Shown: positions 1-64,000 of the stretch, one piece after another
Numbering within the stretch: position 1 is the first letter of the stretch
Layout of the letters: each line of letters opens with the position of its first letter
From: Viridothelium virens
Taxonomy: Eukaryota; Ascomycota; Dothideomycetes; Trypetheliales; Trypetheliaceae
Length of the DNA stretch: 64,000 nt
Assembly (NCBI GenBank): GCA_010094025.1
Contig: ML991844.1
Span: 80,310-144,309 of the forward strand
Direction of reading: 5' to 3'
Notes under the pieces: generated by a model
The model's database searches: none
Told to the model about the DNA's origin: nothing
Seen by the model: only the letters and a program-made list of their open reading frames with translations
Translations under genes and position numbers: made by a program

Positions 1-138
1 TGCAACGACTTGGAAGCCTTTGACGTGAGCCAGTGTAAGAATCTAACAAGGTGGCTTGAAGCTGGCGGTGTTCAGCGGAAAGGGGGGGCAATCAAGTTTG
101 AGACGGTGGCAGATGGGAAGTGGAGAGTTCATCGGTGA
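1..138 (+). CDS. 3' end of an unidentified protein-coding gene (partial)
   Basis: Frame 1 is open from the window edge to a TGA at 136-138, giving a 45-residue C-terminal fragment with balanced composition (N-L-T-R-W-L-E-A-G-G and F-E-T-V-A-D-G-K-W-R-V). The start lies outside the window. I do not recognise the family, and the fragment has no diagnostic motif. The codon use looks coding, and the stop is followed by non-coding sequence. Confidence 0.45.
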   Translation, partial: CNDLEAFDVSQCKNLTRWLEAGGVQRKGGAIKFETVADGKWRVHR

Positions 139-953
139 CGGGTCGGTGAGTTCACGAATTGATGGACGTCGCTCCCTCGCATTCTTTTTCAAGGGATCGA
201 GTCACGATTTCCGGCCTTTCGCTCTGCATTCGTAGGCGTTTAGTCATGTTTTTTCAATGTCGATCGCAAGATACCAAATTCTGTCGCTTTCGGAGTACAA
301 TGCATAGCGTGGTGTCGAAGATTATGGTTCAGTCGGGCGTCGAATTTTGGAAAAATAAAATCTAGTTATACCAAGGATTGTATTGCCTATCCTATAAGCT
401 CGGGCAAATCGGACCGCTGAAGCAGCTTCTGAAAGCATTACAAACTCACTGGATAGTCTAAATCGATCATGCTTTTGAAGTCACGAGTCCTGCATATGGA
501 TTTCACCCACCGCTAGAAAACGTATCCACTTAGTCCCGGGAATGCGATTGGAAGCAGGGTAGTGGTGCGTCGATTTGACACACCTTTAATATGAACTCAT
601 CTCAGCAGAAGGATGTACTGAGATAGATTCAACAGCATCGGGTCACGGCCCGCAACTTGGAGTCCCCGAGCCCATAACATCTTCATCAACTTTCTTGAAT
701 AGAGCCTCGATAAAGACTATGATTTTTGTAGGGGAAAAGAAAAGGGCTTTCATCGGTCATATTTGGTCGTCCGTAGCTTTGGGCTTGCACGTAACTGCTG
801 TTTCAATTTATACTTGATATACTCTACTGTTCAACGTGAAGTGGTTTGAGATTACGAACGGTCACAAAGACGCACCCATCTAAATTCTAGTATAACTCTC
901 CTAGCATCTCAAGCTAAATACCTCTGCATCTATGTCTATTTATCCGCCTGTCC
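139..953. other. intergenic region, nothing recognised
   Basis: This stretch lies between the partial gene at the left edge and the 3' end of the alcohol dehydrogenase on the other strand, so the two genes converge here. Short open frames occur, but none has family motifs or plausible splice structure. It probably holds two 3' UTRs. Confidence 0.5.
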
Positions 954-2126
954 TCATAGCTTCGCGTTCACATTGACTTCGTTTACCAAGGTATACCTGT
1001 ACCTAGGTTTTCCTTCCTCAAAGTCGACTACTGCCTGATTTGCTTCCTTTAACGGTCGCTCTTGAATCCAAGGCCTGACCTGCTTATCTGCCGCTAGCTT
1101 CAACATATCCTCAATCTCTTTTGGAGTCCCGATCGTCGATCCCCCGATCTTAGCCCCCTTCTGGATCAAGGCAAAAGCGTTGAATCCAGGCATCCGATCT
1201 TCTGGAGCACCCACCTGGATGAACTGACCTCGAATCCGGAGCAATTGGAGGTATTTCTGCAACGGCATATTCGGGCTGGACACAGTACAGATAATAACGT
1301 CCAAACTTCGTGCATGCCGCTTGTTCCAGCCTTCGTCCTGATCAATGGCGATGAAATCATCTGCACCCATCTTCTTCGCATCCTCCATCTTGGCGTTGGT
1401 GCGCGATAGGGCAATGACCTTGTCACAGCCTAATGCCTTTGCCCAGAGAAGACCAAAGTGGCCAAGGCCCCCGATACCGATGATGCCAACGCGTTTGCCT
1501 GGACCTGCGCCATTATGGACAAGCGGGGCAAAAGTGGTAATCCCCCCACACAGCATTGGTGCAGCTTCAGCGCTAGGAATAACGCCTGGAATGGGGATCA
1601 CAAAATGACCAGGACCGCGCCAGTAGTTTCCGTAACCACCGTAGGTTTTCCCTATTACCTCCCCAGTATTCCGATTCTTGTATTGAGCATTGTAAGTAGG
1701 CGTCATATCGGCGCAGTAGCATTCGAGACCAGAGCTACACTCTTCGCAATCGGGTTTTAGACACGAGGACGATTGCGCCCCAACTCCGACGCGATCACCA
1801 ACTTTAATGCCTTTTTCTACCTGGGAGCCGACGCGGACGGCATGGCCAACGATTTCGTGACCGACACAGCAGGGGTACAGGGTTGGTCCCCAGCCAGAGC
1901 GGAGCTGGATAGATGGTCAATTTCTCATCTTCCATGGTTGGAGAAGGAAACGGTTACCCAGACGTACAGTGTGAATATCGGTACCACAGATACCGCAATG
2001 GGTAATGCGAATCTCGACATCGGTCTCTTCCCATTGTTTAGGCTCGTATGCTTGCCAGACCATTTTGCCTTGGCCAGCAGAAGGATCAAGGCCCATCCAG
2101 CCTTCGTACTTTGGTACAGTATGCAT
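954..2126 (-). CDS. zinc-dependent NADP(H) alcohol dehydrogenase, ADH6/cinnamyl-alcohol-dehydrogenase type
   Basis: Two exons (2126-1968 and 1904-954) are joined across a 63-nt GTACGT...CAG intron and give 369 aa, the usual length for this medium-chain dehydrogenase family. The splice joins GICGTDIHT to LRSGWGP, a family hallmark. Visible features are the catalytic-zinc residues C47 and H69-E70 (GHE), a cysteine cluster at about 101-117 for the structural zinc, and the Rossmann motif GIGGLGHFG at 196-204. Family members reduce aldehydes to alcohols with NADPH in the cytosol; the physiological substrate is not predictable here. The ATG at 2126 opens MHTVPKYEGW, which aligns with the normal N-terminus. 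It is divergent from the next gene, with about 600 bp between starts. Confidence 0.93.
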
Positions 2127-2727
2127 GCTGTATGGGTGAAGCCGGGAAGAGATCGAACGCGTTCAACTGTGGAGGTAAGTGAAAGGCAAGGCAATTCTTC
2201 TTCTTGGGAAGCTGGCGCTTCTTATCGCCTGGAATTAAAATCATGACGGAGATTATTTTGATCCACACGTGGTGGATTTTCGAAGTGTGAGAGTAACCCT
2301 GGTACCTTAGATATATGTACTACCTTACGGGCAGGAGCAACGTGATGGCGCGAAGGGAACCTACGAACTAGGTAGGCGTGGTAGGTAGGGGGGGGTACGA
2401 ATTGCTCGACGTCACTGTCTTCGGGAAGCTGTGGGGAATCACGGGAATGCACCGCCATGGAGTTTACGTCATTTGGCCCTTCCAGGAGCGTGCAGATGGA
2501 TGCAGGCGGGTCGCATATTGGGAAGCCAGCCATTGGTCTGCCAAGTGGCAGCGGGCGACATGCACCACTCACAAGGCAGAAAGACACAGTGGCGCCAAGC
2601 CGCAATTGTCGCATTCCTCCTTGACCTGCTTTCCGTTCCGTATCAAGATTGCTCGACTTATCTCGTCATATTGTCTCTCCCAGGGTGGTTCCGACAGACC
2701 CTTCATCCCAGCCCTGTACTTCTCCTC
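2127..2727. promoter_or_regulatory. shared upstream region of two divergent genes
   Basis: This is about 600 bp between the ADH start (-) and the inferred start of the glycine-zipper gene (+). It must contain both promoters. I see no defined operator or canonical TATA box. The open frames here look like chance or antisense frames. Confidence 0.4.
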
Positions 2728-3899
2728 ATGGCTGCCGCCTTTGCTGTACGATCGCTTTAAAGCTCCTAAGCATACTCTTCCGAAGCCCCATCGTTGACTC
2801 TCATCCGTAGGAACTTGGTTTCACGGCCTTCGACAAAATCTCCGACCGCTATCACGACCAAATCTACGACAAGGCCGGCGAACTTCCCCGCAAAATCGTC
2901 AGAAAGAAGAAAACTACTACGCAGGGTCGCAAGCGTTCATCTTCCCAGCCTGCTCGGCAAGAGGTGACCTACGACTACGACGAACAAGCGCCTGAACGAT
3001 CGCGCGAGTTAAAAGAAGAAGACTGGGAGGCGGTAGACGACCGCCGTGATCGTCGCCGTAGTCGTGAAGGCTATTTACCAAGAAAAGCTATGACCGAAAC
3101 GCCATACGGTCGCAATGGGAGCACCGACGCTGGTTATGACCAGCGCGGGCCCCCAGCTTACGACACTTACGGTGTTCCACCACAGGCAGCGCGTGGCGGT
3201 CCAGAGGTATTACATACTTCTTCCCTTCTTCCACTCCTGCAAATTCCCATCAAATCAGCCAGTCTTACGGATTCCTAGGAGTATGCGCGTGGCTATCAAG
3301 GCGAAATGCGCAACTATGATCCAGCCGTCGCGGCTGCTGCAGGTGGAGCCGCTGCCTACGCCAGCAACTATGCCCCCAACACTGGCCGCAGAGCACATGA
3401 CGACTATTATCGGCGCGGCTCGGATGAGTACTCCTACTCAAACCCGGACCGACGGGATCCCTACGACAGGCGCTATGATGACCACAGCGGACGCCGTGAC
3501 GAATCCGAACCATCGTACTCCTCGCGCCAGCGCGATCAATCCCGCGGCCGTCGAGAGCGCAAAGCGAAGCGTGGCGAAGGTGAAAAGTCGCGTCCGCGTA
3601 GCCCCAGCGCATTCCGGAAAGTCATGGATGACAATTTCGACACATCGGAGAAGGGTGCAGCAGCGGGACTGGCGGGTGCGCTCGTGGGCGGCATCGCGGG
3701 CAAGAAGTTCGGCGATGACAGCATGTTGGCTACCATCGTTGGGGCTGCTGTGGGGGGTATTGGCGCAAATGCACTAGAATATCAGTGGAAGAAGCGGCAA
3801 GATCACAAAGAGGCAGGGCGGAGCAGGAAGGACGTATATGCGTATGGTGGTGGGTACGACGACGGGAAATATGAGAGGAGGAGAAGACGGAGTCGGTAG
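2728..3899 (+). CDS. basic, Arg/Asp/Tyr-rich protein with a glycine zipper
   Basis: A three-exon model (2728-2745, 2811-3206, 3279-3899) gives 344 aa with all phases in register. The introns are 65 nt (GTACGA...GTAG) and 72 nt (GTATTA...CTAG). The first 6-codon exon is the weakest part; frame and coding character are clear from 2811 on. The N-terminal two-thirds is rich in R, D, Y and S (YDDHSGRRDESEPSYSSRQR-like) and probably disordered. Near residues 262-306 there is a Gly/Ala-rich hydrophobic stretch with repeated GxxxG spacing (GLAGALVGGIAGKKFGDD and VGAAVGGIGANALE), a glycine-zipper hairpin of the kind found in small membrane-inserting proteins. A basic RRRRRSR tail ends it. The function is unknown. 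Such fungal proteins are usually annotated as glycine-zipper or hypothetical. Confidence 0.75.
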
Positions 3900-4700
3900 A
3901 GAAAGATATCTGTTCAGGCTACGAATCTGGGCTTGTGCGAGGGGAGCGGATAGCGGAATTCCATATTTCCTAAGTAGGATCTACGAGATATGACTGGATC
4001 TCCTTCCCAGGTCCCCATAGTGGATCTGTACTATGTCCCTCTTTGATTCCTTTCGGGGTTATCACAGTCTCTTCCTCTATCGAAAGAAAAATCCGCGCAT
4101 ATACTCTATCTAATTACGACAATCACGATTTTCTTAGCATTTTGCAGCACCATGGATTTTCTATTCGGGCCGTTTGGGAATCTTCAAACTTTTCACTTGT
4201 ATCAGTTCAGCTGCTCTAAATTAATGAGGACATGCTATGATCTATCGTTCTTCCGCAAACCAGGGCTTTGAAAACAACACATGGAAAAACATGGTCAGTT
4301 CAATGTGTTGGAAAAGAAACCCAGGGAGATGTTGCTGTATTCTTCTAATTCAAGGATACCAGGGATATCACGATCAACGAAGCATATTCTTGCTTTATCA
4401 GTATCTATGATGTTTTGACGACCGTCGACTGTGTCTTATCCAGTCTGATATTAGCTTCAAACACAGTGGCTAAAGAAGAGCAAACCGAAGTCGCACCAGC
4501 ATTGAGGATCAGGGGATCATTCTACACGTCGTTGCCCCCTCGAAGCAGACATGAAGAGCTGGCGCCTGACGATAGGGATGCATCCCCATGAGCGAGATAC
4601 ATTCTCCAAGGTTTGGTTGACGAGTAGCCAAAATCGAGGATCCAAGATCGAAGATCCAAGATCGAAGGTCTTCGGAATCAATGATTGGCACCGACCGACT
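3900..4700. other. intergenic region between convergent genes
   Basis: About 800 bp between the glycine-zipper gene and the 3' end of the methyltransferase, with no supported gene. The only local structure is a short direct repeat of about 14 nt (GATCCAAGATCGAA) near 4640-4672. Confidence 0.4.
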
Positions 4701-6102
4701 TCACGGTTTACGGGCGTACACAGCACGACTGTGACAAAGATTAGGTGCAAAGCTCGCTGCACATGTCAAGGAGAAAGCAAGGCTACAACTTACTACTCCT
4801 GCCAGACATGCGTTTTCCGATCCCTCAATTCCTTCCTCACCTGCCCTAAAAAGTCTTGTACCTCCTCATAACTCCATTTCAATTGCCGTGTATACAATGC
4901 CATAACCCACCCCTCCATTCCTTCTTCCCAATTAAGCAAATTCCACCTTCCCAACTCTTTCAATTTTGGGTCCGAGCTCCAGGGTCCCAGAGGCCAGACG
5001 AAACGCTTTTCGACAACGTCTACAAAACCAGCGTCTCGGATCTTCGTGGCCATCTCCTCACAGATGCGCATCGTTTTGCCAAAGTGATCGGAGGCACTGT
5101 AGAAGGCGGCGGTCCAGCGGTGAAAGACGGAGCTGGTAGGAAGAGGGGGCCCGGTGCCTTGGATATGGACGGAGCATTCAAGCTGTTCAAGGTAGCCACC
5201 AGGAACGAGGTGGCTGGGGTGGTCCTGGTCAGTTGTTGATAATGTTTCGTTCTAGTCGACTTGTGTGCAGGGAGGAGCTTTTCGCAACAGGAACAAGGGG
5301 TATGTGCGTAAACGGGGACAAGGGCGCCACGCACTCGTAACATTGCTTGTACAGTGCCGGCCAGTCCGGTATACTGGCCATTAAGACACGAATGTGAACA
5401 AAGTCAAAATGGTCTTTCGGGTATGTCCATTCACTAACACAATCGTCGACCTCGAAATGGACATTGGGGGGCTTATCTTCAGCTTGGATGGGCGAGAGGT
5501 CGGTTCCTTGCATGCTGTTAGGGCCAATTCCTTACTCCTCTATCGGATGACCATAATTGTAGGATTTACCTATGATTTCTGCGTTGGGAAATTTGTCGCC
5601 CATGTCTCTATGAAGTTGAAGTCAGCGCTCAGACTTGGAAATGGCTTCATATCTGTCTCACATGGCCCATATTCCAGTTCCAGTGCCAATATCGATGATT
5701 CGTTTCGGATTTTGGATCGGTGCTAAGTAGAGTTGATTATCCAGAGTTAGAAGCATGAGATGGTGCCTGGAGGCAAAGTTTATTAGTACAAGGCTATTGA
5801 AGTTTTAGCTATTTTGTCGATTCGCCTACGTAAGAGCTTCGTGATCATTCGACTGCTCATCGTTGGGCTGCCAGTATTCTCCATCCCCTGCATTTCGTGA
5901 GCAAGAGCAGGCACAATGATTGCAGAGATAGACCAACGAAAAGCATGATACCGTCTGCCATTCTCATAACGATAGTGGGTAATGGTAGAGGCTAAGGTTC
6001 GTCCCCTCCGGAATTGTTAGCTACCTCTAAGGAAACGTGGCACCTTCCATACATACGAGATGAGACTTTCATGATCTGGCCGTCCATCAGCGTAGCGATC
6101 AT
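4701..6102 (-). CDS. LaeA-like SAM-dependent methyltransferase
   Basis: Eight exons run 6102-6057, 5991-5938, 5887-5830, 5766-5662, 5607-5570, 5506-5335, 5213-4794 and 4728-4701. They sum to 921 nt, or 306 aa, with every phase consistent. The spliced protein reads YRYENGRRYHAFRDGEYW, PNDEQ, then HHLMLLTLDNQLYLAPI, then the SAM-binding motif I DIGTGTGIWAID at 78-89, GTDLSPIQ, the acidic motif region FEVDD, VPGGYLEQLE, and a C-terminal VYARKP. This is the layout of the TAM/LaeA-like methyltransferases common in Pezizomycotina. LaeA itself is a nuclear regulator of secondary metabolism; most paralogues have no known substrate. The last intron (GTAAGT, CCTAAT branch site, CACAG) restores the family C-terminus; without it the frame would stop early at 4793. 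The 5' exon and the GTTGGT donor at 5937 are the least certain parts. Confidence 0.85.
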
Positions 6103-8225
6103 CCTGCCATCACTCAGTAAAATGCACAGAGATTGGAATAGTGGGGAATACAATTGGAATTTCCACACGTTCGTTAGAGTCCATGGCCGCCTTCATGGTT
6201 GAGGTTCTTTGATACGGCGGTACCGCGGGATGTGGCTTGACTCATATGGCCATTTCCTGGGAAGTAGGCCATTAATTGGCCCCTCCTGAAAGTCTGCCTT
6301 GAGTGGGGCTATCAAAGCCGATCATAATCAGTAGCGTTTGGCGATAACCGAACGCAGAATCAGATGAGGTTAGTGCATCGCAGATTGAGAATGAGACGAT
6401 GATTCCAGATTTACTCTGAGCTCCGTACACAGGTTTACGAAAAAGGTACGGAACAATTAGGTACTTGGTTCCGGAATGGAAAAGTAAAGGGCGAAATACA
6501 CTATTGTGGGACGTAGAAATCATCAAACCCCTAAAAAGTTCTTCACTTACAAGGCTGGAGATGACAGCCGGATATAAAGAGCCTCACTCAATCTGCATAG
6601 AGCGACTGATCTCCCTTTTGCCTTGATGAGAAGCCTGCGGTAGTTTCCAGAACTTCTTGTAGGGTGTTCTTGAAACGTAGGATGGTGTTCTTGGCGTGTG
6701 CAGAGGGTGAATTTCTCTGCGCAGTCAAGAGCTAAGTGTACTAAGGTAGGCACGAAGAAGGCGGATACGATGTAATATCGTACAGTGCCGTACATCCTAA
6801 TCCCAGCTCCACAGCCTCGGATCGCCTCAATTGACAATCGCTCTCCGCCACGCCGGTAGCGAAGCTCCAGGACAGAGGGTTCCGGTCTCGCTAGAGATTG
6901 TCAAGCCAGGCACAGCAAGAGGCTCTGTCTATCTCTCAACATGGCTATCACACTGTCCGTTCAAGAGACGATTTGACGGTGCGACGTTGAGCCTTTGTAC
7001 CACACTGCAAGTGCAAAAAAACGCCCTTGGCTTGCTTGTTCCAGGCGCTCACTGGCACAATCGCACCATCCTTTTCCCCCTCCTCCAAGTGCCGAGCTTC
7101 AGGAGCGCTGGACTGTACGCTACTGTATGCGCTTGCCTACCGCACCAATCCGGACAGCTTCTTGAGGGTCGGATGAGCCTGCCGATATGCAATTTCCTCG
7201 AACGGGTTCGGTTCACCGCGCTTCAGGATACATAAATTCGGGGGGTCTGCAGCATTTCCTCATCAAGGCCATCTTCGATCCATTCTGCGGAGATGACCGC
7301 TTTGGCGCGACCACTTTGGCTCACGGAACCGCCAAAGGTGTCAGACAAGACCAGTATGGCCCATGCGACCGATCGCACCTGGTTGAGGAAGGTACCAAGC
7401 AACAGGGAAATCATCTTTTGGTGCAGTCGCGCGTCTTTTACCGAGAGAAAGGGACTGGCCCCAACGCCTGCATAGGTAGTGGCATGAACCGGGACCATGG
7501 CCTGCACTTTATGGCCAACTAAGCTTAAGGAGTCGCATATGCCGGCAAAGTCTATGTACGATTTCAACCTCATAGACTGCATGCTGCATAATGGAGCGCA
7601 TACGAAGATGCTGACGGATGTCGGTGAGCGAAGCTTACAAGAAGTACAGAGTACAGGCATCAAGAGGCCGACTGAGCCTAGTGTGTGTAACAGAAGGAGA
7701 GGAGACATTGAATGGTAATTAGCATTAGGTCGCAATTACAGATTCAATTAGGGCTCGCCATGACCGTAAAGGAAGGACAGCCATCTCGAAGACTCCCTAC
7801 CACCGCGAGCAGCTGTACTGCATGGCCAGCTTTTGATTACACTACCTCATGCGAGCCAAAGTCCGACTAACTGGCGATCCGTGAGCCATTTCACGACACC
7901 GCCATATCTCGACCAATCCATCTTCTCCGTCCTGCATTATATTTGATGCAGCCTTTAAGACGTGGAACTGGAGCAAGCCAATCGCTTCCGCCGAAAGAAA
8001 TGAGCAAGGTGCGCCGGTCGCTATGTCACAGCCGTGCCGCCAACGCCATGTATGGTGTCCCTGGCCTTCTCATCAAGCCATGAAAGAAAGAAAATGCAAA
8101 GTGCAGACTTGACGTGGCTATTCTTTTAGATAAGCCAACCATCGGAAAGAAGCAAAGCGAAAACGCCATCCTTGGCCACCTTTGCGTCGCCCACGCGCGT
8201 TACGCCGTCCTGTCCTATTGTAACC
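6103..8225. other. 2.1-kb region without a supported gene
   Basis: The region lies between the methyltransferase start and the 3' end of the ABC transporter. The longest frame is a 170-codon open frame on the minus strand (7735-7223, opening at an ATT or similar non-ATG codon in part), with hydrophobic patches but no recognisable motif. Smaller minus-strand frames at 6837-6547 and 6526-6272 likewise show no family signature, and I could not join them into a convincing spliced gene. It may hold a lineage-specific or decayed gene. Confidence 0.3.
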
Positions 8226-11183
8226 TTACTTGAGCCCATCCCCATGCTCCGTGTTCCCCTTTTTGGATATGGAAGATGATGCTCTCCTTTGCCCTTCCCT
8301 CGATCGCACTTCCTTTTCGTCCTCACTGGTCGGACTCGAGCTCCCGCTACCCATCCCATCTCCTACGACCCCGTCTCTTGATTCTTTCCGCAACCTTTCC
8401 GCCTTGTCTTTCAGGACTCGAGCTTCTTCGGCGGCCCGTTGCGCCCGTACCTGTTTCTTCCACATGGTTGCATAGCGGCCTTTTCTTGCGAGGAGCTGCT
8501 CATGATTGCCCTGTTCCGCAACCTTGCCTTCGTGTAGCACAAGAATCTGATCAGCCATAGTAATTGTACTGAGGCGATGGGCAATGACCAGCATGGTTCG
8601 GCCTTCAGCAAGAGTGGTGAGTGCCTCCTGGATGTGTTCTTCAGTCTCAGTATCCAATGCTGCGGTGGCCTCATCAAGCAGGATAATACGCGGATTCTTG
8701 AGGATAGTGCGCGCAATGGCTACTCTTTGCTTTTCGCCTCCGGATAGACGCAGACCACGTTCCCCAACTTTGGTTTGATAGCCATCTGGAAAGCCAAGTA
8801 TCTTCTCGTGTATGCTGGCAGCACGACATGCCTCATGTACATCTTCTTCAGTTGCGCTGGGGTTTGCATATTTTAGATTGTACATGAGCGTTTCATTGAA
8901 TAGGACGGTGTCCTGTGGAACCACACCGATGTGCCTTCGAAGGGATTCGATTGTCACGTCCTGAACATCCTCTCTATCCACGAGAATTCTTCCCGACTTC
9001 GCGTCGTAGAACCGAAAAAGAAGTCTGAAGACGGTTGATTTGCCTCCCCCTGACTCACCGACTAGAGCCGTCGTTGTGCCGGGTGGGCAGTGAAATTCGA
9101 GGCCGGAAAGTGCTGGCTTTCGTTCATCGTACGCAAATTGTACGTCTTGGAAGTGAATATCGCCCTCACAGGATGTCTTTTGTTGAGCTGTTGGGCTGTC
9201 GACAACCGTCGGCTCTTCCTTGAATAATTCCAACATTCGCTCCGAGTTGATCATGGCCGATTGAATCAAACGATAAAATGTACCAAAGAAGTTGAGTGGT
9301 CCTTGCAGTTGGGCAAAATATGTCAATAGCGACACGAACTTGCCGACTCTTCGCTGACCCGAAGTGACTTGATATGCGGCGATAAAACACGCGACCATGA
9401 GGCCTACCATGAAAACCAAGTTCTGCGTCACATTCATCAAGTTGAGGGAGAACAGTACATGGTACTCGGCCCTCTGATATTTGCTAACCGCTTCTCGGTA
9501 ACGATTGAATTCGTAATCTTCAGCGTTGAAGTACTTCACCGTCTCATATGAAACCATGGAATCGTTCCTGATTCATGTCAATACTACTGAACTGTGAGCA
9601 GTTGGGTACTTTTGAAAGACTGACTTAACTGCATCCTCTTCTCTGTCGGCATTGACCATTTGACGACGTATCTCTGCACGCCATTGGGCCAGGCGAATTG
9701 TGAGATAAATATACCAGAAAGTCACGACGGCTACAACAAGGGCATAGTATGCATCGAATTCGATGAGAAAGTAAGCAATGGCCACGCCTAAATCGACGAG
9801 CATGGGGACCACCTGGAAAGTCACTTGTTCGAGGAATGTATTAATGGAATTGCCCTTTCCCAGAGCAGAGAGAACTTCACCAGTCTTTTTGCCCAGGTGA
9901 AAATCTAGACTCAACCCGTGAACATGTTCGAACGCCGCCACGGAAAGCTCACGGTACGAGTATTGGCTGATAGGAATCCATAGGGTAGACCGGAGAGCTC
10001 CGAGAAGTCCATTGCTTCCTTGAAGCAGTCGATAGAGGATGTAAAGACAAATTGCATCCCAAGGCATACGCACTGGCCCATTTTCTCCCGAAAGGTCGTC
10101 GGTTATTACTCCGACTTGATAAGGCACCAGTACGTTGATACCGCGCTGCAAAATAACAATGACGAAGCATATCACCACCAAGACCTGTAGTTTTCTATCC
10201 TTGGAAGGCCACAGATAGGGGAAAAACACCGAGTAACTCCGAAGGTATTCCCACCAACTCCGTGAAGGTGTGGAGGTTGGTCGACTCCATCCAGCTGGGG
10301 CCCCTTCATCATGCGCTTTCTTAGCAGGATGTGGCGCTGAGCCATAGCCATTCGCAGATCCATTCTCGGCGTGATGTTCGCTTAAAAGCCCTGTCGTCTC
10401 CTCAGGATCCTGTACCGAGCTATCTTTGGTCTTCCTCATGCAGGAAACGAAGAGGATGTAAAAGCTTATGATCGCAAGTAGTAAGATTATCCGTAGAATG
10501 TCAATTACGACCTCGGCGATCTCCCATTTCGTCATGTTCCATCTCAATGCTCCACCTCGCGGATTGCCAGCTACGGGTTCGTGATGTTCGCGCGTGTAAA
10601 GAGCCAATGAGGTCGCCAACAGAACGAGCTCCAGAAGTAAGGCCACACTCCAGGTAGCAAGATGCGCTACATTAGGCGAGGGTTTCCCATCGAGCAAAGA
10701 GATGACGAAGAGAGCGTATATGAAAAAGGACCCTATTATGTATATCTAACATTGACAGATTAGCTTTTACCCGGATTGAATTTCGACAATGTCGCTGCGT
10801 ACGGCGTCTGCTTGACCACACCACCACCGTTCTTTGCGCATGATGAGCGCGTGCGCGATGACATTGACGGCATTCGCAATGAAGGTACAAGCAGCGAAGA
10901 CGGATAACCAGTCGAATACCAGTTTCTGAAAACGAGTGAGAGTTGGCACTTCCGTCGAGGCTCTGGGTTTGTTTTGGTTCCTCTGTGGGAGTGGTTTGCC
11001 GCCGGGACCCGTGCCAGTGGGTGTGGGTGAGGTAGTGGACTGATCTTTTCCAGCCGTGAGCAAGCCATAAGCAGTGAATGCTGCAAGGAAAAACAGGAGG
11101 AGGAGGATGGGATAGGCATAGTGAAGGATCTTGAGGGTGCTCCGGGCGCCATGGTGAAGGGTCGAGGCGTCGACGAGGGCCAT
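8226..11183 (-). CDS. HMT1/ATM1-type ABC half-transporter (heavy-metal tolerance family)
   Basis: Three exons (11183-10803, 10745-9625, 9567-8226) give 947 aa in register. Intron 1 (57 nt, GTACGC, GCTAAT branch site, TTAG) joins WWCGQADA to IYIIGSFFIYALF; intron 2 (57 nt, GTCAGT...TCAG) joins EEDAVK to NDSMVSYETVKYFNAE. The order is an N-terminal membrane extension (TMD0, about 1-260), a six-helix ABC transmembrane domain, then a nucleotide-binding domain. That domain has Walker A GESGGGKST at 671-679, signature LSGGEKQR at 775-782, Walker B ILLDEA at about 796-801 and the H-loop IAHRLS with H831. The TMD0 places it with S. pombe Hmt1-like vacuolar half-transporters rather than mitochondrial Atm1. 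The known family role is transport of phytochelatin or glutathione-conjugated metals into the vacuole, probably as a homodimer. A charged tail follows the NBD. It is divergent from RTC1. Confidence 0.92.
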
Positions 11184-11873
11184 GGCGGCGGGTTCTTACA
11201 GACAAGCAGTCGGGGGGAGGGGAGAAGTGGGGAGCAGTTGCACGAGCACGTCCTTTTGGATCATTATAAAGAGAAGGACATGATGGCGAGAGTGACGATG
11301 AGCGGGTACGCCACACTGCAGAGGTGAGGAAGTAGTCGGTATTACTAGTACTAGCAGGAAGCAAGACTAGCTGCTTAGCAAGTTAGCACTTAGGTACACA
11401 GTCGCGAGCGCATGAGGTGATGAGGTGGATGTACCGAGTCGTACTCCGTAGTGCATGTACTCAAGTAGGTAGTCGCGGTCGTGCACATGCAGGCCCACGG
11501 TCTGGACTAGAAGTCACTAGAGGGACTAGAGAAGCGCTACTAATGCCGGTCGCGGGATTGGCCCGCGCTCCTGCGTGTGACTTCCATTTGGACTCCCGAA
11601 TCAGCACCTGACCCTGCAGCTTGGTACTCAGTTCTGTACATTTGAACGTTCCTTCCCACCTCAACCACCAAACAGGATTCTACTAGGCATCAGTCGCGTG
11701 TTCGCCGTGCCTTCCCCGACGCTTTCCGCCAGTTCCTTCTGCAGCCTGTGGCCCGTCGTCGCGCAACCACTGCGGATTTCACAGAGCATGTTGTCGCGCG
11801 CAGCTCATCACCGGCATCAGGCTGCTGCCCTAGTTTGCCAGATTCCTCCATCCTCGTCCTCACCCTCGTAACA
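11184..11873. promoter_or_regulatory. shared upstream region of the ABC transporter and RTC1
   Basis: This is about 690 bp between two divergent start codons and must include both promoters and 5' UTRs. I see no clear regulatory motif beyond pyrimidine-rich tracts near the RTC1 ATG. Confidence 0.4.
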
Positions 11874-14800
11874 ATGGCTGAGTATCCACGTCGCGCGTCC
11901 GCGGCTTCCCCCATTCCTCCAGCGCCGCCGCCACCGCCCTTTCCAGCGCGTCGCGCCGCTCCTCTCCGCTACAACAACGCCTTCACCAAGTTCATCATCC
12001 AACCATTCAATTACGCCGCCAGGCCCCCGAATGCGCCCGCTCAACACGATACCACCCGACCTCATACCAGCATACCCCGGATCGTAGGGTGAGTTCACCG
12101 TCGAAATCTGCCCAGACACAATCTCATGCTGAGCTTGGTCGAGACCACTTTCCTCCCAAAATGCCACCCACAGGACGGGGCTGGAGATTAGCGCTCTGGA
12201 CATATCGCCCGCCGGTACACACGCCATCCTTGCCGGGCGTGAGATCCTCAAAACAATTCTCGTCGATGGAACTAAATGTGCTGAAGAATTCAATCTTCTG
12301 GCTACGATGCGACAGTATGCCTCTCACAATTCTGTCCGCTCCAGACCAAAAGACGCTTTGGATATTCACGACGTGAAGTGGTCACACGGCGGCTTCGATT
12401 CACTGATAGCGACAGCTGCTAGCAGTGGGAAGGTCGTCTTGTATGACATTAATCGGCCCGGCGTGGAGCTCGCCCGTCTTCATGAGCACCCTCGCCAAGT
12501 TCACAAGGTCGCCTTCAATCCCCATCATGGAGCGTTGCTACTTTCAGGTAGTCAGGATGGTACGACGAAACTTTGGGATATGCGTGATTTGAAGAGGGTG
12601 GTTGGCGTCTGTCCCAGCCAATACACTCACAATGGCCAGAGTGATGGAGTTCGGGATGTGAAGTGGTCGCCGACTGACGGGGTTGAGTTTGCCTTTGGCA
12701 CGGATAGCGGCATCGTACAACGGTGGGACTACCGGCAGCCTAAGGCACCTAAGTTGAAGATCAATGCCCACAATAGAACGTGCCACGCAATTGATTGGCA
12801 TCCGGACGGTACACATCTGGTAAGTGCTGGCTCGGATAAGACTCTGAGGGTGTGGAATTTCGCCTCTGTTGTTCGACGACAAAGACCTGCGTGGACGTTG
12901 CAAGCTCCATATCCTGTACTCCATGTCCGATGGAGGCCTCCCTGCAGGTCATCTGGAGATGAAGATACTCGTGCATGGCAGAGTACCCATCTCGTCACTT
13001 CATACGACCGTGATCATGCCGCTGTTCACGTTTGGGATTTTCGAAGGCCGAACATCCCATTCCGCGAATTACTTCACTACAATGCTGCTCCTACTGATCT
13101 TCTTTGGCACTCGCAAGATCTGTTATGGACGGCAGGCCGCGAAGGTGTGTTTAACCAGACCGATATCAAGTTTGCACCGAAACCTACGGAACGGCGAAAC
13201 CTGCAGGCCTTTGCAGTTGCTTCCCACGGTGAATTAACCTGCGTATCCGGTGAAGCGCCCTTGAGAAAGAAGCCCGTCCTGGAGCCGGATACGTCCGAAA
13301 GAGGTTTATCTAGTCATTCTCCAAAGGGACTTAGCCCGGAGAAAGGAAGCTTCGGACGTAGTTCAATCGATGATAGCATAGATGAAGGCTTCCTAAGCTC
13401 GTCCTTCAAGAAACGTCATACTCGATCTGGCAGCAACAGGTCTACTAAATCGCTCAGTAACACTCCGCCGTCTTATGATGAACTGCCAAAGATAAAGTCA
13501 TTCGATGAGTCTCTGCCTCGAGAGCAACCTATCAGCCCGAATCAAATAGCTGCGAGATGTTTGACGGCTGTTAGCATACCGAATCCACTTCTATTTACAT
13601 TACTTGCTCATACATACATTTCGTCTCTTTCTGAAGACAGACATGACTATCTCGACCTGCATGCCATCTCCAAAGTGCTTGAAGGGAACTTCATACAAGC
13701 CAAACGCACCGGGCTGCACCGGGTCGCTCAGTCATTTAAAGTTCTACGCCAATTTCTAACCCAATTGCCAGCTGCTCTTGCTTTGGATAGCCCACGGACT
13801 CGCAAGGAAGTTCGTCTGCCCCATCAACTTGATACTTCACCTTCCCCAATCCCGCCAGTCATGAAAGAGAACAGATTTCCGGCTAATAATCAACATCCAA
13901 GGTTTGCAGACACAAAGGACATCAACCCGGAGAATTCCTCCAATGTACCAACTCCACTGGCGAAACCGCTTTCTGACAGAGGACCAGCACATTCAGTCTC
14001 TGCAGCTGCACTTCCAGACCCAGACAAAGATGCCACTCTTGTTCTGCCTCCATCACTTGTTGAACCTGCCACAACAACTAGTATGTCGCCCTTGCAATCT
14101 GATGCCGACATAAACCACCGTTCTCCATCCAGGTCCAACGATATGGAGTGGGCTAACCGAAACGATTCGGATGAGAGACCCAAGCTACTGCACGACTGGC
14201 AGAGGCAGCCAAAGACTTTGCTGAATCTCGAACCACCACCTTCGAGTCAGGGTATATACATACCGCCTTCCCTTGATCGACACGATTCCAACGAAAGCTT
14301 CCCAATGTTTTCGGCTTCTACAGACTCTCATAAAAATTCTGTTCCGAGCTCGTCCTCCAGTGCTCGATCAAGAACTGATCTGAGCGCCGGTGCCAGAGGA
14401 CAGCCGGACATATTAGCGGCAGCTGGTAGAGGGAGTTGCGACAGTCCCATTGTGGATAGTCAGATGCCGAGCTCTACGGATATTGTTGGGGATGACTCCT
14501 TTCAACCGTCTCCTTCGAATATGTCTGGAGTTGCCAACCACGGCATGGGCACACACTCCAGTCCAAGACATGCGGTAGTCTTGAATAATGATGACCGTGA
14601 GCAGCCATCAAGTCTGACATCCATGAGTAGCTCTCCTGAAGAGTTGCGAAAGCAGCAAACTCAATCAAGGGCAATACCTCGAGCAGATGGCAGCTTACCA
14701 AGGCGGCAGAGTGTCATCCTCGCCCCTGATAGTAGCAAAGATCTCTATCCAAGCTATGATTCTCCCATGTCCGTCCCTGGTAATACTCGGTCACCTGTGA

Positions 14801-15999
14801 TTAGTGCCCGTTTTCCTACCCAAGAAAGCCATTCTCCTAATTGCGCTGCGTCTTCACTTGGCAATTTCTCAAAGCTTCCGTCCAAATACTTTGTCTCTGG
14901 ACCTCGGGAGTCTGATCCATCAGTTGCTGGTGTTATTCTGTCTCAGCTAATGTCTTATCATACAAATCAATGCCCTGACGCTCAGACGGCCACCCATATT
15001 CTCCTTCTCTTCACACCACTACTTTTAGAAAACATCTCAACTTCTAGCTCTGAGCAACAAACCTTCCGAGGAAATGCTGTCTATTCGAATGAATCCAGTA
15101 CAGACCAATCCCAGGAGATGATTCACATGTACGAGAAGAAACTGGAACAAATCGGCATTTCACTTCTGCAAATGGAAAGCATCATGATCACATACCATGA
15201 CCAACTTATATCCCTACGCCTTTACAATACAGCTACGCAACTCCGCCGCCTCTGTTTTCCTCTCTATCCCAGTCTTTACCAACAGTTCCAGGATCGGAAA
15301 CAGATCGGACTTCTTTGCCAAATCTGCAAGAACCCTATCAACTCTCTAAGCCAGGACAATATTTGCAGCCTCTGTAAGTCTCGTCAATCGTCCTGCCCCA
15401 TTTGCTGGTGTGAATGCTCGCCATTCGAAGCTTCGACTACCGTGGAAGACCGCACCAAACGCAGAGTTCGCGGCAGGAATACTAGCATCATCAGTGAACG
15501 GCACCACTCCGAATCCATTGTTCCGCCTTACACTTCTTCTCGTCGGGTCTCGCTCGCGAGATCATTTACGATGCACTTCACCACAATATCGTCGATAGTG
15601 TCTTTCCACTCATCCGATCTTGAACGTTCGTCCTCGGTCCAACTCAAATCGCAATCCGACGACTCTACAATACATTCGAGACTGCACACGTCGTGCACGC
15701 TCTGCAACCACTCATCGCACTCGTCTTGCCGTTATGCTTGGCTCACACGCATTTCTGACGGTGGATGCCCGACGCCCGGGTGTCTGTGCGACTGTGCTAG
15801 AGGCGGTTGGCGGGATGCTAAATCAGACTGGAGGGCACAGCGAATGAGCAAGTCCAGTGGTGGAGTAGTGCGGGGGGACAGGTGGGGAGTGAAGGAGAGT
15901 AGGGCTGTGGCTATGGTGAGGGGCACGCTAGGTGCGGGCGGAAGTGCAAGAGGGGAAGAAGGAAGGCGGGTGAGGGTTGTGGATCCTGCTTTGGAGTAG
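11874..15999 (+). CDS. RTC1: RTC1/WDR24, SEACAT (GATOR2) subunit with WD40 propeller and C-terminal zinc domain
   Basis: Exon 1 is 11874-12088 and exon 2 is 12174-15999, with an 85-nt GTGAGT...ACAG intron, giving 1346 aa. The splice joins a proline-rich N-terminus to TGLEISALDISPAGTHA and AGREILKT, the conserved RTC1 entry into the propeller. WD40 repeats follow at about residues 80-420 (KVAFNPHH, GSQDGTTKLWDMRD, VKWSP, AGSDKTLRVWNF). A long Ser/Pro-rich disordered linker occupies about 430-930. The C-terminus has two Cys-rich zinc clusters, LCQICKNP with CSLCKSRQSSCPICWC at about 1115-1155 and CTLCNHSSHSSC with GGCPTPGCLCDC near 1240-1275, matching the RING-like end of WDR24. In yeast and animals the subunit works in the vacuole/lysosome-associated SEA/GATOR2 complex that activates TORC1 in response to amino acids. 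This one is long because of the linker. Confidence 0.93.
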
Positions 16000-16283
16000 C
16001 TGGTCAGGTCACAAAAAGGGGAAAGGCAGATAGGTGCTGAAGAATTGTCGCATGAATTCGACCCTCACACGCTTTGAAGTGGGCTGAGTGGTAAACCAGT
16101 CATGTCGTCTGGGCTTCCAATTCAGCTCATCTTACCCAGAAAACGGGTAGCTGCAGACCATCCTCGTATAGACTGGTGTGTACTATCAGATAAATGCACT
16201 GTGGTACGATCCACTCGTGAACGCGTACGTGTAAACTGAACGCTCTACAATATATCCAAGAGCTAGACGACAGCTTTCTTTTC

Positions 16284-17740
16284 TCAGGCATATATGTAAC
16301 AAAGAGGACCACCTATCGTGCTCAATGTATCCTTGATCCTAATCGGAGGTGCATTCACTCCCAAATCGATCAGGTCATCCTTGGTAGTGTTTCTGCTTGG
16401 AGGCACGTTGTTCAGTGTGATGGTCCCGCTCAAACTATTATCTCCGAATGTACGCGGCTTAACGTCCTGATTCTGCCATGTCCAGAAGACACGATCAATC
16501 ATCGCATGATGCAGGAAGAAGTACGGATCTGCGGGACTGGAGAAGAGATCGCCGCCTGGGTCACCACCGACAACGAAATGACCGGCTGTGTGGACTCCAA
16601 GGTAGTTCGATGACGCAAAGAAGTCGCCCTGCATGAAGGTCTGAAACCAGTATATATCGGCATTAGCGCTAATGAGAGATGAGACGTTGGCATCAGTAAG
16701 GAAGTGCGATGTGACGTATTGCGAAATGTCGCGGCGGAGGCAGCGCGGGTTATAGCCGAGTCCAGATTGCAGAGGATTGACGGGAGTGTCATTGTATGCT
16801 GGAGAGACAGGACCGAGGTTCACCGTCCAGCTAGAGAAGTTTCAGAACGGTGTTCATCAGACAATTATAGCGGGCTTCAAAGAATTATCCCAACATCCAG
16901 AACTTACTTGAAGGGTCCAGAGGTCACACACCCGCCACCTTGTTGGGGAGGGAGAACAATCGATGGAGCAGCATTGCTAGGAATATTGACTTCACCTTCT
17001 TTCACGTATTTGCCGTTACCGCCGATGCTATAGTCGCTCCCGTCAAAGAGTGATGAGCCTAGGGGATCTTCTGAGTATCTAGCCCAATTCCAGTACTTGT
17101 TCAAATTAGCAATCAAGGCGTGACATTTGAAGACTTGAACCATACTGGCTGGGAGCCCTGATAACCGCACTCATTCCGCAGAGCTTGCTCATAAGCCCAA
17201 GTAAAATATCGATGCCAAGTCAAGAAATTCCCCTAGGAAAACGAGGTCACAAGCGTGCTCCGAGAAGGGTGAGGTCATGTCACCTACCGTTCCGTGTATG
17301 GTCGTGGTTTGGTTTATGTGAACGGCGACAAAATCGTCATATCTGTTTCTAGCACCGGGTGCGAAGTCTGGTGATGATTTGGATGGCTTCTTCGACATAC
17401 ATTGCACCGCAGCAATATACTCTTGCTTCTGATCATCAGAAAACGTACTCCTGTAGCGAAATCATCATTACTGATCAGCGTTACAGCTAGCAGATACGAA
17501 AAATCCATACCATTCACTCCGAACCCTGAGTTTTTCGAATGTGCAGCTACGTGGATTGGGGAATCCGTTTTCAGCAGTGTACGCCACTAGATTTCCGAGG
17601 CCCGTATAAGCCAACAAATCAGTCTCAGTACTATTGGGATCTTGCAGTCCCCAAGGCCAGCCCCATTGCTGCGTTGTCGGAGCTGCGGAGGTGAATGAGA
17701 GCAGCACTGTCACGGCTGCAGGGACGCCCCTGATGCGCAT
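16284..17740 (-). CDS. secreted tyrosinase (binuclear copper)
   Basis: Five exons (17740-17511, 17450-17288, 17232-17146, 17095-16908, 16830-16284) give 404 aa in register. The introns are 60, 55, 50 and 77 nt with GT-AG ends. An ATG at 17740 starts a signal peptide (MRIRGVPAAVTVLLSFTSAA); an in-frame ATG-like codon upstream at 17806 would spoil it. The CuA site has His121, His129 (IHGTGNF) and His138 (FLTWHRYF). CuB has VHTAGH (His303, His307) and FFLHHAMIDRVFW (His330/331). The motifs GSQPYWNWARY and WTVNLGP are typical. The family oxidises phenols to o-quinones, as in melanin or phenolic metabolism, outside the cell. The protein ends soon after the CuB helix and lacks the C-terminal lid/propeptide of larger fungal tyrosinases. 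Confidence 0.92.
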
Positions 17741-18461
17741 GCCGAAGTTTAGTCGAAGAGAAATGACAAGGTCGGAGAAGAAATGCAGGATGCGAAACGC
17801 TACCATTAACGGTCAACCCACAGTCTTTACCGTAACACGACAATTGCCCCCCTTAATATTCTGGCTTCGGTGTTCTGCGGTAGCAGGTGCAAATTCAGAG
17901 CTTATCGAAGGTTATTACACCCACGTCCTGGCATATCTAACCCATATATACGCCGTACATGGGGTTAATTGGGCCTGATCGCGAACATGCGACCCAGGCC
18001 ATGGCGATTGTGACAAAGGTATTACGGGCTGCGTCGGTAGTTGTACAGGCATCCTAGGCGGACAACGGCTGGTAATGCGAGCTGCAAGGTTGGTGAGCAC
18101 ACCCTCGAGGAAGCGGCACGTTCTAGATAATTAATTATGCCTCATTAAGACAAGAAGCTCGAGCCAAGCTGCACGGCTGACCAGACCGGACTATTCCTTG
18201 CCAGAAAGTCGCTCAGCTGAGATCAACTTGTTCTAGAGTACGGACTACGGAGTTCAAGACAGAGAAAGCAGATGCCACACTTTTTCGCTGCTTTCAGCCT
18301 TCCTCGACTTATTTTCTCTGTGCGCGGTAGAGTAGTGCGCGGTTAAGACACGATCCGCCGAAACCCCCGCGTAACGTCAAGATTCACGAACCTCACCAAA
18401 TTTAGCAGGGAAGTTACAATTTTACTATTTCAAATATGGGGCTGTTTGGATGTTAAGCTTG
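17741..18461. other. upstream region of the tyrosinase gene
   Basis: About 720 bp upstream of the tyrosinase start, running to the minisatellite. It presumably holds the promoter. No gene or defined motif was recognised. Confidence 0.35.
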
Positions 18462-18998
18462 GTCTAGAGATCTCTGCTTTAATCTCTGCGTAGGGTTCAC
18501 CTCTCTGTAGGTCTTCGCTCTCTGCATAAGCGTCTCATCTCTACATAGTCGTCTTATCTTTGCCTAGGTCTTGCACCTCTGCCTGGGTCTCGTACCTCTC
18601 TATGTAAGTAGGCCTCGTACCTCTACGTAAGTAGATCTTGTATCTCTATATAGGTAGGTCTTGTGCCTCTACCTAGGTCTCTTATCTTGATATAGCGAGA
18701 TCTACGCAAAGAGGCGAAACCCGCACAGAGAGGCGAGACCTACGCAAAGAGGTGAGACCTGCGTAGAGAGGCGAATCCTACGTAGAGAGGTGAGACCTGC
18801 GCAGAGAGGTGAGACTTGAGCAGAGAGGCGAGACTTGGGCAGAGAGGTGGGACCTGTATAGAAAAGCGAGACCTACACAGAGAGGCGGGAACTACCTTCA
18901 CAGAGAGGCGAGACCTTCACAGAGAGGCGAGACCTACAGAGGCAAGACCTGCGTAGAGATGAGAGGTCTACACGAAAAAGCGAGATCCACATGGAGAT
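18462..18998. repeat. minisatellite with about 20-bp units arranged as a large inverted repeat
   Basis: On the right side (about 18695-18998) a degenerate unit near GAGAGGCGAGACCTACGCA is repeated about 14 times. On the left side (about 18462-18685) the units are in the opposite orientation, such as ACCTCTGCCTGGGTCTCGT, which is the reverse complement of the right-hand unit. The two arms meet near 18690, so the array could form a long imperfect hairpin. An open frame at 18809-19000 is simply the repeat read in frame. Confidence 0.85.
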
Positions 18999-21165
18999 AA
19001 GATAGGAGGCCAATATAAAGGTCAGGGATTAGATCAACTTAGATTAAGATTAAGAATAAATCAAGGATCTTTGGGAACCAAGGTTCTTCCATTTGTGCAG
19101 CAAGGTACAATAATATCCACAACTCTCTACAAATTAGACAAATCAGGCGTATATAGTAAAGTAGGTCAACAGCAAGGCGGATTGGTTTGCAACTTTCAAA
19201 TTGGGCAATAAAAGTGGTGCAAACTGTGTGAAACAGTGAAAATTGTAGTTTGACTAGTAAATTTGGTGAGGTGTGTGAATTTTGACGTTGCGCGGGGGAT
19301 TTGGTGGATCAAGTCTTAATCCCACAACGTTGGGCGGTCTAGCAGAAGCATGCTCGACAGAGCCGACAAATTTTGACAGGACAACAAACCAACCTCTAGA
19401 CTGATATGTTAGTGCTCAAGACGCAGGAACGCAGGTCTGCTAAATGTCACTCGGCCGAAAATTAATGTTTAGATCTCGATCCATTCGTAGGGAGTGTGTG
19501 CTCAAAGTGCTGGCTAGATGATGATCAAGTCTGTGCAGTCAAGTACAGTAAGGTTAGAAGGCTGGCACTGAAACAGACGATGGAGAAGAATCCAGTAGTG
19601 TTTTGGGAGACTGGAGAGCTTTGTCTTGCTGTTGTCAGAATAACGGCATTTCAAGAGCACTCAACGCAGTTGGTGAGCGTCGACTTGTTGAACAGAGTTT
19701 GGTACAAGTTTTGCATACCCTGTAGAGCATCGAGAATGTGGAGTCCGGGGGTCAGGCCCCTCTTTCAATGATCGAAACAGGGTGCCATTTCATATTCAAA
19801 TTGTTACAGAGTATCAGTCAGGAAATGAAGAAGGCGAAGAAGGTGAGGTAGGGTACAAAGGACGCCAAGGAGTCACGCGTCAGAGATCCGGCTGGGCCGG
19901 TTCAGGATACAATTGGCACAGCGGACCAATGAGAGACCGCTCAATTTGGCACACTGGGGCGAGCTCCGCACCTCCGCAGGTCAGATCGAATCAAACTTTG
20001 GATGACGGCGTGGGGTCCGACGGCGATCTGTTGAACGAGCCGGGCACTCAGGGAACTCGACTGGCACCAGGATGACTGAGAAAGACGGTGGGCGGCGTGG
20101 CCGGGCAGGGAAGGTTCCCGAGGTTATGCCGACCTAGATATCTATCTGCACTGCTCTCCATGTCTCCCTCCAATCCTTTCCCTTTCCCTTATGCGTACCA
20201 TGGCACGGCCCAGTGGCTCCAACGACCCCTCGTACGCCACAGTACCACATGTTGAAAACTTTATTCCGCGAACCCATGCCAACTACTTCTCTTTCTGAGA
20301 CGCTCCACGAACGGTCCTTCACATTGCAGTGGCTTAGCCTGCAACCCTGTACCTGCCCCAAGCTGCTGCTACCGAACTCTTTCTTCAGACACAGAAGATT
20401 CACTCCACAATTCTCCTGTAGGATCAAACTCCTTTCGTAGCTCCTTAGGAGCAACATAAAACTCGTTCGTTCCGTTACGTGATCTAATGCCATGGAGAAC
20501 CCGGTTAAAACAGGCGTCCAGCAAATTATGAAAGATCTTCATCCTGGGCGAGCCATTCCGGATCATGTAGGGTGCGTATCGGAAGGAAAAAAATCCTCAG
20601 ACTCGAGCACAAAAGTCTCAGACCATGTCCAATTATGATTTGCGGTTCATCATCTTCCGGTCCGGCTCGATTTTCGCTGTTCTCGCTATTTACTCCTTTT
20701 AGCTCCCATGTGCGTAGCAGCGAACCCATTGGATGCCCTTGAACTAGGTCTGATGGCGGAGAAGGAGCGCGTAGATAGTGATGATCCATGGTTCTCGGGT
20801 CAGACGTGAACATGCAGATGACTTAACGCTACTCGGAAAGACTTCCCCGTCCCGTGGTCGTAGGGATTCTCGCTACGCTTCAATGCCCCATTATTTTCTT
20901 GGTCCTGGCGCGCTGATGATCTTCGCTCACCCTGCTCTTGATGTACTGGACGCCTGCCCAAGGTGCTTCAAATTCCTATTGTGGTATATATGTTTTTTTT
21001 TTCCTTCGCAATGTCCCAATGATGCATCAATGATTCCCCCAAATTCAGCTCCCCTCCAAGTGCCAGATAGCAGTTGTACAAAAGTATCTAATACGTTCGA
21101 CTCATCACGGTCTTTCTGTCGATACCACTCAATAGCCCGGTAGTAATCGCGAGCGCTCAGCACTC
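18999..21165. other. 2.2-kb region without a supported gene
   Basis: The region lies between the minisatellite and the rhodopsin-like gene. Short frames on the plus strand (19496-19771, 19782-20075) have no recognisable motif. On the minus strand, 20566-20369 encodes a coding-looking stretch (FHNLLDACFNRVLHGIR, ELRKEFDPTGELW) that I could not tie to a start codon or family. A T9-T10 tract lies near 20993-21002. Confidence 0.3.
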
Positions 21166-22662
21166 ATGCCTGCACTTCTCTCAGTTAGAGACAATGGGCC
21201 GCCGCCACTGCCTTCTAGCTATGTTGAATACAGCAACGCCAGTGGCATTCTCGCCATTGTTGGCACTCTTACAGCGCTGGCGCTGTTGGTAGTGCTGCTG
21301 CGAATCTACGTGCGAGCATGCATGTTGAAGGTCTTTGGCATCGACGATCATCTCATGGTTTTGGCTATGGTGAGGGAACTGCATTCATTCCTAGTTACGT
21401 TAATGTTAACACCCACAGTTGCTATCATGCATGCTACTGGTCTGCTTTGTGGAAGAGACGAAGAATGGTCTTGGCAGGCACTTCATTGTTGCTCTTTCAG
21501 ATCCAACAACATATAGGACATTCCTGATTGTAACGGCAATCCATCAATCCGGCTCGAAATCTTTTATTTACTAACCGCACACTAGTGGAACTGGGTTCAT
21601 GCCATCCTCTTTGTGCTTTCAAATAGCACCCTCAAAATATCCGTTGCTTTTTTCCTAATGCGAATCACTGCAAGAACGCACTATCATCGCTTCCTCTGGG
21701 GAGTGGTCAGTGAGTGGTCCACTGACCTTGCAGCATCGAACCTACTAATCTTCCTCACAGTCTTCATCATCCTCTTCACCATTGCTTGCTTTGGTACACT
21801 CCTGTTCCAATGCATTCCTGTCTCTGCAGCATGGGACAGTTCGCTGCGACCCCCACCCTTCGGCCACGGAACGGCAAAATGCTATTCGCTTACAATCTTT
21901 CGCGACATCGGGGTTTTCAATAGCAGTATAATGATGGCTACCGACGTACTCTTTGCCTCTCTACCGGTGCCACTCATTTGGTCCCTACAGCTCAACAAAC
22001 GTCAGAAGATATCTCTGATTTGCGCTCTGGGTCTAGGATTCTTTAGTTGCGCTGCGAGTCTTGTCAAAACGGTTCTGCAGTTCAACTTTTTAAAGAACAA
22101 AGACTGGACGGTTCATGATAGCTTCGATGTCTGGGCCTCGGTTGAAGTGAACGTTGGCATTCTAGCAGCAAGTCTACCCGCACTGAAGCCTTTATTGAAC
22201 GGGATGCTTGAGCCGGTCAAACGAGCTCTTACCGGATCATCAAAACTTCCCGGACTGGACTCGAAAGGCAGTTCGAACCGCTCCAGAAAGGCATCATCGA
22301 TGTTTGGAGTTCGCGTCATCAATGGCAGAAGTGCAAGCAGTCTCGGATATCTCAAGCACTCGAGTGATAAAGACATACCAATGAATCTGCTCCCAAGCGA
22401 GACAATCCACGCCAATCACCGGGGTTCCTTCTGCGAAGGACCAAAAGGAGGATTTGGGGTTGGCGTTTCTAGCGGAGAACTTTATCCTTCGCACAGAACT
22501 GAGATTGCAAGCACATCCGACGACAGAAGGGAATATGGCGGAGGCGTTACGTGGTTGAATTACGCGGCTCAAGGCAGTGACGACAATCTTAACTATTCAC
22601 AGCCAAGTGGTGCGAGTGGAAAGAATGGGATCATGAAGACTACAGAAGTCAGACTTACTTGA
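21166..22662 (+). CDS. seven-TM fungal rhodopsin-domain (Pth11-like) integral membrane protein
   Basis: Four exons (21166-21369, 21419-21529, 21586-21709, 21761-22662) give 446 aa. The introns are 49, 56 and 51 nt, with TTACTAAC and CTACTAAT branch sites in the last two. The spliced protein has a hydrophobic N-terminal helix (GILAIVGTLTALALLVVLLRIYVR), the family motif KVFGIDDHLMVLAM, a loop KNGLGRHF, WNWVHAILFVLSNSTLKISVAFFLMRI, IACFGTLLFQCIPVSAAWD, and further helices to about residue 280. A long hydrophilic cytoplasmic tail follows. This is the conserved rhodopsin-like domain found in large numbers in Pezizomycotina. There is no CFEM cysteine domain. Some relatives, such as Pth11, are surface-sensing GPCR-like proteins; most are uncharacterised. 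The third intron is a multiple of three without a stop. Confidence 0.88.
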
Positions 22663-23083
22663 ACTGAAGACTTTCATCCATCTCTCGACCATCCATCGAG
22701 CTTGGATTCTCGGACCGCATTTAATGGGAGGCGACGGCGTTGCATTTTTATGTATGGCACAAATGTAAGGATGTAAAGTGATCACTGGGGTTTTTTTTTT
22801 TTTTTTTTTTTTTTTCTCTATTTCGAGGAATTGGGGTTCGATGGACGAATATGGCATATCTGGAATATGACGAATGTACTGTACTAAACACCTCGATTTT
22901 CCGTTCTCGGAGCATGTAAATCTAATATACCTATAGATAAAAGAGGAGCAACTTGATGATTTGATAGCGTCTCTGCTTGAGCTACTGCATTATTGATGTG
23001 GTATGCCATTTTGGAGTTTCAACACGGCCTTGCTAGCGGTGTACCGGGATATCTCATGCAACACTCAGTCGCTCCCTTCGAGT
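22663..23083. other. convergent 3' intergenic region with a poly-T tract
   Basis: About 420 bp lie between the two converging stop codons. It contains an uninterrupted T run of about 24 at 22793-22816. Otherwise nothing is recognised. Confidence 0.5.
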
Positions 23084-24995
23084 TCACATTGTCGAAGGAT
23101 TTCCGCCACCTAACGCGGACAAATTCGCGAAATTATTCAGCCCACCGAGGAAGGCTTCCGCGGCAGGAGAGGCAGATCCACTGCTCAATTGATTCAAGGC
23201 ACCGAGGAGGCCTCCTGGAATTGGTGCTGCCAGAGTCTCCAACGTCGAACATGCGTAATCGAAAGTGATTGGAGAGATGTAACTAGGCTGCGTTTGGTTC
23301 ATGTAGGCGAACCGAATCAAAGTTGACATGTTTTGGTCGTATGTGGGAAATTCATATGGTGCCTCGTCGAATCCGCATTCTGGATTCTTGGCAAAAGAGG
23401 CCCAGACACCCATCAGGTAAGACGAGATAGACTGTTCCACGGGTGTGTCTTGCTGCTGACTTGCGTTCTGTGCGGTTCCCCACACAACAGAGATTTCAGA
23501 ACCGTGCCAAGCGCCCGAATTTGGTACACTCGTCAAACGCAGGTTTGGGAATTCGCCAAAGTAGCGGTACCGCCAGACAGGTACATTGTGTGTAGCACGA
23601 ACGTTCGCAGCGTCAGACGCGGGACAGGTGAAGACGGCAAGGTTGAAGATGGCCCAAAGAATGTCAGGGATGCGCTCATTGCCTGCTTTAGCAAGGACCT
23701 TGAATAAACCCGCTTCATAATCGTTGTTACCCGTAAAATACGGTTTTTGGATGAATTTTCCCTCGGCGGCACGGGTGCTGTAATTGGAAAAGACAACCTG
23801 CTCGTCCGCGGTGGGTCCAAATTGACCAAGTACGGCCATCAGCGGATTGGTGGTTCTAGTGGCGGCGAGGATCTCAGAGGTGCTTTTGTTGCGCACGCAG
23901 GCGAGGGTTACCGGGATGCCTGCTAATTCGCCGCCACATCCAAGTATCTGAGAGGCGTTGAACCAGGCTGCAGTATTATTCGGAGGCGCAGGGGTTGCGA
24001 ATGATACTGCGGTTCCAGATTCGGGAATGAAACCTGCAACAATTGGATTTTCAGTCCAAGCATAGCTGTAATAGTCGACGCTGGTACCTCCAGCAGATTG
24101 TCCAAAGATCGTAATACGATTAGGATCTCCTCCAAATGCAGCAATGTTATCCCTAACCCATTCGACAGCTAAGCGTTGATCGAGTAACCCAGGATTTTGG
24201 GGTGCATCAGGCTGATCAGGTAGACCTGGAAAACCGAATACGTTCAAGCGGTAGCTATTCGGCCGTTAATGATGACGAACGAAAGTAGAATAGAGAGAGG
24301 TGACCCACTTCGCACTGACCACGATGACATCCTCCTCATCTGCAAAATATTCGCCGTCATAGGTAGGATTGTTTGTGTTCCCGGTTTGGAAGCCTCCACC
24401 ATAGATCCAGAAAAGCACAGCCTTTGCTTTTTCTCCTGACTGTGGTTTGGTCCAGATGTTTAGTGTCAGACAATCTTCGCTTGTGATGTCTCCAGATTGG
24501 ATAAGTTCGGCAAGTACAAGGTCAGAATTGGTACCGGCCAAGCCCAAGCTTGAAGCTTCAGATGTTGAGATTGCTTCGAGGTTGGCTGCACAGTCACTGC
24601 CCTCGGTGTCAACTTAAGATTCGAAATCTTGCCGAATGTCGGTGATACGTACGGAGACTGTGGATTATTAGTCTCAAATGGCAACTGAAGATGACTCGAC
24701 TCACAAATTTGGTGGCGTTTATAAAGCCTGAGCCGAGAAAGGGTCTCGGGGCTGCAAATCTCAAGGCTCCCACCGGTGGTTGGGCAAAAGGGATACCCAA
24801 GTACTCAGAGACCTGGTCACGATACGTAGCTACTTTCCCTATGACCGTACCACTGGTAGTTTTCACGGGCTGACCAGGAGTGAAGCAATACTGATCATGC
24901 ACGCCATTGTATCTTTTTGGTTGTGGTGAACCAAGAACGAGTTGAAACTCGTTGAAGAAACTGGCAACCGCAACAAAAACTTGGAGAATCTTCAT
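23084..24995 (-). CDS. secreted type-B carboxylesterase/lipase
   Basis: The model has three exons (24995-24705, 24601-24309, 24254-23084), 584 aa, in register. Intron 2 (54 nt) joins VVSA to NYRLNVFGFPG, an invariant family junction. Intron 1 (103 nt, GTGAGT to CCGAG) joins INATKF to GSDCAANLEA; an alternative with a tiny extra exon is possible. The N-terminus (MKILQVFVAVASFFNEFQLV) is a signal peptide. The catalytic triad is readable: nucleophile Ser248 in FGQSAGG, Glu375 in GNNDYEAG and His445 in WHGSE, with oxyanion-hole residues in YGGGF. The family hydrolyses carboxylic esters outside the cell. The substrate cannot be predicted. It is convergent with the rhodopsin-like gene and divergent from the F-box gene. 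Confidence 0.92.
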
Positions 24996-25924
24996 TCTGC
25001 TAGAGAAGAGAATGTTGAATTGATGAATTGAAATGTGAAAGTGGATCGATTGTAGAGGTGTTTTGGAAACTAGTGGGTCTGCAGGAAGCAGGTGAGAGGG
25101 AGGTATACACTAGTACAAATGAGGTAATAACGACCAAGGTCTCCACTGCGACTGCCTTCCAATAGAGAATGCAAAAAGCAGAAAGGAATAACGAAAAACA
25201 TAGGAATGAACATTTCGCTTTTTATCTAGAAGACGTCTTCATGAGTATGGGATCGCAATTTGCAATCTTTGATGTTTGCCAATCCCCAAGGTAAGCCGGT
25301 AACTACTAGGCCTTTTGTGTCACATTGGCTGATGCGGGGAATACATTTGGGTGGTTTTGGCCCTGGATTACGGATATAGCAAGGCAACAGTCTAATAAAG
25401 GCCGTGCACGACTAAGGGATTGAAGCGATTCAGAAAGTAATCCTCTTTTGCTGATTTGGCTCGGTATTTTTTGTAGCCATCAAGGACTGGCACGACGTAG
25501 CGTACATAAGATAAAGCGGCGAGGAAATGGTTCCTAGGTAGGGTGATGCCATGATTGCTGATGGCACTGCATCGCAATCGATGATGCAATCTACGTCTGT
25601 CTCTACAATGGCTGGAGTAGGAGACAACCTCGGTCTCTGTAAAATAAGGAGTACGAAGTGCGGTGGCTTGTAGATTAGCACCCAAGATTCAATTGCTCAT
25701 ACTCTACAAGAGTGGGAGATTGTTGAGTTTCACATGATGAGACGAACAGGAGAACATGTGGTTCTAGAGGAATGAGGTCTGACGTCACACTCGAGTCGCC
25801 TGCGTAGTAGCCTGTGTTACGTGCCGCTAACCTTTTTAGGAAAAGTGGTAATCGCCTCGTCTCTGCTTCGACTACGGAGCACAGTATCATTGCTGGGGGC
25901 AGGTCCACGCATGACACGACTGCT
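24996..25924. promoter_or_regulatory. shared upstream region of the esterase and F-box genes
   Basis: About 930 bp separate the two divergent starts. It must carry both promoters. No clear motif was recognised. Confidence 0.35.
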
Positions 25925-27799
25925 ATGTTGGCAGACCTTCCCTTTGAGCTTCTCGCCCATATCGTAGCCCATCTATCCACCGCGCGTGCCGTTCGAGCTC
26001 TTTCTCTTACTTGCCGTACTTTGAAGGAATTTGTCGATCAGGAAGCATGGCGAATTTTTACGCACTCCCGCTTCCCCTCAATATCTACTCCTGGGTTATG
26101 GAAAGAGGCAGCCCATGTTCTCACGACCTTGTCGAGGAACTGGGATCGTCGTTCACTTGTTGCCAGATACCTGGAGCCTAATGGAGCCATCACTACCCTT
26201 CCTACCGGAAATCAGATCCAAAGATGGAAGAGGCCCCAAGGCCAGAGCATGGGCTACCAACCTAGGATCGAAAGCTTTACCGAGTGGATCGGCCCCAAAT
26301 GGATTGACCAAAAGGAACTCCTGGCTTGGAGCGCCGGTACTGAACTTGTCTTGCGGATCCAGCAGACAACACAAAGAGCTGCCCGTCAATGGCGGCGAGC
26401 TGCTTCCGATTCTCATCGATTATTCTGTCAGAACAGGTGGTTCACCTTCAAGTCGCCCGACACCAGCGAGGGAAGAGATGACATCACTTCGCTAAAGCTG
26501 CTGCGACCTTGGCAATGTGATGTCGAGTCGGTAATTGGCGAGGTTCAGCATGTAATCTTAGGGAGAGCCAACGGGGACCTACGTCGCTTGGAGTTTAATT
26601 TAACCTCACCTAGTGCGCCATATCAACAAGTATACGCGACGAGACGGCAAAGTGTATTGTCGATAGATGTCTCCCCATCATCCTCTCCACTACTCGCTTC
26701 CTGTTTAGGTGACTCTCGAGTCACGTTATACAACGTGTATAATGACAAAACCTTTAACGAGCCGATTTCTGAGACTACACTGTCTAATTCACAGCCGAAT
26801 AGTAGGCTCTGGTCAACCAAGTTCCTTTCTGATACTTGTCTCGCTGTCGGTACAGGACCGTCGAGGAATCCTTTAAGCATTTACGACGTCACCCCGACTG
26901 GCATTCGCCAATACTCTACCCGGAAATTGGATCAGCTCAGTTTGGAATATAGTGCAGAATGTACCTGGCCGTCCTCAACGTCCGTGTACGCAGTCACACC
27001 ACTGCCATCTTCCTCAGTTGCGAGCGCTCTACCTGGCGAAGTTTTTCTTAGTGGTGCCTTTGACGGTAGGATTAGGCTTCATGATCTTCGTTCACCAAAC
27101 GCAGCCGAGCAGTCGTATTTTGATGGTGCTGATGAGTCTGCTATCTACTCTCTTGCTACTGTTGGCCGCGAACGTCTAGCGGCGGGCACGGCGCGTCATA
27201 GTATGGTCAAGTTCTTCGATTTGCGCGTAGATGGTGGCCGCGTCTATCACTATATCGATGCTCTTGCACAGGAACGGAAAAATCGAAACGACAAATTGCG
27301 TTCATCTGATGTAATTGCAAGATTTACGGACGAAGCTACAGAGTCCGGGTTCAAGAACCTGGACGGCGGAGCAGGCTGGAACTTATTCCTAAATCCACGT
27401 GAGATGCATGCTGCACCTGGCCGTGGTCACTCGACCTGGTCGTCTCGTCGTGCTGTCGAATCGCCAGTATATTCGCTTTCCATGCCATCTACATATTCAC
27501 CAACCCTCTTCGCTGGCGTTGAAAATGCTCTTGTGCAGCTTGACTTTGCTTCGGTGCTGGACCGGCATCCTGACCCCACGCACGCTACCAGTATGAAATT
27601 TGATGCGACTGGCGACGTAGATATTAGACAAACATGGAACAGAAAAAGTGATGTGCTCAATTTGGGCATGTATGAGCAGATGAATGGCATAAATGCAGAG
27701 ACGCTGCGGCTAAAGGTCCAAAAGAGTCTTCAGAGCAAGGACTGGGAAGTGAGACCCAATGGTCTTGATGAGCGCTGGCGAGATAGCAGTGAACTATGA
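25925..27799 (+). CDS. F-box protein with a WD-like beta-propeller
   Basis: A single-exon 624-aa protein. The frame is open further 5' without an earlier in-frame ATG; I chose the ATG at 25925 because it opens MLADLPFELLAHIVAHLS, the canonical start of an F-box (residues 2-50, including RALSLTCRTLKEFVDQEAW). After about residue 190 there are blade-like repeats (VEHVILG-type strands, LLASCLGDSRVTLYNVY, EVFLSGAFDGRIRLHDLRSP, RLAAGTARHSMVKFFDLRV). Such F-box/WD proteins serve as substrate receptors of SCF ubiquitin ligases through Skp1. The target is unknown. The conserved tail ERWRDSSEL ends the protein. Confidence 0.82.
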   Translation: MLADLPFELLAHIVAHLSTARAVRALSLTCRTLKEFVDQEAWRIFTHSRFPSISTPGLWKEAAHVLTTLSRNWDRRSLVARYLEPNGAITTLPTGNQIQRWKRPQGQSMGYQPRIESFTEWIGPKWIDQKELLAWSAGTELVLRIQQTTQRAARQWRRAASDSHRLFCQNRWFTFKSPDTSEGRDDITSLKLLRPWQCDVESVIGEVQHVILGRANGDLRRLEFNLTSPSAPYQQVYATRRQSVLSIDVSPSSSPLLASCLGDSRVTLYNVYNDKTFNEPISETTLSNSQPNSRLWSTKFLSDTCLAVGTGPSRNPLSIYDVTPTGIRQYSTRKLDQLSLEYSAECTWPSSTSVYAVTPLPSSSVASALPGEVFLSGAFDGRIRLHDLRSPNAAEQSYFDGADESAIYSLATVGRERLAAGTARHSMVKFFDLRVDGGRVYHYIDALAQERKNRNDKLRSSDVIARFTDEATESGFKNLDGGAGWNLFLNPREMHAAPGRGHSTWSSRRAVESPVYSLSMPSTYSPTLFAGVENALVQLDFASVLDRHPDPTHATSMKFDATGDVDIRQTWNRKSDVLNLGMYEQMNGINAETLRLKVQKSLQSKDWEVRPNGLDERWRDSSEL

Positions 27800-28845
27800 A
27801 CTAAATTATTTTCCAACTGGTGTTTATTGCTTTGTCACAAGCACTCTGCCTCACTTTTTATGATGAAACCAGATGAATGAACAACTTTCCCAAGACAGTG
27901 ACAGAATGAGTGCTGTGTGAGAAGGCGATTCTTTGAGAAGGGGTACTTTTGTATTTGCGTCTTATGCGAAGATAGCCGAGAGTACTGCTTTTATACTAAT
28001 TGTGCAATGCCATTAAGAGAGCGCGTTCTGTCATGGCCATGTGGTGACCAACATGATTTTTCTCGATTGAAGATCGACCAGGCTGCGGAAGCAACGCATA
28101 GAGACCACCAATCGTCTATCAGAACGATAAACCAATGATCTTACTTCCTCATCGTATTCAAATGGAGTGCGGGATGAGGTAACGGACCACTGACACAGAG
28201 CTCAGTTAGATGATGCATAATTGCGGCAACCCGACGGCATGCCGGGCATGGGTTGAATGGTCGACCTCGGATCTATTCATTGTTCAGTATGGAAGTTAGC
28301 TGTCTGGTTCATATACTGGCTGGTCATAATATCTCTTGCTCCTTTTCAGAGAAAGACGAAAGTAGAAGCTACGAAATAAACAAGGGTCCTGGGGTTACTA
28401 TCTTGGTGGTCTTTCTCGGCACGTCTGGCACTGTCCGTTCTCAAAAGTCCTGGAGAAAGATAGGATAAAAGATAAGAAGATGTGAAAGGATATAGACTAA
28501 AATTTTTGGCACATCCTAAATATTGTGGGACATGGGAGTAGCGCCACCTATATACAGAGCTGCGCAGAGGTCCATGCGCATAGCCTGGTGACACATTACA
28601 TGACCTTTCATCTCATCTCCAAGCACAGAGATCAGAAGCACAGCTGCATAGAATAATGGATGAGAATAGAAAGCTGTAGATATGCATAAATTCAATCGCA
28701 AAATCATAAAAAATAATTCTCATGAAAAGGACTTTTTGGTAAAAAAAAAAAGAGACGAAAGCTAGATAGAAGAGATGAAAAGTGAAAATATTAAAATTAT
28801 CAATTATTTATATAATTTTACATGCTCTGAAGCCCAGAATGCGGC
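27800..28845. other. intergenic region upstream of the tRNA gene
   Basis: About 1 kb with no supported gene. It becomes AT-rich from 28650 and includes a poly-A run of about 12 near 28741-28752, just before the tRNA gene. Confidence 0.4.
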
Positions 28846-28990
28846 GGCATTGTGGCCGAGCGGTTATGGCGCAGGTTTCAGGATTATCCGTGTTTACCTG
28901 TGGGAAACTTCGTGGGTTCGAGTAAGTTGTATGAGTGAATTGTTTTGTTTACATCCGTAATAATTGTGGACGCAGATCCCACCAATGTCA
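28846..28990 (+). tRNA. tRNA-Leu (anticodon CAG) with an anticodon-loop intron and an extra 54-nt insertion in the T-loop
   Basis: The acceptor stem GGCATTG (28846-28852) pairs with CAATGTC (28983-28989), followed by discriminator A28990. Box A TGGCCGAGCGG runs from 28853, with a 3-bp GCC/GGC D-stem. The anticodon stem CAGGT (28872-28876) pairs with ACCTG (28896-28900). The loop TTCAGG...T has anticodon CAG at 28879-28881 and a 12-nt insertion at 28883-28894, the canonical 37/38 intron position. A short variable arm fits a class II tRNA. The T-stem GTGGG (28912-28916) and loop TTCGA are interrupted at 28922-28975 by a 54-nt segment starting GTAAGT and ending GCAG. Its removal gives a perfect GTGGG-TTCGAAT-CCCAC arm. 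A T9 run at 29001-29009 is a Pol III terminator. It may be a functional doubly interrupted tRNA or a disrupted gene. Confidence 0.75.
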
Positions 28991-29000
28991 ATTGCTCTTC

Positions 29001-29009
29001 TTTTTTTTT
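29001..29009 (+). terminator. Pol III terminator T-run
   Basis: Nine consecutive Ts lie 11 nt past the tRNA discriminator base, the normal position and form for RNA polymerase III termination. Confidence 0.7.
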
Positions 29010-29501
29010 CCCCTCCCAGGTCAACATCATGTATCAGAGGGTCCCAAGTCTTTTGAATTTCTGAGAACAGTACCCTGCTTTTTTCTTTTTTGCTTCAGTG
29101 TGTCATAGCGAGGGTATTCACTGACGGTAGAATATTATTTGGTTATAGAACTAATGGAGTGCAACCTCAACTCTACTGCCAGAATCTTTTGAGTCAACTC
29201 ATGTCTATTTGCGACGTAGCGATAATCACACTGGTTTAGAGGTAAGCGATGCTTTGCTTTCTTGAGGAATTACTAGTGGTGGATTGGTCGAGCCTTAAGC
29301 TCCGAATAGCGGGCAGCTCCGCGGATGCGCTCCTCCCAACTAACGTCTAGAGCTCCTCGCGCTCCTCTACGATATGACTATTTCATCTTCCTTCTGTCTT
29401 TCCCTATGCCTCGCCTGTCATTCTCGGTTACGGAGTCGAGATATGGTGAACGTGCTACGCTCCATACTTTGATTGATTTACGATAGAAGCTGGCCCACAG
29501 A
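29010..29501. promoter_or_regulatory. upstream region of the GH76 gene
   Basis: About 490 bp between the tRNA terminator and the GH76 ATG, with no recognised gene. It presumably contains the GH76 promoter. Confidence 0.35.
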
Positions 29502-31304
29502 ATGGCGTTCTTGTTTGGTTGGCGAAAAGTACCCGCCCACTTAATCCTTCTGGTATCTATATTTGTTCCTGTTCACGCTCTCATTATTTCAAGCCCAATA
29601 ACAATACTCACGAGATGGAGCTCCGAAGCATCTCTTAACCAAGGCCAACCCATGCGCCACATCGATACCAGCGACCAAGATGAGCAATACTCCCGCGCTT
29701 TCCCATCTCCTGTGAGTACAACCAACTTGAATCCTGCTCCCGGCTTTGGGGTACTTGAGGACCTTCACGGTGCGCTAGAAACTCTACAGTCCCGTTTCTT
29801 TGAGGTATGGCTTGGAACATGGCCAGACGCGATAGATTGGACCGCGGCGGTCATAGGTACACACATCTCAGACGGGCTCAGCTCGCTCACCAAATCTCTC
29901 GAATATCTCTTGCCCTTTGACGGCACTTCTGCAGAAGAGAACCCGATCGCAAGAGCGCAGGCAGTAGAAAACGAAATCAACAAGTATTTTTCGCAGAGCG
30001 TGGCGTATTACTTTGGGGAGGATGCATTCGCAATCCGCACTCAAGCATACGATGACATGCTTTGGGTTGTACTGGGCTGGCTTGAAAGCGTGAAATTCAT
30101 TAATTTCCACGTTAATAAGCATTACCCTAGGATTCTGCATTCGACTACACTAAAGCAATCACCCTGGTACGGACACCAATTCCAGCCATCGTTCGCTCAT
30201 CGCGCGCGCGTCTTTTACGAACTCGCTTCAAAGGGCTGGGATACCACGCTTTGCGGGGGCGGCATGGTCTGGAATCCCAATCTGGGCCCCTACAAGAACG
30301 CCATCACGAACGAACTCTTTATCGCCGCCGCAATCGGCATGTACCTTTATTTCCCAGGCGACCCGAATGACTCTCCCTTCCTCGACGGCGTCCGTACGCG
30401 CTCGATCCCAAGAAAACGTCATGATGATCGCTTCCTCGCCGCCGCTATCAATGCCTACGGCTGGCTCCGTAACGCCAACATGACCAATACACAAGGCCTT
30501 TATGTCGATGGCTTTCACATCAAGGGGTGGGGCAAGAACGGTTCTATCGGTACGGGTGAGTGCGATGTTCGGAATGAGATGGTCTATACCTACAACCAAG
30601 GCGTCATTCTCTCCGGCTTGCGTGGACTTTGGGAAGGTACTGGTAATACCTCATACCTCACAGACGGACACCGACTTGTCCGGAACGTCATTGCGGCAAC
30701 TGGGTGGTCAGCGACAAACGGAAAGCGCACCAGAAGTTGGTCTGGTCTTGGGCGCGATGGCGTGCTCGAGGATTACTGTGATAGCAGGGGGGATTGTAGT
30801 CAAGATAGTCAAGGTTTCAAGGGAATCTTTTTTCACCATCTCACCCTCTTCTGCGAACCGCTCCCATCAGAGGCGACTATGCCAGGTAGGACCTATCCAG
30901 CCACACCCGAGGAAAGGTTTCTCCACGCGCAAAGCTGTCGGGAATACGTGCCTTGGGTCGCGCATAATGCGAATGCCGCTCTGAAAACAAGGAACGACGA
31001 CGGCCTTTTTGGGATGTGGTGGGGATATCATACGGTCGAAACTACCTCCGATTCTTCATTCGAGATACCGTCACTACCGAATTATGCGGAGGATTACCGA
31101 AATACTGCCAAGGTACCTTTGGATGGCTTCTATGGCGAGCACGACTCATCGATTAGAAAGAAAGAAGACCATGACTGGGCAAATGCAAATATCCAAGACG
31201 TAAATGATCGAGGGAGGGGTAGGACTGTAGAGACGCAGGGAAGTGGCGTTGCTGTTGTCAGGGCATTGTGGGAATTCATTCATATGTTCCGGCATGATAA
31301 TTGA
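29502..31304 (+). CDS. GH76 family secreted alpha-1,6-mannanase-like glycoside hydrolase
   Basis: An intronless 600-aa protein. The N-terminus has a hydrophobic signal segment (HLILLVSIFVPVHALIIS, about 13-30). The catalytic domain begins near residue 150. It shows the adjacent aspartates of GH76 at Asp184-Asp185 in QAYDDMLWVV, then TLCGGGMVWNP, YKNAITNELFIAAA and VYTYNQGVILSGLRGLWEGTG, which are typical of the (alpha/alpha)6 barrel. GH76 enzymes hydrolyse or transglycosylate alpha-1,6-mannan and in fungi include Dfg5/Dcw1-type wall enzymes and secreted mannanases. The sequence ends in a hydrophilic tail without a hydrophobic GPI signal, so it is probably secreted rather than anchored. It is longer than usual because of about 120 N-terminal residues. 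Confidence 0.88.
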   Translation: MAFLFGWRKVPAHLILLVSIFVPVHALIISSPITILTRWSSEASLNQGQPMRHIDTSDQDEQYSRAFPSPVSTTNLNPAPGFGVLEDLHGALETLQSRFFEVWLGTWPDAIDWTAAVIGTHISDGLSSLTKSLEYLLPFDGTSAEENPIARAQAVENEINKYFSQSVAYYFGEDAFAIRTQAYDDMLWVVLGWLESVKFINFHVNKHYPRILHSTTLKQSPWYGHQFQPSFAHRARVFYELASKGWDTTLCGGGMVWNPNLGPYKNAITNELFIAAAIGMYLYFPGDPNDSPFLDGVRTRSIPRKRHDDRFLAAAINAYGWLRNANMTNTQGLYVDGFHIKGWGKNGSIGTGECDVRNEMVYTYNQGVILSGLRGLWEGTGNTSYLTDGHRLVRNVIAATGWSATNGKRTRSWSGLGRDGVLEDYCDSRGDCSQDSQGFKGIFFHHLTLFCEPLPSEATMPGRTYPATPEERFLHAQSCREYVPWVAHNANAALKTRNDDGLFGMWWGYHTVETTSDSSFEIPSLPNYAEDYRNTAKVPLDGFYGEHDSSIRKKEDHDWANANIQDVNDRGRGRTVETQGSGVAVVRALWEFIHMFRHDN

Positions 31305-32797
31305 GTAGAGAGCTTCCTAAAGCTCAACTCTTACTACAAAATTCCTATATTAAGGACGGACTGTAGTCGAAAATGGATGGCCACCAGAACCACCATCGTA
31401 GATATTCGTCAAGGCTCGGCATATTGGGCTCTGACATACAGGTCCAATGCCCTTCCAGCGTAATGCTTTCAGGTCAGCGGCAGCAAGAAAGTCTGTCTAC
31501 GTGGTTGTAAATGCTCAGCAGTGACCAAAGGATTGAATAATCAGACGTCAATAACCCAACCACAGGAAGAGCACTCTTGGGAGTTGACGGTGAGCGTACG
31601 ACTGGGAACGATGCCTCACGTAGTGGCAATTTCGTTATCCTGACTCCTCTTCGCTGGTATCAGAATTTGGTCGTAACAAACTCCCTTCAAACTGCCAAAA
31701 TTACAAATAGACCCATGTAACATTAGCGGAGAGGAAATCTTGATAAGCGACAAGCCTTGCTACCTTGCCGTCGGCTCTTCCCATTTACTGCCTTTATTCG
31801 GAGATTCGTTCACACAGAATTGGCAAACAGGCAGCTGTACGGCGTTCCAACCTGCTTTTCCAACTGGCACGCTCTTGCTACTAGAATTCTATCAGTTTTG
31901 AGAACCGGTTTGGATCTATATACTCTTCACAAGAACTCGATGGAAGGCAACAACACCATGCTATCATAGACGGACACGTCAAGGAAATTGTTCACAGACC
32001 CTTTTCAATGGGCCAAGTAAGATGCATCCCATATGCTGTAAGTTCTAGAGGCATATCAAAGTTTTAGTTGAATTGCATCTCGGGATATGTAAACCCTCGT
32101 TGCATACCTGTCAAATTGAAACCGATTCAGAATCAGAAATTTGACTGATCACATCAGTCCGACCGCTACGACCATGACAGTGGGTTATGTATTGAAGTCA
32201 CCCTGAAACCGCCAGTCCATCAGCACGTGGCGAAGCTTCACACACATCATGCTTCGCACCTCGAGAAGAGAGTACTGACCTGGTATAGCCAAGCCATTGC
32301 AAAAGTGATGGATTTGACAAGACGCGCCGGGGAGTTGTCCAATTTCTGATAGACTTATGTGTTGGAATTTATGAGACAGGTGAAGAGGCTGCCAAAAAGC
32401 TTCATCAGAACATCGCCATACAACGACACAGGAATGAGTTTCCCTTCGCTGCAATCGATTTTAAGAGAAAGCTCGCCCGTGTTGCGGCTTAAAATACCCT
32501 TGGACGTAGGACTAAGCAAAGACCTGCCGATTTGCATCTCGACATTCTACAATCTTTCAGGCATTTTTGAGAAATCGAGAATTCTAATGTAGATACTAGT
32601 AATCGTAAGAACGCGAAAATGTCGGTGGGGAAAAAGAAGCACATACCTGTTTTCGAAAGAGACCGCCAACCCATCATATTGTAGACAGATTGGCTTTCAC
32701 GCTTTGAATTTGCTGCGAAGACCATATTGCAGCCGCGTTTATAGTACCGCAGTATTACTTTCTGGAGATCCGGATACAATAGTCAGTGCTCCGTGCA
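31305..32797. other. 1.5-kb region without a supported gene
   Basis: The region lies between the GH76 and Y14 stop codons, which converge. Frames below 100 codons occur on both strands without motifs or convincing splice sites. Confidence 0.35.
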
Positions 32798-33439
32798 TTA
32801 ATCAACTTCGTCGACATCCTCTCTCTTCTCATCTCCAGGACTCCTGCTCCGATTCCTGCCTCCTCTGTTCGGTGCTCCCCTTCCCCCAGCCCTTCGCGCT
32901 CCTTTTTCCGGCGGTGGTCGAACGAAAGCGAAATCTACCGAAATTGTCTGGTCAAGAAGTTTGGTTCCGTTGGCGCCTTCAATTGCTGCCTTCGCTTCTG
33001 AGTGGGTAGGATACTCGATCAGGACGTAGCCCTAGAATAATGGAGCTTGTTAGCCTTACTATTCAAAGGGAACGAATGTCTAGAAGGAAAGAGGCAAATG
33101 TGAAGTGCACAGAGCTCTGCGCTGCCAGAGTCTTAAGGTCAAAGGATGTGTCTTGAATTCATGCCGCCCAAAACGCCTTAAATCCATGCAACTTACTTTC
33201 ACGTATCCAGTTCTTCGATCGAGATTGAGGTGTAAATTCTTGATCTCCCCATAATCGCCGAACAGCTCCGTCAAATCCTCCTCCGTCGCCTCCTCATGCA
33301 CATTGGTCACCATGATAATCCAGCCCTCTATGGAACGTACTGCAACAGCTCCATCCGTGGTACGTGTATCGGGAGCAGCACTGGTACCATTCTTGGGGGG
33401 TGGGGAGGCAGCGTCAATGTCCATTTCGGTGTCTGCCAT
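32798..33439 (-). CDS. Y14/RBM8A exon-junction-complex RNA-binding protein
   Basis: Two exons (33439-33197 and 33031-32798) with a 165-nt GTAAGT...CTAG intron give 158 aa. The single RRM has RNP2 IIMVTNV and, across the splice, RNP1 KGYVLIEY; conserved neighbours include [31 protein letters not shown] and [16 protein letters not shown]. The C-terminus is Arg/Gly-rich with an RNRSRS motif. Y14 forms a heterodimer with Mago inside the exon-junction complex, marks spliced mRNAs in the nucleus and takes part in export and decay. The ATG at 33439 opens [10 protein letters not shown], the usual acidic start; an upstream extension in the same frame lacks support. Length and layout are standard. Confidence 0.93.
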
Positions 33440-34697
33440 AGCTATAGAAGATAGCAATTGGCAGGTCGCAATTGAGGTTGCGATACAACGAAACGAGATA
33501 AGTAGTGTCTGTCACAGCCGACAATGTAGTGCTGACGAGTCCGGTGGAGCTTCGACACAATTATTCGAGAGACAATGAGTGGATCTTCGAGGGGAAAGGC
33601 CAAGAGCTTTGTTTGGAGAGGCATGAGAGGGCAAGGTCAAGCTACCAGGTATGCAGTGAGTGCGGGAAAGGCTCGCGTCCCGCCGCCAGGACCACCACCG
33701 TACCTACTACTTATCGTACGCAGTATTATGTACATTGCTACACCCGGTACGCTGGTGCAATTATGCAATAATACGCAAAGAACTCAATACGCTAGATTCT
33801 CTTGTAGAATAAATACTGCTTTGCATTATCACATATTTCACACACATGTGTCAGAGGGCACATTTCAGAGACCATCCCCATTCTCAGCTCAGGGTAAAGA
33901 TGATGCGCTAGGATATTTTAGGCACGATGTGAAGACAATATCTTGAAGGGAAACGAAGGAGGCGTCATGGTACAGTCCGTACTCTTGACCCTAGCGAGCT
34001 CGTTTCATCTCAGAGGATGCTGTCTGTCGAGCTTAGGACAAGCGGTCTATTGGATGACAGTACAAAACACCAAAGCATGTCGCAAAGTATTTCGAGGTAT
34101 CCTTCCAGCGTCTGCATCAACAGTGCATCTGGTCAAGCGTTGTGTCAATTCAAATATCTCCCTATCAAAAACAAAGAAAAGGACAATGCTTGCCCAAGAG
34201 ATCCGAGCAGCGAGTGACGCACTTGGGCTACGTCTTCAGGGTCCTAGTCGAAGTCGGCACGGCGATATTTTGTTCGTTGCGGAAGAAATCATACACTTTA
34301 CAGTTGTTGCTACCTGTGAAAAGATTTGATTTGTTATTTAGCAGCAGATAGAAGTTCACCGGGCTTAGCTTGTAGATACAATCTAAGGTGACAGACAATT
34401 GATGCATATCTTCAACCAGCTTGTCGGAGCAGACCATAACCTGAATGCAAATTTTATGATTCAGACCACTCCCCAGACGGTGACTCCGCAAATCTTGGGC
34501 GGAGATTGAAAATTGGGCAGATACCGAGACACTGTAGTTTTGTTGGATAAACCCGAGTTTGTGTGCGTAAATATACGCATTGATTAGTAGCTGTACTAGA
34601 TAGACAGCCCGGGGAGTGTAACTTCTTGTTCTGCCGCGAATGAAATGTAGCTGACTCTCACAGCTTTGCAGAATCCCACAAAACCGCGATGAGATCT
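33440..34697. other. intergenic region between Y14 and the patatin gene
   Basis: About 1.26 kb: the Y14 promoter and the 3' flank of the patatin gene. A plus-strand ATG at 33575 opens a short basic frame (MSGSSRGKAKSF), but it lacks family support. Nothing else was recognised. Confidence 0.35.
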
Positions 34698-37184
34698 TCA
34701 TGGAGGTCGTTTCAAATTGGCTGTCTTCCGCGATGTAAACGCTCGAATGTCATGTAAGCTGTCGCGAACTAGTGCTGGTTCCTTTTGTGGGGAATCCGTC
34801 GAGTCACTAGTAGTAGAATCAGTGTTGCTCCGCCTTAAAGCCTCTGTTTGCGTCATTCTCGACTGATCAAGCCACCACTCGACGTCTTCAGGAGACTTTA
34901 ACCGCGGTTGCTCAAATTTATGCGTCGCACATAAGTGGCTTCTGAGGGCGTCCTCGTCCCGAAAGACATGAATGCCGTAGTGAGAGCAGGTATCATATAC
35001 ACACGCGTATTGATATCGACGAGGCGGGTTCTTGATTGGAACCAGTGGCACAAACTCGTGCTCCTCGATAGCATGACGTCGGAGATCATCTCGGCCGAAG
35101 AATGAATGAGAATTTGGTCCTTTGCATGTTTGTTCTTGGCACACGTAAACATAATCATGGGCGAATGCTTCCCATCTATCGCCACGTGCTCGCTCACGGC
35201 GAACCTGCACAAGCTCCTCTGCACATCGTAGTAGGTCCTCATGCGCGTTCCTGTGTTGTAGATGTCTGGGAGTTAGGCTGGTTAGCTAAGTGAAGACACC
35301 ACTAGTGCTTGTAATGTTTGCGTACTTCTTTGTAAGACTAAGAATGCGTTCTTTTGTTCTGGCACCGCTCGTACTTGGCTTCCATTCGTCGAGCTTCATA
35401 TCTTTGAGAGCGGACCCTACGTTCTGGCGAAAATAAGTGATCCCAAGGGCTTTGCAGTCATCTCGTACATCCTGATGTGTTGATTCGGACTGAGTTGCGA
35501 GCTTACTGAGCAGCCCCACGAGGTTTCCCCAGTCACGAATGTATCCCTGATTGCGTGGAACTTTACCTTTATCTGAAGGCCGGCCGGTACCAACTGAGAG
35601 TAATAGCCTTGGATTCTGAGCATGCATCTGACGAACTTCCTTGAGCGCGAGTGAAGAGGGGTTATTAGCCCCCATACCGCCATCCCGGAATGTACGGTCA
35701 CCAATTTCGATGTTCGAGAAGTATTTGGGAGCTGCGGCAGTAGCCCGAGCAATCCTCCAGATCTCATGGGTGTGAGCAGGACCAGGATTTTTATGACCCC
35801 TGATATCATCCCGCTCGGAAAGAGGAGAGGGATGAGGATGATCATATGTGCGGAAAAGGTATGAGGACTCGTAGGCTTTATTCGTCCCTGGCCCGTGAGC
35901 TATAATGATTCTATTTAAGACCGTCAGTCTGGAGCCAATATCGTCAGGACCGAATCTGCTTGGGAAAGACCGTTTGGGATTCGCATAGACCTCAATCACC
36001 ACAATGACTCTTGGAAGCTTGGAAGCTCCAATGCCATAAAATGACAACGTCTCAATTCCCACAGTATCTCCTCCAGCCTGCTCCAACATTGTGGCAAACC
36101 ATGTATTTTCCACTCTCACAGAAAAAGGAGGCTGCACTTACGTCCTGCATTTCTTTGGATTACTCAAAAATGGTATCTTCTCCTTCGTATACGGCTCCTC
36201 GTTATTATGTTGTCCCATCTCCTCGGCAAGTCCTACGTTGATGACCTTCTGGATGGCTCGTTCCATCTGCTTTGGACCGTATTTTGGCGCGAGTAGATCT
36301 GCGAATTTAAGTTGAACATGAAGTGGTCGTGGCTTTCCAAATACGTCGTTCCCCACTGTATCGTATTGACTGAGCGCTGCATCAATGTTCATTTGCATTC
36401 GGCCAAGCATGATAGCACTGAGTCCGCCTGTACTTGTGCCCGCAATGTAGTCGAAGTAATGGTGTGGCTTGTATGCTGAGTCGCTCTTCTCAAAAGTTGC
36501 GTTAACGGATTCAGTAAGATCATGCTCGTCAGGATTGGTCTTCGTTCGAGAGGGTGGCCGTGATGAAGAAGCAGGTGGCGTCATTGATCTATACCAGGGG
36601 TAATCTCCACTACTGATATTTGGCTGCCAGTAGTCATCCTCTGAAGGCATCTGACCCGGATTGATCTAACGAGATTCAGTATTGTCCGAGGTCAAACACA
36701 TGAGTATCGGGGAGCGTAGGATGTGCAAGGGATGGTCGATTTAGTCAATCGAGCCGCTGGAAAGTATCTGCGAACACGTAGCGGTATAAATTAAGAAAAA
36801 AATTGTTTGTTGGCCTGCGATGGGTTCTTCCTCGGGAACTAGATTGAGTCGCAATTCCCATTTCCTACTACTGACCTTATGCTTCGGACGTAACCCCTGC
36901 TCGATCTGAGCAACCAGGCTCATCAGCCTCTTGACTATCAGCAGCGAGGAGTAGCCTTTGACTCCACCACCGTCTAGACTCAATATCATCTTTCGGGACC
37001 ATGGTGAGTCGCGATCATTATCGGAGACGTCGACTCGCGTTCGGGTAGGCAATGGAGGCTGAGAACCTTCGTCGTCCGGGTATCCGTGCGTTTCTTCTGT
37101 GTCCGCTGGACTTGAATCCAGAGAGCCCTCCTGTGTTGGAGTTGGAGGATGTGTATTTAACAGTGGAACGATTCCTCGCAACAT
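34698..37184 (-). CDS. patatin-like phospholipase with a C-terminal zinc-finger-like tail
   Basis: Four exons (37184-36876, 36665-36142, 35910-35326, 35250-34698) give 656 aa with every phase consistent. The introns are 210, 231 and 75 nt; the last has GTACGC, a GCTAAC branch site and CACAG. The patatin fold is clear: oxyanion motif DGGGVKGYSS from 71, nucleophile elbow GTSTGG with Ser181, YLFRTYDH, ATAAAPKYF, and the catalytic Asp354 in RDGGMGANNPS. After the lipase domain the model continues as EDLLRCAEELVQVRRERA and WEAFAHDYVYVC, then Cys/His pairs (C-x4-C with RRHAIEEH, C-x4-C with RSHLCATH) resembling degenerate C2H2 fingers. Without the last intron the protein would stop at 35286. Family members hydrolyse acyl-lipid esters; the role of the tail is unknown. 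The two long introns should be verified with RNA. Confidence 0.85.
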
Positions 37185-38251
37185 CGTTGCCGCTGATGGC
37201 ACCGCCAGGAGTAGGGACAGCTATGAACGGTCCCCAACATATCCAAGAGGATCGCTCCACGAGGCAATACAACACTTCTTATGCGCGAAGTCGAAGGACG
37301 TTTTCGAGGCGTTGAGGGAGGCTGCGATTTGGTCTCCAAAATTGGGGGCCACAAGGAAACTGAGGTCGCATCGTGTTCTGCATCAGGATGCATAGAAGCA
37401 CTCACTCTATGGAGTGCGAACAGCCAATTAGAGAAAGGCGTCAAAATAGTAAAGGAGGCGGAGTCGCACGGCTCCTGCATAAGAAAAGTCAGGGGTATCA
37501 GCCCCAAGAGGCACCGAGACGTGCTAAAGCGTTCAATTTACATAACGAAAACCCTCAGCAGTATTTAACCGTCTTGTTGCGTTATGCCAAGTAAATAGGA
37601 CACATGGGTGAGCAGACTGAGCAGGCCTGACAGGTATGGTCAAAGAGCGTTTTTTTTTTTTTTTTTTTGGAGATCTTTGGAGATCTCCTTGCTCCGAGTA
37701 TGGCGATGGTAAGGTACCTCACTTGTATTCATCCTTTGGAGCAACTAATCGGTATAAAGTTGCGGGTATGACCGGAGAAGCTGGCCGCACGGCCACAGTG
37801 GTATTAACCACTTCGGGGTGTTAGCTTGCAAGACAATTAATGGTGTCTGAGTTAGGTCTCATCTCTGCCCACCCACGGTGCCACCTGTTGAGGCTCATCG
37901 GTTGGTCGGTTGTTCTGTGACAATTCCACGTCATTTGATCGCCGCCATTCGCGGATCCAGAATCTGCCTTGTCCACAATCACTCGAAGCGACACAGCCTC
38001 CTGAATAATTGAACTCGTCACTTGCACCGTCGCCGTCGTCCTCTCTTCTCTTTCCCATTATTAAACCTTGTGATATCAGTGGTTTCGCCTTGTTTCGCAA
38101 TCAGCGTCCCGCGCTTTGAGTCAAAGAATTACAAGTCACCAGCCTTAACTTACGCCCAACCGACTTTCTCCTCGACTCGAGATCTTCTTCATCGAATTAG
38201 AAGCGAATATTCCAAATATTGAAGCATTTTCTGTCTTCTTGTCACGCAGTT
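37185..38251. promoter_or_regulatory. divergent upstream region with a poly-T tract
   Basis: About 1.07 kb between the patatin start (-) and the small orphan gene (+). It contains a T run of about 19 at 37650-37668 followed by a duplicated GGAGATCTTT. A possible 5' UTR intron acceptor (TCACGCAG) lies just before the orphan ATG. Confidence 0.35.
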
Positions 38252-38742
38252 ATGAGCATAGACTCATCCCCAATGGAGTCAAATAATGTGGAGAAGACTG
38301 TGATTCCTGAAAGCAGCACACAACATAATTTAGGGCATCCCCAGCGCACACGATCCTGGGGCCGCAGAAGGAATTCTCAAGTCGTCGTGCTCGTCACCAG
38401 CAATGAGAGTCTCTACTTAGTCAACGAGGAGAGCCTAGATCGTAAGTGCCCTTAACGACGCCGTTACGTCCTCGTGAACGAAAGGCACTGATAAAGGTGG
38501 ATACTTTAGATTACTCAAAGCCTTTAAAGACAATCTCTCTGCCTCGTACCCCCTGGATACAAAGTCAAGACGTTTATGTCTCGGATGGACACGCTGAAGA
38601 GCAATATGTGGGTACGGTCAAGGTAAACAGGATAGGTCGTGGGATGACTTGGAAACGATTTACCGGAAGCGTAAAAGAGATGTATGTCTATGACCGTCCG
38701 CCCCGGGTGAACATGCGGGCTGGGAGTATGGTACCGGCATGA
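38252..38742 (+). CDS. small unidentified protein (140 aa)
   Basis: Two exons (38252-38441 and 38510-38742) are joined by a 68-nt intron with GTAAGT, CACTGAT and TTTAG. The frame is maintained across the splice, giving NEESLDHYSKPLKTISLPRTP. The protein is basic and hydrophilic at the N-terminus, with a short hydrophobic strand (VVVLVTSNESLYLV) and a C-terminal half including YVSDGHAEEQYVGTVKVNRIG and MYVYDRPPRVNMRAGSM. I do not recognise the family. A consensus donor plus an in-register acceptor supports a real gene, but without homology evidence the model is tentative. Confidence 0.5.
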
Positions 38743-39754
38743 AGAGAGAATCTAAAAGATCTCGGGAATATTCAACTGATAGTCTCTTATGAAGTCATGT
38801 AATGGAGCGGTCACATTATTAGCAAGTGCATAGTGGGCTTGAAAGCGTATAGATTCCCAGGGAAAGCTTGAAAATGGACTCGGCTTGTAATATCACGATG
38901 CAATCACACAGGTCACTCGGATCCTCACAACCTTAACCAGTTGCTGCTGAGGAAATGTCCTAATGTTCAGACCATACCTTGAATGCCCAAGATCAATGTA
39001 GAAATGTCTGCTGAGATATGGAGGCAGTCGTCTAAGGTGAAAGGTATGAGCCAACAAACGGAGGAACAAGCACAGACGCATGGACGTTAGCGTCTGTGTC
39101 GACCTGATTAAATACATTTCCTTTGACTTCAAGACCAAGAATTAACGTAACATACACGTAATTCTAGAGTCTCCACAGAGCCATGTATTGAATATGTAGC
39201 AGTAACTGAGCTCTTATTGCAAAATACACATAAATGCAATAGAAATGCAAAAATGTGGAATTTGGGATATATACAAAAGCGTGAGTATCCAAAAGAATAG
39301 AGACAAAAAATACCTATGGCGATGGAGTTGTGGTAGCAACTTCATTGTTAGTTGAATTATCTGATGGGGATTGACAAATGGCCAATCAAGCAAGAGCAAT
39401 CAAGCTTCCTCGAACTCCTAATACAGATGGATGCCGTGATGGTGAAGAGAGTACCAACCTCGTCGCGACTTACTTAGAGTGAGTCTAGAGGTGTCTAACG
39501 TCATGCTGCCGACTCATTATACTGCCTTTTGGATTGAGCGTCCCACCTCAAAAGCACCGCAATTCAATGCCACTTACTGAAGCCGTGGATTTATTCGTAA
39601 GTGAAAGCTTCCTCCAGGACCGTGACGCCTGTGTACAGTTGAATAAAGTAATGACAAGTCAAGGTCGAGAAAGGTGAAAGAAGCCAACGAACTTAGCTCT
39701 CGATTTTCAAGTCTCCGTGCTGAAGCATGTGCAAGGTAAGCTTCAAACAGATGC
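38743..39754. other. convergent intergenic region
   Basis: About 1 kb lies between the orphan gene and the BuGZ 3' end. Small frames only. Nothing recognised. Confidence 0.35.
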
Positions 39755-41233
39755 CTAATCCGCTGTCGCATCCACGGGGTTTGTTTGCTTGGCTTCAATG
39801 TCGCCCGTTGTGGTCTCTACAGCAGGTCGATGGAAAGCATATTTTGGCAATTCCGATAACTTCTCCTCAGGGCTGACCTCGTCATCGGGATAAACCATCT
39901 TTGTGCGCTTGTTTTGAGCCTTCTTGTCCGCGCGAGGAGCTTCCTGGACTGCAGATGTTGTAGCAGTTTCGCCGTGTTGGACAGTACCCGAAGCTAAACC
40001 ACTCGGAGACATTGTGTTAGCAGGAACTTGATGAGCTTCACTTAGGTACTTCTGCATTTCCGGATTGGGGGTTTGAGCAGGTGTCTGTTGGACGTGATGA
40101 CTTGGCACACTGTTCTGTCCAGGCATATGGCCGTGGTGAAGTTGCTGCATCTCAAAGGCATTGACTGAAGGCGTACCAAAGGCAGGACGGGGGGGCAAAC
40201 CAGGTGCTGGTGTTAAATTGGTTTGGCGAGGTGTATTGCCATTCTCAACTGGACTCTGACGCTGCTGGGGAGCTTGATACGGATTTACAGAAGCAGGAGA
40301 TCCAGCGCCGAAACGCGAAGGCCCTGTCTGAAAAGGCTGCTGGAAAGGAGTTGCTGGGCCAGGGTAAGGCTGTGTATTATAGGTTTGGCCGGGCGCTGTA
40401 TATTGCTGTCCTGGAGGTCCGAATACAGGCTGCGGAGGAGGAGTCTGAGTGAAAGGCTGTAGCACTGTGGGTGGCTGCGAATACGAGTAATGCGGTTGAG
40501 CAAACCCTGGTTGAGGGGGACTAACTTGAGATCCGGGATACGGAGGCTGTATATACGCTGCAGAGGTCGCATGCTAAGAAGTGTAAGTATAGAAGAAAAA
40601 TCTACTACAGTGAGGCGAACTTACAAATTGTTCCTGGCTTTGACTAATCTCTTGACTGGCAGTGACGTCGCTTCCTCCCTTTTGCGCCTCTAGCTGCGCG
40701 GCTCGTCTGGCCTTAGATTCTGCGATACGTTCTGCGAGACGTTGTTTGATTTCCTGAGGGGTTTCTTGCTTCAATTTCTTTGATGCGTGACTGGTAGCCC
40801 CACCTCCTGATGGAGGATTACCAGTTAATGCCTGATGGGCGGCTTGTTCTTCGTGAAATTTGAGAATGACACGTTGACGGTGTGCTTGTAAAATGTCGTC
40901 TGGAATACCCTCCATAGCAAAGATTTCAAGAGTAGGGTCGCGACGGCTAACCACAGCGCCTTCAACTTCATCCAAGGTATCCTTGTGGACTTGATTCAGA
41001 TGAACAGAGAGCCCTAAAATGAAGCCTGCTTTAGCAGAGTCAAGATATCTGAATCAGACATACTCACCACCAGCTGTGTTTAGGCGTCGTGTGCATTTTG
41101 GGCATTTGAAATGTTTTGCCTTTTGGTGCGAGATGAGGACGCGAACATCTTCAAAATCGCGCTCACAGTAATAGCACCACGGACGATCGAGGAGATCATC
41201 CAGATCGGGGCCACGTTTCTTCTTACTGGCCAT
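39755..41233 (-). CDS. BuGZ/ZNF207-like zinc-finger protein
   Basis: Three exons (41233-41068, 41013-40625, 40573-39755) with 54- and 51-nt introns give 457 aa in register. The N-terminus has a lysine patch (ASKKKR) and two tandem zinc fingers: WCYYC (Cys20, Cys23) with His36/His41, and CPKC (Cys44, Cys47) with His60/His65. [19 protein letters not shown] follows, matching the conserved EIFGMEGIP segment of ZNF207. After about 185 residues the protein is P/Q/G/Y-rich low complexity. Animal BuGZ binds Bub3 and microtubules, acts in spindle assembly and splicing, and phase-separates through its low-complexity region. I do not see a clear Bub3-binding GLEBS motif, so the Bub3 role is not assured in this fungus. 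Confidence 0.88.
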
Positions 41234-42007
41234 CTTTGTCGCGTGAGGAGAGGTAGTTGCGTTGATGTTGTGGTGTGAAGTCGTAATGGCAGGTATCTAA
41301 ATGAACAAAGTGAAGTTGTTGCACAAGAAAGTCCGGGCGGCGAGTGGCTACTAACCAACCAAAGTTAGCGTTGGGACGCTAGCGCGCTGACTCGGTCATC
41401 ACGGAGTCCCATGGTAAATTGTTTGGTTTTCATCTTGTATTCGTTCTCCACTTTGAGCTGCTCCACAATGTTGGGAGCGAGAGAGCTCTGAGGCAGATAC
41501 GAGCAAAATTAGTCTGTACAGACTCTCTATGTGATTCACTTACGCTCAGCTGGACGCAACTTACATATTCGACTACTTGGCCTTTGGCAATTCTACAAGT
41601 CCTTTTGAGGTGTAGTCTATCTGGAGAATATCTTGTCCTTCAGACGATTGCGAGTTGATGTGCTATTCTGTTGCAAGATGAAAGAGTCTATCATAGTTCT
41701 CATACGTCCTTCTTGATAACGTCCATGATGGATGAGACTCCTTTAGGACCTACATTCGGAGATATGCAGTCTATTGTGGTGAACGTCCTTCCATGTCAAA
41801 TTTGAGTCCATAATTTTTAAGGAGGCATGAATAGGTATTACCCCTTCCTGGTCTTTCTGCTCTTCAAAGGCGACGAGACTATATATGTCCTTTGGGCAAG
41901 CAAAGACGCTCTGCACTGAAGACGAGATCGTTTCAATATTATACGGTCTTCCGCGATTAATTGAGAACTCCTGTGAATCCGTCGCCAATGCGTGAAGACA
42001 TTTTGAT
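41234..42007. other. intergenic region between BuGZ and the NDUFAF3-like gene
   Basis: About 770 bp: the BuGZ promoter and the 3' flank of the next gene on the same strand. No further gene was recognised. Confidence 0.35.
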
Positions 42008-42848
42008 CTATTCTCTCCAGCCCACAGGCACGAGTGCTGCTGCTACTTGTGTAAGCCCTCGCTCCGTAGCAAGTAAATTGAATTGCGCCGCTGCGTTCCT
42101 TGTATCCTGCACTTCCAATCGTATCCCCAGGTCATGTAAATATCGTCTTGTTATTGGAGAGGGGGCTCGGGTTGAAGGACCAGTGCCAAGAATCAGAAGA
42201 TCTAGTAGTACAGTATCAATATTTAATTCGTTGCGTCTCTTCGCGACGCTGAAAGGACTTACCGGGTTTCGGCCAGACCAAATCCAGAATACCCCAAGCT
42301 TTGATGTGAGCTTCCCACATTCCTCGAGAGTCTTTCAACCTCTTTACAAGGTCGTTGTCTCCCTTTCCACCCTCTGCGATTGTTCCCTCCCTTCTGCTAG
42401 CACCAATCCATGGTCTCCATCGAAAAGCTTCTCCACTCACGAGAAGCACACCGCTACCCGCTATTCGGACATCATTATTCAGTACAAAACCGTCATTTGT
42501 GCATGCATCAATGCCTGTAGTAGGCGGCGCAGCACTACCAAGGACATTCAAGGCAGAAAAGTCGGTTTGGGTGTCTTCGGAGCTTGGGGGACCTCGATCG
42601 CGAGATCTGGGAGGACGTGCTGCGAAAGTCCTAGTTGTCAAGTGAATAGACCGTGTATGTAGCCGGGTCCTGCAGTAAACGTTGCCTGGATGCAAGCGCG
42701 GAGATTTCTTGGGAAGTGTGGCGGGTTGTAGGGTTCGCAGCGGTCGAGAAAGGAAGGAGAGATGCGAGCCTTTCGTTCGTAAAGACAGTGATAGTGGTAG
42801 CATTTTATTGGGGCCAATTGTGCACTCGAAAAGGCATCTTGACGACAT
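42008..42848 (-). CDS. NDUFAF3-like mitochondrial complex I assembly factor (DUF498/Mth938 fold)
   Basis: Two exons (42848-42263 and 42201-42008) with a 61-nt GTAAGT...CTAG intron give 259 aa from the first ATG, or 244 aa from the ATG at 42803. The second start looks better because it opens a basic, serine-rich, acid-free presequence typical of mitochondrial import. The core domain reads CTNDGFVLNNDVRIAGSGVLL, WGILDLVWPKP, then across the splice DLLILGTGPSTRAPSP, YLHDLGIRLEVQDTRNAAAQFNLLATE and AAALVPVGW. These are hallmarks of the DUF498 fold. In animals NDUFAF3 works with NDUFAF4 early in assembly of the Q-module of complex I in the matrix. Confidence 0.9.
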
Positions 42849-44291
42849 GTGGTGGGGAGTGTCGCAATATCAACGACCGCATTTTCTTAATCCAAGGTGG
42901 TGACAGCTCGATCAAACGTCATAGCACTCCTGGTCTATTTACAGCTTTGGATTTTAGCGAGGCAGAGCATCTCAAACTACGTCGATGACCTGATCGATCG
43001 AATATGAGCGTCTTGAAATGCCACAATATCTAGCCAATGGCTTCTGAGGTGCTCTTCGGAGATTTTTTACTCCGTTGATAGGTTTACAAGTATGGAGGGT
43101 TACCGCCACACGGTCGCTTTCACGGTGGATGGAACAACTCTTTTCAGCCTCGTAGCTAGGAGTTCCGCCCCACATTGGCAACCCGAGTTCAAATGAATGT
43201 GCGCTGCCCGACATAGTATGGATGGCCAGTGGAGATCATCCCTGAAGCAGATTTCTGGGACGCAGGTATAGCATCACGTATCGTAGAGAGGTAGATGCTT
43301 TTCGTCGGCACCCATTACCATCAGTGCGACTATGCTCGACATGTTTTCCTCCCGGAAAGGTCACGACAAACCATCAATCTTGCCATGTTTCCTCACACGT
43401 GAAGCGAAGTGCTTTATAAATTTCGGATTACGATGGCATTGGGCAAGCCTCGTATGAGACTTTGAGGTTCAGCTAGCTGGCCCATTTGCCTTGCAGAGCT
43501 CAAAAATGGTGGAAATACCGAACGTATGAGCCGTGCACTAAAGTAAATATGGCGCACATTCACATATAACAAATTAGAATTTGTTCAGGAGAGTGGCTTT
43601 GACAATACGTATCCAAAAGCCGCTTCGAGGAGCTGCCGAGCTTCATAACAAACCTCATTGCAAGACTGTAGCCAGCTTCTTGCGTCGGATCCGATCTAGA
43701 TTTTATTAGTTTTTTGTTGATATGTTTGGATGCTCAGCAGATGGTGTTGTTGGTCGTTTTCATGGGTCGCGGCCCAGATCCGCTGTTTCGGCAAAGGGAA
43801 TGAAAATTTTAAAGCTTTTTCTTTTCTTTTACTTTCCACATCTTCATTGACGTGTCGCTGGAGTTTTCTTGTTCATCGGTTGGGATGTTGGTCCAGCTCC
43901 GTAATGGCTTGTTCTACATACGCGTGCGCAAGTCGCAGTTTCGCAACAGAAGATGTTTCAGCGCAATGTGATACACGCTACTCCCCTGCAAGGAACCGCT
44001 CGCGAACCACCTCATTGCTAAAATTGTAGTAGATTCCTTTTCTTTCATTGTTTCAAGCGCATGATCTTCAACTTCTGCAGTGCCAAAACGTCGCAGCCAG
44101 GAGTTTACCAGTGTCAGCTCACTCCATTGCTGCGCTCCTTGGAAATATCAATTTCCCAACTCATGATCACTTAAACATGAAAGGTCCGAACTTTCGAATA
44201 GCAAAGTCAGCGTTCCAAATTCTCATACTCTCTTTCCAATACCCATCCTCTACTTCGTAAATCCCATTCGACAATTTCGCTTGTGTCAACA
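42849..44291. promoter_or_regulatory. divergent upstream region
   Basis: About 1.44 kb between the NDUFAF3-like start (-) and the coiled-coil gene (+). Only small frames without motifs occur. Confidence 0.35.
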
Positions 44292-46082
44292 ATGTGGACT
44301 CCACGAAGCCGTGATTCAAATGGCCCACAAGACGTAAATCGCCCTTATTCAGTACGTGCAATGGCACGCAATTTTTCGATTAGTTCTCAGCCCTCTCAGC
44401 CCGGTTCTGGAGGTTATGAGTCCGATCAAAGCAGTGATACTACCGGCGAGGAGCAGATTACTCAAATGCAAAATGCAACTGTTCCTCTTGTCTGGCAACG
44501 GCAGGATCGCCTGTCCCAAAAGCTCGGAAACACATTAGTGCAAGTGAGTTCAATGGTACATCACTCAGAGGATGCAAATCAAACGGACGACGATGTCCGT
44601 TCCAGGGCGTCAACACTCGCTGGAGATGACCGCGACTACGACTTTCCCGAGAAAACGCCCACTGCCACCGAACATGTTAGAGAACTCAACTTCGATGATG
44701 AAGACGTTCTATCCACTCAGCAAGATGATCGAGACCAGTCGGAAGAGGATGAGCCACCAGCACCACATATCCCAGGGCCACTTGAGCAGCAATTAGCGGC
44801 TCTGATGTCCAAGGTCGTATTCCTTGAACGAGAAAATCCCACGATAGCTGTCTCTCCAGAAGAATATGACGGGCTTAAAGAGAAGGTTTCGGTCCTTGAG
44901 GCCGAAAAAATCCAGTGGAATAAACGACACGAAGCTCTCTTTGCCCTCCGTGATGAAGATGTCGAGAATAACATCCTGATCCGAGGCCTCCTAGCCAAAG
45001 AACGTTATGACCACGAATCGATGAAGAAACTCCGCGATGACGACCTCAACAACGTACTCGTACTCCGTTCAAAACTCGCCGACGCAACACGCAAGCTACA
45101 GCGACTAGATGGAACACCACAGAATTCGCCCTCGGCCCGTGGCTCTTCGACTCCACGCGAACGACCCCGAAGTATTGTCATGGAAAGACGTGATACTAGC
45201 AATGACCTTTTCCAGGCTGCTCGTAATGCCGCCTTGGAGCAGAGAGCCCTCGAACTTGAACAGGCGAATGATACTCTCTTGAAGCGAGTGGCAGAGATCC
45301 GGAAGACTGAGGTTGCACATGAGAAAGCGTGGCAACGTGCACTCGAGCTTGAGAAAGAGAACCGTGTCCTTACTCAAGAAAATGCCGAATTGAAGAAAGA
45401 TCGTGTAGCGGGTGATAAAGCATGGAGAGCTGTGGTTGATGGGTTGCAAGAGAGGCTCGGCGAAATTCGAAAGACCGAGGTCGCTGGTCAGAAGGCGTGG
45501 CAAAGAGGATTGGAGTTGGAGAAAGAGCATCAGAGATTGGTCAAGGAAAACGCAGAGATGAAGCGGGATCGTGTTGTAGGAGACAAGGCATGGAGAGCAG
45601 TCATCGGAGGCCTGGACGAGAAACTAAAGACGCCACCCTCGTCTAGCACATCTCCGGATGCGAGTACTTTCCCTCCGAAAGCGATGATGGAACAATCTTC
45701 TGCCATATCGCATCCAGCATCCTGGGTATCCTCAGTCTCGATAGTCTCTGCGTCAGCGTCATCCCCTGTCCCCACCCAGGCAACTGTTCCTCCGCCGACC
45801 TCTAGACCCACACCGGCAGCCATTGCTGTCACTACTGCTAGTCCTCATATGCCAAACACCCATTCATCGAACGCACTACTCTTGAGACAAGTCGAAGCCG
45901 TGCATGAGGAAAATGCCAGCCTCCGCGAACGCATGTCACAACGCGTGCAAAAGCTTCGCTGCGAAAAGGAGGCATTGCAGCGCGAAGTACATGCAAAAGA
46001 GGACGAGCATGCGGACCTCGAACGACAAGTAGTGAGGCTACAGAAAAAGACGGATAGTGGCTGTCCTGTGTGTGGAAGTTGA
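44292..46082 (+). CDS. coiled-coil protein with a tandem internal repeat and a CPVC tail
   Basis: A single-exon 596-aa protein starting at the first ATG (MWTPRSRDSNG). Residues 1-160 are acidic/Ser-rich and likely disordered. About 160-270 and 310-450 are heptad-rich coiled coils. Two tandem copies of a 56-residue unit, EIRKTEVAHEKAWQRALELE and EIRKTEVAGQKAWQRGLELE, are encoded at 45294-45461 and 45462-45629. A Ser/Thr/Pro linker follows, then a last coiled coil (NASLRERMSQRVQKLRCEKE) ending in CPVCGS. I do not recognise an orthologue. The layout resembles scaffold or organelle-tethering proteins, but that is inference only. Confidence 0.78.
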   Translation: MWTPRSRDSNGPQDVNRPYSVRAMARNFSISSQPSQPGSGGYESDQSSDTTGEEQITQMQNATVPLVWQRQDRLSQKLGNTLVQVSSMVHHSEDANQTDDDVRSRASTLAGDDRDYDFPEKTPTATEHVRELNFDDEDVLSTQQDDRDQSEEDEPPAPHIPGPLEQQLAALMSKVVFLERENPTIAVSPEEYDGLKEKVSVLEAEKIQWNKRHEALFALRDEDVENNILIRGLLAKERYDHESMKKLRDDDLNNVLVLRSKLADATRKLQRLDGTPQNSPSARGSSTPRERPRSIVMERRDTSNDLFQAARNAALEQRALELEQANDTLLKRVAEIRKTEVAHEKAWQRALELEKENRVLTQENAELKKDRVAGDKAWRAVVDGLQERLGEIRKTEVAGQKAWQRGLELEKEHQRLVKENAEMKRDRVVGDKAWRAVIGGLDEKLKTPPSSSTSPDASTFPPKAMMEQSSAISHPASWVSSVSIVSASASSPVPTQATVPPPTSRPTPAAIAVTTASPHMPNTHSSNALLLRQVEAVHEENASLRERMSQRVQKLRCEKEALQREVHAKEDEHADLERQVVRLQKKTDSGCPVCGS

Positions 46083-48782
46083 TGCATCCACTGGTGCCAA
46101 CGATGGTGTGCAACAAAAACAGAGCCGTCTCTGACAAGCGCTAGTTTAGTGTCTGATTTGAGCATTTCCGAGTTTGACTTCCCAAGTCTTGAGATTTTGT
46201 TGCCTATTGTATACCCAGCGGGATCATGACGCAGGTTTTGATCCAGCGTTATATAGGTAGTCATGATTCCGAATCCAGTTCGATGTTGATTGTTATTTAC
46301 TTCCAATATCTGGGAATACTCTTCGCACTCGCACCGAATCTGTCTGATGCATTATGGTCTTTCGTGATCAGAGGCACAGATCATAAAATCCTTCTCGAGT
46401 GTTCGCAATGGCAACGGCGAGTTGTAATAACGGCATCTTGTTAGCCACTTTATAGTAGCAGCTTGCTTGTGCAGAATCCACCTTCGATCCCATTCACAGC
46501 CATGGAGTTTGAAGTGTCTGCTGTTATCACGTTGAATTCTGTGAAAGTGTGCTTCACTTGGAGTGCTGGATGGAATGAGGTGCAAGGACGAGGAGTGTTC
46601 TGTGGAATCTGTGGAATCGTGAGACCCTGTGACCTAGCTCATAGTGCTCCATCCGTTCTATCCTTACCTATCTGCTTCCGTATGAGCTGAGAGTAATTTT
46701 CTTCATGGCATTTCACGGTGATTTCCGGATGATTACAAAAACAACGTGAGAGAGATTGCCAGTGGAAGACAACTGAGAGTGGATAGCAAAACAACTTTAA
46801 TTGTCTGTCAACGTTCCGTATACTTCTGTACAGTTCCATGTCACAGAGGTTTCGGGCCGAGAGTAACAAAGGTAGTAAGCCTCGCTCAACAATCCTTCCT
46901 CATAGGTTCCAGCTGACTTGCAGACCGATGACTTACTCTCCTCATACGCCTCCTCCGCAGCGTCTGTAAGTTCTGGTCGCTGTACAGCTGAAGCTCACTG
47001 TATGGAGCATTTTGGGTATCACCACTCAGTTTATGGACTGGCCAGCTCATGCCGGACTTTCCTATAAATACCGAGTTTTGAAGCTCTCTTGTCTCTTCGG
47101 AAGCAATCATCGTATCCTCAAGGCTGACATCTACGTTTGGTAGGCGGCGGTGCTTTTGAACTGTGAGCCATGTAATGAATGAATCTAAGATGGATTGAAG
47201 GTTTGGGCTTCAGTCTGGTGGTGTAATTACAATCGAGGTAGACAGTATCCCAGAGCTAGACACAGCTGATACGTACGAGCGACGTTGAGATGGAGAGTGT
47301 GTGCTACTCATAGCGCTTCTTCCAGTCCACTCACTGTGCCCTCTATCCCACTAATAAGCCTCTTGAGTCCTTTTATTGGTGTAGTCTTTCATGATACCCG
47401 TTTGGGAGACTGCTTATTCTCCTTTCCTAGCTCTTCCGTAAAGTGATCTAACTCTGCACAATCGCCGGACTTATCTTATTGTATTGCCTTCTCTTATTCT
47501 CGAAAAGATTTTGTTCGCTGATCGTATTTTCGTGCGCTTTCGTGGAGGTTTGGCAGTTCGCCTGAATTGGGCAATTCCGGCTCGTTAGGACGTTATTATT
47601 GGGGACTGGCTGCTAATTGAGCTTGATATCGAATGTGTGTGCTTTCCCAGCACCATACGCATAGTAGACGCGTTCTCTCTCTAGAGCAGGTTGTTTGAGG
47701 GGATTGCGCTGCTGTGCATGGCCTTGTGGCGTGGAGGAATCTTCGCGATATCCTACACAATATTCGAGTGCTTGCTACTTGAGGTAATAGTAGACTTAGC
47801 ACGTAAGCGTCCGCGTCCTAAGTTGTCCAACTGTCAGGTGTTGATCTCTCCTTCAAAAATCGGGAGGGAATACGATCGCGTACTCGCGGGTGGACGCGCT
47901 CACTGCCGGACGCGTTTCCTTGCTTCTCTTCTGCAGGTGTCCAGCTTGCGGGGCTTCTAATAGATTGCAAAAACGATAGTTGAACCCTATTATAACGGCT
48001 CTGGGGCTAGCTGAAGATATTGTCTCCCTAGGGTATCAGGTGGCAGGCTCTGTTGCGGACTTCGAGAGTGAAAATCCCGTCACTCCCCGGCGCGACGGTA
48101 CTCTACCTTACGGGCTCTGGTACATACCTAGGTAAGAAGCACCAATTCTAACGAACACTGTTCGGTGGTTCCATACGAAGTACGTTTGTCGAAATGCACT
48201 ATTATGCTGATATTCACTATCGTGGAATAATCAAATAACATACTAATTCCACTCCGAAGTTGAAGAGATCTACTTCATTCTCCGTTCCCAACGGTTACTC
48301 TAACAATACTCCTCTCCGTATTCCTACCTTGTCTTTCCACGTGTTTATACCGTCGCGTCGCACGCCCCGCAGTTCATTGAATTTGGACGTTTGAAAAGCG
48401 AATACTATCAGTACAAGCAAGAATCGGAGCTTTCAGCCAGCTCGATAGTACTGTGGATAAAGATGAAGTGTCCGCAAGTGGGTGTGGAATCTCCTGGCCC
48501 GAAGATAGTAAAGAGGCAAACAATGGATAGAATCTGGCCTTTCTAAGATGCCGCAGGTCCGACGTTCTTGAGAATTGGAAGCATAAGAACGTGCTTGCAA
48601 GAGATGAACACGTTGCCATGACATTAATAAGGAAAGCCCTTCGAGGCTAGTATGTCTGTCTACCGTCAATACTGATTCAATACCGACGAAGAGGACCAGA
48701 GCAGCCTCTAGATGCAAGGTGCATCGATCAGAACAGGTCAACAAATAATGTATGGCTACATCATGGTAGAATTTTCCTCATA
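46083..48782. other. 2.7-kb gene-poor stretch
   Basis: This is the largest gap in the GC-normal part of the window after the minisatellite region. The flanking genes converge here. Scattered frames shorter than 105 codons on both strands show no motif or splice logic. It ends about 1.4 kb before the AT-rich block. Confidence 0.4.
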
Positions 48783-49986
48783 TTAAATAAGGCCTTCGTG
48801 CATCTTTATCCGAGCGCCTGTGATCGATGGATCACTCTTAGCATCATATGTGTCAATGCCGTTGATTGGGGCAAACTTCTCGCAAAGATAGCACATGTTG
48901 TTGTAAGCCCTATTACAATGTAAGCTGCAGTTACATGAGAGGCCTTCAAATCGATCTGAACATGGAACAACATACGTCTTCCTGAGAGAGCTACCAGGAT
49001 GACCAGCAGAGTAGTTAATGGTCCCCTCCAGGCTATATAACCTGTTTCGGTCGTCAAACTCATCGGTAGGCTCTGCAGCAGCATAATTCTGCAAGTAGTG
49101 GTGGGTGTATAGCTTCGATCGAAAGACTGAACTAAACTCCAACCTCCACTGCCCCAGATCCATCTCGTTATGGGCGTAATATGAGCCGACGTCATATAAA
49201 ATGCTATCTCCCATCTCTATATTGATACCGACGTTGCCTTCATAGAGATCCCCATGGATCAAGCAAGGTTTGATTTGCCGACCCTCAGTCTGTAAGTCAC
49301 CGAGCAAACGAGGGACGACTTTCGTAACAATTTGAGCTGTGGCTCGTTCGAACTCCGGCCACGGTCCATTGGTCTCTAAGTCAAGCTTACAGACACAAGT
49401 CAGCAATCTTGCAAAGAAGTTGGCCCAGTTCTCCTCCCAAGTAACTACGTGGGGTATCTTGCCATCACAAGTCGTGACGTGGAAGCCAAATTTACCTGTC
49501 GGCGAACGACTTGTTTTGTGCAATTCTGAAACCTTGGCCGTGAAATCTACTGGATCGGGTGCAGTTTCCAGGTCCATGTCAATGAACTCACAAAGATAAA
49601 ACCATGTGGCCGGCTTCTTTAGCTTATATCTCCCGAATCCCAAGGGCTCCGGGACAAAACCAGGCATGAGCTCATGTATTGCTTTGGACGATTCCCACTC
49701 TCCATTGAGCATGATTCGACCGTGCTCGCCATAAGCGACCTTTTGTCGAAAATGTTAGTCCTGCTGATTGGGGAAACCATGTTCACGTACTTTTAGGAAA
49801 TATGCTTTCTGGGTACCATCCACGTCACGCGCGGTAACTCTCCCAGTGGTTGTCCAAGCGCTACTTCCGTAACTCTCCACCGAAACGAAGGTGCTGTTCT
49901 TTGGAAGAACTTCTTTCAAGTTCAGCAGGAGCTCTGGAGAGGGAAATGTTCTGAAAATGTTCACCTTCGATCACTGCTTCATCCAT
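48783..49986 (-). CDS. fructosamine-3-kinase/APH-fold kinase-like protein
   Basis: The model has four exons (49986-49965, 49933-49791, 49739-48976, 48909-48783), 351 aa in register. The 51-nt intron (GTACGT, GACTAAC, AAAAG) joins FLK to VAYGEHGRIMLNGEWESSK. The 66-nt intron joins LRKT to AYNNMCYLCEKFAPINGID. Family features are SVESYGSSAWTTTGR (nucleotide-loop region), PGFVPEPLGFG, FYLCEFIDM, the catalytic loop IHGDLYEGN with His217-Gly218-Asp219, and SAGHPGSSLR. Fungal members resemble ketosamine kinases that phosphorylate sugar-modified lysines for deglycation, but many are uncharacterised. The N-terminus needs a 31-nt intron (GTGAAC...CCAG) to link MDEAVIE to ELLLNLKEVLPKN, unusually short; a frameshift or mis-start is possible. 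The gene borders the RIP-affected block. Confidence 0.8.
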
Positions 49987-51354
49987 GGGAAACTCTCCAT
50001 TAAGCTGACCAAGAACTTCCCCTATAATCGGAGATAAGATTTTTCTTTGCCAGTTCTAATCTTAGTGACCAACCTGAATCAATGCCGCTTTAACCTGAGC
50101 TGAGGGTGAAGAGGCTGAATCATGCCTGTTGAAGCCTAAGCGAGTAATAATGAGCCCAAATTCCGGCTCCTTCCTTTTTTGGAAAGGGTCTATTTTTAGC
50201 CTCCACACCTTAATTATAACTTCCAGCTTAAGGCATACTTTATGATTGTACTTAAATAGTAATATTGCATTAAAATTAATCAAGCTATTGTGTAACTTTA
50301 ATAATTTAAATTGTTTTTATAACTTACCTGCTGCCTATATTACTGCAGTTATAAGTAATTAAGAATAAATATCTTATTAAATAATTTATACTCTAACATA
50401 AATAATTCCCGCAGAAGTTATAAACCAGTAATAACATAATAACAATAAGGGTAAAGAGACTTTATTAAATACTTAAAAAGTAAAGCCAAGCGGGATAAGC
50501 TAAATTTAAAGGGAAGTTTAGCATGCCTTTAATAAAGGATTATACAAACAGTATAATAAGTAAAGCTAAGCTAATAATAAGAATAAATCCTATTATTTAA
50601 AACCCCTTATTATTATAATTAATGCAATTAAGACTTACCATAAAGTATAAAGTATAAGATGGGGGCGCTGCTTAGATATTTATTGCGGTTATTATTAGCT
50701 AATCTAATATATATCTCTTAGGATATTATTACTGTTATATATAGAGTACTGGGTAGACTAATATATATTTAGGATTTAGGGGGAGGCATAATATTAAAGA
50801 CTGTAGTTAAGTAAAGCCCATTATTAGTAGCGTAAATTTTAGTTTCTTTTATAAGGGGATTTAAAGCAGCGGTATATACCAACTAAATTAAACACGTAAT
50901 AAATATGCATTTTAATAGAGGCAAATTCGCTAAATCTTTAAATAATGCAGATAAATAAGCTGGTGTAAGGAAGTCTTAGCGCTAATAAGTTATAAGAATA
51001 AGCATGGTTTAGTTATTACAGCTTCTATAACCTTTACATACTGCTTAAAAAACCCCCTTATACATTGCTTATAATTATAACCCTAATCCCTTAGCAGATA
51101 ACTGCCTAATAAGCATTAATCTTTTTTTAGGCGCCTGCCGCCCTAATAGCATGCTGGAGGTAGAGCAATTTTATTTTATCTCTCATACTCACCCTCCGCG
51201 CTTCTTTTTTCGCTTTACGCATTACACTAAATATCGCATTAATATTACCTTTTAAGTTAATAATGCCTAGCTTACTTTAAATGCTACCTAAAATTCTTAA
51301 ATAAATCTTTACACATCTTAACCCATTTAAAATTGCAGATAGAGTCAGGACCCT

Positions 51355-51383
51355 AGCTTTGATCCAACCCCAGCTTTGATCCA
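51355..51383. repeat. short direct repeat AGCTTTGATCCA, possible transposon end
   Basis: Two copies of AGCTTTGATCCA lie at 51355-51366 and 51372-51383, inside a GC-richer island (51350-51450) with inverted GC-rich words such as GCGCGATGAGTGCGCGG. Fungal DNA transposons often have such subterminal repeats, but I found no matching opposite end. Confidence 0.3.
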
Positions 51384-51747
51384 CGTAAATCATACAACCA
51401 CCTGCGCGATGAGTGCGCGGCGCCTGCGTGAAGCCGGCGCTTTATCAAAATCACTAGATAATATCTTAAATAATGGATCTTTTATCCAATCTAAGGTTTT
51501 ATTTAATGCAGCCTATTGGGGTTGAGATCTTTTCCTTTTATACTTAGTATTTGCCTCTGTTTTATGGGCTATCCGCAAGACATCCTCAGTACTATAAATT
51601 AAGACACCCTTTAATTAGACTTTTTTTTCTTTTTTAATTCTTTTTTGCTCCTTAAAAAGCTTGGCTTAATCAGCTAGCTATTAATTTTAAAAAGCAATAA
51701 TAATGGATAAAGTTTCGCAGAGACTTATTATATAATCTGTGTATTAC

Positions 51748-52146
51748 TGTTACGAACGCTCCTGACCAGGAACGCGTCGGAGGTAGTCACTACTTGTAGT
51801 GCACCAATCGCGTAACACTAGGCGCGTCTCACAACAAGAGTACTAAGAATGCAGCATTGCTACCTTAACTATCTTGCAGCAAAATAAGTAAGATCTTACC
51901 TTGCGGAAAGCAAAATAATATCTTACTATTCTTATTATAAACCCAGCAAAAAGGAGGATTATAATAAAGGACCAGCAAATATTTAAGGAGCTTAACTTTA
52001 AGCACACTCTTTTTCTTTCCTCCTTGCATTTTATTATTATACAATATTATACCTTATAATTAATTATAAGTTAATTAAATAAGTCCTTATTTATTATAAG
52101 TTGTTTAAAGCTTAGTAACCTTCTTACACATATTGGATTCTTAACA
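51748..52146 (+). repeat. LTR copy 1 of a retroelement (RIP-degraded)
   Basis: The copy starts TGTTACGAACGCTCCTGACC and ends GGATTCTTAACA, TG...CA-type termini. It matches a second copy at 61667-62076. The first 100 bp keep normal GC; the rest is strongly C-to-T/G-to-A mutated relative to copy 2. Confidence 0.65.
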
Positions 52147-52355
52147 CTCCACTCTTATGTAAAAAACCCTAAGACTATTCTACATACCTGTTATAAGCTG
52201 CGCTTACATTAGGGGTATAAGTTTATAATATAATAAAACGCCCTTAAGGATAAGTTGATTAGGATCTACTCTGCGGCTGGAATCTTATACCAAAACCTTA
52301 TTAAAGGAAGGCAAAATTAGACAACCTAATAAGTACTTTAAAGACAGAAGTAAAC
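52147..52355 (+). mobile_element. internal fragment after LTR copy 1
   Basis: About 200 bp colinear with 62077-62285 after LTR copy 2 (CTCC..CTTATGTAAAAAAC and AACGCCCTTAAGGATAAGTT-like words). Similarity stops near 52350, where sequence matching 60306 onward begins, so this copy is truncated or interrupted there. Confidence 0.6.
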
Positions 52356-52667
52356 GCAGGCGGTTAAGCAGGCAATAAAGCAAGCAATCCAGCAGGTAAT
52401 CCAGCAGTTTAATGGAGCAGCAGTCCGTATGTTAATAGCAAGCAAGAAAATAAAGCAGATAAGGCAGCAGCTGCTAAGCCGGATAATAATAAACCCCCCA
52501 TTAGCGCAATTTAGCAAGCTTGCTTAGAATTTTGCATTTAGCTGCTTAACCAGCGCTTTTATAAACATAAATATAAATATGCGATTATTTATGCGGCTGC
52601 GGTATTTAGTATTTTATCCACTAATTAGATGTGGCAAGGACTGGATACATATCCACCCGTTTTATCC
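52356..52667 (+). repeat. repeat D, copy 1
   Basis: About 310 bp matching 60306-60630 (shared words AAGCAAGCAATCCAGCAGGT, GGCAGCAGCTGCTAAGC, CCCCCCATTAGCGC). It begins in CAG-rich DNA and leads into the helicase pseudogene, so it may be the 5' part of that gene. Confidence 0.65.
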
Positions 52668-53059
52668 AGCATTATTAAAGTCGCACAGTTTATAGTAGTC
52701 TAATAAGCTGTTTAGGTTACTATTAACAAAGTGGATAAGGGTAAGTACAGCATTAGTTCTGTTCCCAGCTAGATTTCCAGCCAATTAAATAATAATAAGT
52801 ATAAAAGCAAGGGAAGGCAATTTAATAGGCAGGTAAGCAGGCAGCAAAGGAGCCAGTAAAGGACCGGATTTAGGGGACAACGCAGGGGACCATCCAGCAG
52901 TAAATGCAGCAGTTAATTAAGGAGGCAATTGTGCGGGCACCCAAGCAGGTAATAAAACAGCCAGTAAAATAATCAGCAAAATAATTAGCAAAACAATTAG
53001 CAAAACAACCAGCAAAATAACCAGCAAAATAACCAGCTAAATAAGCATGTTAACAGCCA

Positions 53060-54652
53060 GGACACTATCAGCACCGTTAGCTAATTTATGGATGCATTTA
53101 TAATTTAAGGCAGCCGCAGCTTAATGCAATAGTTTTTGGATTTATGGATGTATAGCTTAAAAATCCATTTTAACACCACTACTAAAGGGCATATTAATTA
53201 GCACAGCAATAATTAATTGCTATATAAGGGGATCTAATTTATAATAACTTAATTTTAAGCAATAATTTATAGTTTATAATACAAAATATGGCGTATTTTA
53301 ATAAAGGAGCTAATATTTATTACTACTTAATCTATTCCTGCTATTCCATGGGACTTAATTTATAATAATCCCACTAATAATTAGGTTGGATGGGGCTTTT
53401 TATATAATCCTTATATAAGATAGCCTATTTATGGATGAATGTGGCTTTTTAAGCATATTTAATAGCAGCTGGAGTGATATTAGCAACTAATTAACCCCCG
53501 CAGCCAGCAATAGCTTAATCTAAGCAGTGTATATAATTATGCATACTATATTAATTAATTTTAGGAAAAATTGCTGCTATTAATGTATCTTATTAGCAGT
53601 TAGCCTGCGCGAGGAACTAAGCTGCTTAGTATTTAACATAATAATATAGCTAAAGGAGCCTATTAGAATATTTTTATTAAGAATAGATTAATAGTATATA
53701 TTACTTAATATTATAAGGGGTATATTATATTAAGAAATGTTAAAATTATTTATTACTACCTGCTAAGAGAGGTTAGAGAGCTGCTGGTGTGGTATTTATA
53801 GCTTATACAACTATTTTAGCAGTAATTAAAGGCTTAAATCCAGCTGGATTATGCTTACTTAGCGCATTTATAATATCCTAATTTAGATGGGAGGCAATAA
53901 ATATTAGACTATATGCATAAAGTGCTAAAGTAAAAAAGCCAGTTAGGGCTTGGCTATCCCATAATAATTACTGGTTATTAAAAGATTGCAATTAGAATTA
54001 GTTAATAATTTTTACGCAGAAAGGCTAGGTTATATACAGATAAGGAAGCTAAGCAGCAAGCTAATAAGGCAGAAGATAAAATAAAAATAATTATTAATAT
54101 TTAAGCTAATTATATATTACATATTACTGGAATAATATATGCTAGAGGGATTTAGAAGCAAGTGGGAGTTATAAAAGGTTAACAATAGCAATTTTGGACT
54201 GCCAGCTAAGATTAGCATTGCTTTTTAGGGTTTTAATTAGCTATATAATTAGGCCCGCATAATTAAAAAAGACCAAAATAATACCTATTTAAGCAGGAAG
54301 CTAGCAAGAGCCAAATTACATATTAGTATTAGCTTTAAATAATAGATGTTTAGCAGCAGCTGGATTAAATAATAGGCCGGGCTACAGCAGTATGTAGCAT
54401 TTAATTACCAGTTATTTAGGCAATTACTAAAGGCATCAGCCCAGTGGTCACTGTTATGCCCACTGGAGTAGGTAAAAGTGTGTTATTTATACTGCCAGCG
54501 TGGTATCAGCCTAGTGGGGTTATAATTATTATTATACTGCTAATTGCGCTACAAGGCTATATGTGGCAGCAATGTAAGCAGCTAGGGATTAAATATGCCG
54601 AGTAAAATATATAACAGCCACCAAATAATGCATCTATTGTATTAATAACACC
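53060..54652 (+). pseudogene. RIP-degraded telomere-linked RecQ-helicase-like gene
   Basis: Translated across many stops and frame changes, the plus strand follows fungal telomere-linked helicase proteins: LKIHFNTTTKGHIN-like, IPAIPWD with GWGFL, then QPARGTELLSI-like, N-T-A-K-G-A-Y-x-N-I-F-I, YHKGY..VKIIHRYLPREVGELLVWYL-like, then YARGI and a QF-x-TAS tract. It ends in helicase motif I at 54443-54500 (VTVMPTGVGKSVLFILPA) and NNASIVLITP. Many expected Gln and Trp codons are TAG/TAA. The helicase is cut off at 54652 by the adjacent repeat element. Recognition rests on motif order read by eye. Confidence 0.7.
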
Positions 54653-55219
54653 CTAACTGAGAGGATCGCACGAATGAACCATAATTCGTCCTAATCGGGC
54701 TAGGGTTGGGGTGTTGCTAGACCTGTTTGGGCGGGCCAAAGGGGTTCTTTCGCGGTGTTTATAGGGTTTATTTATTCCCTTTTCCACCCCGGTTACTAAA
54801 GGCAAACATAATATTAATTGCGTCGCATAATTTAAGAGAATCTAATTTCTATCTTAGATTATAAAAATAGAACTGTGGAAAAAAAATGTAAAAAATCCTT
54901 ATAATTATAATAATAGAGTTCTATTAGAATGCATAGACTGTAACTGCCGCAGTAAAAGGAATATTAAAATAATAATAAGCAGCAGCAACCGCCCCTAAAT
55001 GTACTATTATTATAAAAGAGGCTGAATAGCAGCTTTATTATCTCTGGTGATATTATATTTTTATCTATTAGTAATATACAATTAGAATTAAGAATTTATA
55101 AACATATCTCCGCTATTATTACACACTCCTAATTAATATATGGACAGCACTTCTTAAGAAATACTATTATTAATGGATTAAAAAGCCTGAGGAAGTGGAT
55201 TAGCCGCTGCTGATGTGCT
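54653..55219 (+). repeat. repeat element A (copy 1 of a tandem pair)
   Basis: About 565 bp starting CTAACTGAGAGGATCGCACG, followed by a G-rich core GGGCTAGGGTTGGGGTGTTG and GGGGTTCTTTCGCGGTG. It is directly followed by a second copy in the same orientation. Further copies are at 60632-60715 and 60716-61660. It sits inside the helicase pseudogene, so it inserted there or is a rearrangement junction. Confidence 0.75.
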
Positions 55220-56170
55220 TAACTGAGAGGATCGCATGAACCGACCATGATTCATCCCAATTAGGGCTAGGGTTGGGGTGTTGCTAGACCTATTCGGGCG
55301 GGCTAAAGGGGTTCTTTCGCGGTGTCTGTAGGGTTTATTCATTCCCTTTTCCACCCTGGTTACTAAAGGCAAACATAATATTAATTGCGTCGCATAATTT
55401 AAGAGAATCTAATTTTTATCTTAGATTATAAAATTAAAACTGTGGAAGAAGAATGTAAAAAATCCTTATAATTATAATAATAAAGTTCTGCTGGAATGCA
55501 TAAACTGCAACCGCCGCAGTAAAAGGAATATTAAAATAATAATAAGCAGCAGTAACCGCCCCTAAATATACTGTTATTATAAAAAAGGCTGAATAGCAGC
55601 TTTATTATCTCTGGTGATATTATATTTTTATTTATTAGCAATATGTAACTAGAATTAAGAATTTATAAACACATCTCCGCAATTATTACACACTTCTAAT
55701 TAATATATAAACAGCACTTCTTAAGAAATACTATTATTAATAGATTAAAAAGCCTAAAGAAGTGGATTAGCTGCTGCTAATATGCCTGCTATTTTTGGTA
55801 CTAGGTCTGCTATTAAAAGGGTTTTATTATACCATTATAATATGTAATTATTTAATAATTAATTAAGATGCGCTATAAATATATTAAAAACAAAAACACA
55901 GCTTATTATAATATAAAAAGGACGTAAATAGCTACTTTAAATAAGTTTTTTTATAGACATTTTTTTAAGCAGGTGCATAACAGTAATACTTTACTATTTA
56001 AGCAAGTTATATTAATACATTATTTAAGCAGCAAGTAATTATTAATTCTCTTTTGGATAAATAAAAAAGCACATAAGAATAAGTAAAGCAAAAAATATAA
56101 GTAGTTAATACAGAAATAGCAAAAAATAACCAAACTAGCTGGTATAATTAAATAAGTTGGCTATTATATT
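55220..56170 (+). repeat. repeat element A (copy 2, extended)
   Basis: The first 565 bp match the copy at 54653-55219. A further about 385 bp (through AACCAAACTAGCTGGTATAA) is shared with 61280-61660, indicating a full unit of about 0.95 kb. A 64-codon minus-strand frame at 55178-55372 lies across the junction and is not supported as a gene. Confidence 0.75.
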
Positions 56171-57559
56171 TAGCAAACCAAAATTATTAATATCTAACTG
56201 CTGCAATCCAGCTCCTAAAAAAGAATAAAACTAAGCTATAATAAGCAGCTTAAGCAGTTAAGCGGGCAGTAAAGCAGGGGGTTTAAGGATTGTTAATATT
56301 AGCTTAAAAAATGCGGCACTAACTGCGGAGTGCAAAGCGTGAAGAGGTTAATTAATAGCTATTAGCGCAATTATAAAATATTAAAAGTTAATAATAATAT
56401 ACTAGGTATTTTATTATATTTATTTATTATATACTCCGGATTATTTAAAATAAAAAAGAGCAGGAGTAATAATAATAAAATAACAGCAATAAAAAGTATA
56501 ACAAAAAAGAGAGTAAAAGTAATAAAATAAGTAATAATAAATCTAATTCTGGTTTTAATATTAGTCTTACTTATACTAATTTTAACTAAGAGGATAAGAG
56601 ACTGGATTACTTTTAAGATGCCTATAAGATATTTTTATAATAAGGAGCATAAAAAAAGTTAATAATATTATTATAATAACAGTTAAATAAAGCAAATAAA
56701 TAAGAGCATATTAGCAGTTTTTTTGCAGTACTGCAGTTATTTATTTTAATAATAATTAGGGATAACCTATTTATAAGTAAATTAATTTATTTTTTAGCTA
56801 TTCTTAGGATTAATAAAGAGATGGATTAACTGCGGACAGCAAAAAGCTATTTATACATGCTTATTGGTGTGGTTTATTATATGCGGGTAATTACTGTTAA
56901 AATTTTGCTACTATTAAGTAAACAGGAGTAATAAGGGGATAAATAATAAGCATACTTTTTAAATAAACATAAATAATACTTAATTAATAGGTTATACAGT
57001 CTAATAAGCAAAATACTTAGTTTACTTGCATATAATAAAGTTATTAAATTAAATATTAATAACACAGGGCAAATGTAATAATTATAAAATAACAAATAAT
57101 TTTATATTTATAAATAACTAGTTATAATTTAATAATTTTAATAAATAGCATAAAATCTTGTGTACAAAATAAAAGATAATTTTTAGGAAAAATTAATATA
57201 AGTAATAAATTATATAACACGGTTTATTATTTTAATAAAGCAGTTAGTTAATAATATTACATTCATATAATAAGGAGTCTTAATAATTAATTAAGCTGGA
57301 AATTAACTTAAGGGGGGGCTAAAGTAAATATTAAAACAGATATTAAGAAGTCTAACTAAATAATACATGCGGTTATAAGGTAGGCAGTAAAAGCAATAAG
57401 ATGTACAGTAATACTTATATTAAGTTAAGCAGTAGCTAGAATAGCTGCTTATAAGCATACACATTACATCTAAATAACCAGCATAAGGGACTAAAATTAC
57501 AATAATGTGGTATTATAATAGCTTTTTATAAAATTATAATATTTTTGTGGTAAATAAGC
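56171..57559. other. AT-rich decayed DNA, nothing identified
   Basis: About 1.4 kb of stop-rich AT sequence with no recognisable motif or repeat match inside the window. Confidence 0.4.
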
Positions 57560-58100
57560 AAGTAATAATTATAATAAGATAAACTAAAGATTGTGCCCCA
57601 TTTTTTGCTGGTACAGCTAGGGCATATAATAGTAATTTATTTGGCGTATATGCAGCAGTGGGTAGAATATCTCTAAGTACAAGTATTAGGTAAGACCGGT
57701 AGGGATTATAATTATATATAAGCTAATAAGTAGGGCTTATGGGATACAGATTGTATAACACATATTATTAAGCACAAAACAGCAAAGCAGTTAGGGGTAA
57801 TATTAATAACATTAAACTATTAACATGTTATTATAAGCATTGGACAGCGGATAATGGGGGAGCAATTTAGTTAGGGGTATTAGGATAATATTAGAGAAGG
57901 GGAAGAAGCTAAAGTGGAAGAAGAAGAGGGCAAGAGTACGTTAGAGCTGCAGAGTGCTTATACAACATAGATTGGGATTAATAATTATAATATTCTGGTT
58001 AATATTATTAAATATTTAAGTAAGCAATTAATTAAGATCTTTTAGCTATTAAATAAACAATAGTATTAGTTTTTAGGGCTTATTATAGACTAGGATTAAT
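57560..58100 (+). pseudogene. second decayed helicase-associated segment
   Basis: The broken plus-strand translation contains FAGTARAYNSNLFGVYAAV, HVIISIGQR, an acidic run (GEEAKVEEEEGKS), then LQSAYTT-x-IGINNY and a hydrophobic tail. This order (Tyr/Ala motif, acidic linker, Leu-Gln motif before the helicase) resembles the pre-helicase region of fungal telomere-linked RecQ genes, but it diverges from the copy at 53060-54652. The identification is tentative. Confidence 0.45.
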
Positions 58101-58366
58101 AATAAAAGCTAAGGCAAAAGATTAAAAATTAAATAAATAGGCTGGGAATTAAATAAATAAAAATAATAATAAAGAAGAATAACTATATAAAAATTAAAAG
58201 AGAGGAATAAATAAAAGTGGGAGCAGATGCTAAGCAGAGGGCGGAAGCGATTAATAAAAGAAGTATTGGGAATTAATAATTATATAACATAACTAAACCC
58301 CTAACTTATATGGGGCGAAGGACTCTTATAAGGGTCCTTTACTTTTGTTAACAAAATAGGGTTAGG

Positions 58367-58381
58367 GTTAGCATAACAGGG
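58367..58381 (+). repeat. short telomere-like TTAGGG stretch
   Basis: TAGGGTTAGGGTTAG is two and a half units of the fungal telomere repeat, followed by GGGGGTAGGGTCC words. It is too short to be a telomere. Confidence 0.5.
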
Positions 58382-58579
58382 GGTAGGGTCCTTTAGTAGG
58401 GTCCTTTAGTTTTAACCTTGTCCAAATCACTCCAAATTTTAACAGCTTATAAAGCAAGCTAAAATAAGCATTTTTTATTAATTAATTACTATTATAAACT
58501 AATTCCTTTAATAAGAAAAATAGTAATTAGGGTTAAAGTAGAATTTTTTTAATGGGGTGATACAGCCGCATAGCTGCAC

Positions 58580-59165
58580 TGTGCGGCAGGCTAAGTTAGC
58601 AGCAACCACCACAGCACAATCTATTTAGCAGTATACGCAGCAGCAACTTAAATAGCGCCTCCAGTAGTTAATTAAGTAGGGCTAATTTAGCAGCTATTTG
58701 AATGATAGTTGGAGCAGCAAATCCAGTAGCAGTTTAGCAGCAAGTTGAATAGTATACTGAACTGTTGATTGAACAGCCAATTAAGCATCAAATAGGCAGC
58801 CAATTCAGCAGCTAATTTAGCAGCCAATTCAGCAGCTAATACAGCAGCTGATTTAGAAGTAAGTCCAGTAGCATAGCTAGCAGCTATTCAGATGATGAGT
58901 GGAGCAGCAAGTTAGGCAGCAAACTGAGCAGCATATCCAGCAGTAAATTAAGCAGCAGATTAGCAGCAGATTGAGCAGGAGTTTAAGCAGCTAATTTATT
59001 AACAATTTAAAGCACAATTGGAACAGTAATTAAGTTATAATAAAGTAGCCAGTTAAGCAGCATGTCTAACAGCTAATTAAGCAGCACGTCCAGCAGCCAG
59101 TTAAGCAGCACGTCTAACAGCAAATTAAATAGCCAATTTATTAGCCTAACTAACAGTTACTTTAA
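58580..59165. repeat. CAG-rich degenerate low-complexity array
   Basis: Many AGCAG words at roughly 15-25-bp spacing (AATTTAGCAGCCAATTCAGCAG-like) run through about 580 bp. It may be a decayed Gln-rich coding repeat or minisatellite. Similar CAG-rich DNA precedes repeat D near 52380 and occurs at 52880-53045. Confidence 0.6.
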
Positions 59166-60305
59166 AACCCCAATAGCCACCCAATATTTTGACTATATTA
59201 CGGCGTATAAGGTAATTATTTATAAAGCATGCTAGTATGCAGTATGGCCCAATTAAATTAAGAGTTATTTAAAAGGGAAACAGTATTAAATAACAGCTTT
59301 AATAGCAATAATAATTGCTATAAAGGTTTAGAATTAACCCAACATTATTTAATTACTTAATAAGTTTGAGGTTCTTACCGCAGTTAATTAGCTAATTAGC
59401 CAACTCCTATTATATATAAATAGCATTTAATATTAATTTTAGCCCAAATAATATTATTTTATATGCCGCAATTAATAAGTTTTTAAATAGCATTTACAAG
59501 ATAGTTATTAATAGTCTATTAATAAATAGCGGGGTGGATTTAGTAAGCACAAAGCAGCAATAGTTTAGCAGCAATTTAAAATATACACCAAATCCATCCA
59601 TTGCCAGTGCTTTTTTTTTAATTATTATAGATCCCAATATTTCACTGTATAATACCCCAAGCAGGCTATAGCAGAGCAAGCACCAGCCCTACCTCCAGCA
59701 GAAGCATAGTAATAAGCATGGGAGGCAGCTAATTATTAATTTTAGCAGCTGCAGCAAAAGGCAGCTAATATTATCCAGCCATAAAAGCAGCGTAAGGCTA
59801 ATCTATAGCTGCAATAAATAGGGTGGCGTCCATATTTAGAAGAATCTAGTTAGGAGGAATTAATTACAGTTATATAAAAGCCCAAGCTAAATAATAAAAA
59901 TTAAGCTAGCGGGAGATAATCCCATTAATATTAGTATTAAAGTAAGCAGGATGTAGTAGCAGCTAAGCTAAAGTAATAAAAGAAGATTGCTGCAGTTATT
60001 TAATAAGTGATAAGTAATATTGCATAGATTTATCAGCAAACTGTAGCTATTAAAGTGGGCATATCTATTTAATTAAAAGCAGTTTAGGATTAGGCTCAGC
60101 AGACCTAATATTAGCTATTAAAGGTGTATATGGATGCGGATTAGGTGGAGAAACAGCAGCTATGGAATAAAATATTGATATTTTTTGTCTAAACACAAGG
60201 TAAGCATGATTGGGACAGCCCTTAGTACAAATTTACACAGCCACAGCGTTAAGTATCTTAATAAATAATGTATAAAGTTTATAAAGTAGTCCACTGTCTA
60301 TCCAC

Positions 60306-60630
60306 AGCAGGCGGTTACGCAGGCAGTTACGCAGGCAATAAAGCAAGCAATCCAGCAGGTAATCCAGCAGTTTAATAAAACAGCAGTCCATATATTAATA
60401 ATAAGCAAGAAGATAAAGCAGATAAGGCAGCAGCTGCTAAGCTGGATAATAATAAACCCCCCATTAGCGCGATTTAGCAAGCTTGCTTAGAATTTTACAT
60501 CCAGCTACTTAACCAGCACTTTTATAAGCATAAATATAAATATGCAATTATTTATGCGGCTGTGGTACTTAGAATTTTATCCACTAATTAAATATAGCAA
60601 AGACCAGATATATATTTACCTGTTTTGTCC
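60306..60630 (+). repeat. repeat D, copy 2
   Basis: It matches 52356-52667 with mostly transition differences. It is terminated at about 60631 by an element A copy. Confidence 0.65.
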
Positions 60631-60631
60631 T

Positions 60632-60715
60632 AGCTAAGAGGATCGCATGAATAAACCATAATTTGTCCTAATTAGGCTAGGGTTGGGGTGTTGCTAAACC
60701 CGTTTAGGCGGGCCC
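60632..60715 (+). repeat. repeat element A, truncated copy
   Basis: About 84 bp (CTAAGAGGATCGCATGAATA through GTTTAGGCGGGCCC) repeat the start of the next copy, which follows immediately. The tandem partial-full arrangement is like that at 54653. Confidence 0.7.
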
Positions 60716-61660
60716 TATCTGAGAGGATTGCATGAATAAACCATGATTTATCCTGATTAGGCTAGGGTTGGGGTATTGCTAAACCTGTTTAGGCGGGCCC
60801 AAGGGGTTCTTTTATGGTGTCTGTAAGGTTTATTTATTTACTTTTTCACCCCAATTACTAAAGGCAAATATAGTATTAATTATGTTATATAATTTAGAAG
60901 AACCTAATTTTTATTTTAGATTACAGAAATAAAAGTGTGGAAAAAAAGTGTGAGAAATCCTTATAATTATAATAATAAAGTTCTGCTGGAATATATAAAT
61001 TATAACTGCCGCAGTAAGAGGAATATTAAAATAATAATAAATAGCAGTAACTGCCCCTAAATATACTATTATTATAAAAGAGGCTAAACAGCAGCTTTAT
61101 TATCTTTAGTAATATTATATTTTTATTTATTAATAATATGTAATTACAATTAAAAATTTATAAACACATCTCTATAATTATTACATACTCTTAATTAATA
61201 TATAGACAGCATTTATTAAAAAATACTATTATTAATAAATTAAAAAGCCCAAAAAAATAGATTAGCTGTTATTAATATGCCCGCTATTTTTAATATTAAG
61301 TCTGCTATTAAAAGGGTTTTATTATACCATTATAATATGTAATTATTTAATAATTAATTAAAACACGCTATAAATATATTAAAAATAAAAATACTGCTTA
61401 TTATGGTATAAAAAGGATGTAAATAGCTACTTTAAATAAGTTTTTTTATAAATATTTTTTTAAATAAGTGCATAACAGTAATACTTTATTATTTAAATAA
61501 GTTATATTAATGTATTATTTAAGCAGTAAGCAATTATTAATTCTCTTTTAAATAAATAAAAAAGCACATAAAAATAAGTAAAGCAAAAGGCATAAGTAAT
61601 TAATATAAAAGTAGCTAAAAATAACCAAACTAGCTGGTATAATTAAATAGGTTAGCCGTC
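60716..61660 (+). repeat. repeat element A, full-length copy
   Basis: Colinear with 55220-56170 over about 0.95 kb, more strongly AT-converted. It abuts LTR copy 2 at 61667. Confidence 0.75.
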
Positions 61661-61666
61661 ACATTT

Positions 61667-62076
61667 TATTATGAACGCTCCTGACCAAGGACGCGTTGGA
61701 GGTAGCCACTACTTATAGTGCACCAATCGCGTAACACTAGGCGCGTCTCGCAACAGGAGTAAGTGAGGACGTGGCATGGACACCTTAACCATCTCGCAGC
61801 GAGATGAGCAAGATCTTACCTCGCAGAGAGCGAGATGATATCTCGCCCTCCTTGCTGTAACACCAGTGAGAAGGAAGGTTATAGTGGAGAAGGAAGGAAT
61901 ATTTAAGGAACTAAGTTTTAAGCATACTTTTATTCTTTTTTTTGCGTTTTATTACTTTACTGTATTATACTAAAATTATATCTATAATTAGTTACAAGCT
62001 ATATTAAATAAGACCTTATTTATTATTAAGTTGTTTAAAGCTTAGTAACCCTTCTTATATTATTGGATCCTTAACA
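61667..62076 (+). repeat. LTR copy 2 of the retroelement (less mutated)
   Basis: About 410 bp matching 51748-52146. It keeps many C and G positions that are T or A in copy 1 (CTCGCAGCGAGATGAGC here against CTTGCAGCAAAATAAGT there), though its first bases (TATTATG) are themselves converted. It ends GGATCCTTAACA. Confidence 0.65.
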
Positions 62077-64000
62077 CTCCGCTTTTATGTAAAAAACTTT
62101 GAGACCCTTTTACATACCTGCTATAAGCTGTGCTTATACCAGGGGGTATAGGCTTATAATATAATAAAACGCCCTTAAGGATGAGTTAATTAGGATCCAC
62201 TCCGCAGTTAGAGTCCCGCACCAAAGCCTTATTAAAAAAAGGTAAGGTGGGATAACCTAATAAGTACTTTAGGGAAAGAAGTAAGTTGGAAGAATAACTG
62301 TGCTAAATCTAACTCTACTTCTTATTTAAAAGAATTCTAAATAATTAATAGACTTTGGTAGCCTTATTATACTTAAGAGGACAGGCCCAGCATTAGATAA
62401 AACCCAAATTAATTTTATATTTTAATAATTTGGAGGACCCTAATAGTTTTTTTGTAAAATTCCCTTAATTTAAAAAAGAGCTTAAATAAATTTTTGGGAT
62501 TTTTAATAAAGTTAAAATAGCGGAGTAAGCAGTTTAGAACCTGGTACAAAAAATTTTAACAGCGGATTACGCAGCTAAGTTCCAAAAATATTCTAATAAA
62601 TTAGAATAGAATAATAAAGCGCTACAACTTATGTATTAAAGAGGACTTAAGGATAATATTAAAAATAAGTTAATGTGCTACAGCGGCTTTATTAATATAT
62701 TGCAAGAACTTATTAATACCTTAATTAAACTGGATAATAAGCTTTACGCAAGGCGTATAAAAAAGTAATTAGCCCTATATATTTTAATAAGAAGAATAAG
62801 AGGAATTACTTAATGTTATAATAATAGTAAACCAATGGAAGGAGTTTAATACTCCAACCTTATGCAAAGTAAGAAGGAAAAGGGTGCCTAAACTAAAAAA
62901 AAATGCTATACTTATAAAAAACCAGGGCATATAGCAAAAAATTGTTAATCTAAGAATAAGGTAGATCGCAGGGAAGAATTTAATATAGCAACCTAAGTTT
63001 ATTTAGGAGAAGATAAGATTATTATTAACAAATTAATAAGTAATAATAATATTAAGAACTTAGATATTTTTTAGTATTAAATATTTAATAATAAATCTAA
63101 CGCAGAGGAAAGTACTTTATGGGAAGAAATTATAAACCCTGTAAACAGCTAAGAGGACTTACTGGAAATTACTTACAGCATCCAGGGAGAGGTAGCAATG
63201 TAAAGGAAGCATAAAAATTATGTGTACTTAATATTAAAAATAGAGGATTACCTAGATTATAAAATCCTAAGAAGATGTGTAATGTAAAGCTATAAGATTT
63301 ATTATGCTTATGTTATAACACGCCCCAAACTTCTAATAATTATATAGAATTTAGAATAATGGAATTTTAAATACTAAAAGGAGGTTTATAGACTCTTATA
63401 GCATCCTGACTATAATTAAATAACCGGATGGGAGTAATATTAAAATAATACATATAAAAAGTATTAATAAGATAAAGAATAAAATAAAAAAAGGTTATAA
63501 CACCAACTTTGGTATTTTATTAAATATGGGCTTAAGGATTGTGTATTTTATTAAGAGCAGGAAAGTAAGCATAATTAATTAAGTAAAAAGTTCTATAAAA
63601 AAAAGGAGACCTGCCTATACCACAGATTAGGTAATAATATAGCTTGGGGAAGGAGTAGATCTGAACAGGGATTATATCCAAAACCACCTTACAAACTGTC
63701 TATGTGTAAAATAATAAACTAGCTAAAATATGTTAGCATTATATGTGTTAAACACCGCTAAGAGCAAGTGGATTATTGTGTGAAATATTAATATAATAAC
63801 TTAAATTGCTATAAATATTACCTGGATTATAAGGATATAAAACCAGAATAATAAGCCTGCTATAACACTGCTAGGAAGATAAATAATAAAAAGAGAAAAG
63901 TTAATAACTTTTTATAAAGGGGGTATAAGTAAGTTGTAATATAATATCCCCTAGCAAAGTAATAATAGGATTATTTAAGATTAAGGTTAAGATTAAAAAC
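62077..64000 (+). mobile_element. RIP-degraded LTR-retrotransposon internal region (gag remnant)
   Basis: Downstream of the LTR, the broken plus-strand translation includes a decayed CCHC zinc knuckle at 62904-62945, CYTYKKPGHIAKNC, where the second Cys is now Tyr (TGT to TAT). A basic segment SKNKVDRREEFN follows. This is a typical gag nucleocapsid motif of LTR elements. The rest to the window edge is stop-rich and unresolved. The second LTR of this copy would lie outside the window. Confidence 0.6.

Follow-up and report, generated by a model that had tools for sequence, protein, structure and literature searches.

GT-AG inserts in tRNA genes are a genome-wide feature of Viridothelium virens, a finding that goes beyond the single gene to which the original prediction was confined. 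That gene, a tRNA-Leu(CAG) gene, lies in a window of 64 kb, i.e., the whole stretch of DNA analysed, which was taken from contig C74 (genome of 30.7 Mb, 175 contigs), and its T loop is interrupted by 54 nt. We consider it very likely that this insert is a short U2-type GT-AG spliceosomal intron in a working nuclear tRNA gene, one of a set found across the genome. As such, making tRNA in this fungus probably depends on the mRNA splicing machinery, a conclusion drawn from the sequences of 37 nuclear tRNA genes and their inserts.

The tRNA-Leu(CAG) gene and its two inserts

The gene occupies 28846..28990 of the forward strand from acceptor stem to discriminator base (scripted coordinates), and all features described here lie on that strand. 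Exon 1 (28846..28882; sequence and ARAGORN) comprises tRNA positions 1-37 with an intact A box, and is followed by a canonical 37/38 intron of 12 nt (28883..28894) in which GT-AG ends are absent in all seven registers. Exon 2 (28895..28921) holds positions 38-58 and its 3' end, GGTTCGA, is the first part of the B box. The 54-nt insert in the T loop, at 58/59 (28922..28975; ARAGORN and structure-only excision), begins with GTAAGT (28922..28927), which is the consensus 5' splice site, and ends with the 3' splice site GCAG (28972..28975); exon 3 (28976..28990) supplies positions 59-73. A TATATAA word lies 37 nt 5' of the gene (28809..28815), and a run of nine T (29001..29009) downstream is the putative Pol III terminator. 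The original prediction had given the gene and both inserts, and these were borne out to the base by sequence and script, as were (by script) the T run 3' of the gene and the splitting of box B by a GTAAGT...GCAG piece adjoining exon 2.

It had also held that the parts pair as a tRNA-Leu(CAG) only with 28922-28975 removed, and this proved correct. ARAGORN called no tRNA in the unspliced 64-kb window, and Rfam at gathering scores gave no match in it. Once 28922-28975 is removed ARAGORN returns Leu(cag) with a 12-nt anticodon-loop intron, and the restored molecule has the cloverleaf, the long variable arm and the anticodon of a tRNA-Leu. When 3056 excisions from the gene (at least 40 nt, leaving 68-115 nt) were scored on stems and conserved bases only, three tied at the top, each reaching the maximum of 27 points. 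They differ from one another by one-base slides, and one is the exact GTAAGT...GCAG excision. At 58/59 the insert lies outside the 37/38 position that defines a canonical nuclear tRNA intron.

Two features of the insert count against reading it as a spliceosomal intron of a working gene. The word CTRAY is absent from it in perfect form, and the candidate branch points, read by eye and without statistics, are GTAAT (28957..28961, with its A at 28960), one mismatch from CTAAT, or alternatively TTTAC (28948-28952, with its A at 28951). Furthermore, the insert breaks the gene's own B box after GGTTCGA, where its first bases lengthen the B-box word to GGTTCGAGTAA.

When the window was scanned on both strands for tRNA genes with a GT-AG insert in the T loop, this gene alone was found. 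The coding genes tested in the window include those for a zinc alcohol dehydrogenase, an ABC transporter, a tyrosinase, a carboxylesterase, a GH76 protein and a fungal rhodopsin domain; together with the GT-AG introns, this content is consistent with a filamentous ascomycete. Between 48000 and 64000 the G+C content falls to 0.29-0.40, in an AT-rich block at the end of contig C74.

GT-AG inserts across the nuclear tRNA genes

We resolved 37 nuclear tRNA genes in the genome, 23 of which carry a total of 26 GT-AG inserts, and 14 none, Cys(GCA) and Gly(CCC) being among the latter. This count is non-exhaustive (Phe, Tyr, elongator Met and other isoacceptors were not found); it includes locus L023, whose identity is uncertain, and a second Lys(CTT) copy that may be dead, and it leaves out loci L120 and L236. 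The first of these two (G000:C71:136900-137460) is a tRNA-like stretch with a weak T arm and a long middle part, and the second (G000:C70:149650-150030) has a Leu-like A box followed by GTGAGT and later by GGTTCGAGTC.

The survey was selected without regard to splice sites. The B-box word GGTTCRANYCC occurs at 160 places, 155 of them nuclear and five on contig C129, a tRNA-dense contig of 34.6 kb that is taken to be the mitochondrial genome and has 16 tRNA matches of 69-73 nt, all free of inserts. Each of the 155 nuclear words was examined for a T arm, an acceptor partner, an A box and a T run, and later any fully paired T arm was included. A fully paired T arm together with a T run was found at 31 words, and 30 of them could be assigned to tRNA genes, of which 17 carry GT-AG inserts and 13 have nothing or an anticodon-loop intron only. 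Large inserts without GT-AG ends were absent from these 30 genes outside the anticodon loop. Further genes were added from low-scoring Rfam places and from a Leu-type A-box pattern (21 places, all examined). The Rfam tRNA search of the genome gave at least 40 matches, with 63 of 927 candidates scored, and several of the nuclear matches were long-spanned. One Lys(CTT) gene, whose A box is split, was missed by the first gene scan and recovered through the Rfam list and a wider scan. The wider scan found nine more fully paired T arms outside assigned genes, eight of them without a T run; the ninth, at locus L134, is followed by a T run but lacks a full acceptor partner. Upstream of the tRNA-His gene, and adjoining it, is a fully paired, T-arm-like word without a T run (L011, G000:C32:239745), which is perhaps a tRNA remnant.

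Insert positions, set by hand from the spliced sequences, are spread over much of the molecule. The acceptor stem is interrupted in Arg(TCG) at 5/6. In the D arm, inserts lie at 12/13 in both Lys(CTT) genes, 14/15 in Gln(TTG), 15/16 in Ala(CGC), 17/18 in Arg(CCT), Pro(CGG) and Asn(GTT), 18/19 in Arg(TCT), Ala(AGC), Ser(GCT) and Leu(TAA), 23/24 in Leu(CAA) and in locus L030 (Trp(CCA) by ARAGORN), and 24/25 in two Asp(GTC) genes, while Thr(CGT) and the initiator Met gene are interrupted just after this arm at 26/27. Anticodon-arm inserts are found in Asn(GTT) at 31/32, Arg(ACG) at 32/33, Ser(CGA) at 33/34 and Arg(TCT) at 34/35, and the variable arm is interrupted in Ser(AGA). The T loop is interrupted at 55/56 in Leu(AAG), 58/59 in Leu(CAG) and 59/60 in Arg(TCG). 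Three genes, Arg(TCT), Asn(GTT) and Arg(TCG), each combine two GT-AG inserts with a 37/38 intron, and four Leu genes (CAG, AAG, CAA and TAA) carry inserts.

All 26 inserts outside 37/38 start with GT and end with AG. Most also have G at +5 (24/26) and a pyrimidine at -3 (23/26), and 19 contain CTRAY, 6-45 nt from the 3' end, compared with a mean of 4.7 and a maximum of 11 in 1000 shuffles. Their lengths range from 46 to 99 nt, with 21 of the 26 within 46-54 nt. The anticodon-loop introns served as a control: they occur in 25 of 36 ARAGORN-called genes, form a separate length class of 7-35 nt, and none of the 25 has GT-AG ends in any of seven registers, although ARAGORN misplaces a few of them. 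With 54 nt in the Leu(CAG) gene, the inserts resemble in length the mRNA introns of this genome (54-77 nt), a yardstick of just four introns in the window whose bounds were set by eye, using the reading frame and known protein motifs. Those four have ends similar to those of the inserts and start with GTACGT, GTCAGT, GTGGGT and GTAAGT. Their branch words are TTGAC, TTGAC, TTAAC and CTGAT, so that CTRAY is present in only one of the four; this, like the small number of introns, counts against the spliceosomal reading. A group I or group II origin was rejected on the length of the inserts and on the lack of any Rfam match in the window; such introns contain a ribozyme core and normally run to hundreds of nucleotides.

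Runs of T within the inserts are weakly depleted: runs of four or more T number five compared with 9.3 expected (0.044 of shuffles were as low), those of five or more number one compared with 3.3 (0.14 of shuffles as low), and those of six or more number one compared with 1.1. The intron of L030 holds a T6 run, which could act as a Pol III stop; it is awkward for Pol III transcription and counts against the spliceosomal reading.

Since the GT-AG bounds were first seen by eye, we also tested the boundaries by structure alone, removing the other GT-AG insert before scoring in the three genes that have two. In the 20 inserts with at most 61 tied best excisions, a limit chosen after the results were seen, the named GT-AG excision fell within the tied set every time, and the 403 tied excisions over these 20 included 21 with GT-AG ends compared with about 1.6 by chance (403/256, assuming equal bases). 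Broader tied sets (228 to 1342) kept Ser(CGA), Ser(AGA) and the second inserts of Arg(TCT) and Asn(GTT) out of the 20, and these four also include the named GT-AG excision among their best. L030 is a one-point miss, its GT-AG excision scoring 26 against a best of 27, which counts against the reading, and the second Lys(CTT) copy was unscorable.

After excision ARAGORN called a tRNA in 22 of the 23 genes (17/17, then 5/6). Its label differs from the assigned identity in three of the spliced genes, the second Asp copy, Ser(GCT) and Leu(AAG), because, in our reading, the 37/38 intron confuses the program. Left unspliced, with the intron limit set at 80 nt, 12 of 17 genes were called and ten of these were misidentified; identity was kept only in Arg(ACG) and Ser(AGA). 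In unspliced Arg(ACG) ARAGORN itself takes out a 47-nt intron, about the place and length of the GT-AG insert.

Origin of the inserts and state of the interrupted genes

The original prediction offered three readings of the T-loop insert: a second tRNA intron removed by the spliceosome, one removed by the tRNA endonuclease, or an insertion that inactivated the gene. The first is well supported, given that 23 of the 37 resolved genes have like inserts, at many different positions, which share splice-site words and, in most cases, branch-point words; the other two are disfavoured.

If the tRNA splicing endonuclease cuts these inserts, as it does in Archaea and Cyanidioschyzon, then their GT-AG ends would be incidental. 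Introns in the D arm, anticodon arm and T arm, several per gene, are indeed described for Archaea, a red alga and nucleomorphs in a review (PMC4090602). Cutting by the endonuclease would leave the GT-AG ends of 26 of 26 inserts, and the branch-point words, unexplained, and the 4-bp central helix of a bulge-helix-bulge motif, between 3-nt bulges at the junctions, is found in none of the 26 (one of four pairs in the Leu(CAG) insert). The number of central-helix pairs averages 1.73 in the inserts compared with 1.54 in shuffles. This structural test counts only weakly against the endonuclease, because the 37/38 introns of the same genome mostly fail it too: with hand-set junctions, one of eight has the helix, and the test does not discriminate. 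On balance we regard cutting by the endonuclease as improbable.

The number of genes affected, and the position of seven of the 26 inserts (assigned by hand) beside G18/G19 of the D loop, could suggest copies of one mobile, intron-like element (an introner) that spread recently into tRNA genes. However, when the 26 inserts were compared pairwise only the Asp pair beat shuffles; the next best score was 13, against maxima of 12-14 in five shuffled sets. A search for copies of the Leu(CAG) insert, as the original prediction advised, returned a single BLAST match genome-wide for gene plus insert. An introner family was rejected, as sequence similarity above the shuffle level is limited to the Asp pair, and this is the least credible of the explanations that we weighed.

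A recent insertion that turned the tRNA-Leu(CAG) gene into a pseudogene would fit its split B box (after GGTTCGA) and its imperfect best branch-point candidate, and another intron-bearing gene does appear damaged. This is the second Lys(CTT) copy (L122, G000:C63:130400-130960), which has four bases missing around the T loop and, after excision, is not called by ARAGORN; given the shortened T loop and the missing call it may be a pseudogene or a copy being lost. The two Lys(CTT) genes share the insert site 12/13, CTAAC and AG, at an intron identity of 33/53. The two Asp(GTC) genes, both interrupted at 24/25, have an intron identity of 38/51 and a mature identity of 71/82, with compensatory changes in the acceptor stem, and their diverged inserts retain the 5' site, CTAAT and AG.

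Another tRNA-Leu(CAG) gene that could supply the isoacceptor was sought, also on the advice of the original prediction, by BLAST, pattern search, the B-box survey and the Leu A-box survey, and a second one was not found. We judge BLAST insensitive to short matches because Leu(CAA) went unreported by it; the D-arm word of the Leu(CAG) gene occurs once in the genome. A pattern search for further genes split in the T loop gave 53 places, the Leu(CAG) gene among them as the positive control; 40 of the 52 others were examined and none was a tRNA by the scan, which is blind to the T-loop introns of Arg(TCG) and Leu(AAG) because it depends on both the acceptor stem and the word GGTTCRA being uninterrupted. 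Excision lets every stem of the Leu(CAG) gene pair, and the gene is followed by a T run. Like inserts are present in the initiator Met gene, in Leu(AAG), Leu(CAA) and Leu(TAA), and in the two Asp(GTC) genes that were found. With its stems intact, with no second Leu(CAG) gene turned up by these searches, and with like interruptions in the initiator gene and in the duplicated Asp and Lys genes, inactivation appears a poor candidate, with little chance of being correct.

A proposed spliceosomal step in tRNA maturation

If the inserts are spliceosomal introns, then a tRNA gene would be transcribed by Pol III with the assistance of the upstream TATA box and with termination at the T run. The nuclear spliceosome would then take out the GT-AG intron first, the ends would be trimmed, and the tRNA endonuclease and ligase would come last, removing the separate 37/38 intron. 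The spliceosome is placed first since a GT-AG intron still in place would keep the interrupted part (T arm, anticodon arm or acceptor stem) from folding. Introns in the acceptor stem, T loop and anticodon loop would have to go before end trimming and before the endonuclease could read the fold. The word TATA[AT] occurs at -50..-16, mostly near -37, in 24 of 35 tRNA genes compared with 22 of 175 background windows, and it is found in 15 of 21 genes with GT-AG inserts and nine of 14 without (Leu(AAG) and Leu(TAA) are omitted, as their upstream DNA is too short). In vitro, yeast tRNA genes with a TATA box can do without TFIIIC for transcription (PMC3978253), and an upstream TATA may explain the tolerance of split A and B boxes.

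Textbook tRNA splicing is protein-only, and spliceosomes are said to act on transcripts made by Pol II, the known exceptions being rRNA and U6. The U6 snRNA of fission yeast has an mRNA-type intron that is spliced from a Pol III transcript, and an origin by reverse splicing was suggested for it (PMC10484740, citing Tani and Ohshima 1989, 1991). It is thus alike in polymerase and intron type, but it concerns one gene near the splicing centre, compared with 23 tRNA genes in V. virens. The three U6 copies found in the V. virens genome lack an intron, which counts against a spliceosomal reading. In one of these intron-free copies (L221, G000:C116:32817-32916) the T run is followed further downstream by a B-box-like GGTTCGATCC, an arrangement also seen in yeast SNR6.

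Spliceosomal introns of lichen-forming ascomycetes are removed from nuclear rDNA transcripts in the fungus, and one of them was correctly removed when placed in yeast rDNA (PMC8527467, citing Bhattacharya et al. 2000). These introns likewise sit in a structured non-coding RNA made by another polymerase, but there it is Pol I rRNA genes with few introns, whereas in V. virens it is Pol III tRNA genes, 23 of the 37 resolved. A 17-base SSU pattern gave no match in the V. virens genome. Fungal U3 snoRNA genes have canonical spliceosomal introns (PMC5832005), again in a small structured RNA; however, this is one RNA whose intron is almost always in the first stem-loop, compared with many tRNAs and many positions here.

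Other tRNA introns differ more. The canonical nuclear 37/38 intron is also present in the Leu(CAG) gene, and the GT-AG inserts depart from it in position, length and ends. We know of no GT-AG ends with a branch point as a feature of archaeal, Cyanidioschyzon merolae or nucleomorph tRNA introns. These are similar in their D-, anticodon- and T-arm positions, with up to three introns per gene, but in Archaea and C. merolae they depend on the endonuclease and bulge-helix-bulge motifs, and those of nucleomorphs are 3-24 nt with a splicing route called not known in the review (PMC4090602 and PMC3978253). Among eukaryotes, PMC4090602 assigns non-canonical tRNA introns to nucleomorphs and the red alga, and supposes other D- or T-arm inserts to be pseudogenes. 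In tRNAscan-SE 2.0, archaeal-mode candidates are analysed for non-canonical introns (PMC8450103). Spliceosomal introns in tRNA genes went unreported among the matches listed in openly licensed PubMed Central papers at title and abstract level. The inserts would be a known kind of intron in a gene class for which we found no report of it in that literature.

Gene finders can miss or misname intron-bearing tRNA genes, as with ARAGORN, which called none in the window and gave ten of 17 a wrong identity. It seems likely that most nuclear tRNA genes of V. virens, the initiator included, are unable to yield tRNA without the spliceosome, that two unrelated splicing machines act in a fixed order (the spliceosome in the nucleus, then the tRNA endonuclease), and that the introns were gained singly; they may have been reverse-spliced into folded tRNA, the route proposed for the intron of U6. 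If this is true, short Pol III transcripts that are uncapped and tightly folded would be routine substrates of the spliceosome, many intron gains would be available at base resolution for tests of reverse splicing, and translation in this fungus would be tied to its splicing capacity.
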